In this document: positions 1 to 64,000 of the stretch, piece by piece
How the letters are laid out: every line of letters starts with the position of its first letter
Numbering within the stretch: the first letter of the stretch is position 1
Virus record (IMG/VR): IMGVR_UViG_3300044644_001243
Coordinates: 1-64,000 of that record
Strand: one strand, 5' to 3'
Origin: a virus
Length of the DNA stretch: 64,000 nt
Notes under the pieces: model-generated
Told to the model about the DNA's origin: nothing
Databases searched by the model: none
What the model saw: only the letters and a program-made list of their open reading frames with translations
Made by a program: the position numbers and the translations under genes

Positions 1-12
1 AATGTTATTTTA

Positions 13-22
13 TAATAAATAT
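13..22 (-). promoter_or_regulatory. late-type motif for a gene beyond the left edge
   Basis: On the minus strand this reads ATATTTATTA followed by an A-rich leader. It is the same motif found before many structural genes in this window. The first 41 bases hold no other feature, so a further minus-strand gene probably starts just outside the window. This is inferred from motif similarity only. Confidence 0.35.
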
Positions 23-41
23 ATTGAGTTGTTAAAATAAA

Positions 42-776
42 CTATAATCCAAATCTAGATTTTGTTGCATTATAGTTTTGCAAGACTTCTGTTGCTGTTA
101 AAGCTTTATTATAAATTGTTATGTTTGAAATCGCACCTTTCCATAACCAACTATTTGTAGTGTTTTTAACAAACCCAACACCTAATGAAAAACTACTATC
201 ACCTACTGATAAAGTTGAAGTGTTTGAACTAGCACCAAAAACAACACCATTTCTGTAAAATTGATTAGTAGTTCCATTACCAACAACAACAATATTAACC
301 CAATCAGTAGTATTAAGAAAACAATTACTAACGGTAAAACTTAAAACTGGTATACCAGCAGTACCTTTTGATGCAAACATAGTAATTGAAGTACCATTAC
401 CAGTACCAAAATAAAAACCTTTTTGACCAGAAGTACCATTATTATTACCTAAAATATACATTTCTATATTTATTACTGATGGTTTCACCCAAGCAGATAT
501 CGTATATATTCCAGTATTTTGTATAAAAGAAAACGAACTTACTGAACCAACATTATCAACATAATCATCTGTACCATCAAATACTATATTACCACCATTA
601 GAACTACTAAATGTAGGACCATTTACTAATGTTCCATTATTTCCATTGCCAGAAATATCTCTCCAAGTTGCAGTTGAAATATATCTATTATATGAATTAT
701 TAGTAGCAACATCTAAATACAACACCAATCCATCTTTAATAATGTTAGGTCCTCTATAATTTTTAGCTGTACTCAT
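42..776 (-). CDS. LamG/concanavalin A-like tail adhesin
   Basis: A 244-residue protein with the layout of a LamG (concanavalin A-like jelly-roll) domain. It has an N-terminal KDGLVLYLD strand, then WRDISGNGNNGTL, then GGNIVFDGTDDYV, and it ends with YNKALTATEVLQNYN. The same landmarks recur in the proteins at 1049-1714 and 1714-2409, so the three are paralogues. Such domains in phage fibres usually bind surface glycans. The role here is inferred from the fold pattern and from the fibre cluster around it. Its start overlaps the stop of the 773-1045 gene by four bases, which indicates translational coupling. It is the last gene of this minus-strand run inside the window. Confidence 0.8.
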   Translation of the reverse strand: MSTAKNYRGPNIIKDGLVLYLDVATNNSYNRYISTATWRDISGNGNNGTLVNGPTFSSSNGGNIVFDGTDDYVDNVGSVSSFSFIQNTGIYTISAWVKPSVINIEMYILGNNNGTSGQKGFYFGTGNGTSITMFASKGTAGIPVLSFTVSNCFLNTTDWVNIVVVGNGTTNQFYRNGVVFGASSNTSTLSVGDSSFSLGVGFVKNTTNSWLWKGAISNITIYNKALTATEVLQNYNATKSRFGL

Positions 777-1045
777 GGCATTGGTCTATCATCAGTCCAT
801 TCTGGGCCATTTAATATTATTGATATTTCATCATAAGTATATGGTCCTTCACTTGTTGTTAAATCTAATACCGATGAAGGTATTTCAACTGAATCCCATT
901 TAACAAATGTTTTGGTACCATCGATTGATTTTCTAACTGTATCAATTGATGTTTCTTGTACTTGAGTAAAATCAATAAGTACTAATTCAGATACATTAAA
1001 TATCATGAATTTTCTGTTTTCGTAATCATTTAAATTTGTTTCCAT
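773..1045 (-). CDS. small fibre-cluster protein, unrecognised
   Basis: A 90-residue acidic protein between two LamG adhesin genes. It contains RKSIDGTKTFVKWD and ends TYDEISIILNGPEWTDDRPMP, with no signal peptide or membrane segment. The size and position would suit a fibre chaperone or small attachment protein, but I recognise no family. It overlaps the next gene by four bases. A late-type motif lies only three bases before its ATG, too close to serve this start in the ordinary way. Confidence 0.65.
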   Translation of the reverse strand: METNLNDYENRKFMIFNVSELVLIDFTQVQETSIDTVRKSIDGTKTFVKWDSVEIPSSVLDLTTSEGPYTYDEISIILNGPEWTDDRPMP

Positions 1046-1048
1046 AAT

Positions 1049-1058
1049 TTATAAATAT
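1049..1058 (-). promoter_or_regulatory. ATATTTATAA motif before the 773-1045 gene
   Basis: A perfect copy of the recurring motif, three bases upstream of the ATG at 1045 and overlapping the end of the next gene. The spacing is too short for an ordinary leader, so it may be fortuitous or may give leaderless transcripts. Confidence 0.3.
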
Positions 1059-1714
1059 CTACCTTTTGTTGCATTATAGTTTTGTAAGACTTCTGTAGCT
1101 GATAACGCTTTATTATAAAATAATATTTGACCTATATTACCAGTTAATGGTAATGGTTGATTTATCCATTTACCAATAACTATTTGAGCTGATGAAGGTG
1201 TGAATGTTCTACTAGCGGTACCATTCTGAGACCCATTATTATAAAATACTTGACTACCATTACTATATGTAGCAACTAGATTATACCAAACATTTGATGA
1301 CATTACAGTTGTCGCTTGTGTAAACCCACCTCCAGGATAGCATTGAAGTAAAAATTTACTTTGATAAATTTCAAAATTCCAACCACTTAAAGAGGCATTA
1401 GCACATTGAAATAACATTTGTTCAGTAGCAATTACACTAGATTTAACCCAAATACTAAATGTAAACTCAGTTGCTGAATTAATTGTTGTTGCTGAATTAA
1501 TTGTTGCGTAATCATCAAAACCATCAAATAATATAGTACCACCATTATTTGAACTAAACACTGGACTATTTACCAATGTAGAATTATTATTTGTGTAGCT
1601 AATATCGTTCCATGCTGTACTTCCACTAACATAAGACGCTTTTTTACCAGCATCTAAATCTAATACTAACCTATCTTTAACTATTCCACCGTAATATGAT
1701 ATTCTTCCAGCCAT
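1049..1714 (-). CDS. LamG/concanavalin A-like tail adhesin
   Basis: A 221-residue paralogue of its neighbours. It opens with VKDRLVLDLDAGKKASYV, has GGTILFDGFDDYATINS in the middle and closes with FYNKALSATEVLQNYNATKGR. The middle carries FTFSIWVKS and WYNLVATYSNGSQVFYNNG, the usual strands of a LamG_3-type jelly roll. It probably forms a receptor-binding tip or decoration on the tail. Its ATG overlaps the stop of the upstream gene 1714-2409 by one base. The paralogues have clearly diverged in the loops while the core is kept. Confidence 0.8.
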   Translation of the reverse strand: MAGRISYYGGIVKDRLVLDLDAGKKASYVSGSTAWNDISYTNNNSTLVNSPVFSSNNGGTILFDGFDDYATINSATTINSATEFTFSIWVKSSVIATEQMLFQCANASLSGWNFEIYQSKFLLQCYPGGGFTQATTVMSSNVWYNLVATYSNGSQVFYNNGSQNGTASRTFTPSSAQIVIGKWINQPLPLTGNIGQILFYNKALSATEVLQNYNATKGRYL

Positions 1715-2409
1715 TATTTCCCAAATCTTGATTTTAATGTGTTATAATTTTGTAAAACTTCAGAATCTGATAATGCTTTATTGTAAAGTTGTACTTGACT
1801 AATTCTTCCACTAAACGCTTGACCAGATATAAATTGATTTCTCCAACCAACAAATAATTTACTATTAGAATGTGCTAATAATGAAGTATTTTCTGGTTGA
1901 TTATATATTAACACACCATTAACATACATTTTTACAGTATTATTAGTATCATCAAATACTGAAACTACATTATACCAAGTATTAATTGAATTTATTATAT
2001 TTGTAGTGGTTTCATGTATTCTAAAACTACCATTATGAAACCAAAAATATAAATTACCATTAGGAGAAGTCGTTAATCCATAATCTAAATCGTTTGTAGC
2101 ACCTTCCTTTGTTATTATATTTTTATAACCAGCTGTAGTTGTTTGATAAATCCAAGCTGATAGTGTTATATTTACTGGTAAAATAATATTAGTTGTACCA
2201 TAATCAATAAAATCATCAGTATTATCAAACACTATACTACCACCATTAGCTGAATTATAAGTCGGTCCGTTTGTTAAACTACCTTTAGCACTAGATTTAC
2301 TTAAATCATTCCATACTGTACCACCACTAACAAATGATTTTGGATTAGCTGCGTCTACATTAAATATAAGACCATCGGTTACTATTTTGGGTGAATATCT
2401 AAATGCCAT
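1714..2409 (-). CDS. LamG/concanavalin A-like tail adhesin
   Basis: A 231-residue protein and the first of three tandem LamG paralogues in transcription order. It shows IVTDGLIFNVDAANPKSFV, WNDLSKSSAKGSLTNGP, GGSIVFDNTDDFIDYG, WYNVVSVFDD and a C-terminal LYNKALSDSEVLQNYN. These are the hallmarks of the LamG_3 family seen in phage and bacterial adhesins. It lies one base downstream of the 631-residue fibre gene, so it is probably co-transcribed. Three divergent copies in a row suggest a swappable set of glycan-binding tips, which is an inference. Confidence 0.82.
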   Translation of the reverse strand: MAFRYSPKIVTDGLIFNVDAANPKSFVSGGTVWNDLSKSSAKGSLTNGPTYNSANGGSIVFDNTDDFIDYGTTNIILPVNITLSAWIYQTTTAGYKNIITKEGATNDLDYGLTTSPNGNLYFWFHNGSFRIHETTTNIINSINTWYNVVSVFDDTNNTVKMYVNGVLIYNQPENTSLLAHSNSKLFVGWRNQFISGQAFSGRISQVQLYNKALSDSEVLQNYNTLKSRFGK

Positions 2410-2410
2410 G

Positions 2411-4306
2411 TTATATACTTCTTACAATTGTTTTTAATGTCCATCCAGCAGTTGTTGCTGAACTACTTAACACTGCATTACTACCAACTACTGCAACTGA
2501 GAATGAAATACCAGCTGTTGTTCCTATATCGTTTGTTGATACATCAGTAGATTGTGCTGTTGTACCACTCCATATAGACATAATTGTTCCAGCTCTAGCA
2601 CCAGTTGAACTTATCACTGTGTAATCAAAGAATGCTCCAGTATAACCACTTGTTGGAATTGAATAAACTGTATTCGTACCAGCTGTAAGTGTTACTTTTA
2701 CAGTTGTATTTAATGAAGGTGCTTGATAACTACCCATTAAAATAGTATTATCAGAGAACACCTCGACAATTGGTAAACCAGAAATATCGTTGACACTAAA
2801 TAATGAACCAGTTAATGAATCGGTAACACTAAATAACTCACCTTGAGAACCAACAACGCTAAATATAGGTGATGTCGTACTATTCCCAGAACCAATAACA
2901 GTTAAAATATTTTGACCAGTTCCAGATGCTGTTAAAGTATTTGCACTTACACCACCAGTGAAGTAAGTTGCTCCAGCTACAGTACCACCAGTAAAAGTAC
3001 CACCACCAGTACTGAAACCAGTTACTGTAAATGTACCACCAGTATTGTTAGTAAATGTAGCGGTACCACTAGTATAAGTACCACCAGTGACTCTTATGTC
3101 AATTGGTAAATTAAAATATGTAGTAGCAGAAATAGTTGTTGCAGTTAAACCATTCGTAAATGTTGTTGGACCAGTAACAGTCCCACCACTAAATGTACTA
3201 CCACCACCAGTACTGAAACCAGTTACAGTAAATGTACCACCAGTGTTATTGGTAAATGTAGCAGTTCCAGAACTATAAGTACCCCCAGTTACTCTTATGT
3301 CAATTGGTAAATTAAAATATGTTGTAGCTGAAACTGTTGTAGCTTTCATCTGACCACCAACACTTGTATCACCAGTTACAGTATAAGAACCATTAAGAGT
3401 TTTACTATTAACCCAAACATTACTACCATTATATGCTGAATATGTTAACAAATCACCATATGTTACCCCAGTTATTTTAACATCGTGTAATTCATCTAAT
3501 TCATACCCATTTTGAATTTGATATTCTATATATCCATTAGTTGGAGAAGTTCTAACTACCTTACCAATATAAACTAAATGATTTGGTGCGTATGGTTTAA
3601 CATTTGTAATATAACCAGCATTAGTTGGGGATAAATAAATTGTTTGTCCATCAGATAAAGTATCTATTGTGAATGGATGTGTTGCAGAAGTTCTTGTATC
3701 TAAATTAGTTATTGAACCAATTGTTACTACATCACCAAAACCATTGTTTGCAATATCATTTTTTAACACACCAAATGTTCTGGCTGATGTCATCTCAGAG
3801 TTCGCTTGTGCTAATAGTATTGTAGGTTTATTCCCCGTTGACCCATTCATATACACTACTTGACCTCTATACATATCTGAACCACTTTGGTTACGACAAT
3901 TAACCACGAATTCAGTCGCTACTGCCGATATACCAGTTAGATTAGAACCATCACCATAATAAGTTGTAGCACTCATAGTATTGGCTGTTAATCCGTTTGT
4001 AAAATTAGTTGGTCCAGTTACTGTACCACCAGTAAACGTTGATGAAGGTAAGTTAAGATATGTAGTAGCAGATATTGTTGTGGCAGAAATAGAAGGTGCG
4101 TATAAACTACCAGTCATTGTGTCACCAGTCCTAGCAACTCTATCCCAACCTATTGGAAGGATTGAATTTGCTGTCGTTCCAGAAGCGTATAATATTCCGT
4201 CAGCTGTATTTATAGCTAACTCACCAAGTCTTAAATCACCAGCTGCTGGTACTTTTCCAGCAACATTTGAACGTTTAAGTAAAAACGTATTATTTCTATT
4301 TGCCAT
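2411..4306 (-). CDS. tail fibre protein with internal repeats
   Basis: A 631-residue fibre. The N-terminus, MANRNNTFLLKRSN then GDLRLGELAINTADGILY, matches the virion-attachment head common in phage fibres. The shaft repeats FTGGTVTGPT, then FTNGLTA, then SATTYFNLPIDIRVTGG and TFTNNTGGTFTVTGF. Two shaft units are nearly identical at DNA level, 201 bases apart. The last 90 residues (AGTNTVYSIPTSGYTGAFFDYTV onward) look like a globular C-terminal tip domain known from other fibres. It has a 130-base leader region upstream. The receptor is unknown. Confidence 0.82.
   Translation of the reverse strand: MANRNNTFLLKRSNVAGKVPAAGDLRLGELAINTADGILYASGTTANSILPIGWDRVARTGDTMTGSLYAPSISATTISATTYLNLPSSTFTGGTVTGPTNFTNGLTANTMSATTYYGDGSNLTGISAVATEFVVNCRNQSGSDMYRGQVVYMNGSTGNKPTILLAQANSEMTSARTFGVLKNDIANNGFGDVVTIGSITNLDTRTSATHPFTIDTLSDGQTIYLSPTNAGYITNVKPYAPNHLVYIGKVVRTSPTNGYIEYQIQNGYELDELHDVKITGVTYGDLLTYSAYNGSNVWVNSKTLNGSYTVTGDTSVGGQMKATTVSATTYFNLPIDIRVTGGTYSSGTATFTNNTGGTFTVTGFSTGGGSTFSGGTVTGPTTFTNGLTATTISATTYFNLPIDIRVTGGTYTSGTATFTNNTGGTFTVTGFSTGGGTFTGGTVAGATYFTGGVSANTLTASGTGQNILTVIGSGNSTTSPIFSVVGSQGELFSVTDSLTGSLFSVNDISGLPIVEVFSDNTILMGSYQAPSLNTTVKVTLTAGTNTVYSIPTSGYTGAFFDYTVISSTGARAGTIMSIWSGTTAQSTDVSTNDIGTTAGISFSVAVVGSNAVLSSSATTAGWTLKTIVRSI
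3001..3335 (-). repeat. two near-identical 200-bp shaft repeats
   Basis: Bases 3001-3134 and 3202-3335 match closely at an offset of 201 bases (67 codons). Both encode IDIRVTGGTY, TATFTNNTGGTFTVTGF and the segment before them. A third, partial and more diverged copy lies near 3969-4095. Such in-frame repeats could change fibre length by recombination. Confidence 0.8.
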
Positions 4307-4436
4307 GTATATAATGGTATGTCTTAAAAATCTCTATAAAGAGTTATGTGTATGGGTTATGTAACCTCTATAAAATAAATATGCACAATCGTTAAATTGT
4401 GCATATTATAATTATGATATTTTTAAAGTAAATCTT
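4307..4436. promoter_or_regulatory. 130-bp intergenic region with several dyads
   Basis: Apart from the hairpin at 4378-4407, this gap holds a GGTTA-TG-TAACC dyad (4355-4366) and a small CTCT-ATAA-AGAG hairpin (4332-4343). CTCTATAAA is repeated directly at 4332-4340 and 4366-4374. A late-like ATATTTATTT (minus, 4373-4382) overlaps the hairpin arm. A leader or operator for the fibre gene starting at 4306 is plausible but unproven. Confidence 0.35.
4378..4407 (-). terminator. hairpin downstream of the 4437-5846 gene
   Basis: A perfect 12-bp stem (AATATGCACAAT / ATTGTGCATATT) with a six-base loop lies about 30 bases after the stop at 4437. On the minus strand it is followed by TTTATTTTAT, a broken T tract. 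It is a likely weak intrinsic terminator or RNA-stabilising hairpin. Confidence 0.55.
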
Positions 4437-5846
4437 TTAATAAGTACCGCCATCTAAAACATCGTTTTCAGCCAATACTCTCACACCATTTGGTGAGTTT
4501 TTGTCATAGTTAGTATTTCTAATTATAATATCACCAACTTGTGTGAATATGTTTCTATTCGCATTACCAGTTGAAGAAGTATATTCAGTGTTAGGGCTTA
4601 AATTAGCGTTTGTGTATGATAAACCAATATTTAAAGTTGTTGCTGTGTTTGCAATACCAGAACCATCTTGAATTGTCCAACCAGCACCTAACGAAGTAGA
4701 CGTAGTATTTCCAGTAGGGTTATAGTTAAGTGTGATGTTATCATCTTCTACATATAATTGACTAGTAAATGCTGAAATGGAAGGACCAAATACTGTTAAT
4801 GAACCTTGAACAACTGCATCACCAGCAACACTTAACCCACCAGTACCAACACTAACTGAACCATCAGAAGGTACACTAAATGCATTTGTAGAAGCGTTGT
4901 AAGTAAACCCAGCTTCGTCTGTTAACAAACCATTAGTACCAACATAAACAACTCTACCAGCTGTTAAATTAGATAATGTTAAACCAGAAACTGTAGTAAA
5001 TTGAATTGGTAAATCAGCTTGACCTTGATTTTGTTTAATTGTAAACGTATTTGTTGTAGGTGAATAAGTAAATCCAGTAACAAATGTATCAGTTGTAGCT
5101 AAACCAGTAACACTAAAAGAACTATTATTATTATTAGTTAATGTAATTGTACCAGCATTAAATGTACCACCAGTTACATAAATGTCGCTTAACCCAGTAA
5201 TCGTTACGTCTGTTGTATTTCTTCTATTCAATAGTAACGAACCACTAGGACCAGTATAAGAAATAGTACCAGCTGTAACATAAATGTCGTTATTTTGTGT
5301 ATAAGAAGTTAAACTACTATAATTAACGATATCATTAGCACTACTAGCAGCACTACTTACAGTACCATTTGTTAAATTTAATGTAGTGGCAGATAGAGTA
5401 CCATTAACCGTCAACCCAGTCATTGTATTAACAAGAACCGATAAATCAGATTGACCTTGGTTTTGTTTAACGGTTAAAATGTTATTTGAGTAAGTTAATC
5501 CAGTTACGTAAGTATCAACACCAGAAATTGTACTAATATCAGCAACAACAAAACCATTTGTAGTACCAGATAAAAATTTACCAGTTAAGTTAGTAAGACC
5601 ACCATATGATGTAATCTGATTTCTAATTTTTAAATTATAAAGATTAGAACCTACTTCAAAAAAGTTTGCGTTACCACCAGTACCAGCTGGAACCCAGTCA
5701 TTTGTACCAGTAGTTACACCAGATAACATCATAATACCAGCAGCGGTATTAACAATTGGTTCACCAGCATATAGCGTAGCACCAGAAAAAGGAGCTGACG
5801 AATTTGCATTATTTTTTAGTATAAACCTAGTATTTCTATTTGCCAT
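4437..5846 (-). CDS. tail fibre protein
   Basis: A 469-residue fibre. Its N-terminus MANRNTRFILKNN then TLYAGEPIVNTAAGIMML resembles that of the 631-residue fibre, which suggests the same attachment site. The shaft uses repeated modules of the type DTFVTGFTYSPTTNTFTIKQ and VTGGTFNAGTITLTNNN. The same modules occur in the fibres at 17593-20709 and 20746-22062. The C-terminus ends VLDGGTY, closely matching the LLGGTY end of the next protein. A terminator-like hairpin follows. Confidence 0.78.
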   Translation of the reverse strand: MANRNTRFILKNNANSSAPFSGATLYAGEPIVNTAAGIMMLSGVTTGTNDWVPAGTGGNANFFEVGSNLYNLKIRNQITSYGGLTNLTGKFLSGTTNGFVVADISTISGVDTYVTGLTYSNNILTVKQNQGQSDLSVLVNTMTGLTVNGTLSATTLNLTNGTVSSAASSANDIVNYSSLTSYTQNNDIYVTAGTISYTGPSGSLLLNRRNTTDVTITGLSDIYVTGGTFNAGTITLTNNNNSSFSVTGLATTDTFVTGFTYSPTTNTFTIKQNQGQADLPIQFTTVSGLTLSNLTAGRVVYVGTNGLLTDEAGFTYNASTNAFSVPSDGSVSVGTGGLSVAGDAVVQGSLTVFGPSISAFTSQLYVEDDNITLNYNPTGNTTSTSLGAGWTIQDGSGIANTATTLNIGLSYTNANLSPNTEYTSSTGNANRNIFTQVGDIIIRNTNYDKNSPNGVRVLAENDVLDGGTY

Positions 5847-5860
5847 TTTTAATTGTTTTT

Positions 5861-5870
5861 ATATAAATAT
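5861..5870 (-). promoter_or_regulatory. late-type motif before 4437-5846
   Basis: Reads ATATTTATAT on the minus strand, 14 bases upstream of the ATG. One mismatch to the consensus ATATTTATAA inferred in this window. Confidence 0.45.
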
Positions 5871-5879
5871 ATTATTTTT

Positions 5880-6527
5880 TTAATAAGTTCCACCCAAAAG
5901 AGCGTCATCTTGTATTATTGAATTATTTGCTGTGATTTGTCTTAAATTACCTAGAGAATCATTACCTAAATCTAATGTAGGTGTTGTCACTTTAATAGTT
6001 GAAGTCCAAACAGTAGATGTTCCACTAACAGTATTTATATCTCTAAATCTTTTAGATGAAGTACCAACATCAATAGTAGCGTCTAAGTTTGGTGTTAGAT
6101 TAGTGTTAAAAATTGTTTGACCACTAGATAAACTAATTTGAGTGTCACCACTACAACTAATTAATTTATTTGTCTGTACTGATGTACAAGCACTTATTGT
6201 AGTTGCTGATAAACCAGCAGTAAAGGTTGTTAAACCATTTACAGTACCACCAGTAAAAGCAGAACTTACTATATCAGATATAGTAGCAAAGACATTAGTA
6301 CTACTAGGTGATGTAGCACCAGTAATAGCATTAAATTGGTTTTGAGTTAAAGTAAAACCCCCACTGTTATTTGTTTCCCATGTAGCAATACCATCTTTAT
6401 TGATGTATAATATTGCTGTATCTAAATTTACGAACAATGTACCCTTAGAGGAAATGTGTGTTGGAACACCATTCCCATTTTGTATAAGAATTACACCAAT
6501 TGATATCGACCTAATGTTAGTTGCCAT
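5880..6527 (-). CDS. short tail fibre-like protein
   Basis: A 215-residue protein. The N-terminus has SSKGTLFVNLDTAILYINKDG, the same attachment-type pattern as the larger fibres. Next comes a collagen-like FTGGTVNGLTTFTAGLSATT segment, then NKLISCSGDTQISLSSG, which is shared with the 6556-7362 protein. It ends DDALLGGTY. It is probably a short fibre or fibre adaptor. A 28-base gap with a perfect late-type motif separates it from the upstream gene. Confidence 0.7.
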   Translation of the reverse strand: MATNIRSISIGVILIQNGNGVPTHISSKGTLFVNLDTAILYINKDGIATWETNNSGGFTLTQNQFNAITGATSPSSTNVFATISDIVSSAFTGGTVNGLTTFTAGLSATTISACTSVQTNKLISCSGDTQISLSSGQTIFNTNLTPNLDATIDVGTSSKRFRDINTVSGTSTVWTSTIKVTTPTLDLGNDSLGNLRQITANNSIIQDDALLGGTY

Positions 6528-6539
6528 CTACTTATTTAT

Positions 6540-6549
6540 TTATAAATAT
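6540..6549 (-). promoter_or_regulatory. late-type motif before 5880-6527
   Basis: A perfect ATATTTATAA on the minus strand, 12 bases upstream of the ATG. It extends into a 12-base palindrome that also contains the T4-like late box TATAAATA. Confidence 0.55.
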
Positions 6550-6555
6550 TAAACC

Positions 6556-7362
6556 TTAGCTTATAATCTCCCAATTTGAAGACCATGTATAATTTTTTGC
6601 TGTTTCACCACTAATAATAATTGATAAATTACCACTATTTGCAGAGTAAACAATTGAGTTTGGTGTCATTCCACTAGAAATTCTATCAAAATCAGAATTT
6701 TCACCTATTATTGTTAACACACCAGATGTTTTATTTAATGCCAATGTTCTTTTCCAGAACCCATAGTTAGTAGAACTATTGTATGCGTTAACATATGAAA
6801 CAAAAAATGTGTTAGAATTATCTTTAATTGCAGTTACTGTATCAATAATTAATGTTTGGTTAGATATCGTTTGACCAGTATTACTTAAAAAAGTTCTAAC
6901 TGGTAGTTCAACATCTATTTTTTGGTTATCATTTCTAGTGTAACTTAAAATTTTTGTTGTTTTATTAAATGTACCACCAGTAATATAATAATCAGTAACG
7001 CCAGTTATATTTAAAGAACTACCATTACCCTTAAATAAAGTTAAAGTATCTGTATTATTATTAAATGTACCCCCAGTTATTGATTGATTTGAAGTAGTCG
7101 ATATTATTATGTCAAAAAGATTTGTACTACCACTATAATATGTTGCAGCGTTAAAAGTATTTCCACTAATATTTTCACCACTAACATTACCATCAAATAT
7201 TATAGTTCCAGTACCCATAATAATTTGGGTATCACCGCTACATGAAGCGAATGAATTACTAAAAATTGCGGTACATGCTGAAACTGTAGGTATATCACCA
7301 CTTAATGATAAAGCTTCAATAATAAAAGTTTCATTTACGTCATAATTATACAGATATCCCAT
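6556..7362 (-). CDS. fibre-associated structural protein
   Basis: A 268-residue protein. Residues 25-60 (SACTAIFSNSFASCSGDTQI) match a segment of the 215-residue protein. It also has the fibre module FNNNTDTLTLFKGNGSSLNITGVTDYYITGG. The C-terminal 90 residues (AIKDNSNTFFVSYVNAYN to the end) look like a separate beta domain. Its start overlaps the stop of the 7362-8420 gene by one base. It is probably part of the same distal tail assembly; the exact role is unknown. Confidence 0.65.
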   Translation of the reverse strand: MGYLYNYDVNETFIIEALSLSGDIPTVSACTAIFSNSFASCSGDTQIIMGTGTIIFDGNVSGENISGNTFNAATYYSGSTNLFDIIISTTSNQSITGGTFNNNTDTLTLFKGNGSSLNITGVTDYYITGGTFNKTTKILSYTRNDNQKIDVELPVRTFLSNTGQTISNQTLIIDTVTAIKDNSNTFFVSYVNAYNSSTNYGFWKRTLALNKTSGVLTIIGENSDFDRISSGMTPNSIVYSANSGNLSIIISGETAKNYTWSSNWEIIS

Positions 7363-8420
7363 TACAATGTACTTCCTATTAATCTAAAACTTCCATTTGA
7401 ATAGAAGTTTTTATAAATTCTTATTACAACAGTATCACTACCATTTATAGTAATTGGTGTGGTTAAAACTGTGCCATCAAAAACAACAGAACCATTAATT
7501 GAAATGACTATCCTATTTATGTCCACAACATCTTTTAATTGCGTTATATAAGCACCATATTGTGATACAAATGAAAATCTAGGTTCAGATTTTGATTTGA
7601 ATAAAAAGTTAAAAGTAAGGGAATTACCTCTTTTAACTGGTTCAAATATAACGTCATTGTATATTTTGTCAGTAGCTATTTCTAAAGTAACCATTTGTCT
7701 GTTTATTGTTGGCACTATTTCATAATCATTTTCATCTAAAATATAACCTAACAACTTCATTTCAAACAATTGAACATAAAATCTTCTATTTTCAAAATCA
7801 TCAATATTACTTTCATCACCGATTGACTCTAAATGCAGCGGCATAGGGTGGCCATTTACGTTTATGTAACACTGTCTAGATTGAAAAGCTCTTTGAATTA
7901 ATCTATTAAACTCATTCAAATCTTTCATTCTGTTAGTAAACAATCTCACTTCATATGACATATCAACTGAAGTAGGTTGCGGTACTTTATAAACATCAAC
8001 ACCACGTCTAACACCGTCCCAAGTAGGAACCTTCATATATGTATAAGTTCTATTTACTGGAATATTCCATAACCCAGCTTGGTTTTGACCTTGTTGAATA
8101 TCTGGTTTTCTAACAATTGTAATAAATGGTAATTCAATGTTTTTAAATTTATCGGAAAATTGCCATGTTTTGCTAAACTCTGTCCATCTTTGAATAGTTA
8201 AAAATATAACTGGAACTTTCTTACCATCGATATTTAAAGATATCCTTTTATCGCTGTTTATAAACTCTAAGAAAGTTTGGTCCATATCTTCCTCTAGGAC
8301 ACCTCTAGGTAAAAAGGTACCATTATCAGCAATCCCATCCAAAATTTCTTGTCGTCTTTCTGGACCTACTTTCTGATTTGTAATTTTTATTCCCGTTTTA
8401 AATCCTTTAGGTACACTCAT
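7362..8420 (-). CDS. virion structural protein, unrecognised
   Basis: A 352-residue protein without repeats or a membrane segment. The N-terminal 250 residues are mixed and Arg/Asp rich, with features such as FLEFINSDKRI, LNEFNRLIQRAFQSRQCY and FENRRFYVQLFEMKLLGYIL. The last 100 residues look like a beta sandwich (ISINGSVVFDG, SDTVVIRIYKNFYSNGSF). It sits between the neck-like 172-residue protein and the fibres, so a tail or baseplate role is likely. I do not recognise the family with certainty. Confidence 0.6.
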   Translation of the reverse strand: MSVPKGFKTGIKITNQKVGPERRQEILDGIADNGTFLPRGVLEEDMDQTFLEFINSDKRISLNIDGKKVPVIFLTIQRWTEFSKTWQFSDKFKNIELPFITIVRKPDIQQGQNQAGLWNIPVNRTYTYMKVPTWDGVRRGVDVYKVPQPTSVDMSYEVRLFTNRMKDLNEFNRLIQRAFQSRQCYINVNGHPMPLHLESIGDESNIDDFENRRFYVQLFEMKLLGYILDENDYEIVPTINRQMVTLEIATDKIYNDVIFEPVKRGNSLTFNFLFKSKSEPRFSFVSQYGAYITQLKDVVDINRIVISINGSVVFDGTVLTTPITINGSDTVVIRIYKNFYSNGSFRLIGSTL

Positions 8421-8426
8421 TGTTTA

Positions 8427-8945
8427 TTACATTCCATTAAATTCGCTAGAATCAACTGCTGCACAAACAATCGTTCTATATGCTGCTTTGTATCCCATTA
8501 TTGTGTGTTGATTATCATAATTTTTAATACCGTCATTAACAACACTAAAGTATCTTATTTCCGTTTCGCTTACTGGGTAACCTATATAATCACCATAATA
8601 AATATTTGTATCTAATTCACTTAATTGACTATCATAAATACCAAATGTAAATTGACCATCTTGTAAATATCTTAACATACCTTCATTGTATGCTTTATTT
8701 TCTGCTGCGGCCATCATCGGAGCCACTTTAAGTTCAACTGGCGGTAAAAACTTAATACCATCAATAGGTGCTTCACCATATACATTATCAGATGCTGACA
8801 TTTCTCTATCAACACTATATAAAATTATAGTAAAATTACCATCACCTTCTACGGCCTCTCTACCCATAGAAATTTCTAGATTAAAATCCTCATTTGAGAA
8901 GAATTTATTTATCCTAGTAATCGGTGTTATTTTGTTATTTCCCAT
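8427..8945 (-). CDS. virion structural protein, possibly neck/head completion
   Basis: A 172-residue protein and the first gene of the minus-strand structural run. It has ISMGREAVEGDGNFTIILYSVD near the start and YGDYIGYPVSETEIRYFSVVND later. That second stretch is a beta-barrel-like pattern that recalls small neck proteins of tailed phages. A perfect late-type motif lies eight bases upstream. The neck assignment is a low-confidence inference; a baseplate or tail-terminator protein would fit as well. Confidence 0.55.
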   Translation of the reverse strand: MGNNKITPITRINKFFSNEDFNLEISMGREAVEGDGNFTIILYSVDREMSASDNVYGEAPIDGIKFLPPVELKVAPMMAAAENKAYNEGMLRYLQDGQFTFGIYDSQLSELDTNIYYGDYIGYPVSETEIRYFSVVNDGIKNYDNQHTIMGYKAAYRTIVCAAVDSSEFNGM

Positions 8946-8953
8946 ATCTTTAT

Positions 8954-8963
8954 TTATAAATAT
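8954..8963 (-). promoter_or_regulatory. late-type motif before 8427-8945
   Basis: A perfect ATATTTATAA on the minus strand, eight bases upstream of the ATG, inside a 12-base TATTTATAAATA palindrome. It would drive the whole left fibre block. Confidence 0.5.
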
Positions 8964-8990
8964 TAATCTAATAAATAATAATCACAACTA

Positions 8991-9021
8991 TTGATTTTTA
9001 TTTAAAAATTTATTATATTTA
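8991..9021 (+). promoter_or_regulatory. host-type promoter for the helicase gene
   Basis: TTG at 8991-8993, exactly 20 bases, then TATATTTA at 9014-9021. That is seven of eight positions of the Bacteroidota -7 box TAnnTTTG. The same 20-base spacing occurs before the polymerase and HD-domain genes. The predicted leader is about 28 bases. Confidence 0.5.
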
Positions 9022-9055
9022 AATATTATAACATTGTTTAAATAAACAAATAAAA

Positions 9056-10894
9056 GTGATTGATATTAATGATTTAAAAAGCCATTCAGCCTTATCTTTA
9101 CTAGAAGGATATGAGGGTATAAATCCGTATATTAAAAAACTTAAAAACGAATTCATTAAGAATAAAAAGATTCAATTAACAGAGAATCAATCTAGATATA
9201 TCGTAGAGAATCACGATAAAGAACCACAATATATTAATAGAGTTATAGGTATTACACCTTATTTAGGGGAAGAACTTAAAAAGTTAGATGAGTTATCATT
9301 TATACCAGAAAAAGTTCTTATTGAATTTATATTAGCTGACACAGATAAAAGTTTTCACATATACGGTAAAATAAAACAAAATCAAAAGGAATCAAAAATG
9401 TATTGGTTACCAAAAACACAAGTAACTGATGACCCATATTTTGAACAGATACATGTTGATGTTGATTTTACTAAATACAATGATATTCTAAGCCAATACG
9501 GGAAAAGTTTATACAAACACCAAGAAGACGGAATTAAATTTCTATTATCTAGAAATGGTTGTATATTAGCCGATGACATGGGTTTAGGTAAATCGATGCA
9601 ATCAATCATCGCTGCAATAGAAAGTGGTGCTGATAAAATTCTTATCGTAACTACATCATCAACAAAAATAAACTGGGAACGTGAAATAAAAGTGTTCTGT
9701 AATGAAACCACAATCATTGATGGTAAAAAATGGGATTCTAGTAAATTCACAATAATAAACTTCGACATATTAAAGAATTTTCATACTTTAGAAACACCTA
9801 AAAAGAAAAAAGAGGGTGAAAAAGAACCTATCTTAATTAGAGATATGGTTAATGAAAAATTTGATTTATGTATTGTCGATGAAGCACATAACTTGAAAAA
9901 CAATGAAAGTATTAGAGGTAAAATCATGGTTGATGTATGCGTCAAGTATAATATACCAAAAGTATGGCTTCTTACTGGTACTCCAGTCGCAAATAGACCT
10001 ATGGACTTTTTTAATCTTTTAAAGATAATTAAGTCTCCTATCGCAGATAATTGGAAACACTATGCTGTAAGATACTGTGAAGGTAGACAGTTCTTTAGAA
10101 CGCTTAAAAATGGCCAAAGAAAGCAAATCTGGTTAACAGATGGTGCGTCAAATCTAGAAGAATTGTCAAACAAAACCAAAAACATCTTATTAAGACGTTT
10201 GAAAACAGACGCTATCGACATGCCAGACAAAATCGTTACTCCAATGTATCATCAATTAGATGCTAAAGGTTGGAGAATGTATGAACAATTATGGGATGAA
10301 TATGTTGAGCTTAAAAAGAAACAAGGTAAAAGAACTAACGAATCTCAAAAAGATTTGGTTGAACTTATTTTGTTAAGACAGTTTATCGCCAATGAAGCAA
10401 TTCAATACACTATTGAAATGGTTGAAAACGCTATTGAAATGGGTAGAAAAGTTATTATATTTACATCATTCTCAGATGAGTTAGAAACAATTGCAAATCA
10501 TTTTGGTAAAATTGCTGTAAGACACAATGGTCTTATGTCATCTACCAAAAAACAACATTCAGTTGACCAATTCCAAAACAATGACAAAATAAAAGTTTTT
10601 GTTGGAAACATCAAAAGTGCTGGTGTTGGTATTACATTGACTGAAGCAACCGTTGTTATATTTAATTCGTTTGATTGGGTGCCAGGTAACAATGAACAAG
10701 CTGAAGATAGAGCATATCGTATTGGTCAAAATAATGATGTAAACGTTTACTACCAATTGTTTGAGGATACTATCTCAACAAGAATGTGGGAAATGCTTAG
10801 AAATAAAAAAGATGTGATTTCAACTATTATGGGTGAAAAAACAAGAACAGAAGATGAAATAACTGCTTTATTAGCAGAACAATTAATAGATTAA
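9056..10894 (+). CDS. SNF2-family DNA helicase/translocase
   Basis: A 612-residue superfamily 2 enzyme that uses ATP hydrolysis to move along DNA. The N-terminal 150 residues are accessory. The motor has YKHQEDGIKFL, Walker A DMGLGKS (174-180), DEAH (275-278), TGTP (307-310) and a C-terminal motif VI region QAEDRAYRIGQ near 555. These are classic SNF2/RapA signatures. In a phage it probably serves replication, recombination or fork remodelling, as UvsW does in T4. The start is GTG at 9056; no in-frame ATG lies near it, and the leader is A-rich. It is followed after five bases by glutaredoxin. Confidence 0.88.
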   Translation: MIDINDLKSHSALSLLEGYEGINPYIKKLKNEFIKNKKIQLTENQSRYIVENHDKEPQYINRVIGITPYLGEELKKLDELSFIPEKVLIEFILADTDKSFHIYGKIKQNQKESKMYWLPKTQVTDDPYFEQIHVDVDFTKYNDILSQYGKSLYKHQEDGIKFLLSRNGCILADDMGLGKSMQSIIAAIESGADKILIVTTSSTKINWEREIKVFCNETTIIDGKKWDSSKFTIINFDILKNFHTLETPKKKKEGEKEPILIRDMVNEKFDLCIVDEAHNLKNNESIRGKIMVDVCVKYNIPKVWLLTGTPVANRPMDFFNLLKIIKSPIADNWKHYAVRYCEGRQFFRTLKNGQRKQIWLTDGASNLEELSNKTKNILLRRLKTDAIDMPDKIVTPMYHQLDAKGWRMYEQLWDEYVELKKKQGKRTNESQKDLVELILLRQFIANEAIQYTIEMVENAIEMGRKVIIFTSFSDELETIANHFGKIAVRHNGLMSSTKKQHSVDQFQNNDKIKVFVGNIKSAGVGITLTEATVVIFNSFDWVPGNNEQAEDRAYRIGQNNDVNVYYQLFEDTISTRMWEMLRNKKDVISTIMGEKTRTEDEITALLAEQLID

Positions 10895-10899
10895 AAAAT

Positions 10900-11154
10900 A
10901 TGGTAACTATTTATGGATTTAATGGCTGTCCTTATTGTGCAGAATTAAAAGAAATTTTAACTAATGAAGGTATTGAATTTAGAGATGTCGATATTCAATT
11001 AGATGAAAATGTTGAAGAATTTGAAAAAGTAAGAAAAATTTCTAATGCTGATGAAGTTCCTATCGTTAAAGTTGGTAATCAATTATTGATTCCAAACGTT
11101 TCGTTTAAAAGTATTACAGAAGCTGCTGAATTAACAAAGAAATTTTTAGCATAA
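10900..11154 (+). CDS. glutaredoxin
   Basis: An 84-residue single-domain thiol-disulphide oxidoreductase. It has the redox motif CPYC at residues 10-13, a VPIVKVGNQ segment carrying the cis-proline, and a typical C-terminal helix. Phage glutaredoxins supply electrons to ribonucleotide reductase for dNTP synthesis; no reductase gene lies in this window. It sits five bases after the helicase and is almost certainly in the same transcript. Full length for the family. Confidence 0.9.
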   Translation: MVTIYGFNGCPYCAELKEILTNEGIEFRDVDIQLDENVEEFEKVRKISNADEVPIVKVGNQLLIPNVSFKSITEAAELTKKFLA

Positions 11155-11168
11155 TTGTGTTTATTCTC

Positions 11169-11178
11169 ATATTTATAA
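11169..11178 (+). promoter_or_regulatory. late-type motif before the neck-protein gene
   Basis: A perfect ATATTTATAA, 15 bases upstream of the ATG at 11194, in a short gap after glutaredoxin. It separates a structural gene from the early-type genes before it. Confidence 0.5.
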
Positions 11179-11193
11179 GTAAATAAATAAATT

Positions 11194-12339
11194 ATGGGAG
11201 TTAGTTTAGAAGAAAAAGAAAAACTATTCAGACAGTTAAGACACTCATTGGGTGCCCCTACACGTCAAATTGAATTAACGGATGACCAATTATGTACGTT
11301 ATTAGAGATTTGTATTGAAGATTACGCACAATATGTTCAAGAATGGTTAATTGAACATCAATGGCAATCATTGATTGGTCAAAGTATAGACACATTGGAT
11401 ATGGCATTTGCGTTGAGTGTTAGAAATTTTGATTTCATGACACAATATACGTATGCTTACTCTAAACAAGTAGGTTTACAGACAAGAGGTCCATGGGAAC
11501 TTAAAAAAGATTTTGTTACGTTAGAATCTGGTAGACAAGTTTACCAAATTCCAGCTGGTCGTGAAATAAATGAAGTATTATGGATTACACCACCAGCAAC
11601 AAGCCAAGCGTTACTAGCTAACTATGGTGGTATTGACTACGGATTTGGTGGTGGATTCGCACAAATGGGTGGTGGTTTAGGTACTGGTGGTGCTGGTGGT
11701 GCTGCTCGTTCTGGTTATTACATAGCACCAGCATTTGATATTTTATTAACAGCTGCCGATATGAATTTAAAAAATCGTATTGTTAGAAGTGAATTGGTTC
11801 ATAAAATAACTGCTGGACCAGACGGAACAAAATTATTACATTTAATGAGCACCCCAGGTTCTAAATTATCATTTGGACAAGGTATCGGTGGTGTTGGTAG
11901 TTCTATTAATATGACTGGATGTCAAGTATGGTATTTTTATTACGACACTAACCCAGATAATGTTGACCAATGTAGACAAGACAATCCAGATATTATCAAA
12001 ATGCCTAATCAAGTCCCATTATCTAAATTAGATTATGCTGACTTTAACGAACCAACTAAAACACTTGTTCGTCAATTATTTATAGCTGAAGGTAAAAGAA
12101 CTTTAGGTAGAGTTAGAGGTAAATTTGGGGGTATTGTAGGTGTTGAAGGAGCTGAAAGAACTATGGATTATGATTCATTACTATCTGAAGGAAATGATGA
12201 GAAAAAAGCTGTGTTAGAAAGATTAGACGCTAGATTAGAAAGACTATCATCTACTAAACAATTAGAAAGAGGTGCTAATGAAGCTGAGAACTTAAATAAA
12301 GCAATGAAATTCAGACCTATGGGGTTCTGGGTATATTAA
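11194..12339 (+). CDS. probable neck protein (T4 gp13-like)
   Basis: A 381-residue protein. The N-terminus EEKEKLFRQLRHSLGAPTRQI followed by ELTDDQLCTLLEICIEDYAQY resembles the helical head-completion/neck proteins of T4-like phages, where a short LGAP...ELTDDQ segment precedes a helical bundle. The middle holds a glycine-rich loop (residues 147-172, repeated GG and MGGG). The C-terminus is helical and charged. A late-type motif upstream supports a virion role. The neck call is by pattern memory, not alignment, so another connector protein remains possible. Confidence 0.5.
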   Translation: MGVSLEEKEKLFRQLRHSLGAPTRQIELTDDQLCTLLEICIEDYAQYVQEWLIEHQWQSLIGQSIDTLDMAFALSVRNFDFMTQYTYAYSKQVGLQTRGPWELKKDFVTLESGRQVYQIPAGREINEVLWITPPATSQALLANYGGIDYGFGGGFAQMGGGLGTGGAGGAARSGYYIAPAFDILLTAADMNLKNRIVRSELVHKITAGPDGTKLLHLMSTPGSKLSFGQGIGGVGSSINMTGCQVWYFYYDTNPDNVDQCRQDNPDIIKMPNQVPLSKLDYADFNEPTKTLVRQLFIAEGKRTLGRVRGKFGGIVGVEGAERTMDYDSLLSEGNDEKKAVLERLDARLERLSSTKQLERGANEAENLNKAMKFRPMGFWVY

Positions 12340-12344
12340 AAAAG

Positions 12345-12370
12345 AAAAGGGGCTTAATCGCCCCTTTTTT
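12345..12370. terminator. bidirectional intrinsic terminator
   Basis: An AAAAGGGGC / GCCCCTTTT stem with a six-base loop and T tracts on both sides. It lies between the convergent neck-protein and DNA polymerase genes and can stop transcription from either strand. Confidence 0.9.
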
Positions 12371-12375
12371 ATTTA

Positions 12376-15300
12376 TTAGAATCCCCATTCATCTTCTGGT
12401 TCTTCTTGTTTAGTTTCTACTTGTAGTTCTGGTTCTTTATCCACACCATTCACACTAGCTAACATATCTAGATATTCTTCTGGCATTTCACCGAAAGTGT
12501 CATCATACTCATCATCTAATTGTAAATCTTCGTCATTTCTGATGATGTTACCATTTTCATCCTCTTCTAAGTCATCATCTTCATCTTCTTCGTTTTCCGA
12601 ATATTTTCTTTTAGGTTTGATAACTTCTGTATTTGCAGCAACAATAGACTCTAATTTTTTACTAACAGTTTGAATAATAGACTTAATTTCTTCTTCATGT
12701 ATTACTGGGTCAAAATCACATGGTGCTTCTTCATAATCAGAATAAGTATGTGTTTTACCAGTCATAACTTCACATTCTGCAATATAATCTAACCATTGTT
12801 CATATCTATTATCATCATTCTCATTACCAGTTATATTATAATATTTATCTCTTTCAGTAGCTTCTTTTTGATATTTAAACACATCTGTAATATGATAAAG
12901 TGGTTCACCCCATTTTCTAGAAATTAACATACCAGAACCTTCATCATCAATACCAACAATGTTTAGAATTTCAAGTCCTAAATCACCATTTTTTCTGATA
13001 CCAATTAAAGCACTTAATTCTAAATGTTTGAACATTTTATCTAAAAGTTCTTTTTCATGCTGAATACCTTCTTCTTTTGCTATTCTCATTCTTTCATGGT
13101 AATCAGCTCTTATTTCTTCCCATTCTTCCACTTCCATGTTATTTGGAACTTTATTAACCTTATCCCAGAATTTGATTTCTTTATCTTCCATTCTCATAAG
13201 GTCTTCATATGAATCTTGGTCGCTATCTTTAAATGGCATTCCAGAAACTAGTTCACATTCACCTTTTGTGAATATAACTCTTTCTTTTAATCGCTCAACA
13301 GCTTTTTTAGTAGTCTTGTCTTTTACTTTAACAATATCTAATAATATTTTTGAACGAACATCTGGATTAAAACAAACTAAAAGAGGTTTAACTTTCTTAT
13401 TAAATGCATCTAAATAACGAGCAACGTTATACTCATCAGTATATAGGTTGTTATCTATTTCTTGTATTCTTTTTTGAATGTTTTTATACTCTTCAGTGTC
13501 TTTTTCTTCATTCTCTTCCATCGCAACCAAAGCTTTTTTAAGCATTTCCATTTCTTTAATGTTCTCAAAATCACGTTCAACTGTATCTTGGTCGATAAGT
13601 TTACAATTTAACTCAACAACTTTATCAACTGGTGGGTAATGACCATTAGCTTCAAAAAATGCTTGTTTTTCTTTTTTGGTCATTTTGTTTTTATCAACAG
13701 TTTTTAAATCACCATGAGACTTTGCTGAACCAGTGTTAATATAATACATTACATCACCTAAATTAACATCCAAATTGCTTTGCATTATTAACTCCATGTG
13801 TGCTTGTTTAGGCATCGGATTACCAGCTTTATTCTTCGTTAAAGACTTCTTTTTGTATTCGTTGATGCTTGACTTCACTTTTGCTTTTGAAGCCATCTTA
13901 ACAAGCGGAATTTGATAATTATAAATCTTATCAACATATTCATGGTATAAGTTAATAAAACTATAACCATCACCATCCAATAACATTCTAATTCCTTTCC
14001 CTAAAAATTCTTCAATGTAAACTGACATCTTTTTAGATTTAACCGAGTTACCAACCAACTTAATCTTACCACCTATATCATTCGCATAGTTCTTACGAGC
14101 AAAGTTGATTGTTGAGTTACAAATATCATCGATATCTAGACCCATACGACCTTCCATGTAATTCTCATTGAATTCTGCCAATACAGCATCCAACCCAATT
14201 AATTCTTTCCCTCCATCATCAACAGTTTTCCAGTGTGAACCCTTAGCAACATATTTTATTTCATCAATGTTATCTGGAAAAGCAAAGTTGAAACCATCAG
14301 TATCACCTACAAGAGCTCTAAAACCATGTTTTTCAGTGAAGTGACGCACCATAAGACGTAAGTATTGACGACCACGACAAGTTGTTTCTTCCGCAGAGTC
14401 AGTATCACCCCAGTTAAAGATATATGGTGCACCATATGAACCAAACCATGAGTTAGCCAATATTTTAAGAGGTAACTGTTTCTTATCATAAATGTTAGCC
14501 AATGCTTTATGCTCAGCAATTTTTTGTTTTATTTCATTTAACTCTTCTTTACTCATAGCTGCAACTCTAGCTTGTATTTCAGCTATTTCTTCTGGGGTCA
14601 TTGTTTTAGGGTCTGGTTTAATCAGCATTTCAAGTTTCTTAGCTTTTTTCTTTTCAGTACCAGTCAAGAATTTAAACTTATCACGTGTATCAACAACGTA
14701 TGTTAACATTCCTTCCATCACACCAGAAATATCTAAGTCTGGGAAGATTAAGTGAGTTAACTGAATCTTAGGGTATAGTGCAGCAAAGTCTAACTTAACA
14801 ACACCTCTAGCATAACCAACTTCCAATAGACGAGATAAACCACCAGTAAAATCTCTTTTAGGTAACCCAGCTGGGATAGCTAATCCTCTTTCATAAGACC
14901 ATGCAGCCATGATAAGTTTCCATTGACCAGCAGTACCCATCGTAGAACTACGCATAAAAGTTGTAGGTAACATTTTAGCAATAAGGAAAGATGCTTGATT
15001 GAAAATATTATCAATCTGTTCAGTTTCCCATAAGTCATCACAAAGATATCTCTGAACAATATAATCACCTTTAACTATTCTGTAACCATCTTTTAATGGT
15101 TTTTTATCAGTAATTATATACCAATCACCATCAGTATTGTTAAATGCGTATTGGTTTACCTTATCAGCCCATGTTGTGTTTATTTTATCACCTGGAACAT
15201 AAACACGATTAGGTTTTGCAATTTCAGAATATTGAGTAATATACTTCAAACCCCAAGATTTAATCTCAGAGTTAATAGCCATTGCTCTACGTACAGCATG

Positions 15301-16242
15301 TGAAATATCCATGATGTTATAACCAAACATATGTGTTTGTTTATATCTTTCAGTTTCACCACCTAATTTAAGTGACGAATCTTTTCTTTTAATCTTAGAT
15401 AACCTATTAAGTGTAATAGCTAACTCTGTAATTGGAATAGATAAACGTTCAGCACGTTCAAATAAGAAAGGCCAGTCAAAGTTCTCAGAGTTATAACCAG
15501 TAATAATGTCTGGTTGAACTGCATCGATAATTTTAAAGAACTTCTCAATGTTTTCTCTCTCACTATTACGTTTATCAACAGAAGTAGAACCAATAGTTTC
15601 TAAAACACCTTCTAGTCCTTTGTTATCACGTACACCTATCTGAAAGATTGCATTTTTACTTGCAAACAATCCTTCAGTCTCTAAGTCAAATTGAAATCTA
15701 TGGACATCATCATAGTCATCCATTCCATTGAACAATCTTTTACCACTTTGGATAAGGTATTGTTCAGTAGGGCTAAACATAACAAAGAAACTTCTAAACA
15801 TTGGTGACTTATCATCATTTGGGTCAATGTGTTTATCACTAAATACATCTATACCACCCTCTTTAAAAAACTTTAAAAGGTTGTTGTAAGAATGTTTACA
15901 AGTAGCCATGTACTTATATCCATCTTCCATGCGTTCTGGTGTATAACCATCTTCGCTGCTAGTATTAAGTTTTGTGATTTTAATACCATAGTCACGACAA
16001 GCTTGCATGATTTTAAGGCGTTTACCGCCATAAATCATAGAAGTTACTTCTTCTTTAAACCATAAGAACGGTTTATAGGTATCATTGTATAAGTATTTAC
16101 CGCTTTCTGGGTCATTGACAACCAACGTAACTGTTGGTTCACTGTAGTTAGATTCTATAGCTACAATGTATTTTTCTGGGTTTGAACCTTGCAAAAAGGT
16201 TTCTATTTCCTCATTACTTACTTTTGTTTTTGTACTACTCAT
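12376..16242 (-). CDS. family B DNA polymerase with 3'-5' exonuclease
   Basis: A 1288-residue replicative polymerase. Exonuclease motifs are present: ExoI FDLETEG (D186, E188), ExoII GYNSENFDWPF (about 249-259) and ExoIII YLCDD (399-403). Polymerase motif A is DFAALYPKI (D485), motif B is KILANSWFGSYG (593-604) and motif C is GDTDG (646-650). Proofreading and synthesis should both work. It is about 390 residues longer than T4 gp43. The excess includes a charged insert between motifs A and B, a long region after motif C and an acidic C-terminal tail from about 1215. The tail ends DEWGF and may be a sliding-clamp-binding peptide. No intein signature was seen. It is transcribed alone between a terminator and its own promoter. 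Confidence 0.93.
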   Translation of the reverse strand: MSSTKTKVSNEEIETFLQGSNPEKYIVAIESNYSEPTVTLVVNDPESGKYLYNDTYKPFLWFKEEVTSMIYGGKRLKIMQACRDYGIKITKLNTSSEDGYTPERMEDGYKYMATCKHSYNNLLKFFKEGGIDVFSDKHIDPNDDKSPMFRSFFVMFSPTEQYLIQSGKRLFNGMDDYDDVHRFQFDLETEGLFASKNAIFQIGVRDNKGLEGVLETIGSTSVDKRNSERENIEKFFKIIDAVQPDIITGYNSENFDWPFLFERAERLSIPITELAITLNRLSKIKRKDSSLKLGGETERYKQTHMFGYNIMDISHAVRRAMAINSEIKSWGLKYITQYSEIAKPNRVYVPGDKINTTWADKVNQYAFNNTDGDWYIITDKKPLKDGYRIVKGDYIVQRYLCDDLWETEQIDNIFNQASFLIAKMLPTTFMRSSTMGTAGQWKLIMAAWSYERGLAIPAGLPKRDFTGGLSRLLEVGYARGVVKLDFAALYPKIQLTHLIFPDLDISGVMEGMLTYVVDTRDKFKFLTGTEKKKAKKLEMLIKPDPKTMTPEEIAEIQARVAAMSKEELNEIKQKIAEHKALANIYDKKQLPLKILANSWFGSYGAPYIFNWGDTDSAEETTCRGRQYLRLMVRHFTEKHGFRALVGDTDGFNFAFPDNIDEIKYVAKGSHWKTVDDGGKELIGLDAVLAEFNENYMEGRMGLDIDDICNSTINFARKNYANDIGGKIKLVGNSVKSKKMSVYIEEFLGKGIRMLLDGDGYSFINLYHEYVDKIYNYQIPLVKMASKAKVKSSINEYKKKSLTKNKAGNPMPKQAHMELIMQSNLDVNLGDVMYYINTGSAKSHGDLKTVDKNKMTKKEKQAFFEANGHYPPVDKVVELNCKLIDQDTVERDFENIKEMEMLKKALVAMEENEEKDTEEYKNIQKRIQEIDNNLYTDEYNVARYLDAFNKKVKPLLVCFNPDVRSKILLDIVKVKDKTTKKAVERLKERVIFTKGECELVSGMPFKDSDQDSYEDLMRMEDKEIKFWDKVNKVPNNMEVEEWEEIRADYHERMRIAKEEGIQHEKELLDKMFKHLELSALIGIRKNGDLGLEILNIVGIDDEGSGMLISRKWGEPLYHITDVFKYQKEATERDKYYNITGNENDDNRYEQWLDYIAECEVMTGKTHTYSDYEEAPCDFDPVIHEEEIKSIIQTVSKKLESIVAANTEVIKPKRKYSENEEDEDDDLEEDENGNIIRNDEDLQLDDEYDDTFGEMPEEYLDMLASVNGVDKEPELQVETKQEEPEDEWGF

Positions 16243-16309
16243 AAATTATTTTTTCATTAATATACAAACAAAAGTAATACAATTCAAGAAATAATACAAC
16301 ATTTTTTTT

Positions 16310-16330
16310 AACTTTGTACATTACAAAGTT
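16310..16330. repeat. 9-bp inverted repeat over the polymerase promoter
   Basis: AACTTTGTA and TACAAAGTT separated by three bases. Each arm contains most of a TAACTTTG box, so both strands carry a Bacteroidota-type -7 element. It overlaps the predicted -7 box and start site of the polymerase promoter, so it could be a repressor operator. Confidence 0.6.
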
Positions 16331-16354
16331 ACGAAATTAATTTCAGATTGTCAA
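16324..16354 (-). promoter_or_regulatory. host-type promoter for DNA polymerase
   Basis: On the minus strand TTGACA (16349-16354) is followed after 17 bases by TAACTTTG (16324-16331). This is a perfect match to the Bacteroidota TAnnTTTG box, with TTG 20 bases before it. It lies about 80 bases upstream of the polymerase ATG. Confidence 0.65.
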
Positions 16355-16355
16355 G

Positions 16356-16730
16356 TTATTTTTTAATTGACCCCTCTAAAACATTTATAAATAGTTCTTC
16401 TCTGATAGGAACAATAAGCGTTCCACTACCATCTAAAAATTCAATTTCAAATTGACCAATGTATCTACCACCAATAGACGTTTGTTTTGATGTAAATTGA
16501 TAAACTAAATAAAACTCATCACAATTACAGTCACCTTTAGGTAAAACTTGTTCAATAGACGCATTACTACATGCAACACGTTTAACACCAGTAACAACAT
16601 CAGACATAGTAAATGTTATATTAGCATTTTGGATTTTATCGTGAAATTTGTTAAAATCATTTCTACCATCCTTGATTAGTTCAAGTTTTAATTTTGGTAA
16701 TGTTGCGTTTTTATTAATATAGAATTCCAT
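16356..16730 (-). CDS. small structural protein of the fibre block, unrecognised
   Basis: A 124-residue beta-rich protein with a short cysteine cluster (VACSNAS, then GDCNCDEF). It contains FTMSDVVTGVKRVACSN and TSIGGRYIGQFEIEFLDGSGT. That pattern recalls small beta-sandwich baseplate or fibre-attachment proteins such as the BppU N-terminal domain, but only loosely. It is the last gene of the second minus-strand fibre block and follows the LamG-like gene by about 17 bases. Confidence 0.6.
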   Translation of the reverse strand: MEFYINKNATLPKLKLELIKDGRNDFNKFHDKIQNANITFTMSDVVTGVKRVACSNASIEQVLPKGDCNCDEFYLVYQFTSKQTSIGGRYIGQFEIEFLDGSGTLIVPIREELFINVLEGSIKK

Positions 16731-16732
16731 AA

Positions 16733-16742
16733 TTATAAATAT
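16733..16742 (-). promoter_or_regulatory. ATATTTATAA motif before 16356-16730
   Basis: A perfect copy on the minus strand but only two bases from the ATG. A normal leader is impossible at this spacing, so its function for this gene is doubtful. Confidence 0.3.
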
Positions 16743-16747
16743 CTTTT

Positions 16748-17593
16748 TTAACCGATAAATCCATATTTAGATTTAAAATAATTCCACACAGTTGTTAAAC
16801 CAGCATTAGGTACAGCACCATCGTAGAGTAAAACCTCTGCAACATCTAAAGCAGTTGCTTGAGCAAATGTAGTACCATTATAACCACCAGCAATAGAAAA
16901 CTTACCGTTACTTGAAACAGTCTTCATTGTTTTATTAGAACCTACAGCAACTATTGTATCTCTAAGTGTTGACCCAGCATAAGCAGTAATAGTACCAGCA
17001 CTCATTCTAAACGTATAATAATAAAAATGGTCTTCATTAACACCACCACTACCCCATGGTATTTCAGCGGTTGTAACATTAAATGAATTATTATAATACC
17101 ATAACTGCATAAAATTTGGACCAGCATCAGCATCAACACCAAATCCCTCGCTTTCACTAGACCAAGCAGCGTTGTATTCAATTATAGGGTTACCAGCACT
17201 CCACGTTCTTAATGGGTTTTTTCTCATAACAAAAAACAATGTAAACCCAGTACTAATTGCTTGCAAACTAGCTGTTCTAGGTATTTCTAAACGTTCTGAA
17301 TTAATATCGGAAAATCTCATGAATGGGAATGAAGATGACGTACCACTAGGTGAGAATGTAGTTGCTGAATAAGTAGGTGAAGTCGAAGTGTTAGCAGTTA
17401 AATTATTACCATATATTGTTTGGTCTTGCCATAATCTAATATTAGTATTATTTAAAGTTGCTGCACTATATGGAAAACCATTAAAAACACCTTTTAAAGA
17501 ATCAACCCATAGAATAGCCTTGGCTGACCCAAAAACTGGTATCGGGTCACCAGAACTATATCCTTCTCTATAATTAAATGGTATGTTAAACAT
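16748..17593 (-). CDS. LamG/concanavalin A-like fibre protein
   Basis: A 281-residue protein with a concanavalin-like layout. It has SAKAILWVDSLKGVFNGFP, NIRLWQDQTIYGNNLTANTS, FTLFFVMRKN, then a C-terminal ALDVAEVLLYDGAVPNAGL and WNYFKSKYGF. It is a more distant relative of the three LamG adhesins near the left edge and probably a glycan-binding tip. Its ATG overlaps the stop of the 1038-residue fibre by one base, so it may cap or accompany that fibre. Confidence 0.72.
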   Translation of the reverse strand: MFNIPFNYREGYSSGDPIPVFGSAKAILWVDSLKGVFNGFPYSAATLNNTNIRLWQDQTIYGNNLTANTSTSPTYSATTFSPSGTSSSFPFMRFSDINSERLEIPRTASLQAISTGFTLFFVMRKNPLRTWSAGNPIIEYNAAWSSESEGFGVDADAGPNFMQLWYYNNSFNVTTAEIPWGSGGVNEDHFYYYTFRMSAGTITAYAGSTLRDTIVAVGSNKTMKTVSSNGKFSIAGGYNGTTFAQATALDVAEVLLYDGAVPNAGLTTVWNYFKSKYGFIG

Positions 17594-20500
17594 TATCTAA
17601 AATCTTTTGCTATTAGACCATACAAGTCTGTACCGTCACTTATAAATGTAAATATATCAACAGCATTTGATATTGATGTTAATATTGGTGCAATACCAGA
17701 TTGCCATTTGTACTGAGAACCCCAAGTTACCACTCTAGAACCAGTCGCATTTTGTTTAACAATCATAGTATAAACCGCACCATTCTTAACGTTAGTACCA
17801 TTTGCAATTGTTGTCGTTGCAGCTGATAATATAACATGTTGTATGTTGCTATTATTCCAGTTTGGTGTATGTGTAGCAGTTACAGTACCAGCAGTATAAA
17901 CTGGGTTATTTGCTTGACCAGTATAAGTTAAATTACCATTTATTGTTAAACCAGTCATTGTATTGATATTAACAGATAAATCACCACTAGATTGTTTAAC
18001 AGTTAAATTATTATTTAAATATGTAAACCCAGTCACAGATGTTGAACCAGTACTGAATCCAGTTACATTAAATGTACTACCACTATTATTAGTAAATATA
18101 GCTGTTCCAGTAAAATTACTATATGTACCTCCAGTTACAAACGTATCACTTGTTTTAAAACCAGTTACACTAAATGTACCACCAGTGTTATTTCTAAACG
18201 TAGCTGCACCAGCATTATAAGTACCACCAGTCACAAAAACATCTAGAGGTATCTGTCTAGTTCTAACAAAACCATCACCATTTCTAACTAACATTGTAGT
18301 TATTGAATTATCAGTTGTTGCAGACTGGACATTTAAATATGGTACATAAACCGTATCAGCACTTAACCCATTTATATAAGAACCACCAATAACCGCACTT
18401 CTAATACCAGTAACGGTAGATTCTGTAGACCATATAAAAGATAAATTACCAGTAGCAATTGTGTTATGACCACCAGCAAATGAATAATCACCAAACGATT
18501 CAGTATTTTGTCCAACCGACATTGAAGAAATACCTCTAGCCCACGTTGAATAACCAGCAGCAAATGAATTATCACCATCAGCCATTGTTGAATTGTTTAT
18601 CGCAACAGCATAATCACCATTTGCATCTAACCCAGTACTATTAATAGCCTTTATTGAACCAATACCAGTCGTACCAGAAGCCCATAATGTATCACCACCA
18701 GTTGAACCACTACTAGAACCACTAATACTACTTAAATTCCTATAAGCAATGTTATTATTAGCATCTAATGTTAAAAATCTAGTTGTAGTATTGTCATTAG
18801 CAGCATTTTTAATATTTAATCTTTGAACATAAACTGTATTGTTTGTTGAACCAGTTATATTTTCACCACCTAAAATAACAACGCCTATTTTACCGTATGG
18901 GATAACATTTTTATAACCACCTAAGATAAATGATAATTCAGAATTATTAATAGTGTTACCAGTACCACCAATAATAGCGTTGTAATATCTCGTAAATGCT
19001 GGATTGCTATCAGATAAAATACTGTTATCAGAACCACCAATAAGAGCAGAACCATCACTATCAGCCATTTCGTTTGAATTACCACCAATAATAGCTGCAA
19101 ATTTAGATGAAGTTATTGAGTGAAATTGTCCATTTAATATTGTTGATTGTTTACTATTACCACTAATAGAGTTTGTAAATCCATTAAAAATAACAGCTGT
19201 ATCACTATCTAAAATTTGGTTACCGTAACCATTAAGTATTGATGTATAATTAGGTTGATTTACTCCATCAACAGCTTGATAAATACTATTATTTGCACCA
19301 CCTAAAATGTTTGCATGTGATATACCATAACCATTAATATATGAATTTGAAGCGTTTATAATAGCATTGTTATTTGATTCTAAACCACCAGTATTATCAT
19401 TTATATAAGATTCATATGAACCAATAATTGTTGATGTATCTTGATTTGTAAGTGTAGAGTCAAAAGAGTTATATATACCGTTATATTGATTATCACCTAT
19501 GATAGTGTTTCCATTACCTCCAATAATAGCACTTGATTCATCAGAAACACCACCACCAGTTTGTATTTTGTTATTTGAACCACCAGCAATAAATCCATAT
19601 GCTGGACCATAATATGCAAATGCATCGATAAGGTTATTATAACCACCAATAACAGCTGAACTGTCCGCTTGTATTGTACCATTTTCAGTACCACCCAAAG
19701 CAACACCGTTAAACGTATCAATCAATAAATTAGCATCACCACCAAAAATACCAGAGTTAATACTTATACCAAATAATATATGACCATTACCACCCATTAT
19801 AACACCACTAGTAGAACCAGAATACATATAATGGTCTTTACCACCTAAAATAGCTGAATAATTAGCATATGTACCATAATTGCCAGTTCCAAATTGTCCA
19901 TTACCACTTACAAATTGATGGGCGAATGAAGAAATACCATCAGCTACAACATAATTAGAACCCACACCTTCACCACCAGCATGTGAACTATCACCACTTG
20001 CTAATGTACCAGTACCTTCAGCATGTGACATATCACCACTTGCAATTGTTCCGTTACCTTCAGCATGTGAAGCGATACCACTCGCAATAGTACTACCACC
20101 TTCAGCATGTGACGCTGAACCATATGCTTTAGTTAATTCACCTTCTGCATGTGATGTAGCACCAGTTGCCATAGACGACCAACCTTCAGCATGTGAATAA
20201 TCACCTCTTGCTATTGTATCGTTTCCTTCTGAATGTGACGCATAACCAAATGCTCTTGTTTGAAAACCCTCTGCATGTGAAGCAACACCTCCAGCAATAG
20301 TCTCAACACCAAATGTAGAAGAAGAGGCACCACTAGCAATAGTGTCAACACCAGTAGCTAAAGAAAATTGTCCACTAGCCAATGTTGCATGATTTATTGC
20401 TACAGCATTAGTTCCAGTTGCGTCTAACCCAGTAGTGTTAATAGCTTTTATTGAACCAACACCAGTTGAACCAGATGTCCAATATGAATCAGAACCACCA

Positions 20501-20709
20501 GAGCCACCAGAACCACCAGTTGAAGCACTAAAAGTAATAGTTTCTCCGTTATATTTTTTTAATGTAACTAATCCTCCACTATTTTCAGCTTCATAAATTA
20601 TATGACCTTTTAGGTATATAAAGTTACTATCAACATCTTGATGTGACAATGTAGCATTTCTGGTTAAATCGTTAGCATAAGGGCTATTTAATATTCTTAG
20701 AATTATCAT
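17593..20709 (-). CDS. long beta-solenoid tail fibre with SHAEG repeats
   Basis: A 1038-residue fibre. Residues about 140-250 contain eight 14-residue repeats of the SHAEGxxTxAxGxx type, as in the YadA-like head of trimeric autotransporter adhesins. They are followed by many SxIxGGxxNxI turns (about 280-620) forming a predicted beta-solenoid. A second repeat block and shared modules (VTGGTYNAGAATF, NTGGTFSVTGF) follow. The last 90 residues (HVILSAATTTIANG onward, ending WGSQYKWQSGIAPIL and DLYGLIAKDFR) look like a globular receptor-binding tip. It is a paralogue of the 24022-28857 fibre but lacks its S74 chaperone. Confidence 0.85.
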   Translation of the reverse strand: MIILRILNSPYANDLTRNATLSHQDVDSNFIYLKGHIIYEAENSGGLVTLKKYNGETITFSASTGGSGGSGGSDSYWTSGSTGVGSIKAINTTGLDATGTNAVAINHATLASGQFSLATGVDTIASGASSSTFGVETIAGGVASHAEGFQTRAFGYASHSEGNDTIARGDYSHAEGWSSMATGATSHAEGELTKAYGSASHAEGGSTIASGIASHAEGNGTIASGDMSHAEGTGTLASGDSSHAGGEGVGSNYVVADGISSFAHQFVSGNGQFGTGNYGTYANYSAILGGKDHYMYSGSTSGVIMGGNGHILFGISINSGIFGGDANLLIDTFNGVALGGTENGTIQADSSAVIGGYNNLIDAFAYYGPAYGFIAGGSNNKIQTGGGVSDESSAIIGGNGNTIIGDNQYNGIYNSFDSTLTNQDTSTIIGSYESYINDNTGGLESNNNAIINASNSYINGYGISHANILGGANNSIYQAVDGVNQPNYTSILNGYGNQILDSDTAVIFNGFTNSISGNSKQSTILNGQFHSITSSKFAAIIGGNSNEMADSDGSALIGGSDNSILSDSNPAFTRYYNAIIGGTGNTINNSELSFILGGYKNVIPYGKIGVVILGGENITGSTNNTVYVQRLNIKNAANDNTTTRFLTLDANNNIAYRNLSSISGSSSGSTGGDTLWASGTTGIGSIKAINSTGLDANGDYAVAINNSTMADGDNSFAAGYSTWARGISSMSVGQNTESFGDYSFAGGHNTIATGNLSFIWSTESTVTGIRSAVIGGSYINGLSADTVYVPYLNVQSATTDNSITTMLVRNGDGFVRTRQIPLDVFVTGGTYNAGAATFRNNTGGTFSVTGFKTSDTFVTGGTYSNFTGTAIFTNNSGSTFNVTGFSTGSTSVTGFTYLNNNLTVKQSSGDLSVNINTMTGLTINGNLTYTGQANNPVYTAGTVTATHTPNWNNSNIQHVILSAATTTIANGTNVKNGAVYTMIVKQNATGSRVVTWGSQYKWQSGIAPILTSISNAVDIFTFISDGTDLYGLIAKDFR
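19973..20280 (-). repeat. eight 42-bp SHAEG-coding repeats
   Basis: Units of exactly 42 bases (14 codons) encode SHAEG or close variants (SHSEG, SHAGG). They lie in frame inside the 1038-residue fibre. The period is strict from the first to the last unit. Confidence 0.88.
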
Positions 20710-20722
20710 TTTATTAGTTTTT

Positions 20723-20732
20723 ATATAAATAT
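20723..20732 (-). promoter_or_regulatory. late-type motif before 17593-20709
   Basis: Reads ATATTTATAT on the minus strand, 13 bases upstream of the ATG. One mismatch to the consensus. Confidence 0.45.
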
Positions 20733-20745
20733 TTAAACTTATTGT

Positions 20746-22062
20746 TTATTGGTAGTATTCGATTATAAATCTGAATTTAAAATCTGGTATTGTACCATAA
20801 TTAAAGTCGTAAGCAAATGGTTGTATTTGAAATGAAATATAAGACGAATAAAATACATCAACAATATCACCAGTGTTTATTTCATTATCAGAAATATCCC
20901 AAGTTTGATAATAAGGATAAGCTGTAGAGTTTAATGGTTTATTCCCTATAAATGTACCACCTTCAGTACCTAAACTAACATTTGAATATGAATCAGTATT
21001 AGCTACTTTTTCACCCCATAATGTCCCAGCGTCCCCGATATTTGCTGATGTGTATATTGTACTGGCAGATACGGCAACACCAGATATAACTTTATTCGTA
21101 TACACTCTAAGTAATTCACCATTAGCCGCACCAAGTCTAGTATTTAATATAGAACCATCATATGGTGAATAATAATCAGATTCACCACCAGCCGCTACCC
21201 TAGCTAAAGTACTTCTTGTTCTATTACTATCAATTAAATTAGTATAAATTTTAATCTTACTAATACCTTTCCATGGTGTTTCTGGTCTGAATGCTAAATA
21301 ATAATCACCATTATAATAACTACTTAAAATAGCTGATTTATTTTTACCATCGTAACCCCAATTAGTACTATTAAAATTAGGACCAGCCCCAACATAATTA
21401 GAATTATATGCAGTTATCACTGGATTGGACCCACTTTTAGTTAATGCACTAATTGAAATTGTTATTTCACCACTATCATATTGACCAGTTGCTGGTGTTG
21501 AAAACGTCCACGCACCTGGTAATGGATTCTTAATACAAATGAATTCATATAAATTACCATCTGGTGGTATAACCGCTGGTGTGTTTATTGGTAAATTATT
21601 TACTTGACCACCAATATTAGAAGGAAATATATGTAATAATGTAGAACCATTATTAATTACTTTTACACTTTTTCCAGTAACTGGTTGCGGCAATTTAGTT
21701 GCATAATTAGTTGATGTTACACCAGTAAACACATTAACACCATAAACCATAACAGATGTAGTTGCGGTTGTTGTATTATTGGCATTTAAATTATCATTAA
21801 CAGTATAAATTGAATCAGAAATATTTGAACTACTGCTAATACCAGAAACACTAAATGTTCCACCAGTATTGTTACTAAATGTAATGGTACTATTAGAATA
21901 AGTACCACCAGTTACGAACACATCTGTCGCACCACTTAACACATACTCTTTTAAGTCATCAACAACCATATTTTTGGTTGTCCCAGAATCCATTATTAGG
22001 ATTAATTCAGTACCTTGAATAGCTGTATCCGCAGAAAATTGATTTATTTTTTTATTTAACAT
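20746..22062 (-). CDS. tail fibre protein with distinct C-terminal domain
   Basis: A 438-residue protein. The N-terminus MLNKKINQFSADTAI then GTELILIMDSGTT looks like a virion-attachment segment. It is followed by one copy of the shared shaft module VTGGTYSNSTITFSNNTGGTF. From about residue 95 it becomes a long beta-rich domain without repeats (SVMVYGVNVFTGVTSTNYAT, then PLPGAWTFSTPATGQYDSG). This suggests a tip or side fibre that uses a common stalk element. It has its own late-type motif, with gaps on both sides. Confidence 0.7.
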   Translation of the reverse strand: MLNKKINQFSADTAIQGTELILIMDSGTTKNMVVDDLKEYVLSGATDVFVTGGTYSNSTITFSNNTGGTFSVSGISSSSNISDSIYTVNDNLNANNTTTATTSVMVYGVNVFTGVTSTNYATKLPQPVTGKSVKVINNGSTLLHIFPSNIGGQVNNLPINTPAVIPPDGNLYEFICIKNPLPGAWTFSTPATGQYDSGEITISISALTKSGSNPVITAYNSNYVGAGPNFNSTNWGYDGKNKSAILSSYYNGDYYLAFRPETPWKGISKIKIYTNLIDSNRTRSTLARVAAGGESDYYSPYDGSILNTRLGAANGELLRVYTNKVISGVAVSASTIYTSANIGDAGTLWGEKVANTDSYSNVSLGTEGGTFIGNKPLNSTAYPYYQTWDISDNEINTGDIVDVFYSSYISFQIQPFAYDFNYGTIPDFKFRFIIEYYQ

Positions 22063-22074
22063 TTTTACGTTTTT

Positions 22075-22084
22075 TAATAAATAT
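22075..22084 (-). promoter_or_regulatory. late-type motif before 20746-22062
   Basis: Reads ATATTTATTA on the minus strand, 12 bases upstream of the ATG. One mismatch to the consensus. Confidence 0.45.
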
Positions 22085-22126
22085 GATAAAATTTTACTTT
22101 GTATAGCATATTCAATTATTAATTAA

Positions 22127-24022
22127 TTAATTCCACATGTCACCATATTTTTCAACTATACCTTCATAGCTTAATGGACAAACATAGAATTTAAATTTAG
22201 ATATTTTACCAATGAATGTTCCAGCAAAATTTTCTTCAATTAATAACCCTCTATCGTTAAAATCTAACCCATCAAAAGTTTGACTCTCTAATAACCCTTG
22301 AGACCCACCACCTAAACTAAAATTAAACGGAACACCTACTTGTTTATCTTTATATTCGTTTAGTCTTTTAGCGATAAATTCATCAAATTCATCTACCCAA
22401 TAAATTAATTTACTGTTAATATAAAAAGATAATCTACCCTTTCTTGGTTTTGCTATTTTTAAGTCACAATCATCTAAATAATCTTGTGATTCATATTTAA
22501 TTACCACATGTGTCCACATGTCTTCTGGGACAGTATTTGGTGCTGAATAACCCTCTTCAATTGTGGCACCAGTAACATAAGATACGACACCAGTACTAGC
22601 GGTAACACATTGACCAGTATAAGTTAATAATCTATAACCAATACTACCATCATCTTTTACTCTAAAACCTATAGCATTATCAATAACGTCTATTTGATTA
22701 TTTAATTCCGTAATATCAGATGTAAAACCGCTAAAAGTACAAACAGTGTCTCTTCCTAACCCATCACTTTCACCGCTGCACGAATAACAATTACATTTAT
22801 TACTAGCAGCTCTACCATAAATTAAAAATGGGTTTTGAGTATTGGTTACTCTTTTTGTGTTTTTAACAACAACAATACCTTTTCCGTCATACGAACATGC
22901 GGTTTGAGTTCCTAACCCATCGCAACCACTAGAACATGGGTTACAACCACATCTACCACAAGACGAACTTATTTCAGTTGAATCATTATTTAATATTAAA
23001 AATCTAGTTGATTCCGAAACAATAATTTTTTCATCTTTTTCAGTAACAATATATTCTCCAAACTCATCAATTAAAAAAGATGCTGAATCACCAGATAATC
23101 TTTCATGTGGTTTACACGTTGACCTACCATAAATTAAAAATTGATTTGTGATTAAATCTATCTGTACTGGCGGTGGCGACAATGGTATTGCAATACCGTA
23201 ATCTCCTATAATTCTAACATCAGTTTCTTTTATAGGTGTACACCATGGACTTAATGTATCAGTACAACCAGTAGGTACTACACATGTGCTAGTACATCCA
23301 GTATCAGCACCTTCCCATACATTCCAAAATTTATTTTCAGCTCTAGTACCCATATAGAAGAAAAATCCTTTATTATTTGGGAAATCTTGATTTAATATTT
23401 TGGAATTAGAATTATGACACTCACCTGGATATTCTTGAAAATTTGGATTCAATACGAATTCAGATGACCATCCTATATTCATTCTTACTGGTAAAACTTC
23501 GTAATCATATCCATCTATTTTATAAAAACCTTGATAAAACCCACCACAAAATTGAACAAAAGGGTTAGTAACACCAGTAACAGCATATGTTGTATAATCG
23601 TATTCTTCAGTAGTACCAGTAACTTTATTCATAAACATTTTTTTGTTGTCTTTTTCCAAAATTAAAGTACTTCCAGTCAAAGCTTCAACTAGTGTTTGAT
23701 TTGTAGTATCACCAGTGTTCCTTTCAAAAGTCACATACCCATTATCAATACCAGTTAAACCAAAAGTATCAAATGTATAACCAGTATTTATAGCACCAGA
23801 CCAAGTAGATAAACTAATTATTGTTGTTGAAGTATGTGCACTATTTTTAAATGTTTCTATTTTACCAAAATTAAAGTTAACTGCTGCTCCACAACCAGCA
23901 CCACCTCCACCACCAGCACCACAAGCGTTATAATCATCAGATGTTATTATAAAATCCCAGTAATCAGAATTTGATAATTTTAAATCTAATTTGTTAAAAT
24001 TGAAGTTTTTAATATTTCCCAT
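22127..24022 (-). CDS. cysteine-rich virion protein with LamG-like C-terminus
   Basis: A 631-residue structural protein. It begins with a glycine/cysteine cluster (CGAGGGGGAGCGA, about residues 33-45). The middle has three FLIYGR or FLILNN repeats, two of them followed by Cys-rich loops (CGRCGCNPCSSGCDGLG and CNCYSCSGESDGLG). The C-terminal third has WTHVVIKYES, LSFYINSKLIYWVDEF and FAGTFIGKISKFKFY, a concanavalin-like pattern. The cysteine loops could bind metal or form cross-links, which is an inference. It overlaps the 24022-28857 fibre stop by one base. Confidence 0.7.
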   Translation of the reverse strand: MGNIKNFNFNKLDLKLSNSDYWDFIITSDDYNACGAGGGGGAGCGAAVNFNFGKIETFKNSAHTSTTIISLSTWSGAINTGYTFDTFGLTGIDNGYVTFERNTGDTTNQTLVEALTGSTLILEKDNKKMFMNKVTGTTEEYDYTTYAVTGVTNPFVQFCGGFYQGFYKIDGYDYEVLPVRMNIGWSSEFVLNPNFQEYPGECHNSNSKILNQDFPNNKGFFFYMGTRAENKFWNVWEGADTGCTSTCVVPTGCTDTLSPWCTPIKETDVRIIGDYGIAIPLSPPPVQIDLITNQFLIYGRSTCKPHERLSGDSASFLIDEFGEYIVTEKDEKIIVSESTRFLILNNDSTEISSSCGRCGCNPCSSGCDGLGTQTACSYDGKGIVVVKNTKRVTNTQNPFLIYGRAASNKCNCYSCSGESDGLGRDTVCTFSGFTSDITELNNQIDVIDNAIGFRVKDDGSIGYRLLTYTGQCVTASTGVVSYVTGATIEEGYSAPNTVPEDMWTHVVIKYESQDYLDDCDLKIAKPRKGRLSFYINSKLIYWVDEFDEFIAKRLNEYKDKQVGVPFNFSLGGGSQGLLESQTFDGLDFNDRGLLIEENFAGTFIGKISKFKFYVCPLSYEGIVEKYGDMWN

Positions 24023-27000
24023 TAGAAGTTTTCTAAATTAGTTCTTTTCCAACCAGTACTAGTTTTAACGTACATATAGTTATCATCTCTCGTTATGTTA
24101 CCTTCACTACCAGCAGTATCGTTAGATGATGTTGGTGTGTATAAAGGTATTGTTAATGCATTAGGTTTAAAATCGTTGTTTGTGATGAAATTACCGTTAG
24201 CATCAGTTATCAAATCAGCTGATTGGTCTTGACCTTTTGCATGTAATACACTTAAACCACCACCTAATGATGTTTCTTGCGTTCCATTGAAATTTAATTC
24301 AATGTTATTATCTTCAGCTAATATTGTTTGTGTTTCTAAATGAGTATTATTTGATGTTGTAACACCAGACGATAATTCTTTTACTGCCTCGATTAATAAA
24401 GCAACTACATTATCATAATGCACACCCATATATTCTTCTTCTGTGTTTTTATTCACAAAAGTTAACTCTGGAACTATACTATTAACTTCTTGTGCTATTA
24501 AACCTATCCTAACATCACCATTCGGTTCTTCAGTCCAATTATATTTTACACCTCTTAATTGATTTACTTTATCCAACGCATTAGTAAGTGTTTCAATGTT
24601 TGTTTTTAATCTTTCGTCTGATGTATTTGTAGTTAATGTACCATCAGAAGTATAATGTAATGCACCAGCTGAAGCTGACGAACCAACACCTCTAAATCTA
24701 GCGTTACCATTAACATCTAATCTTTGTGTAGGGTCTTGATTGTGAGGTACATTAATAGCAACATAACCTCTAGATGAACCAGAACCTTGTATATGTAAAT
24801 CTGGGTTATTAGAAGCACCAGCACCAGAAGTTTGACCAGCATAGAATCTAATATAATCAGCACCAGTACCAGATGTTGAACCATCATTTGAAATAATATT
24901 TAACCCATTTGTAAAAATACCAGCATATATGAATGCATCACCTTGATAACCATATACTGTATATATAGCATCATCCCAAGCTCTAGCACCCATACTTATC
25001 GAAGCTAATTTATTTGCGGTATTAGCTGTACCAGCAACCACTCCAACACTTGGTAGACCAGTTGTTGCTGAAAGAGTTATATTACCTACACCAGTACTAC
25101 TATAAAATAATCTATTTCCAGTTCCTCTAGCATCAATCAAATATTGTGGATTACCAGTTTGAATACCAATATAACCTCTATTTGTACCATCACCTTGAAT
25201 CTGAAAATCTGGTACTGCTGCTGCACTAACACTATTTATACCAGCATACATTCTTATATTGTTAGTACCACTACCACCACTTCTATTAATGATGTTTAAG
25301 TTGTTTGTTTTTTGTGATGAACTTAAATATGTATCACCAGAAAGTCCAACCAATTCTGAAGTGGCTGTTGATATTGAATCATCACCCAAAACACCCATTT
25401 GTAAAGATAACCCAAAACCACCTAAATAACTATTAGTAGCAGCCGCTATTTGTGGTACGTTGGTACTATTAGCTGAAAAAACAAAACTCTTAAAAGGTAA
25501 ATCATCACCAGTGTAAATATCAGCCAAAACAAGTCTAGCATTATTAGCTCTAGCATCAATAACATATTCTGGTGTTTTTGTATTTATACCTAATTTAGAT
25601 GCTGTACCGCCACTATTAACAATTAAATTAGGTACATAAACATAATCACTTGTTGTCGCTGTAATATCACTACCACCTAAAATAACGCTTCTACTAACAT
25701 ATTGGTTAATAACATTTCTTCTACCACCAATTATAGCTGAATTATAATTTGTATTAGAAGTAGCATGACCATTTATTGTATTACCAGACCCTCCTAAAAT
25801 TGTACAATGAGCAGTTTTACCAGTAATTGTGTTATCAACACCACCAATTATTGTGCTAAAGTTTGTCACATCATTACCATCAACATTGTCACCACCAGTA
25901 CCAGAATTATAAATGGTGTCAGTACTAAAATCAAGCAATCTATTACGTAATCCACCTAAAATAATTGACGAAGTGTAATTTTGTATTTCATTATATGTCC
26001 CTCCAACGATACTAGAAGATGTTGATGCAGATATAGTATTAAAAGCACCACCTAAAATAGTTTCATTACTCTTTCCTTCAGTTCCAGCTAAATCAAAATG
26101 TATAGTATTACCCATACCAGCCAATATAGCTGAATAAAAATGACCATTAATTGTATTACCAGACCCAGCAATTATTGCTGAACTAATAGTAGTAGCATAA
26201 TTAGCAAATCCTCTTTCGATACTGTTTAGTTTACCACCTAATATTACTGAATCATTTGCAGCGTCTTTAATAACATTTCCAGTACCACCACCAATAAACG
26301 AATTAGAACTACCAGTTATAGTGTTTTCAAAACCACCAGTTATATTAGAATAACTAGATAATTGTAATACTGAAGCAACACTAACATCAGAAGATATATT
26401 ATTTCCAGCACCACCTAAAATACTAGCATAAGATATGTCTTGACCAAAATAAGTGGACCTACTATTCATAGTATTCCCAGACCCACCTACAATAGTATTA
26501 GCATTGCCACCATTACCAACATGACTAGTATAAAGATTCTTATATCCACCAAATATTGAAACATCAGAAACACCTTCACCAGTTACTTTATTTTGATACC
26601 CACCAATAATTGTAACTCTAGCACCACTACCACTAATAAGACTGGTACTAGGATTATATTCATTTTCCTCACCACCAATAATAATTGAACTTGAAACATA
26701 ACTACAATAAGAAGGTTTTATACTATTATTAAGACCACCAATTATACCAGAACGAACACTAGTAAAAGCAGAACAATTCACACCACCTAGTATAAAACTA
26801 CTAACACTACCTATACCAGCTGTTCTACCATCAATTAAGTTATTATTACCACCAGCAATAAATGAATTATCAGCAACATAAATTGAATTATTAGCACCAC
26901 CAATTATAGATTCATTAGATGAATCACCATAGTTATTTAAACAGAAATCAATAAAGTTATTAAAACCTCCAACTATTACTGAATTTGAGTGACCAGAAAT

Positions 27001-28857
27001 TGTATTGTTTCGACCAGCAATGATTGCAGCGTATTTAGAAATATTAGATATTGTATTACCAGTACCAACAAAAATACCAGAACTAATCGAACCACCAGAT
27101 ATCTCATTATTACGACCACCAACTATAGCTGAGTCATTACTATATTTATGTATTTCATTCTCTCTACCACCCAATATTGTTGAGTTATTTGTTGCCTCAT
27201 AAATAATATTGGAATAACCACCACCAATAAAAGAATTTTCAGCATTTGCGTTAAAACCTGGTTGAGCTATACCTAAAATATTATATCTACCACCTAAAAT
27301 ACCAGAATAATCGGATAATTCTATATAATTCTCTTTACCACCTAAAATATAACTGTTTTCACCCCCACTAGATATAACTGATTGATTCGAATGAATAAAA
27401 CTATAATTACTGTCAGTACGTGAACTATAACCACCAGCGTGTGAATTTGTACCATACGCTATTGTGTCACTACCCTCAGCATGGGATGCAAACCCACTAG
27501 CTATTGTACCACTACCTTCAGCGTGAGATACACTACCACCAGCTATTGTATTTTGACCCTCAGCGTGTGATGTAGAACCACTTGCGATTGTACTAGAACC
27601 TTCAGCATGTGATTGAGACGCAGAAGCTATTGTATTAGAACCTTCGGCATGCGAACTATCACCACCAGCTATCGAACCAGAACCCTCAGCATGTGATGTA
27701 TCACCACTTGCAATAGTAATATTACCTTCAGCATGACTTCTATAACCACTAGCTATTGTATCTTTTCCTTCAGCATGTGAATAACCACCACCAGCTACCG
27801 TATTACCACCTTCAGCATGTGATGTATTTCCACTCGCTATTGTACTATGACCTTCAGCATGCGAATTACCACCACTTGCGGTTGTACTCTCACCTTCAGC
27901 GTGAGAAACAACACCACTTGCTATTGATAAATAACCTTCAGCATGACTTCTAGCATTACTAGCTATTGTATTACTACCTTCAGCATGTGAATAAACACCA
28001 CTTGCAATTGTATTAACACCTTCAGCATGTGCTGCTGTATTACTAGCTATTGTATCTTCACCTTCAGCATGAGACAAATCACCTAACGCTTGTGTACCAC
28101 CACCTTCAGCGTGTGAAGCTATACCACCAGCTCTTGTATTAACACCTTCAGATACAGAAGTAGAACCACTGGCAATACCATTAGAACCACCTAATACAGC
28201 TGAATTAGCACCAGTACCAGCAGTCCATATTGTTGCTGTTGTGGCACTTGAATTAAAAACCCAACCACCCATACCTTCTGAATCCAAACAAGTCCAAACA
28301 TATCCAACTTGTGGATTATCTGAAATTATTAATTTTTCAGTTCTAGTTATACCAGAAACATCAACCCATATTGTTCTACCAGTATAATCTAACGTTGAAG
28401 CAGTATAAACATCAAAGTTATTTGTTGTTATAGTACCACTATATGTTGATGGAGTTAATTGTGCTATTGTTACTACTGAAATGTCAAAATTAACACCAGA
28501 ATAAGTCAAAGCAACTGTGTTCCCATCGATTACTGTTGTTGTATTAGGTGTCCAAACAGCACCAGTATTTTGTGTTAAACCAGATGTTGATGAAGTTAAC
28601 GCAGATAAAGCTGAAACACCTAATTGCATTCTTGGGTCTGACCAATTATAAACTGTTGTTGTATTATTACCAGAAAACGTACTTGCTATATAAGTATAAT
28701 TTCCAGTAATAGCACTAGTTGTTAAATTTGGTCCACTAGGTAACAAATTAAAAGGTAAACCAAATGACGTACCACCAGATAAAACTGTTCTAGTTATAGG
28801 TCTTTGTTTTGCTTGTCTATTGTCTGAAAAATCTAATTTTGTTCTAAATCCACTCAT
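24022..28857 (-). CDS. giant tail fibre with S74 self-cleaving chaperone
   Basis: A 1611-residue fibre starting MSGFRTKLDFSD. Residues about 245-475 carry seventeen 14-residue SHAEG repeats (YadA-head-like). They are followed by a very long SxIxGGxxNxI solenoid to about residue 1070 and a beta-rich shaft. TSDERLKTNI marks a Peptidase_S74 intramolecular chaperone with the predicted nucleophile Ser1413. Such domains trimerise the fibre and then cut themselves off before this serine. A further segment of about 100 residues follows, ending in a DDNYMYVKTSTGWKRTNL tail seen at the end of other phage fibres. I chose the start at 28857 because it has an A-rich leader and a late-type motif 13 bases upstream. 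The longer reading from 28941 would overlap the divergent gene. Confidence 0.88.
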   Translation of the reverse strand: MSGFRTKLDFSDNRQAKQRPITRTVLSGGTSFGLPFNLLPSGPNLTTSAITGNYTYIASTFSGNNTTTVYNWSDPRMQLGVSALSALTSSTSGLTQNTGAVWTPNTTTVIDGNTVALTYSGVNFDISVVTIAQLTPSTYSGTITTNNFDVYTASTLDYTGRTIWVDVSGITRTEKLIISDNPQVGYVWTCLDSEGMGGWVFNSSATTATIWTAGTGANSAVLGGSNGIASGSTSVSEGVNTRAGGIASHAEGGGTQALGDLSHAEGEDTIASNTAAHAEGVNTIASGVYSHAEGSNTIASNARSHAEGYLSIASGVVSHAEGESTTASGGNSHAEGHSTIASGNTSHAEGGNTVAGGGYSHAEGKDTIASGYRSHAEGNITIASGDTSHAEGSGSIAGGDSSHAEGSNTIASASQSHAEGSSTIASGSTSHAEGQNTIAGGSVSHAEGSGTIASGFASHAEGSDTIAYGTNSHAGGYSSRTDSNYSFIHSNQSVISSGGENSYILGGKENYIELSDYSGILGGRYNILGIAQPGFNANAENSFIGGGYSNIIYEATNNSTILGGRENEIHKYSNDSAIVGGRNNEISGGSISSGIFVGTGNTISNISKYAAIIAGRNNTISGHSNSVIVGGFNNFIDFCLNNYGDSSNESIIGGANNSIYVADNSFIAGGNNNLIDGRTAGIGSVSSFILGGVNCSAFTSVRSGIIGGLNNSIKPSYCSYVSSSIIIGGEENEYNPSTSLISGSGARVTIIGGYQNKVTGEGVSDVSIFGGYKNLYTSHVGNGGNANTIVGGSGNTMNSRSTYFGQDISYASILGGAGNNISSDVSVASVLQLSSYSNITGGFENTITGSSNSFIGGGTGNVIKDAANDSVILGGKLNSIERGFANYATTISSAIIAGSGNTINGHFYSAILAGMGNTIHFDLAGTEGKSNETILGGAFNTISASTSSSIVGGTYNEIQNYTSSIILGGLRNRLLDFSTDTIYNSGTGGDNVDGNDVTNFSTIIGGVDNTITGKTAHCTILGGSGNTINGHATSNTNYNSAIIGGRRNVINQYVSRSVILGGSDITATTSDYVYVPNLIVNSGGTASKLGINTKTPEYVIDARANNARLVLADIYTGDDLPFKSFVFSANSTNVPQIAAATNSYLGGFGLSLQMGVLGDDSISTATSELVGLSGDTYLSSSQKTNNLNIINRSGGSGTNNIRMYAGINSVSAAAVPDFQIQGDGTNRGYIGIQTGNPQYLIDARGTGNRLFYSSTGVGNITLSATTGLPSVGVVAGTANTANKLASISMGARAWDDAIYTVYGYQGDAFIYAGIFTNGLNIISNDGSTSGTGADYIRFYAGQTSGAGASNNPDLHIQGSGSSRGYVAINVPHNQDPTQRLDVNGNARFRGVGSSASAGALHYTSDGTLTTNTSDERLKTNIETLTNALDKVNQLRGVKYNWTEEPNGDVRIGLIAQEVNSIVPELTFVNKNTEEEYMGVHYDNVVALLIEAVKELSSGVTTSNNTHLETQTILAEDNNIELNFNGTQETSLGGGLSVLHAKGQDQSADLITDANGNFITNNDFKPNALTIPLYTPTSSNDTAGSEGNITRDDNYMYVKTSTGWKRTNLENF
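27431..28116 (-). repeat. seventeen 42-bp SHAEG-coding repeats
   Basis: Exact 42-base period from 28116 to 27431. The conserved part is a 14-base core coding HAEG, with variable bases between. All units stay in frame, so the repeat encodes a solenoid and is not a CRISPR array. Confidence 0.9.
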
Positions 28858-28870
28858 TTTATTCTTTTTA

Positions 28871-28880
28871 TTATAAATAT
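28871..28880 (-). promoter_or_regulatory. late-type motif before the giant fibre
   Basis: A perfect ATATTTATAA on the minus strand, 13 bases from the ATG at 28857. It is divergent from the plus-strand copy at 28895-28904. Confidence 0.55.
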
Positions 28881-28894
28881 TAAAAGAAATGAAT

Positions 28895-28904
28895 ATATTT
28901 ATAA
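28895..28904 (+). promoter_or_regulatory. late-type motif before the 28918 operon
   Basis: A perfect ATATTTATAA, 13 bases upstream of the ATG at 28918. With the minus-strand copy at 28871-28880 it forms a divergent pair with identical spacing to both start codons. Confidence 0.55.
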
Positions 28905-28917
28905 ATAAAGATTTTTT

Positions 28918-29409
28918 ATGAAAAGAATAACTAAAAAACAATTAGATGAATTAGTAGGTGGTGATTTCACTAGCAGCGGAAGTGATATAAACATCATAGG
29001 CAATAGAGAAATACAAACTGGACCTATTGAAAAACCTTATAATGACGATTCTACTTACGAAAAGGGTATTTCAACATTTACTGATGTAGTTTTTGGTAGA
29101 TATAGACAAAATATTCCATGGTTTGCTGTTTACAGCTTTGGTGGTATTAGAACTGGTGGTATTACACTTAATTATGGTTTATCTGAAAATAAAAAAAACA
29201 TTTTAACAAAAGAAAATATTGAAGAATTAATTGAAGACTTAGTAAAAAAAGGTAAAGATTCAGATGTAAAACCTAAAAACTATAACCCAGATGTTGAAAA
29301 AGTTATGGATAAAATTTCTGATTTAGAATTATCTGAAGAACAAATAGAACAATTGTTAAAAGCTTTAGAAGACAAAAAGAATAACCCTTCAAAAACAAAA
29401 AACATTTAA
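28918..29409 (+). CDS. hypothetical protein, likely virion operon
   Basis: A 163-residue protein that opens a six-gene operon. The middle (GISTFTDVVFGRYRQNIPWF then AVYSFGGIRTGGITLNYGLS) looks beta-rich. The C-terminal third is charged and helical (LELSEEQIEQLLKALEDKK). No family recognised. The late-type motif upstream and the divergent fibre gene suggest a structural or assembly role, which is an inference. Confidence 0.6.
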   Translation: MKRITKKQLDELVGGDFTSSGSDINIIGNREIQTGPIEKPYNDDSTYEKGISTFTDVVFGRYRQNIPWFAVYSFGGIRTGGITLNYGLSENKKNILTKENIEELIEDLVKKGKDSDVKPKNYNPDVEKVMDKISDLELSEEQIEQLLKALEDKKNNPSKTKNI

Positions 29410-29410
29410 C

Positions 29411-29833
29411 ATGGCTAACAGAGCAATAAAAGATAATAATTTAACTATAGACAACGAAACAAAGAAGTATAAAGCTTATGCTACTGAAGAAACACGTTTA
29501 AAACAAGCTAAAGAGTTATGTGAAGTACAGAAAAATTGTTCTGAATATAATAGATTAGGTGGTGAAAATAGATTAAGAGAAGTCGAAAACTTAGTTCACC
29601 AAGAACAAAAAAAAGACGAATTAAAAAGAAATGTTCAAGACGTTACTAGTCCAAAAAACGTTCATCAAAAGGAAAAAAACCCTACAGAAGTACCAACACC
29701 TAATGTTGCTAAAAAAAGTCATGATAAAAACGGTACTATTTTATCTATTTCTGACGCTTTAAAGGAAGAAATTTCAACAATGAAATATTTAATAGAGTAC
29801 ATGAATAACAATAACAAAAAAATAAATTTATAA
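29411..29833 (+). CDS. hypothetical charged helical protein
   Basis: A 140-residue, lysine- and glutamate-rich protein with predicted coiled-coil character (EETRLKQAKELCEVQKN, then ENRLREVENLVHQEQKKDEL). A C-terminal helix EISTMKYLIEYMNNNNKK follows. One base separates it from the preceding stop, so it is in the same transcript. It could be a scaffold-like or chaperone-like protein, but no family is recognised. Confidence 0.6.
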   Translation: MANRAIKDNNLTIDNETKKYKAYATEETRLKQAKELCEVQKNCSEYNRLGGENRLREVENLVHQEQKKDELKRNVQDVTSPKNVHQKEKNPTEVPTPNVAKKSHDKNGTILSISDALKEEISTMKYLIEYMNNNNKKINL

Positions 29834-29837
29834 AATT

Positions 29838-30314
29838 ATGCCAACTCCTTACATTTACGGTCAAACTCCGTTAGAAAAATTCGCAATAAATGGTAATCCA
29901 TCATATGGTAACTCTGGTAGACTTTGGTTAATTCAACAATCTAAAGTTGGTACTGGTAAATACCCATATGCTGGACCATATAAAAACCCAGATATTACTG
30001 GTAATCAAGGTGATAAATATAGTGTAACACATACAAACGCTAAAGCTGACACAGTATCACCTTATTTAGGTAAAGGTACTGGTAACCAAATTGATGTTGT
30101 AGACACATATAAAGGTGTTACTGCTAGAATTAATTATGCTGGTGGTAGTTTAGAAGATATAAAAGGAAATGTAACTAATGGTGGACTTGGTAGAGAAAAA
30201 CAACAACTTTTAAACTCTACTACATGGGGATATGGTACTAAAGTATTAAATTACAAAGAGTACGATAAACAACCAGATATGACAGCTAATAAAGGACAAG
30301 TAAATATTATTTAA
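29838..30314 (+). CDS. hypothetical protein, duplicated gene copy 1
   Basis: A 158-residue protein starting MPTPYIYGQTPLEK, a tandem duplicate of the next gene. Shared blocks include LWLIQQSKVGTGK, THTNAKADT and TYKGVxARxNYxGGSxED. The composition is rich in Gly, Asn and Tyr, suggesting an extended beta or disordered structural protein. This copy has an insert after PLEK (FAINGNPSYGNSG) and a different C-terminus. The function is unknown; the setting suggests a minor virion protein. Confidence 0.62.
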   Translation: MPTPYIYGQTPLEKFAINGNPSYGNSGRLWLIQQSKVGTGKYPYAGPYKNPDITGNQGDKYSVTHTNAKADTVSPYLGKGTGNQIDVVDTYKGVTARINYAGGSLEDIKGNVTNGGLGREKQQLLNSTTWGYGTKVLNYKEYDKQPDMTANKGQVNII

Positions 30315-30320
30315 TAATAT

Positions 30321-30779
30321 ATGCCAACTCCTTATATTTACGGTCAAACTCCGTTAGAAAAAGCAGCAATAGCTCAACGTTTATGGTTAATTCAACAATC
30401 TAAAGTTGGTACTGGTAAAGTATATGTTGGCCCTTACAAAAATCCAGCCATTACTGGTATGTTTGGTGGTATATATAGTCTAACACATACAAACGCTAAA
30501 GCTGATACAATAACACCTAGTTACGGTAAAGGTACAAATCAACAAATAGACGTTACAAACACATATAAAGGTGTTGTTGCTAGATTAAATTATGATGGTG
30601 GTAGTAAAGAAGATAGAGACGGTGTTTTAGGAATTACGGATTCTGGACGTAACGCACAATTACAACTTAATAGTACCACATTTGGTTATGGTCCTGGTCC
30701 AACTCCAGGTCCTAGTATTGGTTTTCAATATGCTAAACCTTCCTTAACAGCGTTTAACACTGGAAAAATTATATTTTAA
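30321..30779 (+). CDS. hypothetical protein, duplicated gene copy 2
   Basis: A 152-residue paralogue of the preceding gene. The first 14 residues are identical and the first 42 bases differ at only one clear position. Later blocks are also conserved. The end differs and contains a proline-glycine run (YGPGPTPGPSIGFQY). Near identity at the start with drift further on suggests a recent tandem duplication or gene conversion of the 5' end. Confidence 0.62.
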   Translation: MPTPYIYGQTPLEKAAIAQRLWLIQQSKVGTGKVYVGPYKNPAITGMFGGIYSLTHTNAKADTITPSYGKGTNQQIDVTNTYKGVVARLNYDGGSKEDRDGVLGITDSGRNAQLQLNSTTFGYGPGPTPGPSIGFQYAKPSLTAFNTGKIIF

Positions 30780-30791
30780 AAAAAATAATTA

Positions 30792-31583
30792 ATGAAACTT
30801 TACAATCTATATCAATCAGTTATATTAGAAGAAATCATTAGGTTGACACAACTAAACGAAGCGGTGTCAACTAGTGATGTTGATAATATTTTGAATGGTG
30901 ACCCAAACAAACAAGGTAAATTTTATTACGTGTCGTTTAATTATCAAGGAAAAGATGGTGAAGTTTCTAATAGATGGGTTCAAGTAACTCAAAGAAATGT
31001 CTCAACAGCTGATAACGGATTAATTGATGCGTACCAAGTTTCTAAAAACGGTAAATCTTCAAGTCCATCAAATGAAGCACGTAGTGCTACTGGTTGGAAA
31101 AAATTTGATTTGAACAGAATGAGTGATATTAAAGTTTCAAAAGTGCCTTTTTATCAAGAACCAAAACCTTATACTTCTGGTTATAGAGCAGATGGTACAC
31201 CGATAATTGCAAGATTTAATAAGACTGGTAATAATTCACCATCTGTGAAAAGTACAGAAAAAATTGCTGCTCTTGGTTCATATCAATACGCTGATAGTAC
31301 TGTAGCTAATAAAGAAAAACAAAAACAAAAAGCCGAAAAAGATACACAAGCAAGATTACAACAACAAAAACAAAACTTTGGTAATAGACAACAAGCAGCA
31401 CAACAACAACAAGACGTAGAGAAAAAAGAATTACAAAAAGTAGAGTTTGATAAATTTAAAGAAAGACAACAACAAAAACAGTTGCAACAAAAACAGTTGC
31501 AACAAAAACAAACTCAAGAACCACAAGATGGTGAGATAGAAAATAATGATATAGAAAATAAAGATGAACTAAATAACGTATAA
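30792..31583 (+). CDS. hypothetical protein with Gln-rich coiled tail
   Basis: A 263-residue protein. Residues 1-165 look like a folded domain (GKFYYVSFNYQGKDGEVSNRW, then GWKKFDLNRMSDIKVSKVPF). Residues about 175-245 are a lysine/glutamine-rich helix with repeated QQKQL. No family recognised. It is probably an assembly or head-core protein, judging by the long coil and by its place in an operon with a late-type motif. Confidence 0.6.
   Translation: MKLYNLYQSVILEEIIRLTQLNEAVSTSDVDNILNGDPNKQGKFYYVSFNYQGKDGEVSNRWVQVTQRNVSTADNGLIDAYQVSKNGKSSSPSNEARSATGWKKFDLNRMSDIKVSKVPFYQEPKPYTSGYRADGTPIIARFNKTGNNSPSVKSTEKIAALGSYQYADSTVANKEKQKQKAEKDTQARLQQQKQNFGNRQQAAQQQQDVEKKELQKVEFDKFKERQQQKQLQQKQLQQKQTQEPQDGEIENNDIENKDELNNV
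31471..31510 (+). repeat. 15-bp tandem repeat in the Gln-rich tail
   Basis: Two full units of AACAAAAACAGTTGC and one partial unit encode QQKQL repeats in frame. Replication slippage here would change the coil length by five residues per unit. Confidence 0.8.
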
Positions 31584-31584
31584 T

Positions 31585-32175
31585 ATGGATACACCAGCAC
31601 CAGTTAATTTAGCAGCACTTAAAAGTATTTTAGCAAAGGCTAAAACTGTTATGAACAAAGTAGAAGAAAACACTACTCCAATAAAATCTAGTAATAAATC
31701 TGTTAGAGAAGACTACGATAGTTATCAACAACCAGCTTATGATGAAAGAGATGAAAGAGAACCAATTTATGAACAATTTTCTCCACAATCATCATCTAGT
31801 ATGCAACCACAAATGTATACAGCTGAACAAGTAATGGCTTCAAATTTGCCTCAAGCGATAAAAGAGGCTATGATTAAAAATCCAATACCACAATTACAAG
31901 GACCACCATCTAGTTTTTCATTGGAAGACTTAGGTGAATTGGTTGAAAAACCACAATCTAAATTTAAATCACCAAGTGTTCCATTACGTGAATCTTCTGG
32001 TAGTTACCAACAACAAATGACTATAGACCCTAACATGTTAAAGTCTATGGTTAAGGAAGCGGTTGCTGAATACTTTAAAGAATCTTACGAAAAAAGAATA
32101 ACAGAAACCACAATTGCAAAGACAATAAATTTACTGATAAAAGAAGGTAAATTACAAACAAAGAAAAAAATATAA
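31585..32175 (+). CDS. hypothetical low-complexity protein
   Basis: A 196-residue protein, the last of the operon. A short N-terminal helix (NLAALKSILAKAKTVMNKVE) is followed by a Gln/Ser/Pro-rich, probably disordered middle. A C-terminal helical region comes last (NMLKSMVKEAVAEYFKESY, then TIAKTINLLIKEGKL). A helix, linker, helix layout is common in scaffold or head-core proteins, but the function is not established. A strong terminator follows at once. Confidence 0.6.
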   Translation: MDTPAPVNLAALKSILAKAKTVMNKVEENTTPIKSSNKSVREDYDSYQQPAYDERDEREPIYEQFSPQSSSSMQPQMYTAEQVMASNLPQAIKEAMIKNPIPQLQGPPSSFSLEDLGELVEKPQSKFKSPSVPLRESSGSYQQQMTIDPNMLKSMVKEAVAEYFKESYEKRITETTIAKTINLLIKEGKLQTKKKI

Positions 32176-32202
32176 AAAAAGGGGTTTAAAGACCCCTTTT
32201 TT
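32175..32202 (+). terminator. intrinsic terminator after the 28918-32175 operon
   Basis: A GGGGT/ACCCC stem extended by an A tract pairing with a T tract, with a six-base loop and a T-rich tail. It directly follows the stop codon. Confidence 0.9.
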
Positions 32203-32235
32203 ATTTACATATAAAATTTTATTCTTATAATTAAA

Positions 32236-32245
32236 ATATTAATAA
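32236..32245 (+). promoter_or_regulatory. late-like motif variant before 32266
   Basis: Reads ATATTAATAA, one mismatch to the recurring motif, 20 bases upstream of the ATG at 32266 and after a terminator. Confidence 0.35.
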
Positions 32246-32265
32246 AAAGTTTTTAAATAAATTTT

Positions 32266-33537
32266 ATGAAAAAATTAAAAGTACTAGTAGTACCAAGTGA
32301 CAGAACTGGTGTTTCATATTACAGAAGCACAAACCCTCATATCGCATTAGAAAATAACTACCCAACTGAATTTCACGTTGACGTTGATTATGAGCCACAA
32401 TTAAACAATGACGAATGGTTAAAACAATATGATATTATCCATTACCATAGAACATTAGGTAATTATGAACAAATGGGTCCGTTATTAGAAAAATTAAAAT
32501 CTTTAGGTATTGTTACCATTATGGATTTAGATGATTATTGGTCTCCAGGTGAACATCACCCAGCGTATCATTTAATCAAAGCACATAAAATCGATGAGAT
32601 GATTTTAAATAACATTAAATTAGCTGAAAATGTAACAACTACAACAACTTTATTCGCTAATGAAATTGCTAAATTTAATAAAAATGTTCACGTTTTAGCT
32701 AACGCAATCGAACCAACAGAAAAACAATTCACCCCTAACTTAGAACCATCAAATGGAAGACTTAGAATTGGGTGGTTAGGTGGTTCATCGCATTTAAAAG
32801 ATTTAGAAATTTTAAAAGGTATTGTCGCTAAACTTACAACAGATAAATTAATTGATAAAGTTCAATTTGTGTTATGTGGATTTGATATTAGAGGAACCCA
32901 CACTGAAATTGACCCAACAACTGGTGAACAAAGAACTAGAAACATTAGCCCAATGGAAAGTGTTTGGTATTCATATGAAAGAATCTTTACTGATGACTAT
33001 AAATCAGTTAGTCCAGAATATAAAGATTTCTTAATGAAATTTATACCTAATTCTGAATTTGAAGGGATTAATAACGAAGCGTATAGACGTGTTTGGACTA
33101 AACCTATTTCTACTTACGCTACTAACTATAATTTATTTGACGTATCGTTAGCACCGCTAGAAGAAAATATCTTTAATAAGGTTAAAAGTCAATTAAAAGT
33201 AATTGAAGCTGGTTTCCACCATAAAGCAATTATCGCTCAAAATTTTGGACCTTATACAATAGATATTAAAAACGCTGTTAAATTTGGTGGTGGGTTTGAA
33301 GAAGATGGTAATGGCATCTTGATTGATGAAGTTAAAAACCATAAAGATTGGTATGCGTCAATTAAAAAATTAATTCAAAATCAAGATATTGTTAAACAAT
33401 TACAAGATAATTTACACAACACAGTTAAAGATACTTATTCATTGAATAAAGTAACCGAACAAAGACGTGAATTGTATTTAAACCTTATTGCTGCTAAACA
33501 AAAAACAATAACAAAAGAAGAAAAAGAAATAGCATAA
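32266..33537 (+). CDS. GT-B type glycosyltransferase
   Basis: A 423-residue enzyme with two Rossmann-like halves. The N-terminal half has KVLVVPSDRTGVSYYRS, DIIHYHR and TIMDLDDYW. The C-terminal half opens with RIGWLGGSSHLKDL (167-180), typical of group 1 (GT4-like) transferases. Such enzymes transfer a sugar from a nucleotide donor. The substrate is unknown. It follows a terminator and overlaps the 33537 gene by one base. It lies about 3 kb before the main glycan island and probably belongs to the same pathway. Confidence 0.78.
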   Translation: MKKLKVLVVPSDRTGVSYYRSTNPHIALENNYPTEFHVDVDYEPQLNNDEWLKQYDIIHYHRTLGNYEQMGPLLEKLKSLGIVTIMDLDDYWSPGEHHPAYHLIKAHKIDEMILNNIKLAENVTTTTTLFANEIAKFNKNVHVLANAIEPTEKQFTPNLEPSNGRLRIGWLGGSSHLKDLEILKGIVAKLTTDKLIDKVQFVLCGFDIRGTHTEIDPTTGEQRTRNISPMESVWYSYERIFTDDYKSVSPEYKDFLMKFIPNSEFEGINNEAYRRVWTKPISTYATNYNLFDVSLAPLEENIFNKVKSQLKVIEAGFHHKAIIAQNFGPYTIDIKNAVKFGGGFEEDGNGILIDEVKNHKDWYASIKKLIQNQDIVKQLQDNLHNTVKDTYSLNKVTEQRRELYLNLIAAKQKTITKEEKEIA

Positions 33538-33995
33538 TGAGTAGAAAAGACGATATTAAACTTTTATTTAACTTTATGATTGAGTTATTAAGAGAAGATG
33601 AAAAAGAAGAACTTAAAGTTGAATCTAAACAAGTATTAACTGAAACACCTAAAGAAGATGAATCAGCTAAACATATCTTGGACGTTATGAAACGTACTGA
33701 ACTTATGGACAGAATGAGACGAACAACAATGGGTAGACCTACTTTGGTTCCGCATGGTGAAAGAGATGAAGATGAAATAGCTATTGTTGATAATGAAAGA
33801 ATAGAAACGCATAAAAAAGAAAAAGGAACTAAAAACATTAAAGAAATTTTAAGTAACGCTAAAGATTTTATGGATGATTTGGAAACTAAAAAACCAATAA
33901 CACCTAGTGTACCACCAAGTGTTTTAAATGAACAAGAAAACCATTTATATGCACCTATAAATAAATCTGAAGTTTTTGAAAAACTTCAAAAATAA
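33537..33995 (+). CDS. hypothetical charged protein
   Basis: A 152-residue, strongly charged and probably helical protein (FNFMIELLREDEKEELKVE, then HILDVMKRTELMDRMRRTTM). A proline-rich stretch lies near the end. It overlaps the glycosyltransferase stop by one base, hence translational coupling. No family recognised, and no membrane segment or signal peptide seen. Confidence 0.55.
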   Translation: MSRKDDIKLLFNFMIELLREDEKEELKVESKQVLTETPKEDESAKHILDVMKRTELMDRMRRTTMGRPTLVPHGERDEDEIAIVDNERIETHKKEKGTKNIKEILSNAKDFMDDLETKKPITPSVPPSVLNEQENHLYAPINKSEVFEKLQK

Positions 33996-33998
33996 ATA

Positions 33999-34029
33999 TT
34001 GATTTATTCGTATTTTGTTAGTATATTAG
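33999..34029 (+). promoter_or_regulatory. host-type promoter for HD/dUTPase genes
   Basis: TTG (33999-34001), exactly 20 bases, then TATATTAG (34022-34029), one mismatch from TAnnTTTG. Same spacing as the polymerase and helicase promoters. The predicted leader is about 25 bases. Confidence 0.5.
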
Positions 34030-34058
34030 TAAATATAAAACTAATAAAATAAAATAAT

Positions 34059-34622
34059 ATGTCATTAACACAAGAAAAAATTGTTGCTAACACAAAAAAA
34101 TATTTTGACACTGCAACAAAATTAGGTTTCATGAATGATGAATTCATGAAATTCTTAGGGGAGTCTTTTATTAAAGCTCCAGCGTCAACAATGGCAGACC
34201 TACACAATGCTTTTGAAGGTGGTTTAATCGACCACCTTCTTAGAGTAGGGTCTTACGCTGTAAAATTCAATAACGCATTACCAGAAGAAGAAAAAGTTGA
34301 CCAAAACTCATTATTGAAAGTTTGTCTTCTTCACCAAATTGGTAAAGCAAATCTTTACAAGCCATGTGATTCAGAATGGCACAGAAAAAACCAAGGAAAA
34401 ATGTACGAATTTAATGAAGACTTAACATCTATGAGAGTGGGTGAAAGAAGTGTTTATTATACTATGTCACACGGTATCCAGTTAACTGAACAAGAATACA
34501 CCGCAATCATTAATTTAGATAAAAGTGATGATAAAATGGTTGAGTATCATAACTCAATGTTAGGTGATTTATTAAAAACAGCTGTATTGTTTGCTGTTAA
34601 AAATGAAAAAACTAAAAAGTAA
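34059..34622 (+). CDS. HD-domain protein with altered metal site
   Basis: A 187-residue protein with the layout of HD-superfamily phosphohydrolases. The first helix reads EGGLIDHLLRVGSYA (about 53-67), and the second reads LLKVCLLHQIGK, where HDIGK is normal. The paired aspartate that binds metal is thus replaced by glutamine. A further His lies in SEWHRKN and in MSHGIQL. The family cuts nucleotides or phosphodiesters; with HQ it may be inactive or may use metal differently. A host-type promoter precedes it and dUTPase follows, which suits a role in nucleotide metabolism. Confidence 0.72.
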   Translation: MSLTQEKIVANTKKYFDTATKLGFMNDEFMKFLGESFIKAPASTMADLHNAFEGGLIDHLLRVGSYAVKFNNALPEEEKVDQNSLLKVCLLHQIGKANLYKPCDSEWHRKNQGKMYEFNEDLTSMRVGERSVYYTMSHGIQLTEQEYTAIINLDKSDDKMVEYHNSMLGDLLKTAVLFAVKNEKTKK

Positions 34623-34623
34623 T

Positions 34624-35214
34624 ATGAGTTTAGATAACGAAGACTTAATAGCAGACATGAGAAACAAAATCTTGTTAATTGCTGACCCAGATAGTGGTTA
34701 CACGCAAGAAGATTTTGATAACGAATTTAACGCTGATAAATTTAGTATTAATTATGATGCTCATAAAATTAAATTTAATTTTAAAAACGAATCAAATAAC
34801 CAAGACCCAGAATATGCAACTTCTGGTTCATCTGGTTTTGATTTAAGAGCTAATTTAGATTCACCGATTACTATACCTTCACATGGTGTTAGAATTATCC
34901 CTACTGGTTTATATTTTGAAATTCCAGAGAATTTTGAAATTCAAGTTAGACCTAGAAGTGGTTTGGCTGCTAAAAATGGTGTAACTGTTTTGAACTCACC
35001 TGGAACTGTGGATGCTGACTATCGTGGCGAAGTTAAAGTTATTTTAATCAACCATGGCGATGAAGCTTTTACTATTAGTCATGGTGATAGAATTGCACAA
35101 GCAGTTATTGCTTCTGTAATCGGCAAAAACTTTATTAATTTAAATAAAGTAGATAACATAGACGAAAACACAGAACGTGGTTCTGGTGGTTTCGGTTCAA
35201 CTGGTGTAAAATGA
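34624..35214 (+). CDS. dut: dUTPase (trimeric type)
   Basis: A 196-residue enzyme that hydrolyses dUTP to dUMP and pyrophosphate, keeping uracil out of DNA. All five dUTPase motifs are visible: SSGFDLRAN, RPRSGLAAKNG, NSPGTVDADYRGEV, GDRIAQAVI and RGSGGFGSTG. An N-terminal extension of about 60 residues precedes the core. I chose the ATG at 34624, one base after the upstream stop. An ATG at 34591 would add 11 residues and overlap that gene. The stop overlaps the next start. Confidence 0.95.
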   Translation: MSLDNEDLIADMRNKILLIADPDSGYTQEDFDNEFNADKFSINYDAHKIKFNFKNESNNQDPEYATSGSSGFDLRANLDSPITIPSHGVRIIPTGLYFEIPENFEIQVRPRSGLAAKNGVTVLNSPGTVDADYRGEVKVILINHGDEAFTISHGDRIAQAVIASVIGKNFINLNKVDNIDENTERGSGGFGSTGVK

Positions 35215-35471
35215 TTAGAGCAGAATTTATAGAAACATTAAAAGAACATGCTAAAACAGCTGGTATCTTCAATGGAAGATTTATAAATATTTCTGATGAT
35301 GAAAATCATTGGAAATATGAAAGACCAGCAGTAGACGCATTAGAACCTTCAATAGATTTATCTACTGAGGGTTTTGTTCTATTTTCACCAAACGTAGGGT
35401 TTAGTGATAATACTATCGAAAAAATAAGTTATGAAGATTTCATAACAAAATATAATTTAACTAGAAAATGA
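35211..35471 (+). CDS. small hypothetical protein
   Basis: An 86-residue protein overlapping the dUTPase stop by four bases (ATGA) and the next glycosyltransferase start likewise. It contains WKYERPAVDALEPSIDLSTEG and FVLFSPNVGFSD. No family recognised. The overlap pattern ties it to the operon, so a host-takeover or nucleotide-related accessory role is possible but unsupported. Confidence 0.55.
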   Translation: MIRAEFIETLKEHAKTAGIFNGRFINISDDENHWKYERPAVDALEPSIDLSTEGFVLFSPNVGFSDNTIEKISYEDFITKYNLTRK

Positions 35472-37117
35472 TTACAGTAGTATATTGTACCAGACAATCA
35501 AATCCAGAACATAAAGAACATCTTATAAAGTCATCTGGGCTTCATAAACACATTGAGGTGATAGAAATAATCAATAATGGTGAATCGTTAACAAAAGCTT
35601 ACAATCGTGGCTTAAAAATGGCTACAAACGATATTGTTGTTTTTTGTCATGATGATTTAACTATTGAAACTAAACAATGGGGTAACAAATTATTAAAAAC
35701 GTTTGAAAAGAATCCAGAATATGGTATCATTGGTGTTGCTGGAACTAAATACATGTCAGAGACTGGCCAATGGTGGGTTAAATCTAAAAAAATGTATGGT
35801 AGAGTACAGCATACACATGAAGGTAAATCATGGTTATCTTCTTACTCTGAAGATTTAGGTCAATCAGTTGAAGAAGTTGTTATTGTTGACGGTTTGTTTT
35901 TTGCTGTTGATAAAACTAAAATGAAAATTAAGTTTAATGAATCAGTAGAAGGTTTCCACTTTTATGATGTAACATTTTGTTTTGAGAATCATCTAAAAGG
36001 TGTTAAGGTAGGTGTAATTACATCTATTAGAGTTAATCACTTGTCTATAGGTATGACAAACGAACAATGGGAGTCTAATAGACAACAATTCGCTGAAGCA
36101 TTTAAAGATAAACTACCAGTTAATATTAAAAAACAATTAAGAAAAAATGAGAAATTAGATGTTCTTATTGGATGTTTAAGTTTTGCTAATTATACTGGTT
36201 CTGAATTATATGTTTTTGAATTGGCTAAAAAGTTGGTTAAAGATGGTTGTAACGTAAGTGTGTGTTCAAGTATTGGCGAACCTTTGGCTAAAGCAGCAAA
36301 ACAATTAGGTATCAAATTATATTCATTACAAGAACCGCCAGGTTTTAAATTAGGTGATGGTAAATGGCTATTAAAAACTCCAGAAGGTGATGTTACCTCT
36401 CAACCAAATACTTTGTATAAAGTTTCAAATATTGAATTTGATGTAATCCATTTAAACCATAAACCAGTTACTGAGCATTTACTTAGATTATATCCAGAGA
36501 CTCCAGTTATTTGTTCTATTCACTCTGAAGTGATTAATTTAGAGGAACCAGTGTTATCTCCACAAATTAAAAAATACATTGCGATAAGACCAGAAATTAA
36601 AGAACATATTGTTAAGAATTTTAATATCGAAACTGATAAAGTTGAAGTTATTTATAATCCTATAAACGAAGAAAAGTTTAAACCAATTAAATCAACTGAA
36701 AAGAGAGATAAGAAAAGAATTTTATTTGTTGGTACTATTGATTATCTTAGAAAACAAACTATTCAAGACCTTATTAACACTACCAAAGAAAACAATCAAG
36801 AATTATGGCTTGTTGGTAAAGAAAACGATAATTACTTACCTAGTATGATTGAAAACGAACCACATGTTAAATATCATGGTCCAACATCAAATGTTGAGCA
36901 ATATATTCATAAATGTGATGAAACAGCTGGTATCTTATTAGGTAGAACAACTATCGAAGGATGGATGTGTGGTAAAAAAGGTTGGATATATGATGTTGAT
37001 TCATCTGGTAATATTTTAAGTAAAAATTTACATGACATTCCAGAAGATATCGATAAATTTAAAAGTGATAATGTTGTTAAAGAAATTAAACAACAATACG
37101 AATTAATTTTAGATTAA
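35468..37117 (+). CDS. two-domain glycosyltransferase (GT2 plus GT-B)
   Basis: A 549-residue fusion. Residues 1-215 look like a GT2/StrF-type GT-A domain: MITVVYCTRQSNP, SLTKAYNRGLK and a HDD motif at 61-63 for metal and nucleotide sugar. Residues about 235-549 are GT-B like: SFANYTGSELYVFELAKKL, VICSIHSE and RILFVGTIDYLRKQ. Two transferase domains in one chain suggest two successive sugar additions. It is the first gene of the glycan island. Donor and acceptor cannot be read from the sequence. Confidence 0.8.
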   Translation: MITVVYCTRQSNPEHKEHLIKSSGLHKHIEVIEIINNGESLTKAYNRGLKMATNDIVVFCHDDLTIETKQWGNKLLKTFEKNPEYGIIGVAGTKYMSETGQWWVKSKKMYGRVQHTHEGKSWLSSYSEDLGQSVEEVVIVDGLFFAVDKTKMKIKFNESVEGFHFYDVTFCFENHLKGVKVGVITSIRVNHLSIGMTNEQWESNRQQFAEAFKDKLPVNIKKQLRKNEKLDVLIGCLSFANYTGSELYVFELAKKLVKDGCNVSVCSSIGEPLAKAAKQLGIKLYSLQEPPGFKLGDGKWLLKTPEGDVTSQPNTLYKVSNIEFDVIHLNHKPVTEHLLRLYPETPVICSIHSEVINLEEPVLSPQIKKYIAIRPEIKEHIVKNFNIETDKVEVIYNPINEEKFKPIKSTEKRDKKRILFVGTIDYLRKQTIQDLINTTKENNQELWLVGKENDNYLPSMIENEPHVKYHGPTSNVEQYIHKCDETAGILLGRTTIEGWMCGKKGWIYDVDSSGNILSKNLHDIPEDIDKFKSDNVVKEIKQQYELILD

Positions 37118-37118
37118 T

Positions 37119-38075
37119 ATGGTTTTTAATAAATTAAAACAATGGTTTAACAGACGAATGGCTATGTTAACATTAGCTATGAGTAATGTTGAAAAAAATG
37201 CTTTAGGGCAGCAAGGCGAAACGTTGGGTTCAGATGTAAATCAAACCCAACGAAATACCCAAGGTCAATTGGCTGACTCATTAAAACAAGGTGAGATAAC
37301 TCAAGAAGTTATGAACCTTAGATGGAGAACATATAAAATACTAAAAGAAAGTGAAGGTGTTACTGCTGAAATTGTAGGGTATGACGAAGATGGGATGCCT
37401 ATTGTTAAAACTAAAAAAGTTAATAAAAAACTAGGACTTAAAAAAGTTAAATTAGACCCATCTGATGATTATAAATTAGAAATGGTTGTTGATAACTCAG
37501 AAATTGTAATAGGTAGTAACCAAGCAATGAATAACGATAATATATCTTTATTCGATGAAGTTATTCAATCAACAAATGAAAATGGTGACTTAGTTGCAAC
37601 ACATGGTATTATTGAGTCTATTAATTATTTTGCTACAAATAAATCTGAACGTCCTATAATAATCATCAGAGAAAATTTACCTAACTTTTATTTAGAAAAC
37701 TTTACGTTAAAAATGAATGTTAGAACAATAGATAAAACTAATAAATTATTAGAATTTTATGTAAGTAAATATCCAGATGAATACAATAGAACTAGTCGTT
37801 TGTTTATTAGTGAAGTTAAAAAAATCATGAATGATGGCATCAATTCAACAATGTTAGACTTTAATGAAATTAATTTTATCACATATAAAACATTAGGTAC
37901 AGATGATTATTTAGAATATGAATATGACAATATTTCTTATGACAAAATAGTTGAATACAATGGTTATTACGTAATCAAGTTCAACGCTAAAATTAAAACA
38001 GACGGTAACGATATTCTTGACGCATATAGAGTAAAAGAACTTGATAAAAAATATGAACAAAAAGCCAAAAAATGA
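37119..38075 (+). CDS. hypothetical protein inside glycan island
   Basis: A 318-residue protein. The N-terminal 75 residues are polar and Gln-rich (GETLGSDVNQTQRNTQGQLAD). The rest is mixed alpha/beta with IIESINYFATNKSERPIIII and YNRTSRLFISEVKKIM. No glycosyltransferase motif is visible. Phages of this type sometimes place virion genes between enzyme operons, so it may be structural. It overlaps the next gene by four bases. Confidence 0.55.
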   Translation: MVFNKLKQWFNRRMAMLTLAMSNVEKNALGQQGETLGSDVNQTQRNTQGQLADSLKQGEITQEVMNLRWRTYKILKESEGVTAEIVGYDEDGMPIVKTKKVNKKLGLKKVKLDPSDDYKLEMVVDNSEIVIGSNQAMNNDNISLFDEVIQSTNENGDLVATHGIIESINYFATNKSERPIIIIRENLPNFYLENFTLKMNVRTIDKTNKLLEFYVSKYPDEYNRTSRLFISEVKKIMNDGINSTMLDFNEINFITYKTLGTDDYLEYEYDNISYDKIVEYNGYYVIKFNAKIKTDGNDILDAYRVKELDKKYEQKAKK

Positions 38076-38695
38076 TAGATTTTAAGAAATATTTTGATAA
38101 GGTATATGTGATTAATTTAGATAGAAGACCAGATAGATTTGATTCTTTTAAAAAAGAATTAGAAAAATATGGTATTGAAGAGGTTGAACGCTTTTCAGCT
38201 ATTGATGGAACAACTATCATGTCTAATGAAATACCTTTATTAGCTGGTGAATTAGGTGTATTAGAATCACATCTTCAGATAATAAAAAAATGTAAAGAAG
38301 AGAACGTTAAAAATGTGCTTATTTTAGAAGATGATGTTTATTTTACGGATGAAATTTTAAAATTAGATGAATATATTAATAATGTGCCATCTGATTGGGA
38401 TTTCATTTATTTTGGAGGCAACCATGTCTATGGCCAACCACCACATCTAATTAATGATAAAGTTATCAAGTTAAACTTTACTGTTGCATTACAATGTGTT
38501 GCAATTAACAGCAGCATGTTTGAAATTATAGAGTCTGTGTTAACTAAAAGAAAAAAACAAGTTGACGCATATTATGCTGAATTACATAACAGATTTAACG
38601 CATACGGTTTTTATCCTAACATGGCTAAACAAACAGCTGGGTTTAGTGATATACAAAATCGTAACGTAGATTATTCAAATTTTTTTAACGAATGA
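38072..38695 (+). CDS. glycosyltransferase family 25 (LPS-type)
   Basis: A 207-residue enzyme with the GT25 signatures: VINLDRRPDRF (13-23), RFSAIDG, GELGVLESHLQII (about 59-71) and the LEDDV metal-binding motif (85-89). GT25 enzymes add galactose or related sugars to lipopolysaccharide or collagen. Here the target may be a virion protein or a host surface glycan. Full length for the compact members of the family. It is coupled to both neighbours by ATGA overlaps. Confidence 0.85.
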   Translation: MIDFKKYFDKVYVINLDRRPDRFDSFKKELEKYGIEEVERFSAIDGTTIMSNEIPLLAGELGVLESHLQIIKKCKEENVKNVLILEDDVYFTDEILKLDEYINNVPSDWDFIYFGGNHVYGQPPHLINDKVIKLNFTVALQCVAINSSMFEIIESVLTKRKKQVDAYYAELHNRFNAYGFYPNMAKQTAGFSDIQNRNVDYSNFFNE

Positions 38696-39513
38696 AAAAC
38701 TATAAAAATCAATTAATAATTTTTTCTAAAAATAGAGCATGTCAATTGAATCTTTTGTTAGATTCATTAAAAACAAATGCTCCACTTTTATTTGACAAAA
38801 TTAGTGTTTTGTATAAAACAGATAATGAAGATTACTTATATGGGTATCAAAAATTATTTGAAAAATATCCTAGTATATATTTCTTTAATGAAAATAATTT
38901 TAGAAAAGATTTATTTAAACTTATTGATGATGAAATCGAAGCAACAACTTTCATGGTTGATGACGCAGTTGTTTATAACCAAATTTTAGCTAGAAAAATA
39001 GATATAATAAAACCAGTTGTTGAAGATTTTGTTATTTTTTCATTACGATTAGGTAAAAATTGTAATTATTCACACCCAGCTGATTTGCATTATGAATTAG
39101 GTGAACACGAAGTTGATGGTGAATACATGACATTTGATTACACTAAGCAGCAAAATGGTGATTTTAAATATCCATTATCAACAGATGGTCATATTTTTAA
39201 CACAACTTTTATAAAAGATTTGTTGATTGAGATTGATTTTAGAAACCCAAACACATTAGAAGCTTTTTTACAAAGATTTGTTGTGACTGATTCCATCCCA
39301 AAAACTGTTAAATCATTTACTGAATCTAAGTTAGTTAGTATACCAGCTAATCTAGTTAATGATACATTCAATAATAGACACGGGTTGCAATTTGGTATAA
39401 GCGAAAAAGAATTAAACGATAAATTTTTATCTGGTGATGAAATTGATTTAATATCTATGGAGTTTTCAGATATAAATGGCCCACATAAAGAACTTAAATA
39501 TGTGTTTAAATAA
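38692..39513 (+). CDS. putative GT-A glycosyltransferase
   Basis: A 273-residue protein beginning NQLIIFSKNRACQLNLLLDS, a GT-A nucleotide-sugar-binding start. A FMVDDAVVY motif near residue 85 may be the DxD-like metal site. The remainder is unfamiliar. It belongs to a loose family of predicted sugar transferases seen in polysaccharide loci, an assignment based on pattern only. It starts inside the stop of the GT25 gene. Confidence 0.65.
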   Translation: MKNYKNQLIIFSKNRACQLNLLLDSLKTNAPLLFDKISVLYKTDNEDYLYGYQKLFEKYPSIYFFNENNFRKDLFKLIDDEIEATTFMVDDAVVYNQILARKIDIIKPVVEDFVIFSLRLGKNCNYSHPADLHYELGEHEVDGEYMTFDYTKQQNGDFKYPLSTDGHIFNTTFIKDLLIEIDFRNPNTLEAFLQRFVVTDSIPKTVKSFTESKLVSIPANLVNDTFNNRHGLQFGISEKELNDKFLSGDEIDLISMEFSDINGPHKELKYVFK

Positions 39514-40327
39514 CGTAAAAATAATAGATATAAATTTTGCACACGCAAAATACACAACCGATTATCAAATTTCTAAATTTATTAATTGGGATAGAAGTAG
39601 AAACATCAGTCAAGAAGAAATTTTGTTTATTACAGATAACTCTTTAAACAATAGTGTCAATATAGTTAACAATAACAAAATAGGTATGTTAATGGAACCT
39701 AGAGCGATAAACCCAGCGATTTATGAATGGGTTAGTTCTAATCATGGTCACTTTAAAAATGTGTTGACCTATGACAAAAACTTATTAGATAGCTGTTCAA
39801 ACGCATTGTTTTACCCACATTGTGGCTGCTGGATAAAAGAAGAAGACCAAAGCATTTATGATAAAACAAAATTACTATCAATAATTGCATCAGACAAACG
39901 ACAAACTGAAGGTCATAGATTAAGACATGCATCGATAGATGTTTTAAGAGCAAATAATATTGGATTAGATGCGTATGGTAGAGGTTATAACCCAATTGAT
40001 TATAAGTTAGAATCATTAAAAGATTATGCGTTTTCTTTGATAATTGAAAATAGTCGTTCAGATTACTATTTTACCGAAAAATTAATGGATAGTTTTGTTA
40101 CTGGCACCGTCCCAATTTATTGGGGTTGTCCATCTATAGGTGATTTTTTTAATTTAGATGGGATGATTATTTTTAATGATGTAGAAGATTTACTTTCAAA
40201 ATTAAATTTATTATCTTTAGAACAATACAACAATATGCTTCCAGCAATTACAGAAAACTTTGAAAAAGCAAAAGAATTTTTAATTGCAGAAGATTGGATA
40301 TATAAGAACACTAAAATTTTTAAATAA
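39500..40327 (+). CDS. GT10-like (fucosyltransferase-type) glycosyltransferase
   Basis: A 275-residue protein. The C-terminal part has FSLIIENSRSDYYFTEKLMD and SFVTGTVPIYWGCPSIGDFF. This is the alpha-1,3-fucosyltransferase (GT10) donor-binding pattern of ENS, Y-TEKL-D and GTVPIYWG. Typical donors are GDP-fucose or similar sugars. I prefer the ATG at 39500, which gives a 14-base overlap with the previous gene. An earlier ATG at 39476 adds eight residues and cannot be ruled out. Its stop overlaps the next start by one base. Confidence 0.8.
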   Translation: MCLNNVKIIDINFAHAKYTTDYQISKFINWDRSRNISQEEILFITDNSLNNSVNIVNNNKIGMLMEPRAINPAIYEWVSSNHGHFKNVLTYDKNLLDSCSNALFYPHCGCWIKEEDQSIYDKTKLLSIIASDKRQTEGHRLRHASIDVLRANNIGLDAYGRGYNPIDYKLESLKDYAFSLIIENSRSDYYFTEKLMDSFVTGTVPIYWGCPSIGDFFNLDGMIIFNDVEDLLSKLNLLSLEQYNNMLPAITENFEKAKEFLIAEDWIYKNTKIFK

Positions 40328-41022
40328 TGGATTTTACTTTTGGTATAGTAACTGGCGGAGATAATGATGGTATGTTAAATGACATTATCAATTCAATAGA
40401 AAAAGAAAACATACCTAACTATGAAATAATCATCATAGGTCACTCAACAATCAATAGAAAAAATACAAGGGTTATTGTTTTTAATGAAAACATAAAACCA
40501 ATGTGGATAACAGCAAAAAAAAATCTAATCACACGTGAGGCTAAATATGAAAATGTTGTATATTTTCACGATTACATTAGATTAAATGAAGGTTGGTATG
40601 AAGGTCAATTAATCGCTGGCAATGACTTCAAAATTAGAATGGATAGAATCATTAACTTAAATGGTGAAAGGTTCAGAGATTGGTGTATTTGGCCACATAA
40701 TGATAATAAAATGGATAATTTTATTCAACGAGAATGTTTAATACCTTATGATATTACACATTTATCAAAATATATGTATATTTCTGGTGCTTATTGGATT
40801 GCTAAAAAAGAAGTTATGTTAGAATACCCATTAGATGAAAATTTAATATGGGGACAAGGTGAAGATGTTTTATGGTCAAAACAAGTAAGACTTAAATATG
40901 ACTTTAACATGAATCCAAATTCTAGCGTTCAAATAATCAAACCAAGCAAGGACAAAGTTTTTGACGAAACTAGCAATGATAAAATAGAAATATTAAATGA
41001 TAAAAAATTATGGTTAAATTAA
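40327..41022 (+). CDS. GT2-like glycosyltransferase
   Basis: A 231-residue protein starting FTFGIVTGGDNDGMLNDIIN, then YEIIIIGHSTINR, then a possible HDY metal-site motif in NVVYFHDYIRLNEGWYEG. Near the end, YISGAYWIAKKEVM and WGQGEDVLWSKQVR fit the acceptor side of GT-A enzymes. The family is assigned by layout. It overlaps the 41010 gene by 13 bases. Confidence 0.7.
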   Translation: MDFTFGIVTGGDNDGMLNDIINSIEKENIPNYEIIIIGHSTINRKNTRVIVFNENIKPMWITAKKNLITREAKYENVVYFHDYIRLNEGWYEGQLIAGNDFKIRMDRIINLNGERFRDWCIWPHNDNKMDNFIQRECLIPYDITHLSKYMYISGAYWIAKKEVMLEYPLDENLIWGQGEDVLWSKQVRLKYDFNMNPNSSVQIIKPSKDKVFDETSNDKIEILNDKKLWLN

Positions 41023-42383
41023 TTATATTTGATTTAGATGGTGTTTTAGTTGACGCAAAAGAAATACACTATGAATCTTTAAATAAAGCTATTGAATTAG
41101 TTGACAAAAAATTTATCATCACTAGAGATGAACATTTGAATAAATACGATGGACTACCAACTAACGTTAAGTTAGATTTATTAACAAAGGAAAAAGGTCT
41201 ACCAGAATCTCAACATAAGTATGTTTGGGAAATGAAACAAAAAATGACATCTGACGTGATTAAAGAAACGTTGACTGAATCAATGGAATTAAAAAATGTT
41301 TTAAGAAAACTTAAAACAGATGGGTACAAAGTATACGTTGCTTCAAATTCAATACGAGAATCAATTAAATTGATGTTATATAAAACTGGTCTTATTGAAT
41401 ATGTAGACCATTATTTTGGTAATGAAGATGTTAAAACTTCAAAACCACACCCAGAGATTTATTTAAAAGCTATGGTTCACGCTGGTGTTAAACCAAATGA
41501 AACAATAGTTGTTGAAGATAGTTTCCATGGAAGACAAGCAGCAATTGATTCTGGGGCCTTTTTATGTGCTGTAGAAACACCAAATGATGTCACATATAGT
41601 AAGATATCAAATTTGGTTAAAAACGTTACAGAAGTCTCTAAAATCAATAATAAATGGGAGTCTGATGATTTCAACATCTTAATACCTATGGCTGGTGCTG
41701 GTTCTAGATTTAGTTCTGCTGGTTATACATTCCCTAAACCATTGATTGAAGTTGACCACAAACCAATGATTCAAGTAGTTGTGGAAAACCTTAATATTAA
41801 AGCTAATTTTATTTATATTGTTCAAAAAGAACATTACGAAAAATACAACTTAAAATATTTGTTAAATTTGATTACACCTAATTGTGAAATAGTACAAGTT
41901 GATGGTGTAACTGAAGGTGCTGCATGCACAACGTTATTAGCTAAAGAATTTATTAATAACGATAAACATTTATTAATCGCTAATTCTGACCAATTTGTTG
42001 AATGGGATAGCAATAGCTTTTATTATTCAATGACAAATGACAACTTAGATGGTGGTATGTTAACGTTTAAAGCGACACACCCTAAATGGTCTTTTGCTAA
42101 ATTAGATGAAAATGGTTTCATCACTGAGATTGCCGAAAAGAAACCTATAAGCGACATTGCAACGGTTGGGATTTATTATTGGAATAAAGGTTCAGATTAT
42201 GTTAAATACGCTGAACAAATGATTGAAAAAAATGTTAGAGTTAATAATGAATTTTATGTTGCACCAGTTTACAATGAAGCAATTTTAGATGGGTTTAAAT
42301 TTAAACCATATAATATTAATAAAATGTGGGGTTTAGGAACTCCAGAAGATTTAAAAACTTATTTAGAAAACTTTACATCTTAA
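41010..42383 (+). CDS. HAD phosphatase/mutase fused to sugar nucleotidyltransferase
   Basis: A 457-residue fusion. Residues 1-215 are a HAD domain of the beta-phosphoglucomutase type, with nucleophile motif FDLDGVLVD (7-15), VASNS near 110, KPHPEIY and VEDSFHGRQAA (168-178). Residues 222-457 are an NTP-transferase with PMAGAGSRF (226-234) and a KPLIEVD lysine at 243. Together they could convert a hexose phosphate and then make an NDP-sugar. The exact sugar is unknown. The stop is one base before the next gene. Confidence 0.85.
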   Translation: MVKLIIFDLDGVLVDAKEIHYESLNKAIELVDKKFIITRDEHLNKYDGLPTNVKLDLLTKEKGLPESQHKYVWEMKQKMTSDVIKETLTESMELKNVLRKLKTDGYKVYVASNSIRESIKLMLYKTGLIEYVDHYFGNEDVKTSKPHPEIYLKAMVHAGVKPNETIVVEDSFHGRQAAIDSGAFLCAVETPNDVTYSKISNLVKNVTEVSKINNKWESDDFNILIPMAGAGSRFSSAGYTFPKPLIEVDHKPMIQVVVENLNIKANFIYIVQKEHYEKYNLKYLLNLITPNCEIVQVDGVTEGAACTTLLAKEFINNDKHLLIANSDQFVEWDSNSFYYSMTNDNLDGGMLTFKATHPKWSFAKLDENGFITEIAEKKPISDIATVGIYYWNKGSDYVKYAEQMIEKNVRVNNEFYVAPVYNEAILDGFKFKPYNINKMWGLGTPEDLKTYLENFTS

Positions 42384-42384
42384 C

Positions 42385-43272
42385 ATGAATATAGTAATTC
42401 CAACATATAATAAACATTATAATTACAATGTTAATTTTTTAAATTCGTTTAATGAATTTTGTTTAGATAAAAATAAAGTTACCATTAATTTTATTGTTGC
42501 TTCTAATGAACTAGATTTATTTAGTGGGTTGGTTAATCAATACAGACATTTAAATGTTAGAATAGTAACTCTAAAAGAATTAATGTTTAATGTTGATGGT
42601 GAGTACTACAATGACGACCAAAGTTTCTTCAATACAAAATACCCATTACAGTCAATTAAAAAATTATTTGCATACACATGTGTTGACACTGACTATATAG
42701 TGTTTGATAGCGAAAACTTATGTTTAAAAGAATTTTATTTTGAAGACATTTTTAATGATTTAAAAAATAAACCAATAATATATTCTGATAAAATACATTA
42801 TGATTTACAACGAAATGTTACATCAACATGCAACGATATTTTTGATTTAACTGAAAACAATAAATGGTTCTTTTTAAAAAGTTATTGGTTTTTTGAACGT
42901 AATCATGTTGAAAGTTTAATAACTTTTTTAAAACAAAAGTATTCAAAAAATATAACATTATTTCTAAATAATAAAATATTTTTTGAGTATCAATTATATT
43001 GTACTTTTTTGTTAATTAATAATTTAAAAGAATTTGTAAATATTGATACTTTGATTGATAAAGAAATTAAATTTAGCGAGTTACTTGATAAAGAAAACCA
43101 CAATTATGAATACATAATAACAACCATAAATTCTGACAATGTTTTAAACTATATTAATATTTTACATGAATTAAATGAAAAAATAATTAGATTACATTGG
43201 ACAAGTGAAGAAATTAAAAATAATATAATAACTAACTCAAATGTTTGTATCGGTACATTTCATTGGGACTAA
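42385..43272 (+). CDS. putative glycosyltransferase
   Basis: A 295-residue protein with a GT-A-like start (MNIVIPTYNKHYNYNVNFL) and a possible donor-site motif in TDYIVFDSENLCLKEFYF near residue 115. The rest is very rich in Asn, Lys and Phe. I recognise no specific family. Its place between sugar-activation and methyltransferase genes supports a sugar-transfer role, which is an inference. Confidence 0.6.
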   Translation: MNIVIPTYNKHYNYNVNFLNSFNEFCLDKNKVTINFIVASNELDLFSGLVNQYRHLNVRIVTLKELMFNVDGEYYNDDQSFFNTKYPLQSIKKLFAYTCVDTDYIVFDSENLCLKEFYFEDIFNDLKNKPIIYSDKIHYDLQRNVTSTCNDIFDLTENNKWFFLKSYWFFERNHVESLITFLKQKYSKNITLFLNNKIFFEYQLYCTFLLINNLKEFVNIDTLIDKEIKFSELLDKENHNYEYIITTINSDNVLNYINILHELNEKIIRLHWTSEEIKNNIITNSNVCIGTFHWD

Positions 43273-43286
43273 ATAAAAATAAAAAC

Positions 43287-43994
43287 ATGAATAAAATAGA
43301 ATTTATTAAAGAAAATTTTAAAGATTACTACATTGATAAAGGACCAGAAAATGGTATCCTTCAAGGTACAAAATATGCTGGATGTGCAACACATTGTAGA
43401 GCATGTTTAAACACATTAGTAAGAATGGTAAAACCTAATAGCATATTAGAAATTGGTTCATACCATTACGATAGTACTATATCGATGTCTAACGGTATGG
43501 ATACGTATTTAACCCCAAATGAAGGTATAATACATACTTTTGATATCAAAAAAGGTGGATATGATGGTATGGGTGTAACTACACATTTACCTAGCCGAAT
43601 CAAACCAATGTACTGGTATCCATATAAGACTGATTATGACGAATGGAAATTGACAGATGAAGGTATTGTTTTTAAAGATTTTTTAAACCACACCAACGAA
43701 GAATTGTTTGAAATGAACCATAATATCTTAGAAAGTATAGCACCAGAAGGTGGTTACGATTTAATCTTTATTGATGGCGACCATTCATATGAAGGTGCTA
43801 AAAAAGACTGGGAACATGCATTAAAGTTTTCACATAAAGAAACGTTAATTGTTATTGATAATATTTGGGATATTAGATTAAAAGAAGTTAGACGTTTTTA
43901 TGATGATATGACAACAAACAAATGGGATTTTGAAGAATGGAACGATGCTAACAGAACCATGGTTCAAGATACTGGTGTTTTATTAACTTATTAA
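43287..43994 (+). CDS. SAM-dependent methyltransferase
   Basis: A 235-residue class I methyltransferase. Motif I is ILEIGSYHYDSTISMSNG, and DLIFIDGDHSYEGAKKDWE is the FIDGDHSYE signature of the CmcI/Methyltransf_24 group. In polysaccharide loci such enzymes O- or N-methylate sugars. I chose the ATG at 43287, 14 bases after the upstream stop with an A-rich leader. A longer frame from 43245 would overlap that gene by 28 bases. One base separates it from the cupin gene. Confidence 0.82.
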   Translation: MNKIEFIKENFKDYYIDKGPENGILQGTKYAGCATHCRACLNTLVRMVKPNSILEIGSYHYDSTISMSNGMDTYLTPNEGIIHTFDIKKGGYDGMGVTTHLPSRIKPMYWYPYKTDYDEWKLTDEGIVFKDFLNHTNEELFEMNHNILESIAPEGGYDLIFIDGDHSYEGAKKDWEHALKFSHKETLIVIDNIWDIRLKEVRRFYDDMTTNKWDFEEWNDANRTMVQDTGVLLTY

Positions 43995-43995
43995 A

Positions 43996-44316
43996 ATGAC
44001 AATAACAAATTTAAACGAATTTTTTAAAGGTTGGTTTGTTGGTAATTTTGAACCAACATTAAACACAACTGAAGATTTTGAAGTTGCTGTTAAAAGATAC
44101 AAAACTGGTGATTATGAAGAAAAACACCACCATAAAATAGCAACTGAAATCACTGTAATTGTTGAAGGTGAAGTTGAAATGAATGGAGTAAAATATGTAA
44201 AAGATGATATTATAACCATTCAACCAAATGAATCCACCGATTTCAAATGTATAACTGATGTTGTTACAGTTGTTGTTAAAACTCCATCAGCAAATAATGA
44301 TAAATATATAAATTAA
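43996..44316 (+). CDS. small cupin-domain protein
   Basis: A 106-residue single cupin. Motif 1 is well kept (GDYEEKHHHKIATEITVIVEG: HxH, then E, then G). Motif 2 (IITIQPNESTDFKC) lacks the usual histidine, so metal binding may be weaker. Small cupins in sugar loci include epimerases and isomerases, but this one cannot be assigned. It sits between two methyltransferases with one- and three-base gaps. Confidence 0.75.
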   Translation: MTITNLNEFFKGWFVGNFEPTLNTTEDFEVAVKRYKTGDYEEKHHHKIATEITVIVEGEVEMNGVKYVKDDIITIQPNESTDFKCITDVVTVVVKTPSANNDKYIN

Positions 44317-44319
44317 AAT

Positions 44320-44964
44320 ATGAGAACAAAAGAAGAAATATTAGATTTCGTATTAAACGCTGGTTCAGACAGCGTAGAAGTATTTGGAGGGAACTTCAAA
44401 GGAGGTTATGAATTACAACAATGTCCAGAAGAAATAACAGAGTTTTTAAACACTTATCAAAACTCTGAAATTAATAATTTCCTAGAAATAGGTGTTGCTG
44501 CTGGTGGGAACACTAGAATCTTTACTGACTTTTTAAAAATTAAAGATGTTTATGTAATGGATTTAAATGTACATCCATCGATTAGTTATGATGGCAACCC
44601 TAACGCTAGAGATAATAATTTTAATCATTTAAAGAACTCTGGTGAATTAAAAAGTTTTTTTGGTGATAGTCATTCAGAAGAAGCAAGAAAGTGGTTAGAA
44701 AGCTTAAATATTAAATTCCAAATGGTTTTTATTGATGGTGACCATACAGAACATGGGATTAAATTAGATACTGAATTAGTATTACCTTTTTTAGATGATA
44801 ACGCTTATGTAATTTACCATGACACAGTTGTTAATGTTGGTTCAGATGAATTTGATAGAAAATTAAAAAATGGGTTAATTACTGAATTAAAACATGAAAA
44901 AGACTTTATTAGCGAAACAATTTATAAAAAAGGAATTTCTGTATATCGTTATGTTAAAGGATAA
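44320..44964 (+). CDS. SAM-dependent methyltransferase
   Basis: A 214-residue class I methyltransferase. NFLEIGVAAGGNTRIF is motif I, VYVMDLNVHP is motif II, and QMVFIDGDHTEHGIKLDTEL with YHDTVVN completes the CmcI-like pattern. It is a second, divergent member of the same group as 43287-43994. Two methyltransferases around a cupin suggest a methylated sugar end product. The next gene starts 14 bases inside it. Confidence 0.82.
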   Translation: MRTKEEILDFVLNAGSDSVEVFGGNFKGGYELQQCPEEITEFLNTYQNSEINNFLEIGVAAGGNTRIFTDFLKIKDVYVMDLNVHPSISYDGNPNARDNNFNHLKNSGELKSFFGDSHSEEARKWLESLNIKFQMVFIDGDHTEHGIKLDTELVLPFLDDNAYVIYHDTVVNVGSDEFDRKLKNGLITELKHEKDFISETIYKKGISVYRYVKG

Positions 44965-45607
44965 GATAATAGTATTTGTTCATGTTGCAACTATTGGTAA
45001 CTACCAAGAAGTTGTCAATGAAATATTTGAGTCATTAACAAAAACAAATTTAATTAACACAGCAGATTCTATAAATGTATGTGTTGTAGGTAATGGTGAA
45101 TTAAACATCCCAACAAATTGGAATCTAAAAATTAACCAAATATCGGATATTAATATTGGTGAGTTCTATACGTTGAAACAAATAGAAACACATTGTAAAA
45201 ACACAATAACTAATGATAAAATTTTATATGTTCATACAAAAGGTGTTACATGGCCTAATAATGAATGTATAATTGATTGGCGTAAGTACATGTTATACTT
45301 TAATGTTGAGCAGCATGAACAAGCGGTAAAAGAATTAGAAAATTATGACACATATGGTGTTGATTTAGTTACAGAACCAACAAAACATTATTCTGGTAAT
45401 TTCTGGTGGGCTAACTCAAACCATATTAAAAAACTACCATTAATTGATGAAATTTCAAAAGCAGATGCTAAAGCAATTTTAACAATTAGACATAATGCTG
45501 AATTTTGGTTAATGATGGTTGACGGTGAGAACAAATCAGCACACAACTCAAACATAAACGTCTATGAAAGACATTTACATAGATATGAAGAAAAAAATTA
45601 TTTATAA
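44951..45607 (+). CDS. putative glycosyltransferase
   Basis: A 218-residue protein starting MLKDKIIVFVHVATIGNYQ. Conserved-looking blocks are ILYVHTKGVTWPNNECIIDW and HYSGNFWWANSNHIKKLP. The HTKG...W and SGNFWWA pattern occurs in a family of predicted glycosyltransferases of polysaccharide loci. The start at 44951 replaces a longer frame from 44894 that would run 71 bases into the previous gene. It ends in a TAATG overlap with the next gene. Confidence 0.68.
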   Translation: MLKDKIIVFVHVATIGNYQEVVNEIFESLTKTNLINTADSINVCVVGNGELNIPTNWNLKINQISDINIGEFYTLKQIETHCKNTITNDKILYVHTKGVTWPNNECIIDWRKYMLYFNVEQHEQAVKELENYDTYGVDLVTEPTKHYSGNFWWANSNHIKKLPLIDEISKADAKAILTIRHNAEFWLMMVDGENKSAHNSNINVYERHLHRYEEKNYL

Positions 45608-46299
45608 TGTTTGTTATACCATGCAAATATAATCCAAATTTTCCTTTTATTATTCAATTAGTTAAAGATATTAGAACCTATCATCCAACTGAAAAGATAG
45701 TTGTTGTTGATAGTGATTCAAACGATAAATCATATTTTGAAATATTAAAAGAATATGATGTTATAATTGAAGACGTAAATAATAATAATTGGATGGTAGG
45801 TGCTTATTGGCATGCTTACAACAAATACCCTAATGAAGAATTTTATTTCTTCTTGCATGATTCAATGAGAGTTAAAGCTAATTTAGATTATCTTAAAGAA
45901 CGTGATTTAGTAACTTTAATGAATTTTGACAGAGTGTTAGGTAATTTTAATACATGGGGTGAAAGAATAACATTAGAATCTGAGTATAATTATCTTAATG
46001 AAGGTAGCGGTTGTTATGGTCCTATTTTTTTCTGTAAAAATAAAGTAATGAAAAGAATGCTAGAAATGGGGGCTAATAAATTTTTACCAAATAATAAAGC
46101 AGAAACTGGTTATTGTGAAGGTTGTTATGGTTTCTTTTTTGAAGAACAAGGCTATGATTTAACACAATGCTCTTTATTTGGTGATGTACTTTTTAACGAA
46201 AGCCCTAGTGGAAAATCTGGGTTACCACCACACAAAACAGATTGGCAATTTCCAGTAGAAAAATTTTATGCTTCACATGTTGACAAAAACAGATTATAA
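45607..46299 (+). CDS. GT2-like glycosyltransferase
   Basis: A 230-residue protein. FVIPCKYNPNFPFIIQLVKD and KIVVVDSDSND form the GT-A donor-binding half. EFYFFLHDSMRVKANLDYL contains a candidate metal-site HDS. The C-terminal half includes a Cys-containing stretch (ETGYCEGCYGFFFEEQGYD). It is the last of a run of tightly packed transferase genes before the sugar-activation group. Confidence 0.68.
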   Translation: MFVIPCKYNPNFPFIIQLVKDIRTYHPTEKIVVVDSDSNDKSYFEILKEYDVIIEDVNNNNWMVGAYWHAYNKYPNEEFYFFLHDSMRVKANLDYLKERDLVTLMNFDRVLGNFNTWGERITLESEYNYLNEGSGCYGPIFFCKNKVMKRMLEMGANKFLPNNKAETGYCEGCYGFFFEEQGYDLTQCSLFGDVLFNESPSGKSGLPPHKTDWQFPVEKFYASHVDKNRL

Positions 46300-46315
46300 T
46301 TAAAAAAATAAAATT

Positions 46316-46675
46316 ATGAATAGACCAAAAACAATTTTTTTAGACATTGACGGAACACTCATTGAGCATTCCGAAAACATTGCAGAGCAATTTACTAAAA
46401 CACCTAGACTTTTAGATGGTACTTTAGAAAAGTTATCCGAATGGGATAGAAAAGGTTATAACATTATTTTAACAACTGGAAGACGTGAAGGTGTTAGAGA
46501 TATAACCGTTAAACAATTAGCTGAGTTAGGTATCTTTTATGACCAATTGATAATGGGTCTAGGAGGTGGAATTAGAGTCGTTGTCAATGATAGAAAAAAA
46601 GACAAAGAATATGACACAGCAATAGCCATAAACCTTAAAAGAAATGAAGGTATTAATTCAATAAAAGATTTATAA
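46316..46675 (+). CDS. HAD-family sugar phosphatase
   Basis: A 119-residue minimal HAD hydrolase. The nucleophile motif is FLDIDGTLIEHS (5-16), followed by LTTGRREGVRD (motif II) and VVNDRKK (motif III region). The small size without a cap resembles capsule-biosynthesis phosphatases that act on sugar phosphates. Its position beside an isomerase-like cupin and a nucleotidyltransferase supports that. The gap before it is 16 bases. Confidence 0.8.
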   Translation: MNRPKTIFLDIDGTLIEHSENIAEQFTKTPRLLDGTLEKLSEWDRKGYNIILTTGRREGVRDITVKQLAELGIFYDQLIMGLGGGIRVVVNDRKKDKEYDTAIAINLKRNEGINSIKDL

Positions 46676-46676
46676 T

Positions 46677-47030
46677 ATGAAAAAAGAAGTTACAAAAGTT
46701 GATAAACCATGGGGATGGGAAAAATGGATTGAAGTTAATGAAAATTACGTAGTTAAAGAATTATTCATGACAGCTGGAAATAGTTGCAGCTTACAGTACC
46801 ATGAAAAAAAACATGAATCTTTTTATGTTTTAAAAGGTCAAATTAAATTTGAAATTGGCCCAGACAAAGACACCTTAACTGAAATGATTTTAAATGAAGG
46901 TGAGTATTACACAATTGAACCATTTGTAGTTCATAGAATGTCGGCAATCGTTGACAGTTTGTATTTAGAAAGTTCTACAAATTTTCTAGATGACGTTATT
47001 AGAATAGAAGATAAATATGGTCGAGTATAA
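46677..47030 (+). CDS. cupin, phosphomannose isomerase-like
   Basis: A 117-residue cupin similar to the C-terminal half of type II mannose-6-phosphate isomerases. It has KPWGWEKWIEVNENYVVKEL, then LQYHEKKHESFYVLKGQIKF (metal-site His and Glu), then TIEPFVVHRMSA. The expected reaction is the interconversion of fructose-6-P and mannose-6-P or a similar sugar. It overlaps the next gene by 14 bases. Confidence 0.82.
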   Translation: MKKEVTKVDKPWGWEKWIEVNENYVVKELFMTAGNSCSLQYHEKKHESFYVLKGQIKFEIGPDKDTLTEMILNEGEYYTIEPFVVHRMSAIVDSLYLESSTNFLDDVIRIEDKYGRV

Positions 47031-48567
47031 AGTTTTAATAACCACTAGTGGTGTTGGTTCTAGATTAGGTGATTTAACTAAATACACTAATAAATGTTTA
47101 GTTAGAGTTGGTAAAAAACCAGCGATATCATATATCGTAGAAGCATACCCTAAAGAAGTTGAATTAGTTGTAACTGTTGGTTATTTTGGAGAACAAGTTA
47201 AAGATTTTTTAACACTAGCTTATCCAGAAAGAAAAATTACATTTATCGAAGTTGATAAATATGAAGGTGAAGGTTCATCTCTTGGTTACTCAATGTTAAA
47301 AGCTAAAAATGAATTACAATGTCCATTTATATTTCATGCAGCAGATACTATAATAACTGAAGAAATTAAAGAACCAACAGAAAACTGGTTGGCTTGTCAA
47401 TTCAAAGAAAACAATTCACAATATAGAACTTTATCTTTTATTCCTAATAGAATGATAAATGACAAAGGAGATTTAACCTCTAAATTTGCTTATATTGGAC
47501 TTGCTGGTATAAAAGATTATAAATTGTTTTGGGATTCATTACAAGAGGAATATGAAGCAGATACTAGCGATACAACATTAAGCGATTGTCACGCAATCAA
47601 TCGAATGAATATTAAATGGGAAACAAAAGAATATTTCAATTGGTTAGACATAGGTAATGTATTTGAATTAAAACACGCTAGAGAAGTTATATACGACAAA
47701 TTTGAATTGTTAGATAAAGTAGATGAATCAATCTTTTTATTTAATGATTTCGTTATTAAATTTTTCTATAATAAAACAGTTTGTGCTAACAGAGTTGAAC
47801 GATGTAAACAACTATCTGGGTTAACACCTAAATTGATTGACAGTAAAGATAATTTTTACAAATACGAATATGCTGCTGGTGATTTATTAGCAACGTCAGT
47901 AAATGAAATTATTTTTGAAGATTTTTTAGATTGGAGTAAAAACAACCTATGGGTTAAACATGGTCAGTCTGAAGACTTTAAAGAAATAACTAAAAAGTTT
48001 TATTTTGATAAAACTTATGAACGATTACAAAAATTATTTAATGATAATAAAATAAGTGATGAAGAGATTACCATCAATGGTATGGTAGTACCACCAGTTA
48101 TTGATATGATAAAAGAAATAAATGAAAACTGGTTATGTTCAGACACTTATTATCAATTTCATGGTGATTACATTTTAGATAATATTATTTATAAAGGTAA
48201 TCGTGAATTTGTGTTATTAGATTGGAGACAAGACTTTGGAGGTGATTTAAAAAATGGTGACATCTATTATGATTTAGCTAAATTAAATCACAATTTATTA
48301 TTCAATCACGATATTGTCCATCAAGAATTATTCTCAGTTAAAAAATCATCAAACGGTATTAAATGCGATATTTTAAGAAGTGATATTTTAACTAATTGTA
48401 GAGAAAAGTTACATAAGTGGATTTTTGACAATGGGTTAGATTTAAAAAAGGTTCAAACACTGACAGCAATCATATGGTTAAACATGTCGCCATTACATGA
48501 TTACAAGATGGGTGAGTTTTTATATTATTTTGGTCGCTTTAATCTTTACAAAGTGTTTTATAAATAA
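47017..48567 (+). CDS. nucleotidyltransferase fused to APH/choline-kinase-like domain
   Basis: A 516-residue fusion. Residues 1-225 are a nucleotidyltransferase (TTSGVGSRLGDLTKYTNKCL, with a GxGSR loop at 12-17; HAADTII near 107 as metal site). Residues 235-516 resemble aminoglycoside/choline kinases: FHGDYILDNI (catalytic HGD...N, 381-390) and LLDWRQDFGG (DWR, 402-404). The layout recalls a joined LicC and LicA (phosphocholine activation), but a sugar kinase plus pyrophosphorylase is equally possible. It is tightly packed with neighbours. Confidence 0.82.
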   Translation: MVEYKVLITTSGVGSRLGDLTKYTNKCLVRVGKKPAISYIVEAYPKEVELVVTVGYFGEQVKDFLTLAYPERKITFIEVDKYEGEGSSLGYSMLKAKNELQCPFIFHAADTIITEEIKEPTENWLACQFKENNSQYRTLSFIPNRMINDKGDLTSKFAYIGLAGIKDYKLFWDSLQEEYEADTSDTTLSDCHAINRMNIKWETKEYFNWLDIGNVFELKHAREVIYDKFELLDKVDESIFLFNDFVIKFFYNKTVCANRVERCKQLSGLTPKLIDSKDNFYKYEYAAGDLLATSVNEIIFEDFLDWSKNNLWVKHGQSEDFKEITKKFYFDKTYERLQKLFNDNKISDEEITINGMVVPPVIDMIKEINENWLCSDTYYQFHGDYILDNIIYKGNREFVLLDWRQDFGGDLKNGDIYYDLAKLNHNLLFNHDIVHQELFSVKKSSNGIKCDILRSDILTNCREKLHKWIFDNGLDLKKVQTLTAIIWLNMSPLHDYKMGEFLYYFGRFNLYKVFYK

Positions 48568-48579
48568 TATATTTGGTGT

Positions 48580-49578
48580 ATGAAACCAAAAATATTTATA
48601 GGACCGATGAGTAAAAATATTGTTGACGCAATTATTAATTACTCAAATGAAAATAACGTTGAAATTGGATTAATACCATCTAGAAGACAAGTAGAGTTTA
48701 ATGGTGGTTATGTTAACAATTGGACAACTAAAGACTTCTGCGAATACGTAAGAAGCAAATCTAATAAAATCTTATTAGTAAGAGACCATTCTGGTCCATC
48801 ACAAGGATATAGTGAAGATGACGGTATGGATTCTTTTATTGAAGATTGCAAATATTTCGACATTATACATGTTGATGTTTGGAAAAAACATAAAGAATAC
48901 CGTGATGGGTTATTAGCCACAGTTGAATTTATTTTAAAAGGTTATAGATTAAATCCAAACATGTTATTTGAGGTTGGAACTGAAGAAGCAATCAGACCAA
49001 CAAATGAAGTAGAATTAAACAATCTTTTAGAAGACTTAAAAGAATTACTACCATTAGACATATATGGTCAAATTAAATACGCTGTAATCCAATCTGGAAC
49101 AGCATTAAAAGGTAACACAAATATTGGTAGTTTCAATCAAGATAGATTAATTGAAATGGTTAAAGTTGCCAAAAATCATGGCATGATTTCAAAAGAACAT
49201 AATGGTGATTACCTAACAAATGAATTAGTTAAATCGAAATTTAATAATGGGTTAAACTGTATCAATATTGCCCCAGAATTTGGACAAATAGAAACAAAAA
49301 TTATTTTAAACATAATTAAAACTAATCATATAGAATTACTAGATGAATTTTATGAGATTTGTTATGAATCAAAAAGATGGGTAAAATGGGTTGACTCTGA
49401 TTTTATACCAGAAGATAACAAAGAAGAAATCATAAACATAAGTGGTCATTATGTTTTCTCTGAACCTAGATTTATTGAACTTAAAAATAAATTGAATTAT
49501 AACAATTTAGATTCTGAAGTGCAACAAGCAATATACAACAGAATTGATGAATTAATTAAAACTATAAATGAAATCTAA
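48580..49578 (+). CDS. GatZ/KbaZ-like TIM-barrel protein
   Basis: A 332-residue protein that resembles the non-catalytic subunit of tagatose-bisphosphate aldolase. It has IGLIPSRRQVEFNGGYVNNW, ILLVRDHSGPSQG, FDIIHVDVWKKH and AVIQSGTALKGNTNIGSF. These correspond to phosphate-binding and barrel-strand positions in that family. Residue conservation is by memory of the pattern. Its job in a phage is unknown; a C-C bond aldolase or lyase acting on a sugar phosphate fits the sugar-activation genes beside it. Confidence 0.65.
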   Translation: MKPKIFIGPMSKNIVDAIINYSNENNVEIGLIPSRRQVEFNGGYVNNWTTKDFCEYVRSKSNKILLVRDHSGPSQGYSEDDGMDSFIEDCKYFDIIHVDVWKKHKEYRDGLLATVEFILKGYRLNPNMLFEVGTEEAIRPTNEVELNNLLEDLKELLPLDIYGQIKYAVIQSGTALKGNTNIGSFNQDRLIEMVKVAKNHGMISKEHNGDYLTNELVKSKFNNGLNCINIAPEFGQIETKIILNIIKTNHIELLDEFYEICYESKRWVKWVDSDFIPEDNKEEIINISGHYVFSEPRFIELKNKLNYNNLDSEVQQAIYNRIDELIKTINEI

Positions 49579-50359
49579 AACAGCGTTTATAATATTTGCT
49601 CACTCAACAACACACACGATTGAAGATGTTGATGATATGATAGATAACATATCTTATTTCCATGATAATTGTGATTTCATGATTAATCACCCAACATTAG
49701 ACCACCCTAAAATTAGAATGCGTCATATGCTTGGTCCTTTAAATCATTCTAACTTTATTTTTGGTGCGTTGATTGATTTAATTAGAAATATAAGTGAAGA
49801 TGAAATAAATAGTTTTGAACACTTCTGTTTAGTTTCAGCTAACCAATACTTTATAAATGGAATTAACTTTGAAAAAGGTGTTAATTATGCACAATTTTTA
49901 AATACTGAAGATTGGGTTTCATCATATAACGGAAAAGACTCAGACAAAACTATTGTAGGGTTTCCATTACAGCAACCATATGGTCGTTGGGACCCTAAAA
50001 ATTTATATCTTGAATATAATATAGAATTACCTATGAGTGCTAATTGGGAATGTATGACAGTAACAAAAGAAGTTATGTTATTGGCTAAGCAGCATTTAGA
50101 CAAATGTTTAGAATATTACCCTAATGATGATATGATAAATATTTTTCTACCTTATATGATTTTACTTAGCGGACAACAATGGGAGTTTCCACCTTACTTT
50201 GGTACTTACGACCCATCAAATAAACCTAATTATAATTGGGTAATTACAATAAATCAAATTGTTGAAAAATTCAATCAAGGTTATTTCTCTGTTAAAAGAG
50301 TTAATTACCATAAAAATTGTGAATTAAAACAATTCATTAGACAAAATTATATGAAATGA
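49568..50359 (+). CDS. putative glycosyltransferase
   Basis: A 263-residue protein. The start KTAFIIFAHSTTHTIEDVDD and the segment HFCLVSANQYFINGINFEKG recall branching-type (GT14-like) transferases, weakly. It is aromatic-rich in the C-terminal half (GQQWEFPPYFGTYDPSNKP). It begins inside the previous gene (11-base overlap) and ends in an ATGA overlap. Confidence 0.58.
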   Translation: MKSKTAFIIFAHSTTHTIEDVDDMIDNISYFHDNCDFMINHPTLDHPKIRMRHMLGPLNHSNFIFGALIDLIRNISEDEINSFEHFCLVSANQYFINGINFEKGVNYAQFLNTEDWVSSYNGKDSDKTIVGFPLQQPYGRWDPKNLYLEYNIELPMSANWECMTVTKEVMLLAKQHLDKCLEYYPNDDMINIFLPYMILLSGQQWEFPPYFGTYDPSNKPNYNWVITINQIVEKFNQGYFSVKRVNYHKNCELKQFIRQNYMK

Positions 50360-51339
50360 AAACAATAACTATAAATTATTTATCACACAATAGATTAGAT
50401 TACTCAAATTTAATGTTCTATTTTTTATCTAAAATAAAACCAGAAAATAAACTAAAATTAAAATTAAATGTTTTAGCAACCCATGACAATGATTGGGTTA
50501 ATAAATGTGATAGTTTAGGTATTGAATATACAATACATGTAATTAACGGACATCATAATTACTTAAATAAAATAAGAATTGCTATTTCAACTGATACTGA
50601 ATATTCAGTTAAATTAGATGAAGATTGTTTTATTAACAATTATGTTTGGGATTACCTAATTGAAAATGTTGATATGTTAAACAATGATGAAGTATTAACT
50701 TTATCACCAACTATGTCTAATAATATTCCATCATGTGATTTTTTTATTAATGATTTTATTGATGATTTATCAGTTAGAGATATTGTTTATAAACATTTTT
50801 TAAACAGACCAATGCCAAATGGTTTATGGAATGTAGACTACACACCTTTGAATCAGTTTACAATAAACGCTACTGAATGGGATTATAATAAGTTTTACGA
50901 AGGTTTAAATTCATTAAACACTATTACAAAAGGTATTCACCCACTTAGGATTTCATATGAAGCTCAGATGGAAATTAATAACTATATTTTAAAAAATATT
51001 GATAAATTCACTTCCGATAATAATTATGAATTATTTGAAATCCATTCACCATATTTCACTAATAGTATGTTTTTTATAAAAACATCTGAATGGGTTAATA
51101 TATTATCACAACCAACAGTGGACGCATACGATGAAATAGCGTTAAATAAATACAAAAGGGATAACAATAAAAAGTTTTTATTTGTTAAAAATGGATTTGG
51201 TATTCACCCTATGTTTAATACTGTTTATGCTAATCAAAACCCATGGGCTATTGGTGGTGAAAATGGTGAACAAGATGAAATTAATTTTTATAACAATTTA
51301 AGTAAAAACATTATGAATTATGATACATTGTATAGGTGA
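50356..51339 (+). CDS. putative GT-A glycosyltransferase
   Basis: A 327-residue protein. ITINYLSHNRLDYSNLMFYF and YSVKLDEDCFINNYVWDYL (a candidate DED metal site near residue 88) suggest a GT-A fold. The end, GFGIHPMFNTVYANQNPWA, is a plausible acceptor region. No firm family. It overlaps the SGNH gene by 20 bases. Confidence 0.6.
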   Translation: MKTITINYLSHNRLDYSNLMFYFLSKIKPENKLKLKLNVLATHDNDWVNKCDSLGIEYTIHVINGHHNYLNKIRIAISTDTEYSVKLDEDCFINNYVWDYLIENVDMLNNDEVLTLSPTMSNNIPSCDFFINDFIDDLSVRDIVYKHFLNRPMPNGLWNVDYTPLNQFTINATEWDYNKFYEGLNSLNTITKGIHPLRISYEAQMEINNYILKNIDKFTSDNNYELFEIHSPYFTNSMFFIKTSEWVNILSQPTVDAYDEIALNKYKRDNNKKFLFVKNGFGIHPMFNTVYANQNPWAIGGENGEQDEINFYNNLSKNIMNYDTLYR

Positions 51340-51964
51340 TAGTCACTCTGCTGTTTTCAGTGGTAAAGAAGAAATGCAACCAATATGGCCACAAAGGTCT
51401 GATGACATAACTCCATTTTTTAAAAGTTACAGAATTGGGCCAGCAACCGCTTACCAACTTGAAAATAAAATGCCAGTAATTGATGAAATAATTAATTATA
51501 ATGTTAATATTGATAATGATTATGTTTTATTTTGTTTTGGTGAAGTTGATATTAGAGCTCATTTAATTAAACAAATGGAATCGCAAACTAAAACTGTTAA
51601 TGAAATAGTTAAAGAATGCGTTGATAGATATTTTAGTGTTTTATTAAGATATAAAGAAGCTGGTCTTAAAGTTATCGCATGGGGTCCAATTGCGTCATGG
51701 CATGAGTCAAAACAATATACTGGCGGACCTTCATTTGGTACTTGTTTAGAAAGAAACTTAGTTACTGAAGAATTTAACAGATACTTAGAAGAATTGTGTA
51801 ACCAAAATGGTATTGAATTTGTAACAATATTTTATAAAATGATAGGTGAAAATAAAATAACTAAACCAGAATATTTGGATAATTGGGAAGGTTCACATAT
51901 GCATTTGAGCCAAACATCAATGCCGCTTATTTTAGAATCATTTTCAGAAAAGAATTTAATATGA
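51320..51964 (+). CDS. SGNH/GDSL-type hydrolase
   Basis: A 214-residue enzyme with the SGNH blocks: CIGDSHS (4-10, catalytic Ser8), GEVDIR (74-79, in place of GxND) and a C-terminal NWEGSHMHLS supplying the catalytic His. In glycan loci these enzymes add or remove acetyl or other ester groups. No signal peptide is visible, so it acts in the cytoplasm. It overlaps both neighbours. Confidence 0.78.
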   Translation: MIHCIGDSHSAVFSGKEEMQPIWPQRSDDITPFFKSYRIGPATAYQLENKMPVIDEIINYNVNIDNDYVLFCFGEVDIRAHLIKQMESQTKTVNEIVKECVDRYFSVLLRYKEAGLKVIAWGPIASWHESKQYTGGPSFGTCLERNLVTEEFNRYLEELCNQNGIEFVTIFYKMIGENKITKPEYLDNWEGSHMHLSQTSMPLILESFSEKNLI

Positions 51965-52404
51965 AGTTAATATCACATAGAGGTAACATAAATGGAAAAA
52001 TGGAGAGTTGGGAGAACGAACCAACTTACATTGACTTAGCAATATCCAAAGGTTATGATGTTGAAGTTGATGTTTGGTACAAAGACAATATTTTCTGGTT
52101 AGGTCATGATGAACCACAATATGGTGTTGATTTTAGATGGTTTCGAGATAGGATTTCAAAATTATGGATTCACTGTAAAAACATAGAAGCGATGACCTAT
52201 TTCAATGCTAATTTTGAATTCTTTCCTTTTAATTATTTTTGGCATGAAAATGATACCGTTACATTAACAAGCCTTAATTACATATGGGCTTTTCCAAATA
52301 AACAACCAATAAGAAATAGCATTGCTGTTATGCCAGAGCTACATAATGAAGATGTTTCTTCAGCTATTGGTGTTTGTAGTGATGTTGTTGAAAATTATAA
52401 ATAA
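51961..52404 (+). CDS. GDPD-like phosphodiesterase
   Basis: A 147-residue protein with signatures of the glycerophosphodiester phosphodiesterase/PLC-like barrel: LISHRGN (H6, R7), ENEPTYIDLAISKGYDVEVD with DVW (Glu and Asp metal ligands) and FWLGHDEPQYGVD (catalytic His). It is about 100 residues shorter than usual, so part of the barrel may be missing. I chose the ATG at 51961, which overlaps the SGNH stop by four bases. It is the last gene of the island. Confidence 0.72.
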   Translation: MKLISHRGNINGKMESWENEPTYIDLAISKGYDVEVDVWYKDNIFWLGHDEPQYGVDFRWFRDRISKLWIHCKNIEAMTYFNANFEFFPFNYFWHENDTVTLTSLNYIWAFPNKQPIRNSIAVMPELHNEDVSSAIGVCSDVVENYK

Positions 52405-52406
52405 GA

Positions 52407-52435
52407 TTGACAAAGTTAAAATTTTTAACTAATAT
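52407..52435 (+). promoter_or_regulatory. sigma70-like promoter before phoH
   Basis: TTGACA (52407-52412), 17 bases, then TAATAT (52430-52435). It lies just after the glycan island and before the late-type motif at 52447, so phoH may have two promoters. Confidence 0.5.
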
Positions 52436-52446
52436 TAAATTAGAAG

Positions 52447-52456
52447 ATATTTATAA
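52447..52456 (+). promoter_or_regulatory. late-type motif before phoH
   Basis: A perfect ATATTTATAA, 11 bases upstream of the ATG at 52468. Confidence 0.45.
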
Positions 52457-52467
52457 TAAAGTTATAT

Positions 52468-53361
52468 ATGAACAAAAAACCTATTGCAACAAAAACTACT
52501 AGAACTACTAGAACTACTAGCACTAGAGCTAAAAAAATTACAACAGAAGACGAAAGTTTTACCAAAGGACCAACGGTTTTATTATCTCAAATTAAAATTG
52601 ATATAAAACACAAAAATGAGACGCAAAAGAAGTTAACCAATTCAATTAAGACCAATGACGTGACTTTTTGTACTGGTCCAGCTGGCACTGGTAAAACACT
52701 TTTAAGTGTTGCCGAAGCATTATTGTTACTTAAAAACAATCCAGAAATTTATCGTGAAATTAAATTAGTTAAGTCTGTTGAACAATTAAAAGGTGAAGAT
52801 TTGGGTACGCTGCCTGGTGATGAAAAAGACAAACTTAAATTCATTATGATGTCTTACTTTGATGCTTTTTATAAATTGATTGGTGAAGAACTTACTAACA
52901 AATTAATGGAAGCTGGGTACATCAAAATGGAAGTGTTTGGTTCTATTCGTGGTAGGTCTTTTTCTAACTGTATTATTATCATTGATGAATACCAAAACGT
53001 TAGACATAAAAACTCTAAAACATTCTTAACACGTTTTTCTGAAAATACTAAAGTAGTTGCTTTGGGTGATACTGGACAAATAGATTTAAAAGATGAAAGC
53101 GATAGTGCGTTAGAAGCGTTAATTGAAGACGTTAAAAACAATCCAGAAGAAGGTGTTGGTGTCGTTGAATTTAATGCTGATGAAGTTGTTAGACATAGGT
53201 TGACTTCTTATTTCATCAAGTTATATGACAATAGAAAAAAAAGACTGTTAGATGAAAAATCCAGACAAACACAAATAGTAAAACCAGAGTCACCAAAATC
53301 TCAGATTATTAAAGAAAAAAGTATTTTTGGTAAAGTTTTATCATTTTTTACAAAAAAATAA
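52468..53361 (+). CDS. phoH: PhoH-like ATPase
   Basis: A 297-residue P-loop ATPase. Walker A is GPAGTGKT (70-77) and Walker B is IIIIDEYQN (about 168-176), followed by GDTGQIDLKDESDSALEAL and VVRHRLTSYFIKLYD. This is the PhoH/RNA-helicase-like core common in tailed phages. The N-terminal 45 residues are a disordered Thr/Arg tract coded by short ACTAGAACT repeats. The biological role of phage PhoH is not settled. The C-terminal 35 residues are basic. Confidence 0.9.
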   Translation: MNKKPIATKTTRTTRTTSTRAKKITTEDESFTKGPTVLLSQIKIDIKHKNETQKKLTNSIKTNDVTFCTGPAGTGKTLLSVAEALLLLKNNPEIYREIKLVKSVEQLKGEDLGTLPGDEKDKLKFIMMSYFDAFYKLIGEELTNKLMEAGYIKMEVFGSIRGRSFSNCIIIIDEYQNVRHKNSKTFLTRFSENTKVVALGDTGQIDLKDESDSALEALIEDVKNNPEEGVGVVEFNADEVVRHRLTSYFIKLYDNRKKRLLDEKSRQTQIVKPESPKSQIIKEKSIFGKVLSFFTKK

Positions 53362-53385
53362 ATTTTTAACTTTACTTATCACCAC

Positions 53386-53404
53386 CTATCAATTAAATTG
53401 GTAG
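53386..53404 (+). promoter_or_regulatory. hairpin abutting the 53406 start codon
   Basis: CTATCAA and TTGGTAG can form a 7-bp stem (one G-U pair) with a five-base loop, ending one base before the ATG. It would cover the usual ribosome-landing site. A TAACTTTA box (53367-53374) lies upstream without a clear -33 element. Confidence 0.4.
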
Positions 53405-53405
53405 C

Positions 53406-54011
53406 ATGAAGATAGGTATTACTATAAACGAGGTATTGCGAGATTTTATCGGTCAATTTGCTTATACATATAATAAGTATATTGAAGAAATTGACATCAC
53501 AAATGATGATGTTACCAGTTTCAATTTAATTGAACATTTTAAGTTTGATGACATCAATAAACTTAATAGGTTTCTATATTTAGAAGCACCTCTAGAAATT
53601 TTTGGTCATGCTGACCAGATGTCAGATGGTTTAATGAATCATTTCAATAATTTCTTAACAGATATTGAAGATGAAGGAGAACATGAAATTATCTTAATAA
53701 GCAGAGAAGTGGAAAAAAGCATTCCTTCAACTTTCTTCTTTTTATCAAAAACTGGCTGCCGAATTAAAAACATAAAATTTGTTCTAAACTACGATGAAAA
53801 ATGGGACGATGTAGATGTTTTAATCACAGCTAATCCTAAAACATTAGAATTAAAACCAAGCGGTAAAATAAGTATCAAAGTTAAATCTTCTTATAACAAA
53901 GACGTTGTGTCTGATTATGAGATTGATTCAATATTGGACTTTATTAATAATGAAGAATTAAGAAATAGAATCTTAAATACTAAAATAACAAATTACGAAG
54001 AAATTGATTAA
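53406..54011 (+). CDS. hypothetical protein, possibly degenerate HAD fold
   Basis: A 201-residue protein. The order MKIGITINEVLRDFIGQF, EHEIILISREVEKSIPSTFF and WDDVDVLITANPKTLELKP follows the strand, loop and DD pattern of HAD-type 5'-nucleotidases. The catalytic DxD of the first motif is absent (ITINEVL). If the fold is right, the protein is non-enzymatic. A hairpin covers its leader. It is followed by the 119-residue gene with a one-base gap. Confidence 0.55.
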   Translation: MKIGITINEVLRDFIGQFAYTYNKYIEEIDITNDDVTSFNLIEHFKFDDINKLNRFLYLEAPLEIFGHADQMSDGLMNHFNNFLTDIEDEGEHEIILISREVEKSIPSTFFFLSKTGCRIKNIKFVLNYDEKWDDVDVLITANPKTLELKPSGKISIKVKSSYNKDVVSDYEIDSILDFINNEELRNRILNTKITNYEEID

Positions 54012-54012
54012 C

Positions 54013-54372
54013 ATGATTGAATTTGGCGGTAACATATACTACATCGATGTTGATGCTTTAGAAAGCACAATTAAATCTATCGGAACTAAATCTGGTAAAA
54101 AAATTATTGAAAAAGAAACTAAAACTTATCTTGATGAAAATGGTAAAGTTTTAAGTTCTGAAATAACAGAAGTTGAAAGAGAAAGACCAAGAGAAATTGA
54201 CGCAACTAAATACGATATTTTAAGAGTTATGATTGAAATATTAATGGACGCAACCGAAGATACTGACGATGATTCATTAGGTGCTGAAAGAGCTCTAGAT
54301 AAAACTTCATTAGGATATAAAATAGCTTTTAATACATTATATAATTACGGTATTTTAAAAGAAAAAGAATAA
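54013..54372 (+). CDS. small hypothetical protein
   Basis: A 119-residue acidic protein (IEFGGNIYYIDVDALESTIK, then YDILRVMIEILMDATEDTDD and SLGYKIAFNTLYNYGIL). I chose the ATG at 54013 after the upstream stop; a TTG three codons earlier overlaps it and is unlikely. No family recognised. Probably helical in the second half. Confidence 0.55.
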   Translation: MIEFGGNIYYIDVDALESTIKSIGTKSGKKIIEKETKTYLDENGKVLSSEITEVERERPREIDATKYDILRVMIEILMDATEDTDDDSLGAERALDKTSLGYKIAFNTLYNYGILKEKE

Positions 54373-54393
54373 CCAAATAATAACACTAAAAAT

Positions 54394-55545
54394 ATGGAAC
54401 AAAAAAAACAAATTGAAGAACAAATAAGCCAAATAGCTTTGGCTTTAAATAACTTTGAAACTAAAAACTTTAGAGTTTATTTCTTTGTGCTAGACACAAA
54501 AGGTAACCCAACCGCTGGTATCGCTAACATTTACGAACACGTTAAAATTTTAAATGATTTAGGATACAGTGCATGTGTGTTACATGAAAAAAATGATTAT
54601 AAATTAAGAGGTGACCAAGAAGGTAATGGTGTCGCTGATTGGTTAGGTGAAGAATATGCTGCTTTACCTCACGCTTCAATTGAAGGGCAAGAGTTAAACA
54701 TATCACCTTCTGATTTTGTGGTTATACCAGAAATTTTTTCTAACATTATGGACCAACTTAAAGGGTTTCCATGTAAAAAAATAGTTATATCACAAAGTTA
54801 TGATTATTTATTAGAATTGTTACAAATTGGTAAAAGATGGAACGTTGATTACGGATTTAACGATGTAATTACTACATCTGAAAAACAAGCGGATTATGTT
54901 AAATCATTATTCCCTTCAATTCAAACACATGTTGTACCAGTATCTATTTCTGATTATTTTACAGATAGTGATAAACCTAAAATCCCAGTTGTTTCTATTT
55001 TAACTAGAAACCATGGTGAAGCTGCTAAAATAGCTAAATCATTCTACTTACAATACCCACTTTACAAATGGATTACATTTAAAGAATTAAGAGGGTTACC
55101 TAAAAAACAATTTGCTGCTGAATTATCTAAATCTTGTTTAGCTGTTTGGATTGATGACCAATCTGGATTTGGTACTTTCCCATTGGAAGCAATTGAGTCA
55201 AACACACCAGTAATTGGTAAAATACCTAACATGGTTCCAGAATGGATGGAAACAACAAATGAGAGTGGTGTTAAAGTAATTAAAAATAATGGTGTTTGGA
55301 CTAACACAACTTTAAACATTCCAGAACTAATCGCTAACTATTTAAAAGTTTGGTTTGAAGATTCATTACCACAAGAATTATTAAATGGTATGGCTGAATC
55401 TAAAGGTCAATACACTAGTGAAAAACAAATCGCTGCTGCATCTGAAGTTTATACTAAACTTTTTGAAAGTAGAAAAGCAGAATTAGGTATTGTTTTAGAA
55501 AAATTAACTGAATCTTTAAGCGAGGTTGAACCAACTAACGCATAA
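54394..55545 (+). CDS. GT4-like glycosyltransferase
   Basis: A 383-residue protein with two Rossmann-like halves. FRVYFFVLDTKGNPTAGIAN and YEHVKILNDLGYSACVLHE form the acceptor domain. PVVSILTRNHGEAAKIAKSF, LAVWIDDQSGFGTFPLEAIE and SNTPVIGKIPNMVPEW form the donor domain; the FGTFPLEAIE stretch matches the ExxxxG-type site of GT4 enzymes. It is separate from the main island, so it may modify a virion protein. It follows the 54013 gene by about 20 bases. Confidence 0.75.
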   Translation: MEQKKQIEEQISQIALALNNFETKNFRVYFFVLDTKGNPTAGIANIYEHVKILNDLGYSACVLHEKNDYKLRGDQEGNGVADWLGEEYAALPHASIEGQELNISPSDFVVIPEIFSNIMDQLKGFPCKKIVISQSYDYLLELLQIGKRWNVDYGFNDVITTSEKQADYVKSLFPSIQTHVVPVSISDYFTDSDKPKIPVVSILTRNHGEAAKIAKSFYLQYPLYKWITFKELRGLPKKQFAAELSKSCLAVWIDDQSGFGTFPLEAIESNTPVIGKIPNMVPEWMETTNESGVKVIKNNGVWTNTTLNIPELIANYLKVWFEDSLPQELLNGMAESKGQYTSEKQIAAASEVYTKLFESRKAELGIVLEKLTESLSEVEPTNA

Positions 55546-55566
55546 TAAAATATTAAATTAAAAAAT

Positions 55567-56361
55567 ATGGAAAAAAATAATATAAGTGTAATTTTACCAG
55601 TGCACGCTTTAAATGAAGTGACTAAACCTTTATTAGATAACGCAATTAAAAGTGTCTTAACTCAAAATGTTAGACCAGAAACTTTAATAATTGTAGCACC
55701 TAAAAATAGTGATGTAGTAAAACATATTAAAACTCTAGATTTTGGTGATTATAGCAATTCTGTTGTTATTGCTGAAAATGATGGACAAACTGATTTCGCA
55801 TCTCAAATAAATTATGGTGTGTCAGTATGTAAAACAGAATGGTTCTCAATCTTAGAACTTGATGATGAATATTCTAATATTTGGTTTAAAAATGTTGTTG
55901 AATATCAAAAAGCACATACTAACGTAGATATCTTTATGCCTATCGTTATTGACGTTAATGAAAATAATGAGTTTATTGGTTTTACAAACGAAGCAGTATG
56001 GGCTCAAAGTTTTTCTGATGAATTAGGAATCCTAGATAACAATGCTCTATTAGCTTACCAAAACTTTAATGTTGATGGGTTTGTAATGAAAAAATCAATG
56101 TATGATGAGTTCGGAGGATTTAAACCAAGTATTAAATTAACCTTCATTACTGAATTCTTATTAAGAATGACATTTAAAGACGCTAGAGTTATGGTTATCC
56201 CTAGATTTGGATACAAACATATTAACCAAAGAAAAGACTCATTATTTGCATCTTACAGAGAAACTATTGACCCAGTTGAGGCAAGATGGTGGTTAGCAAC
56301 TGCTAAAAAAGAATATTATTTCGCTAAAGATAGAAATATAACGTATGATTCACAAAATTAA
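55567..56361 (+). CDS. GT2-family glycosyltransferase
   Basis: A 264-residue GT-A enzyme. ISVILPVHALNEVTKPLLDN and AIKSVLTQNVRPETLIIV are the donor-binding start, and EWFSILELDDEYSNIWFKN carries the DxD-like ELDDE site (about 98-102). VDGFVMKKSMYDEFGGFKPS is the typical acceptor-loop segment. It forms a pair with the preceding GT4-like gene and lies four bases before the sigma-factor gene. Confidence 0.85.
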   Translation: MEKNNISVILPVHALNEVTKPLLDNAIKSVLTQNVRPETLIIVAPKNSDVVKHIKTLDFGDYSNSVVIAENDGQTDFASQINYGVSVCKTEWFSILELDDEYSNIWFKNVVEYQKAHTNVDIFMPIVIDVNENNEFIGFTNEAVWAQSFSDELGILDNNALLAYQNFNVDGFVMKKSMYDEFGGFKPSIKLTFITEFLLRMTFKDARVMVIPRFGYKHINQRKDSLFASYRETIDPVEARWWLATAKKEYYFAKDRNITYDSQN

Positions 56362-56364
56362 AAA

Positions 56365-57090
56365 ATGGTTACAAAACGAGGACGAAAAAGAACAAACGAA
56401 ATGTACTTTGGTCCAGAAGAAGAAGAAGCAGTAATCAAATTTTTAGAATCAACAGACGAAACAGAAAGGAATCTAATTTTTAACGAGTGGCTTAAAGGGC
56501 CACTCGATAAAATGATAGAGTCGATAATTAGAAAGTACAAGTTGTATAGAAAGGGTGAGACATTTGAAGAGTTGCATAGCGACACTTTATCTTTCCTAAT
56601 GACAAAAGTACACAAATTTGAAAGTGGTAGAGGCAAAAAAGCTTATTCATATTTTGGAACAATTAGTAAACACTATATTTTAGGGTTACTAATCAAAGAT
56701 GAAAAATATATTAGACAAACAACATCTTACGAAGAATTAAACGATAGCATCGAAGAAAGGGAAGATTTGACATACGTTATCGATAGAGATAGTGTTGAAA
56801 TGGGTGACTTCATTAAAAAATTAGTCGGTGAAATTAAAACAGAATTAGAAAGCGAAAATAACCATAAGAAAAAATTAAATGAAAATGAAATTAAAATTGG
56901 TTATGCGTTAATAGATATTTTAGAAAATTGGGAATTAGTCTTCTCTTCAATGGAAGGAGGGTCTAAATATAATAAGAATTCTTTCTTAGAAACTATGAGG
57001 AATTACACCAATTTATCAACTAAAGATATTAGGATTGGAATGAAACGTTATAAACTACTTTATGAAGTTTTAAAAAACTATGGTTTATAG
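56365..57090 (+). CDS. small sigma factor, T4 gp55-like
   Basis: A 241-residue protein. Residues 51-115 follow the sigma region 2 pattern: IESIIRKYKLYRKGETFEEL, HSDTLSFLMTKVHKFESGRG, then KKAYSYFGTISKHYILGLLI. That corresponds to the core-binding and -10-recognition helices. The C-terminal part (LKNYGL end, helical) has no clear region 4. A region-2-only factor is how T4 gp55 works: it directs late transcription with a sliding clamp, from promoters with no -35 box. It could read the ATATTTATAA motif of this window. That link is an inference. Confidence 0.75.
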   Translation: MVTKRGRKRTNEMYFGPEEEEAVIKFLESTDETERNLIFNEWLKGPLDKMIESIIRKYKLYRKGETFEELHSDTLSFLMTKVHKFESGRGKKAYSYFGTISKHYILGLLIKDEKYIRQTTSYEELNDSIEEREDLTYVIDRDSVEMGDFIKKLVGEIKTELESENNHKKKLNENEIKIGYALIDILENWELVFSSMEGGSKYNKNSFLETMRNYTNLSTKDIRIGMKRYKLLYEVLKNYGL

Positions 57091-57120
57091 ATGTTTACAT
57101 TATTTTTTTTAATATATTAG

Positions 57121-57130
57121 GTATTTATAT
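57121..57130 (+). promoter_or_regulatory. late-like motif variant before 57165
   Basis: Reads GTATTTATAT, two mismatches to the motif, 34 bases upstream of the ATG at 57165. A TATATTAG box at 57113-57120, identical to the one before the HD gene, lies next to it but lacks a TTG at the right distance. Confidence 0.3.
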
Positions 57131-57164
57131 ATATAGATAACAAACATTTTAAAACTAAAATAAA

Positions 57165-57557
57165 ATGCCTAGAAAAAAGAAACAAGACGTAAAAGTTAAC
57201 GATACAGAATCATTAGAAGGTTTAATGCAAGAAACTTATAATGACGCATGTTTACAAATAAATGACGCTCAAAAAACTATCAATGAATTAGCAGCTAGTG
57301 CTTCTCCAGTAGACGTTGATGATTTAACTAAAATAGCAAAAGAAAAAGGTAGTTTACTAAAAGTAAAAGACTCAGCAATCAGAATTAAATTAGAAATCGC
57401 TAAATTACAAAGTGATATAATTAAAAATCGTGGTGACGTTGAATCAACTATTAATGAACGAAGCCAAGGCAGTGCATCATTAAATGATTATAAATCAATT
57501 AGAGAAATGATTAAAAATGGTGGGTTGAACGAAAATAACGACAATGAATTATTTTAA
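57165..57557 (+). CDS. hypothetical coiled-coil protein
   Basis: A 130-residue protein, basic at the start (MPRKKKQDVK) and predicted helical throughout: LMQETYNDACLQINDAQKTI, then AIRIKLEIAKLQSDIIKN. A disordered end follows. Size and coil would suit a small terminase subunit or tail-assembly chaperone; neither can be shown here. It starts the virion operon 57165-60665. Confidence 0.55.
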   Translation: MPRKKKQDVKVNDTESLEGLMQETYNDACLQINDAQKTINELAASASPVDVDDLTKIAKEKGSLLKVKDSAIRIKLEIAKLQSDIIKNRGDVESTINERSQGSASLNDYKSIREMIKNGGLNENNDNELF

Positions 57558-57560
57558 TGT

Positions 57561-58982
57561 ATGGCATTACTTGACCAAAAAAAGAAAGTTTTCGGATATA
57601 TTGCATCAGCTAGGGTTTTAACAGAGCAAATGCCAATTATGAAATTAATAAACTCTTTACCATCATTAAACAATGGTAAAGACCCTATTGTCTTTTTAAC
57701 CGATTTAATAAAATCATTAATTGGTTACGAAGCGTTAAGAGACTCTGTTGTTGATATCCTAACTTACTCATTCGATGAGATAGAACTTAAAGTTAAAACA
57801 GCTTTAAAAAGAGAATTAATAACACTAGTTAGTTGTGGTGTTAATCCAAGCATTCCAAGTTTTTTAAAATCAACTGGTGCTGGTATTAACATTGAAGTTA
57901 AAAAAGCAGATTTCTTAGATATGTTTAAAGTAGATGCTAATTCAAAAGTTGGTATCTTATTATATGATGATATCACATCACCATTAACAAATTCTTCAGA
58001 TTTTAACACTTTTTTATATGGTGTTACTCAAAATGATGGTATAACACAATCATGGAAAGGTATATTAGATATTACTTTTAATTCTTTAGGTAACGTTAAT
58101 AGACCAAATAATACATTTACTATTAGAGTTAACCAAAGTTATGACAATAAAACATTAACTGATTTAAATAATGATTTTATTGATTCACTCACATTATTCA
58201 ATGCACAAAAAGTAGTTAATAACATTATGGATGTTATTTTCGGTTCAATATCTGTAACCATTTCAAAAACAAAAAAACAATTAGACCAAGAAGGTAAAAT
58301 AAATAATATTGTTGATAAACTAATAAATGATGATGGTTGTGATGATGAAATAGATGATAGTTATTTCACTTTTGATAATCAACAAATAGCGACAATAGAA
58401 AGAGATTCAGCAAGAAGACAAAGTGGTATGATTAAAGTAAAAACATCAACAGAATCAATTTCCACTGTTGGTTCAGATACGTTAATCACTTTTAATGAGG
58501 AAATGAACAACGCTGCATCGTTTGTTGATAAAAAACAAACATTAACAGCTAACATAGATAAAATGAGTGATGAAAGTGCTAAAAACGTACCAAATCAAAG
58601 TGATAAAATTTCTGTTAAATTAGATTTCATACAAAAATTAATTAGTAGCTTGACAAAAGCAATTGTTAGTGTTATATTATCACCTAAAATACTAATGATA
58701 TTTCTTATTAACTTTAAAATAATTTATACTTTAAGTGGTGAATACAAAGACCCAGTTGAATTTATTAAAAAGAATAAAAGGTTAATTAAAGAAATGATTA
58801 AAACAGTTTCAGATATTGTGGTAGAAAAATTATTAGCAATAGGGATGAAAGAAATGACAAAATTAGCAAATAGTGTTGTTGCTAAAAAAGCTGTTGAAAA
58901 AAGTAAAAATAAGTTAGCACAGTTGTTGAGCTTAACTGGAGTTCCACAAGACGCTATCAGAATTATTAAAGGATTATCATAA
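57561..58982 (+). CDS. virion/baseplate protein, unrecognised
   Basis: A 473-residue protein. The N-terminal 230 residues are mixed (SYDNKTLTDLNNDFIDSLTL). A hydrophobic helix near residues 370-395 (SVILSPKILMIFLINFKIIY) could be membrane-seeking. The C-terminus is helical and lysine-rich. It sits three genes before the baseplate-spike gene, so a baseplate or tail-hub role is likely. It overlaps the next gene by one base. Confidence 0.6.
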   Translation: MALLDQKKKVFGYIASARVLTEQMPIMKLINSLPSLNNGKDPIVFLTDLIKSLIGYEALRDSVVDILTYSFDEIELKVKTALKRELITLVSCGVNPSIPSFLKSTGAGINIEVKKADFLDMFKVDANSKVGILLYDDITSPLTNSSDFNTFLYGVTQNDGITQSWKGILDITFNSLGNVNRPNNTFTIRVNQSYDNKTLTDLNNDFIDSLTLFNAQKVVNNIMDVIFGSISVTISKTKKQLDQEGKINNIVDKLINDDGCDDEIDDSYFTFDNQQIATIERDSARRQSGMIKVKTSTESISTVGSDTLITFNEEMNNAASFVDKKQTLTANIDKMSDESAKNVPNQSDKISVKLDFIQKLISSLTKAIVSVILSPKILMIFLINFKIIYTLSGEYKDPVEFIKKNKRLIKEMIKTVSDIVVEKLLAIGMKEMTKLANSVVAKKAVEKSKNKLAQLLSLTGVPQDAIRIIKGLS

Positions 58983-59440
58983 TGGCAAAAACATCTTGTA
59001 AACCAAATACACCAAATGCCCCTAACGCAAGTACTAATTTTTCATTACGAAATTTAAGTGGGATTATAAATCTTCTTCTAAGTGTTTTTAAAATACCAGA
59101 AAAACCAGCAATACCATTACCACCACCATTGATAATGTTAGGTGCTTCATTACGACCAGGTTTGTCAGCAAAATCAATTGCTTCTAGAATTATAGCAAGA
59201 CAATCAGAAGCTGGTAGAGTAACTGGTGATGTTTTTAGTAACAGTCCAAACACTGAAGAAATAATGGAATTAATAAGAGCAGAAGAAATGGTAAACGCCT
59301 TACAAACAGAAGCTGTAGTTCAAGTTGCTTTGCCGCCTGGTATTCCAGTAACTACTGTTGCTATTGGTAACCTAGGTATTCCAACTGTTGGACAAGGTGC
59401 TACTACTGGTATGGCCATGGGTAATGGTATAATGACTTAA
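58982..59440 (+). CDS. hypothetical proline-rich protein
   Basis: A 152-residue protein with a proline-rich segment (PEKPAIPLPPPLIMLGASLR). A helix follows (SAKSIASRIIARQSEAGRV), and then a Gly/Thr-rich, hydrophobic C-terminus (VATTAVGNLGIP-like repeats around VTTVAIGNLGIPTVGQGATT). It may be a small baseplate or tail component, judged only by neighbours. Confidence 0.55.
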   Translation: MAKTSCKPNTPNAPNASTNFSLRNLSGIINLLLSVFKIPEKPAIPLPPPLIMLGASLRPGLSAKSIASRIIARQSEAGRVTGDVFSNSPNTEEIMELIRAEEMVNALQTEAVVQVALPPGIPVTTVAIGNLGIPTVGQGATTGMAMGNGIMT

Positions 59441-59452
59441 AAAAGTTTTAAT

Positions 59453-59647
59453 ATGAGTGAAGAAAATAAAAATAAAGATTTAGATGATAAAACAAACAAT
59501 GAAATTTTGTTTGAAGTTAAACAAATGGAAGCTGATTACGAGTCTTTGAAATTAAAGATGTTAAAAGATTTTGATGAATTAGTTGAGATTGAAAATCGTT
59601 TTAATTATGCAAATGTTTTATTATTAAAAAGATTAAAAAAAGATTAG
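59453..59647 (+). CDS. small hypothetical helical protein
   Basis: A 64-residue, charged, probably coiled-coil protein (FEVKQMEADYESLKLKMLKD). It lies 12 bases after one gene and two bases before the spike gene, so it is likely a real small member of the operon. No family recognised. Confidence 0.5.
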   Translation: MSEENKNKDLDDKTNNEILFEVKQMEADYESLKLKMLKDFDELVEIENRFNYANVLLLKRLKKD

Positions 59648-59648
59648 A

Positions 59649-60665
59649 ATGTATTTTATAGGTAAATTTAATGTCACAGATAAAAACATATTTCAAAAGA
59701 ATATTTTTAAGATAGCTCAAATTGCTATCGTTAAAGGAATTTATGATGAATATGGTTTTGGGAGAATACAAGTAGATATACCAGCAACACCATCTGTTGG
59801 TGGTACTGGAGTTAAACTAGACGCTAAAGGTAACAGAATATGGACAACAGCTATTCCATTATTACCAAAACATTTATCAGTTATTCCTAAAGTAGATGAA
59901 GCAGTGCTTGTTTTCACATTTGAAGGTGCAATGACCCAAGATGTTTATTATATAGGACCAATAATTTCATCATTAGATAAATTAAGAAAAGATGAAGGGT
60001 CCATATCTGCTAGACGAATGTTTTCATATGGGACGGGTAAGATAGACCCACCAGTTACTAGTATAAAAACAAACAATAACATTATACCAAGTTTAAAAGG
60101 TGTTTTTGCTGACCCAGAAGATGTCACTATTCAAGGTAGATACAACACAGATATCATACAAAAAGAAAACGAAATATTAATAAGAGCTGGTAAATTTGTG
60201 AGTTCAAAAAAAGGTGAAAACAATAATCCTTATGATTTTAAATTTAATTTGGCAACACAAGGGTTCATACAAATAAAAAATAATTTTAATTTTTCAAAAG
60301 ATAAAAAAATGACCACGTTAGGTACAGTCACTAATATTGTGTCAAATAAAATAAATTTATTAACATACGGTGGCAGCCCAAATGTCATTTTAAATCAAGA
60401 TGATTTATTGTCTAAAGACCAAATAAATAATTTAATGAGTGATGACCGTAATATAGCTGCACACCCAATACCATTTGGTGATATTTTATTAGACATGTTA
60501 AAACTGTTAAAAAGCGGTATTGTTTCACACGTACACAGTACTCATGGTAAAAAAGCCGAAGACATACAAGCGGAAGGTAACCAAGTAGGTGTTATGGAAA
60601 CATTTGAACAAGAATTTGGTAAACTAGAAAAAATATTGTTATCTAAAAACATTCGTATTAATTAA
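59649..60665 (+). CDS. baseplate hub/spike protein, gp5/gpV-like OB fold
   Basis: A 338-residue protein. Residues about 25-110 match the OB-fold of baseplate spikes: QIAIVKGIYDEYGFGRIQVD, TAIPLLPKHLSVIPKVDEAV and QDVYYIGPIISS. After it come segments fit for a beta-prism (ENEILIRAGKFVSS, FNLATQGFIQIKNNFNF) and a region with HPIPFGDILLDMLK and VSHVHSTHGKKAED. Unlike T4 gp5 it has no lysozyme domain. It would lie at the centre of the baseplate and pierce the cell envelope. Confidence 0.82.
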   Translation: MYFIGKFNVTDKNIFQKNIFKIAQIAIVKGIYDEYGFGRIQVDIPATPSVGGTGVKLDAKGNRIWTTAIPLLPKHLSVIPKVDEAVLVFTFEGAMTQDVYYIGPIISSLDKLRKDEGSISARRMFSYGTGKIDPPVTSIKTNNNIIPSLKGVFADPEDVTIQGRYNTDIIQKENEILIRAGKFVSSKKGENNNPYDFKFNLATQGFIQIKNNFNFSKDKKMTTLGTVTNIVSNKINLLTYGGSPNVILNQDDLLSKDQINNLMSDDRNIAAHPIPFGDILLDMLKLLKSGIVSHVHSTHGKKAEDIQAEGNQVGVMETFEQEFGKLEKILLSKNIRIN

Positions 60666-60674
60666 TATTTTAAG

Positions 60675-60684
60675 ATATTTATTA
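60675..60684 (+). promoter_or_regulatory. late-type motif before 60696
   Basis: Reads ATATTTATTA, one mismatch to the consensus, 11 bases upstream of the ATG at 60696. Confidence 0.45.
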
Positions 60685-60695
60685 ATAAAAAACAA

Positions 60696-62099
60696 ATGGT
60701 AATACGCACATATTTTGACAAAAGCAATACTATAATTAGTAACTCTAATGTTAATACTGGTTTGAACCCAGTAACTGAATTATTTTATGGTGGGGCATTA
60801 ACTCAACAAAAATACACTAGATTCTTATTTCACTTTGATGAAGCAAGGTTAAAAAATTTTTATACTGGTGGTACTTTTACTGAATTATCAAATCTAAAAC
60901 ACACATTAAGAATGACCAATACTGGTTCGTTTGATAAAGATTTATTAAATACTGGTATGGGCTCAAAAGATAGGACTACATCTTTTGATTTAATTCTTTT
61001 TAAAATCAACCAAGATTGGGATAATGGTGTTGGTTATGATTATGAAATACCTATATTACTTACTGGTGATTACGGTTACAGTACAAATCCATCTAATTGG
61101 ATAAGACCAAAAATAGGTTACGATTGGGTTGGTGGTGCTGGTGTTTATTCTGGTTCACCAAGTGCTATTACTGTCACTTACCAACATTTTGATAAAGGTA
61201 ATGAAAACATTGAAATGGATGTTACTGATTATGTTAATGGTGTTTTAACTGGTAACACAAACTATGGTTTAGGTATAGCATTTGCATACCCATTTGAATT
61301 ATTAAATACTAGCCAATACCAATATGTTGGTTTTTTCACAAACAACACACAAACATTCTATGAACCATTTATTGAAACCGTTTATACTAATTATATAAAT
61401 GATGATAGAACAGATTTTTATACTGACAAACCAAATAAATTATATTTATATGTTAATGTAAATGGTAACCCAACTAACTTAGATTCAAAACCTAGTGTTA
61501 ATGTTTATAATGATAATGATATATTATTTTCAGCTTACACATCAAACAAAGTTAAACATGTAACCAAAGGTGTTTATTCAATTGATATAATTGTACCATC
61601 AAGTTATGGTGATTGTGTTATGTTTAATGATGTTTGGACTGGTATAACAATTAATGGCGTTACTAGACCTAATATTTCTTTAGATTTTGTATTAAAAGAT
61701 TCAATGGATTATTATAACATTGGCGACAATAGTTTTTTACCTAAAAAGACAGCTATTACTGTTAGTGGTATTCAAAACAAAGAAAGAATCAAACGTGGTG
61801 ACATTAGAAAGGTTATAGTATCAGCTAGAATACCTTATACAGTTGAACAATCACAAAAAATAGACGATATTAAATATAGAATATTTGTTTCTGAAGGTGC
61901 TGCTGAATTAACCGTTATTGATTTCCAACCAATAGAAAAAACAAATAATCATTACTATTTCTTATTAGATACTGCTAGTTTAATTCCAAATACTTATTAC
62001 TTAGACGTGTTAGTTACATCTAATCTAGAAACTACAACTATTAAAAATGCAATTCAATTTGACGTAGTTAATCAATCAGATTTAAGAAAAGGACAATAA
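60696..62099 (+). CDS. virion structural protein with DNRLRE-like N-terminus
   Basis: A 467-residue protein. The first 220 residues (FDKSNTIISNSNVNTG, FLFHFDEARLKNFY, LRMTNTG, WDNGVGYDYE, NIEMDVTDYVNGVL, GLGIAFAYPFELL) have the layout of a DNRLRE/jelly-roll module found in surface proteins. Two further beta domains follow (LYLYVNVNGNPTN onward, and RKVIVSARIPYTVE onward, like Ig-like folds). It is probably a baseplate or tail-wedge protein. A late-type motif lies 11 bases upstream. Confidence 0.68.
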   Translation: MVIRTYFDKSNTIISNSNVNTGLNPVTELFYGGALTQQKYTRFLFHFDEARLKNFYTGGTFTELSNLKHTLRMTNTGSFDKDLLNTGMGSKDRTTSFDLILFKINQDWDNGVGYDYEIPILLTGDYGYSTNPSNWIRPKIGYDWVGGAGVYSGSPSAITVTYQHFDKGNENIEMDVTDYVNGVLTGNTNYGLGIAFAYPFELLNTSQYQYVGFFTNNTQTFYEPFIETVYTNYINDDRTDFYTDKPNKLYLYVNVNGNPTNLDSKPSVNVYNDNDILFSAYTSNKVKHVTKGVYSIDIIVPSSYGDCVMFNDVWTGITINGVTRPNISLDFVLKDSMDYYNIGDNSFLPKKTAITVSGIQNKERIKRGDIRKVIVSARIPYTVEQSQKIDDIKYRIFVSEGAAELTVIDFQPIEKTNNHYYFLLDTASLIPNTYYLDVLVTSNLETTTIKNAIQFDVVNQSDLRKGQ

Positions 62100-62100
62100 T

Positions 62101-62427
62101 ATGAAAAGTTTTATAAAAAAAAGAATTAGAGAACAAATTAGTTTAGATGAAAAAAATTTAAATTATTCTAATGTTTGTAAAAAAATGACTATTAATTCTT
62201 TTGAAGAAGCCTTTAATAATGTTGAAGAAGCCTTAAAAAACGTTGATAGAATAACTAGGTATAAGATTATGCGAAAAATTTATACACCTTTACATAATTT
62301 AAAACATGAGCAAGATTTAATAGCTAATGAAGTTAAAGAAAAAGGTATGTCTGGTGATTCAATTCCAGATGAAGCTGACACATATTGGCACCAAATACAA
62401 AATATATTTTGTAAAGGTATTTACTAA
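62101..62427 (+). CDS. small hypothetical helical protein
   Basis: A 108-residue, basic, helical protein (NSFEEAFNNVEEALKNVDRI, then HNLKHEQDLIANEVKEKGMS). It follows the structural gene by one base. No family recognised; perhaps an assembly factor. Confidence 0.55.
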   Translation: MKSFIKKRIREQISLDEKNLNYSNVCKKMTINSFEEAFNNVEEALKNVDRITRYKIMRKIYTPLHNLKHEQDLIANEVKEKGMSGDSIPDEADTYWHQIQNIFCKGIY

Positions 62428-62442
62428 AAACATTTTTTCACT

Positions 62443-62452
62443 ATATTTATAA
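62443..62452 (+). promoter_or_regulatory. late-type motif before the zinc-ribbon gene
   Basis: A perfect ATATTTATAA, 101 bases upstream of the ATG at 62554. Unlike the other copies it is far from the start codon and is followed by a structured leader. This favours a promoter over a translation signal. Confidence 0.55.
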
Positions 62453-62464
62453 ATGTGTTAACTC
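62453..62464 (+). repeat. 5' half of a 12-base complement around the zinc-ribbon gene
   Basis: ATGTGTTAACTC here is perfectly complementary to GAGTTAACACAT at 63435-63446, after the gene. It lies at the predicted 5' end of the transcript. The pair could join the mRNA ends or serve as two DNA-binding sites. Confidence 0.55.
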
Positions 62465-62467
62465 ACG

Positions 62468-62527
62468 TATTGGTCCCGACCAGAAATGGTTTAGAGCTGT
62501 CAAGGCAGCAAAGGTATCGGTACAATA
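62468..62527 (+). ncRNA. structured 5' leader, predicted three-way junction
   Basis: Three stems can form. P1 pairs TATTG with CAATA and CCG with CGG across a small internal loop (62468-62478 / 62518-62527). P2 is ACCA-GAAA-TGGT (62479-62490), closed by a GAAA tetraloop. P3 is GCTGT-CAAG-GCAGC (62496-62509). P1 and P2 meet without a gap, and the joining strands are five and eight bases. It matches no riboswitch or ribozyme that I know. The local base composition is much richer in G+C than the flanks. Confidence 0.55.
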
Positions 62528-62553
62528 ATAACAAAAATTAAAAGTTAATTAAA

Positions 62554-63423
62554 ATGTATTTAAATTATTCTGCGGCACAATCTGTGCCTACAGCTAATAT
62601 TGCTGTGAACAAATCAAGACTTAAAGTCTACAACAATACGGGCGATATGCCAACGTATTATCTACAAAAGGGACAAGAGTTCCAAATCGAATTATTTAAT
62701 CCAACAACGGATGTTATTCTGGCTAAAATCATACTTAATGGTAATCCTATTTCACAAGGTGGTTTGGTATTGAACCCTGGCCAAAGAGTATTCTTAGACA
62801 GATACTTAGATGTTGCTAAAAAATTCTTATTTGATACTTATGAAGTTTCAAATACTGAAGAAGTTAAAAAAGCAATCGAAAAGAATGGTGATTTCAAAGT
62901 AGAATTCTACAGAGAAAGAGTTCCTAATTACTTAAACACACTAGCAATAAATAGTAATACTGCTAGAGGTTTTGGTGGAACTATAAACAATACAACAATT
63001 GGTGGGTATGCTTCATCTATACCTAACGGTAGCGTTAATATTACAAACACATCTGGTCATATTGGGTCTACTGCGTTATATACTTCTTCAGTTAGTAATA
63101 GTGTACCAACACTTGATTCAATGAATGATATGTTATCAATGGACGCACCAAAAGAAGCTAATCCAACTAGAACGCTAAAGAGTCGTTCTAAGAGCATAGA
63201 AACTGGTAGAGTAGAGCAAGGTTCAGTTTCTGACCAAAAGGTTGTTACAGTGGATAAAAAGTTTGAATACTGGGCTTTTCACACTATTGAATGTAAAATG
63301 TTACCAGTGTCACAAAAAATAAACACAGTTGAAGATATCAATGTAAAAGTATACTGCACAAACTGTGGTGCTAAATTAGGAAAAGGACACAAGTTTTGTG
63401 GTCAATGCGGCACAAAAGCATAA
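62554..63423 (+). CDS. zinc-ribbon structural-type protein
   Basis: A 289-residue protein. The N-terminal 125 residues form a predicted beta sandwich (RLKVYNNTGDMPTYYLQKGQ, EFQIELFNPTTDVILAKIIL, GLVLNPGQRVFLDRYLD). A Ser/Thr/Asn-rich linker runs to about 225. The C-terminal YCTNCGAKLGKGHKFCGQCG (about 268-287) is a clear double-knuckle zinc ribbon. The long structured leader and dedicated terminator suggest a strongly or specially expressed product. A virion or host-interaction role is possible; I do not recognise the family. Confidence 0.75.
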   Translation: MYLNYSAAQSVPTANIAVNKSRLKVYNNTGDMPTYYLQKGQEFQIELFNPTTDVILAKIILNGNPISQGGLVLNPGQRVFLDRYLDVAKKFLFDTYEVSNTEEVKKAIEKNGDFKVEFYRERVPNYLNTLAINSNTARGFGGTINNTTIGGYASSIPNGSVNITNTSGHIGSTALYTSSVSNSVPTLDSMNDMLSMDAPKEANPTRTLKSRSKSIETGRVEQGSVSDQKVVTVDKKFEYWAFHTIECKMLPVSQKINTVEDINVKVYCTNCGAKLGKGHKFCGQCGTKA

Positions 63424-63434
63424 AATAAATTAAC

Positions 63435-63446
63435 GAGTTAACACAT
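63435..63446 (+). repeat. 3' half of the 12-base complement
   Basis: GAGTTAACACAT, perfectly complementary to 62453-62464, lies between the stop codon and the terminator of the zinc-ribbon gene. Confidence 0.55.
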
Positions 63447-63451
63447 AAATT

Positions 63452-63482
63452 AAAACCGAGGATTTGCATCTTCGGTTTTTTT
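63452..63482 (+). terminator. intrinsic terminator after the zinc-ribbon gene
   Basis: An AAAACCGA / TCGGTTTT stem continues, past one G-T pair, with GAT/ATC and a TTGC loop, and is followed by a T tract. A strong factor-independent terminator. Confidence 0.92.
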
Positions 63483-63509
63483 ATTGTACATTAGTTAAAA
63501 AATATTGTT

Positions 63510-63674
63510 ATGAAAAATATGAAATTAGAATTAGTAGAAGCAGCGTTAACTGACATTAAAAATTTAGTTAAAGAAAATCCAAATGATATGGATTTAGGTA
63601 AACGTGTTAGAAGTTACTTCCTTAATTTACCAGAAGTGGTTAAAGAATTTAAAGAAGAAATAGATAAACAATAA
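63510..63674 (+). CDS. small hypothetical protein, 54 residues
   Basis: A short frame from ATG at 63510 to TAA at 63674. It encodes an acidic, helical protein (ELVEAALTDIKNLVKENPND, then RSYFLNLPEVVKEFKEE). It lies just after a terminator and in the plus orientation of its neighbours. The leader is A-rich. Codon use looks natural for this genome, so I think it is real. The function is unknown. Confidence 0.55.
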   Translation: MKNMKLELVEAALTDIKNLVKENPNDMDLGKRVRSYFLNLPEVVKEFKEEIDKQ

Positions 63675-63703
63675 TTATTTCACTTAGTTTTATATTAATA
63701 AAA

Positions 63704-63994
63704 TTAACCGTATTTAACTTTTCCCATTACACATAATTGTAAAAATACGTCTGCGTCATCTGCATCAAACTGGCCATTTAAAATTCTATAATGTATTTCA
63801 CTATATTCATTTTTTAATAAATTAATAGCATCTAATATTTTATCAATATCAACATAACCCAAATAACCCTTTTCATTCATATATTCATATCCATCATCAG
63901 AATCATCACCAATATTCTCATCTTTATCATAGAAATACATTTTACCTCCACCTAATAAAAATTTACTAATTGCTTTACTACCATGTACACCCAT
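63704..63994 (-). CDS. hypothetical acidic protein, may extend past the edge
   Basis: At least 96 residues on the minus strand. It is very acidic in the middle (DKDENIGDDSDDGYEYMNEK), then helical (IDKILDAINLLKNEYSEIHY). The frame stays open to the window end before the ATG at 63994 (codons for Gln and His), so the true start may lie outside. It converges on the 54-residue gene. No family recognised. Confidence 0.5.
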   Translation of the reverse strand: MGVHGSKAISKFLLGGGKMYFYDKDENIGDDSDDGYEYMNEKGYLGYVDIDKILDAINLLKNEYSEIHYRILNGQFDADDADVFLQLCVMGKVKYG

Positions 63995-64000
63995 ATGTTG

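Follow-up and report, generated by a model that had tools for sequence, protein, structure and literature searches.

The protein of 332 aa encoded at positions 48580–49578 of the window (the whole stretch of 64,000 nucleotides analysed, taken from a virus record of 128,170 bases) belongs to a sister family of GatZ, with the metal site intact and the pocket re-tooled, and is not classed as a GatZ/KbaZ member itself. Its gene adjoins that of a fused nucleotidyltransferase-kinase (NTK) throughout the viral loci collected. It probably needs a metal and epimerises a ketose phosphate at C4, a step that would channel a sugar phosphate into the making of a nucleotide-activated, uncommon sugar.

The open reading frame runs uninterrupted from ATG to stop on the + strand, while its reverse complement in the same register is full of stops. 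It starts 12 bases past the preceding gene of a co-directional run and overlaps the following one by 11 bases, within a glycosyltransferase-rich, co-directional block of 28% GC. A chance reading frame was ruled out by the exact coordinates, the operon-like overlaps and the existence of 179 viral and 221 cellular relatives. A Bacteroidota −7-like element (TATATTTG) just 5′ of the start was dropped as a candidate: the window has 5 copies, and shuffled sequence gives an expectation of 12.2. The initial annotation had placed the gene beside sugar-activation genes, and the three genes preceding it agree with that description:

46316–46675, + strand: HAD phosphatase with a DxDGT motif, 119 aa
46677–47030, + strand: cupin of the phosphomannose-isomerase (PMI) C-terminal type (PF01050: 35 bits, cut-off 23.6)
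47017–48567, + strand: NTK, a LicC/RmlA/MurU-like nucleotidyltransferase domain (residues ∼1–230) fused to an APH/choline-kinase-like kinase domain (motifs HGD....N and DWR)
48580–49578, + strand: GatZ-like TIM-barrel protein, 332 aa, with predicted metal site H70, E135 and H207 and predicted general base D69
49568–50359, + strand: protein of 263 aa matching neither Pfam nor PHROG families; in near relatives, too, its gene comes after the GatZ-like one (11 loci, cluster c25)

As a single sequence the protein resembles GatZ/KbaZ weakly, yet by more than chance. It matched Pfam PF08013 at E = 0.013 (14.6 bits, under the cut-off of 26.7), the NCBIfam KbaZ family at E = 0.0048 and, in a sequence search, PDB entry 3txv at E = 0.014; a PHROGs search returned no match. 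A tblastn search of 50,697 phage records yielded a single marine virus, at 49% identity, and four records with a Listeria label, at 27%. The 179 viral and 221 cellular relatives came from degenerate-pattern scans, and the best 80 of each were kept. A profile built from 43 relatives, the window protein included, matched E. coli GatZ (PDB 2fiq) at E = 2.5 × 10–8 and 3txv at 4 × 10–6, with aldolases weaker; E-values from scripted searches of small sets apply to those sets. At E ≤ 0.01, PF08013 was matched by 23 of the 43 family members and PF01116, the class II aldolase family, by 5. One relative (locus L030) scored 40.2 bits in PF08013, yet reached only 33.5 against the TIGR02810 cut-off of 568.8. 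Some relatives are longer: the GatZ-like protein at L006:8001–9311 carries an extra C-terminal domain with a SnoaL-like match, and that at L094:7995–9317 is of similar length.

The predicted structure (pLDDT 94.7, pTM 0.91) agrees with the profile. Its top two Foldseek matches were 3txv (E = 2.3 × 10–15) and 2fiq (E = 1.2 × 10–13), and VIA-align superposed it on GatZ 2fiq over 325 residues at 2.6 Å with a Z score of 31.4, followed by 3txv (29.7), tagatose 4-epimerase 9kcs (26.8), UxaE 6il9 (25.3) and T4Ease 9lhw (24.9). Class II aldolases lay below the 4-epimerases (GatY 1gvf, 23.1; fructose-bisphosphate aldolases, ∼21 to 23). The GatZ/KbaZ-like barrel read from the sequence by the initial annotation was thus borne out, and this structural comparison, specified beforehand, led to GatZ, to tagatose/tagaturonate 4-epimerases and to class II aldolases, not to a barrel unconnected with sugars. 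A link to phosphoenolpyruvate-dependent sugar synthases, which the same annotation had raised, found no support, since no such enzyme was among the 50 structural matches listed; KDO8P-synthase-like giant-virus proteins appeared in BFVD only, with a TM score of ∼0.4, and BFVD held no whole-length match to the model. The UxaE/tagatose 4-epimerases, which by their entry titles are C4 epimerases acting on unphosphorylated ketoses or uronates, have the barrel in common with the virus protein but are ∼490–500 aa long and only 10–13% identical to it, and a UxaE match was absent from the NCBIfam, Pfam and 43-member-profile searches.

PMC11907403 reports that the GatZ and KbaZ proteins of E. coli epimerise fructose-6-phosphate at C4 to give tagatose-6-phosphate; GatZ was modelled there with His88, His257 and Glu171 as metal ligands and Asp87 as base, E44 and K279 were named as positions at which it differs from aldolases, and class II fructose-bisphosphate aldolases (FBAs) were described as having a three-histidine metal site. 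Residues D69, H70, E135 and H207 of the virus protein align with GatZ D87, H88, E171 and H257 (the GatZ positions were checked in the E. coli sequence). Across the 43 aligned rows D69, H70 and H207 never vary, and position 135 holds Glu in 37 rows and Asp in the other 6. The three-histidine site of class II FBAs and tagatose-bisphosphate aldolases is absent: where GatY has GTAHG the profile contains no His, and an acidic residue (Glu or Asp) occupies position 135. The whole-length fold, the two-His-plus-Glu triad, the catalytic Asp and the GGY and Q37 motifs are common to the virus protein and GatZ (420 aa). Around this site the two diverge: GatZ E44, S47, G86, E255, S258 and K279 correspond to I32, R35, R68, K205, N208 and N229, so that the window protein and its kin have Ile and Asn where PMC11907403 places the family-specific E44 and K279. 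Family-wide changes relative to GatZ/KbaZ comprise I32, S34, R35, R68, E131, K205, N208 and N229, and the same pattern was seen in cellular kin from Sinorhizobium, Enterococcus, Pantoea and Listeria. Because several active-site positions differ across the whole family, the group is better regarded as a sister of GatZ than as part of it, and these changes could mean another substrate or another reaction.

To determine how far the gene neighbourhood is conserved, a set of 82 viral loci was assembled (the window, one phage record and 80 IMG/VR loci, the best 80 of the 179 viral relatives), counting genes on the same strand within 3.5 kb of the GatZ-like gene. The NTK gene adjoined the GatZ-like gene in all 82, the cupin gene in 74, the HAD gene in 67 and all three in 65; after dereplication at 90% identity the figures were 65, 59, 54 and 52 of 65 loci. 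Several missing cupin or HAD calls reflect contig ends or lower-scoring HADs. When the scan was seeded with the NTK instead, a GatZ-like gene was found in 79 of 80 viral loci, the exception (L212) being a contig that ends 485 bases past the NTK, and in 62/62 of those loci whose contig extends 3 kb or more in each direction. By hand count, 41 of these 80 contigs were new relative to the first, GatZ-seeded set; since only the best 80 of the 383 NTK relatives were kept, as of the viral and cellular ones, looser pairings may occur further out. The survey of homologues called for by the initial annotation thus revealed that in dozens of distinct viruses the gene and that of an enzyme for nucleotide-sugar activation go together, whichever of the two is the starting point. 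The GatZ-like protein therefore very likely functions as an enzyme at the head of a glycan-precursor pathway.

Gene fusions joined the cupin with the NTK, or the HAD with the cupin. The NTK model (pLDDT 93.3) matched LicC, RmlA, MurU, GalU and PntC structures over its first half; its kinase half had no match of its own among those listed, a weak Pfam APH match being its only family support. The HGD....N and DWR motifs were present in all 115 NTKs scoring at least 500 bits, the nucleotidyltransferase motif in 99 of the 115, and the HAD motif in 72/73 HADs of at least 100 bits; an initial cupin motif fitted 47 of 120 cupins and was left out of the evidence. GatY-type aldolases (PF01116, E ≤ 0.1) were found in none of 17 virus records, which may be fragments and which include the 128,170-base record of the window; the same search matched 11 of 14 control genomes. 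This is in line with the earlier remark that no catalytic GatY partner is nearby: the partner of GatZ/KbaZ is GatY/KbaY, whereas that of the present family is the NTK.

Among cellular loci (the best 80 of 221) an NTK was near in 39, as was a cupin in 39. The common bacterial order is KdsC-type HAD, GatZ-like protein, putative glycosyltransferase (no family match), cupin, NTK and C-methyltransferase-like protein; the KdsC matches of these HADs fall below the curated cut-off. A plasmid search for the bacterial NTK gave no match. A related mini-cluster is present on the large Sinorhizobium plasmid pSS05631a (L167, 8016–11492), where genes for a cupin, a DegT aminotransferase and a HAD come after a GatZ-like gene that carries the annotation 'tagatose-6-phosphate kinase', with no NTK in the stretch listed. 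A second cellular group, without NTK, combines fructose-type PTS genes with a fructose-6-phosphate aldolase or transaldolase, again with no GatY in the stretch listed; these kin are the reason for arguing that the GatZ-like family acts directly on ketose phosphates. An Enterococcus faecium plasmid (L168, 2510–8878) with fructose-type PTS, GatZ-like and fructose-6-phosphate aldolase genes and no GatY apparently bears an uncharacterised ketose-phosphate catabolic operon. Two records labelled Listeria phage (L010, OR846732.1; L011, OR846727.1) contain PTS-operon or other host-like genes. Both have a run of GatZ-like, HAD, regulator and methyltransferase genes, followed in L010 by integrase- and repressor-like genes and in L011 by other genes, as if, from a reading of the ORFs, a prophage had inserted there.

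The third cellular group consists of marine flavobacteria in which the GatZ-like gene stands alone, an NTK match being found in 0/11 genomes. Of 12 other genomes used as controls, 8 matched the NTK at E ≤ 0.001; seven matches were strong (six cellular genomes chosen for the module, plus L025) and the eighth was weak and partial. In most of the marine Bacteroidetes genomes (L013–L023, L026 and L028) the position of the lone gene is conserved, next to genes resembling those for nitrilase and succinate dehydrogenase. Since these bacteria keep a close homologue without the NTK, the GatZ-like enzyme can serve elsewhere too. In a phylogenetic tree whose virus rows were a one-in-three sample of the dereplicated loci (L029, L086 and L151 being left out), the viral rows formed one clade, with support of 100, together with the flavobacterial rows and three further cellular ones, and the flavobacterial rows were nested among the viral ones; the branches that bear the root are very long, and its position is unsure. 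A virus-to-host transfer of the gene in marine Bacteroidetes is possible.

The virus protein is very likely an active, metal-dependent enzyme of the barrel superfamily to which GatZ and the class II aldolases belong; its fold and metal-site residues are conserved. That it has its own reaction on sugar phosphates, as the initial annotation had supposed, is well supported by the retention of the GatZ catalytic residues (as given in PMC11907403), by the lack of a GatY-type gene and by the presence of NDP-sugar activation genes at every viral locus examined. From these observations we infer which reaction takes place, how the steps are ordered, and what the substrate and the sugar are. The GatZ-like enzyme would take the committed first step, epimerising a ketose phosphate at C4 through a retro-aldol/aldol mechanism with H70, E135 and H207 holding the metal and D69 acting as base; the simplest candidate would be fructose-6-phosphate to tagatose-6-phosphate. 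The PMI-like cupin would then convert the ketose phosphate to an aldose phosphate (it could also be an epimerase rather than an isomerase), the kinase half of the NTK would phosphorylate C1, the HAD would remove the terminal phosphate, and the nucleotidyltransferase half would make an NDP-sugar, a putative substrate of the many neighbouring glycosyltransferases. In the simplest worked example, tagatose-6-phosphate would yield a talose- or galactose-type NDP-sugar. It is plausible that the gene helps the virus to make an uncommon sugar. The NDP-heptose pathway (GmhA, HddA, GmhB and HddC) likewise activates a sugar phosphate by kinase, phosphatase and nucleotidyltransferase steps; the virus module differs from it in having a cupin in place of GmhA, a fused nucleotidyltransferase-kinase and a GatZ-like enzyme at the start.

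One feature counts against this simple epimerase-isomerase scheme, which does not need it: the AroE (shikimate dehydrogenase)-like protein of many viral loci. This protein is encoded at L145:6725–7372 and at 39 other loci, and is shortened to ∼205–230 aa in viruses. Its gene accompanies all 24 viral loci with a cupin-NTK fusion but only 1 of 52 with separate genes (6 partial-NTK loci were set aside), and its family membership is upheld by NCBIfam, the L034 protein passing TIGR00507 with 210.7 against 200.2. Given the changed pocket and this partner, the substrate may be another than that of the tagatose-6-phosphate route. We regard as unlikely the reading in which the protein is an epimerase or isomerase of another substrate class (a sugar acid, an amino sugar or a carbocyclic intermediate); here R68 and K205 would hold an additional anionic group, and the AroE-like partner would reduce a ring or carboxylated ketone. 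These two conserved cations beside the metal-site residues, where GatZ has Gly and Glu, speak for it, as do the AroE-like gene of the fused loci and the KdsC-type (ulosonate-phosphatase family) HAD of the bacterial clusters; however, those KdsC matches are sub-threshold, an AroE-like gene is missing from the neighbourhood in the window and at almost every viral locus with separate genes, and the PTS-operon kin suggest ordinary sugar phosphates. A broader proposal goes further and is distinctly unlikely: an undescribed NDP-sugar pathway common to viruses, bacteria and archaea, in which the GatZ-family barrel, in many lineages with the AroE-like dehydrogenase, would make a sugar or carbocyclic unit of a kind new as a nucleotide-activated donor, with which phages would decorate their own particles or DNA.

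A true aldolase, joining or cleaving a C–C bond (for example between DHAP or dihydroxyacetone and an aldehyde) to give a new ketose skeleton for the NDP-sugar, is unlikely. The superfamily and its metal-dependent carbonyl chemistry are common to both, class II aldolases (PF01116; GatY, 1gvf) come just under the epimerases in structure, the family profile matches GatY in a direct test and sulfofructose-phosphate aldolase 8q57 at 2.4 × 10–4, and N229 aligns where GatY has Asn and GatZ has Lys. Nevertheless, the metal site is of the two-His-plus-Glu GatZ type and not of the three-His type given for class II FBAs (PMC11907403), the aldolases score lower in structure than GatZ and the 4-epimerases, and cellular kin adjoin a separate aldolase or transaldolase. 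A non-catalytic chaperone subunit stabilising a host GatY-type aldolase, as the long-standing annotation of GatZ/KbaZ would have it, is compatible with the fold and distant homology but very improbable, given the metal and catalytic residues kept across viruses, bacteria and archaea, the lack of a GatY-type gene in 17 virus records, the strict linkage to the NTK instead, and the report in PMC11907403 that E. coli GatZ and KbaZ are themselves epimerases.

The ketose-phosphate C4-epimerase that we favour has a fold and a likely chemistry that are already known; the subfamily, its strict pairing with the NTK and its spread among viruses were not found described in the PMC full-text literature, nor was the module, judging from titles and abstract openings. 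The C4 epimerase of PMC12632266 is not GatZ-like, since according to that source IolO led to its discovery and its annotation is that of a D-tagatose 3-epimerase. We know of no activity recorded for any member of the GatZ-like subfamily. Such proteins are currently annotated as a 'non-catalytic subunit', or even as the kinase named above, and the module could show what a large unassigned family does and offer a new way of making rare activated sugars. Elsewhere in the window, a second sugar-activation gene (41010–42383) encodes a beta-phosphoglucomutase-like HAD fused to an RmlA-like nucleotidyltransferase, and positions 24022–28941 encode a protein of 1639 aa in which many repeats of the SHAEG type and a chaperone-like C-terminal part were noted by eye; it may be a tail fibre.
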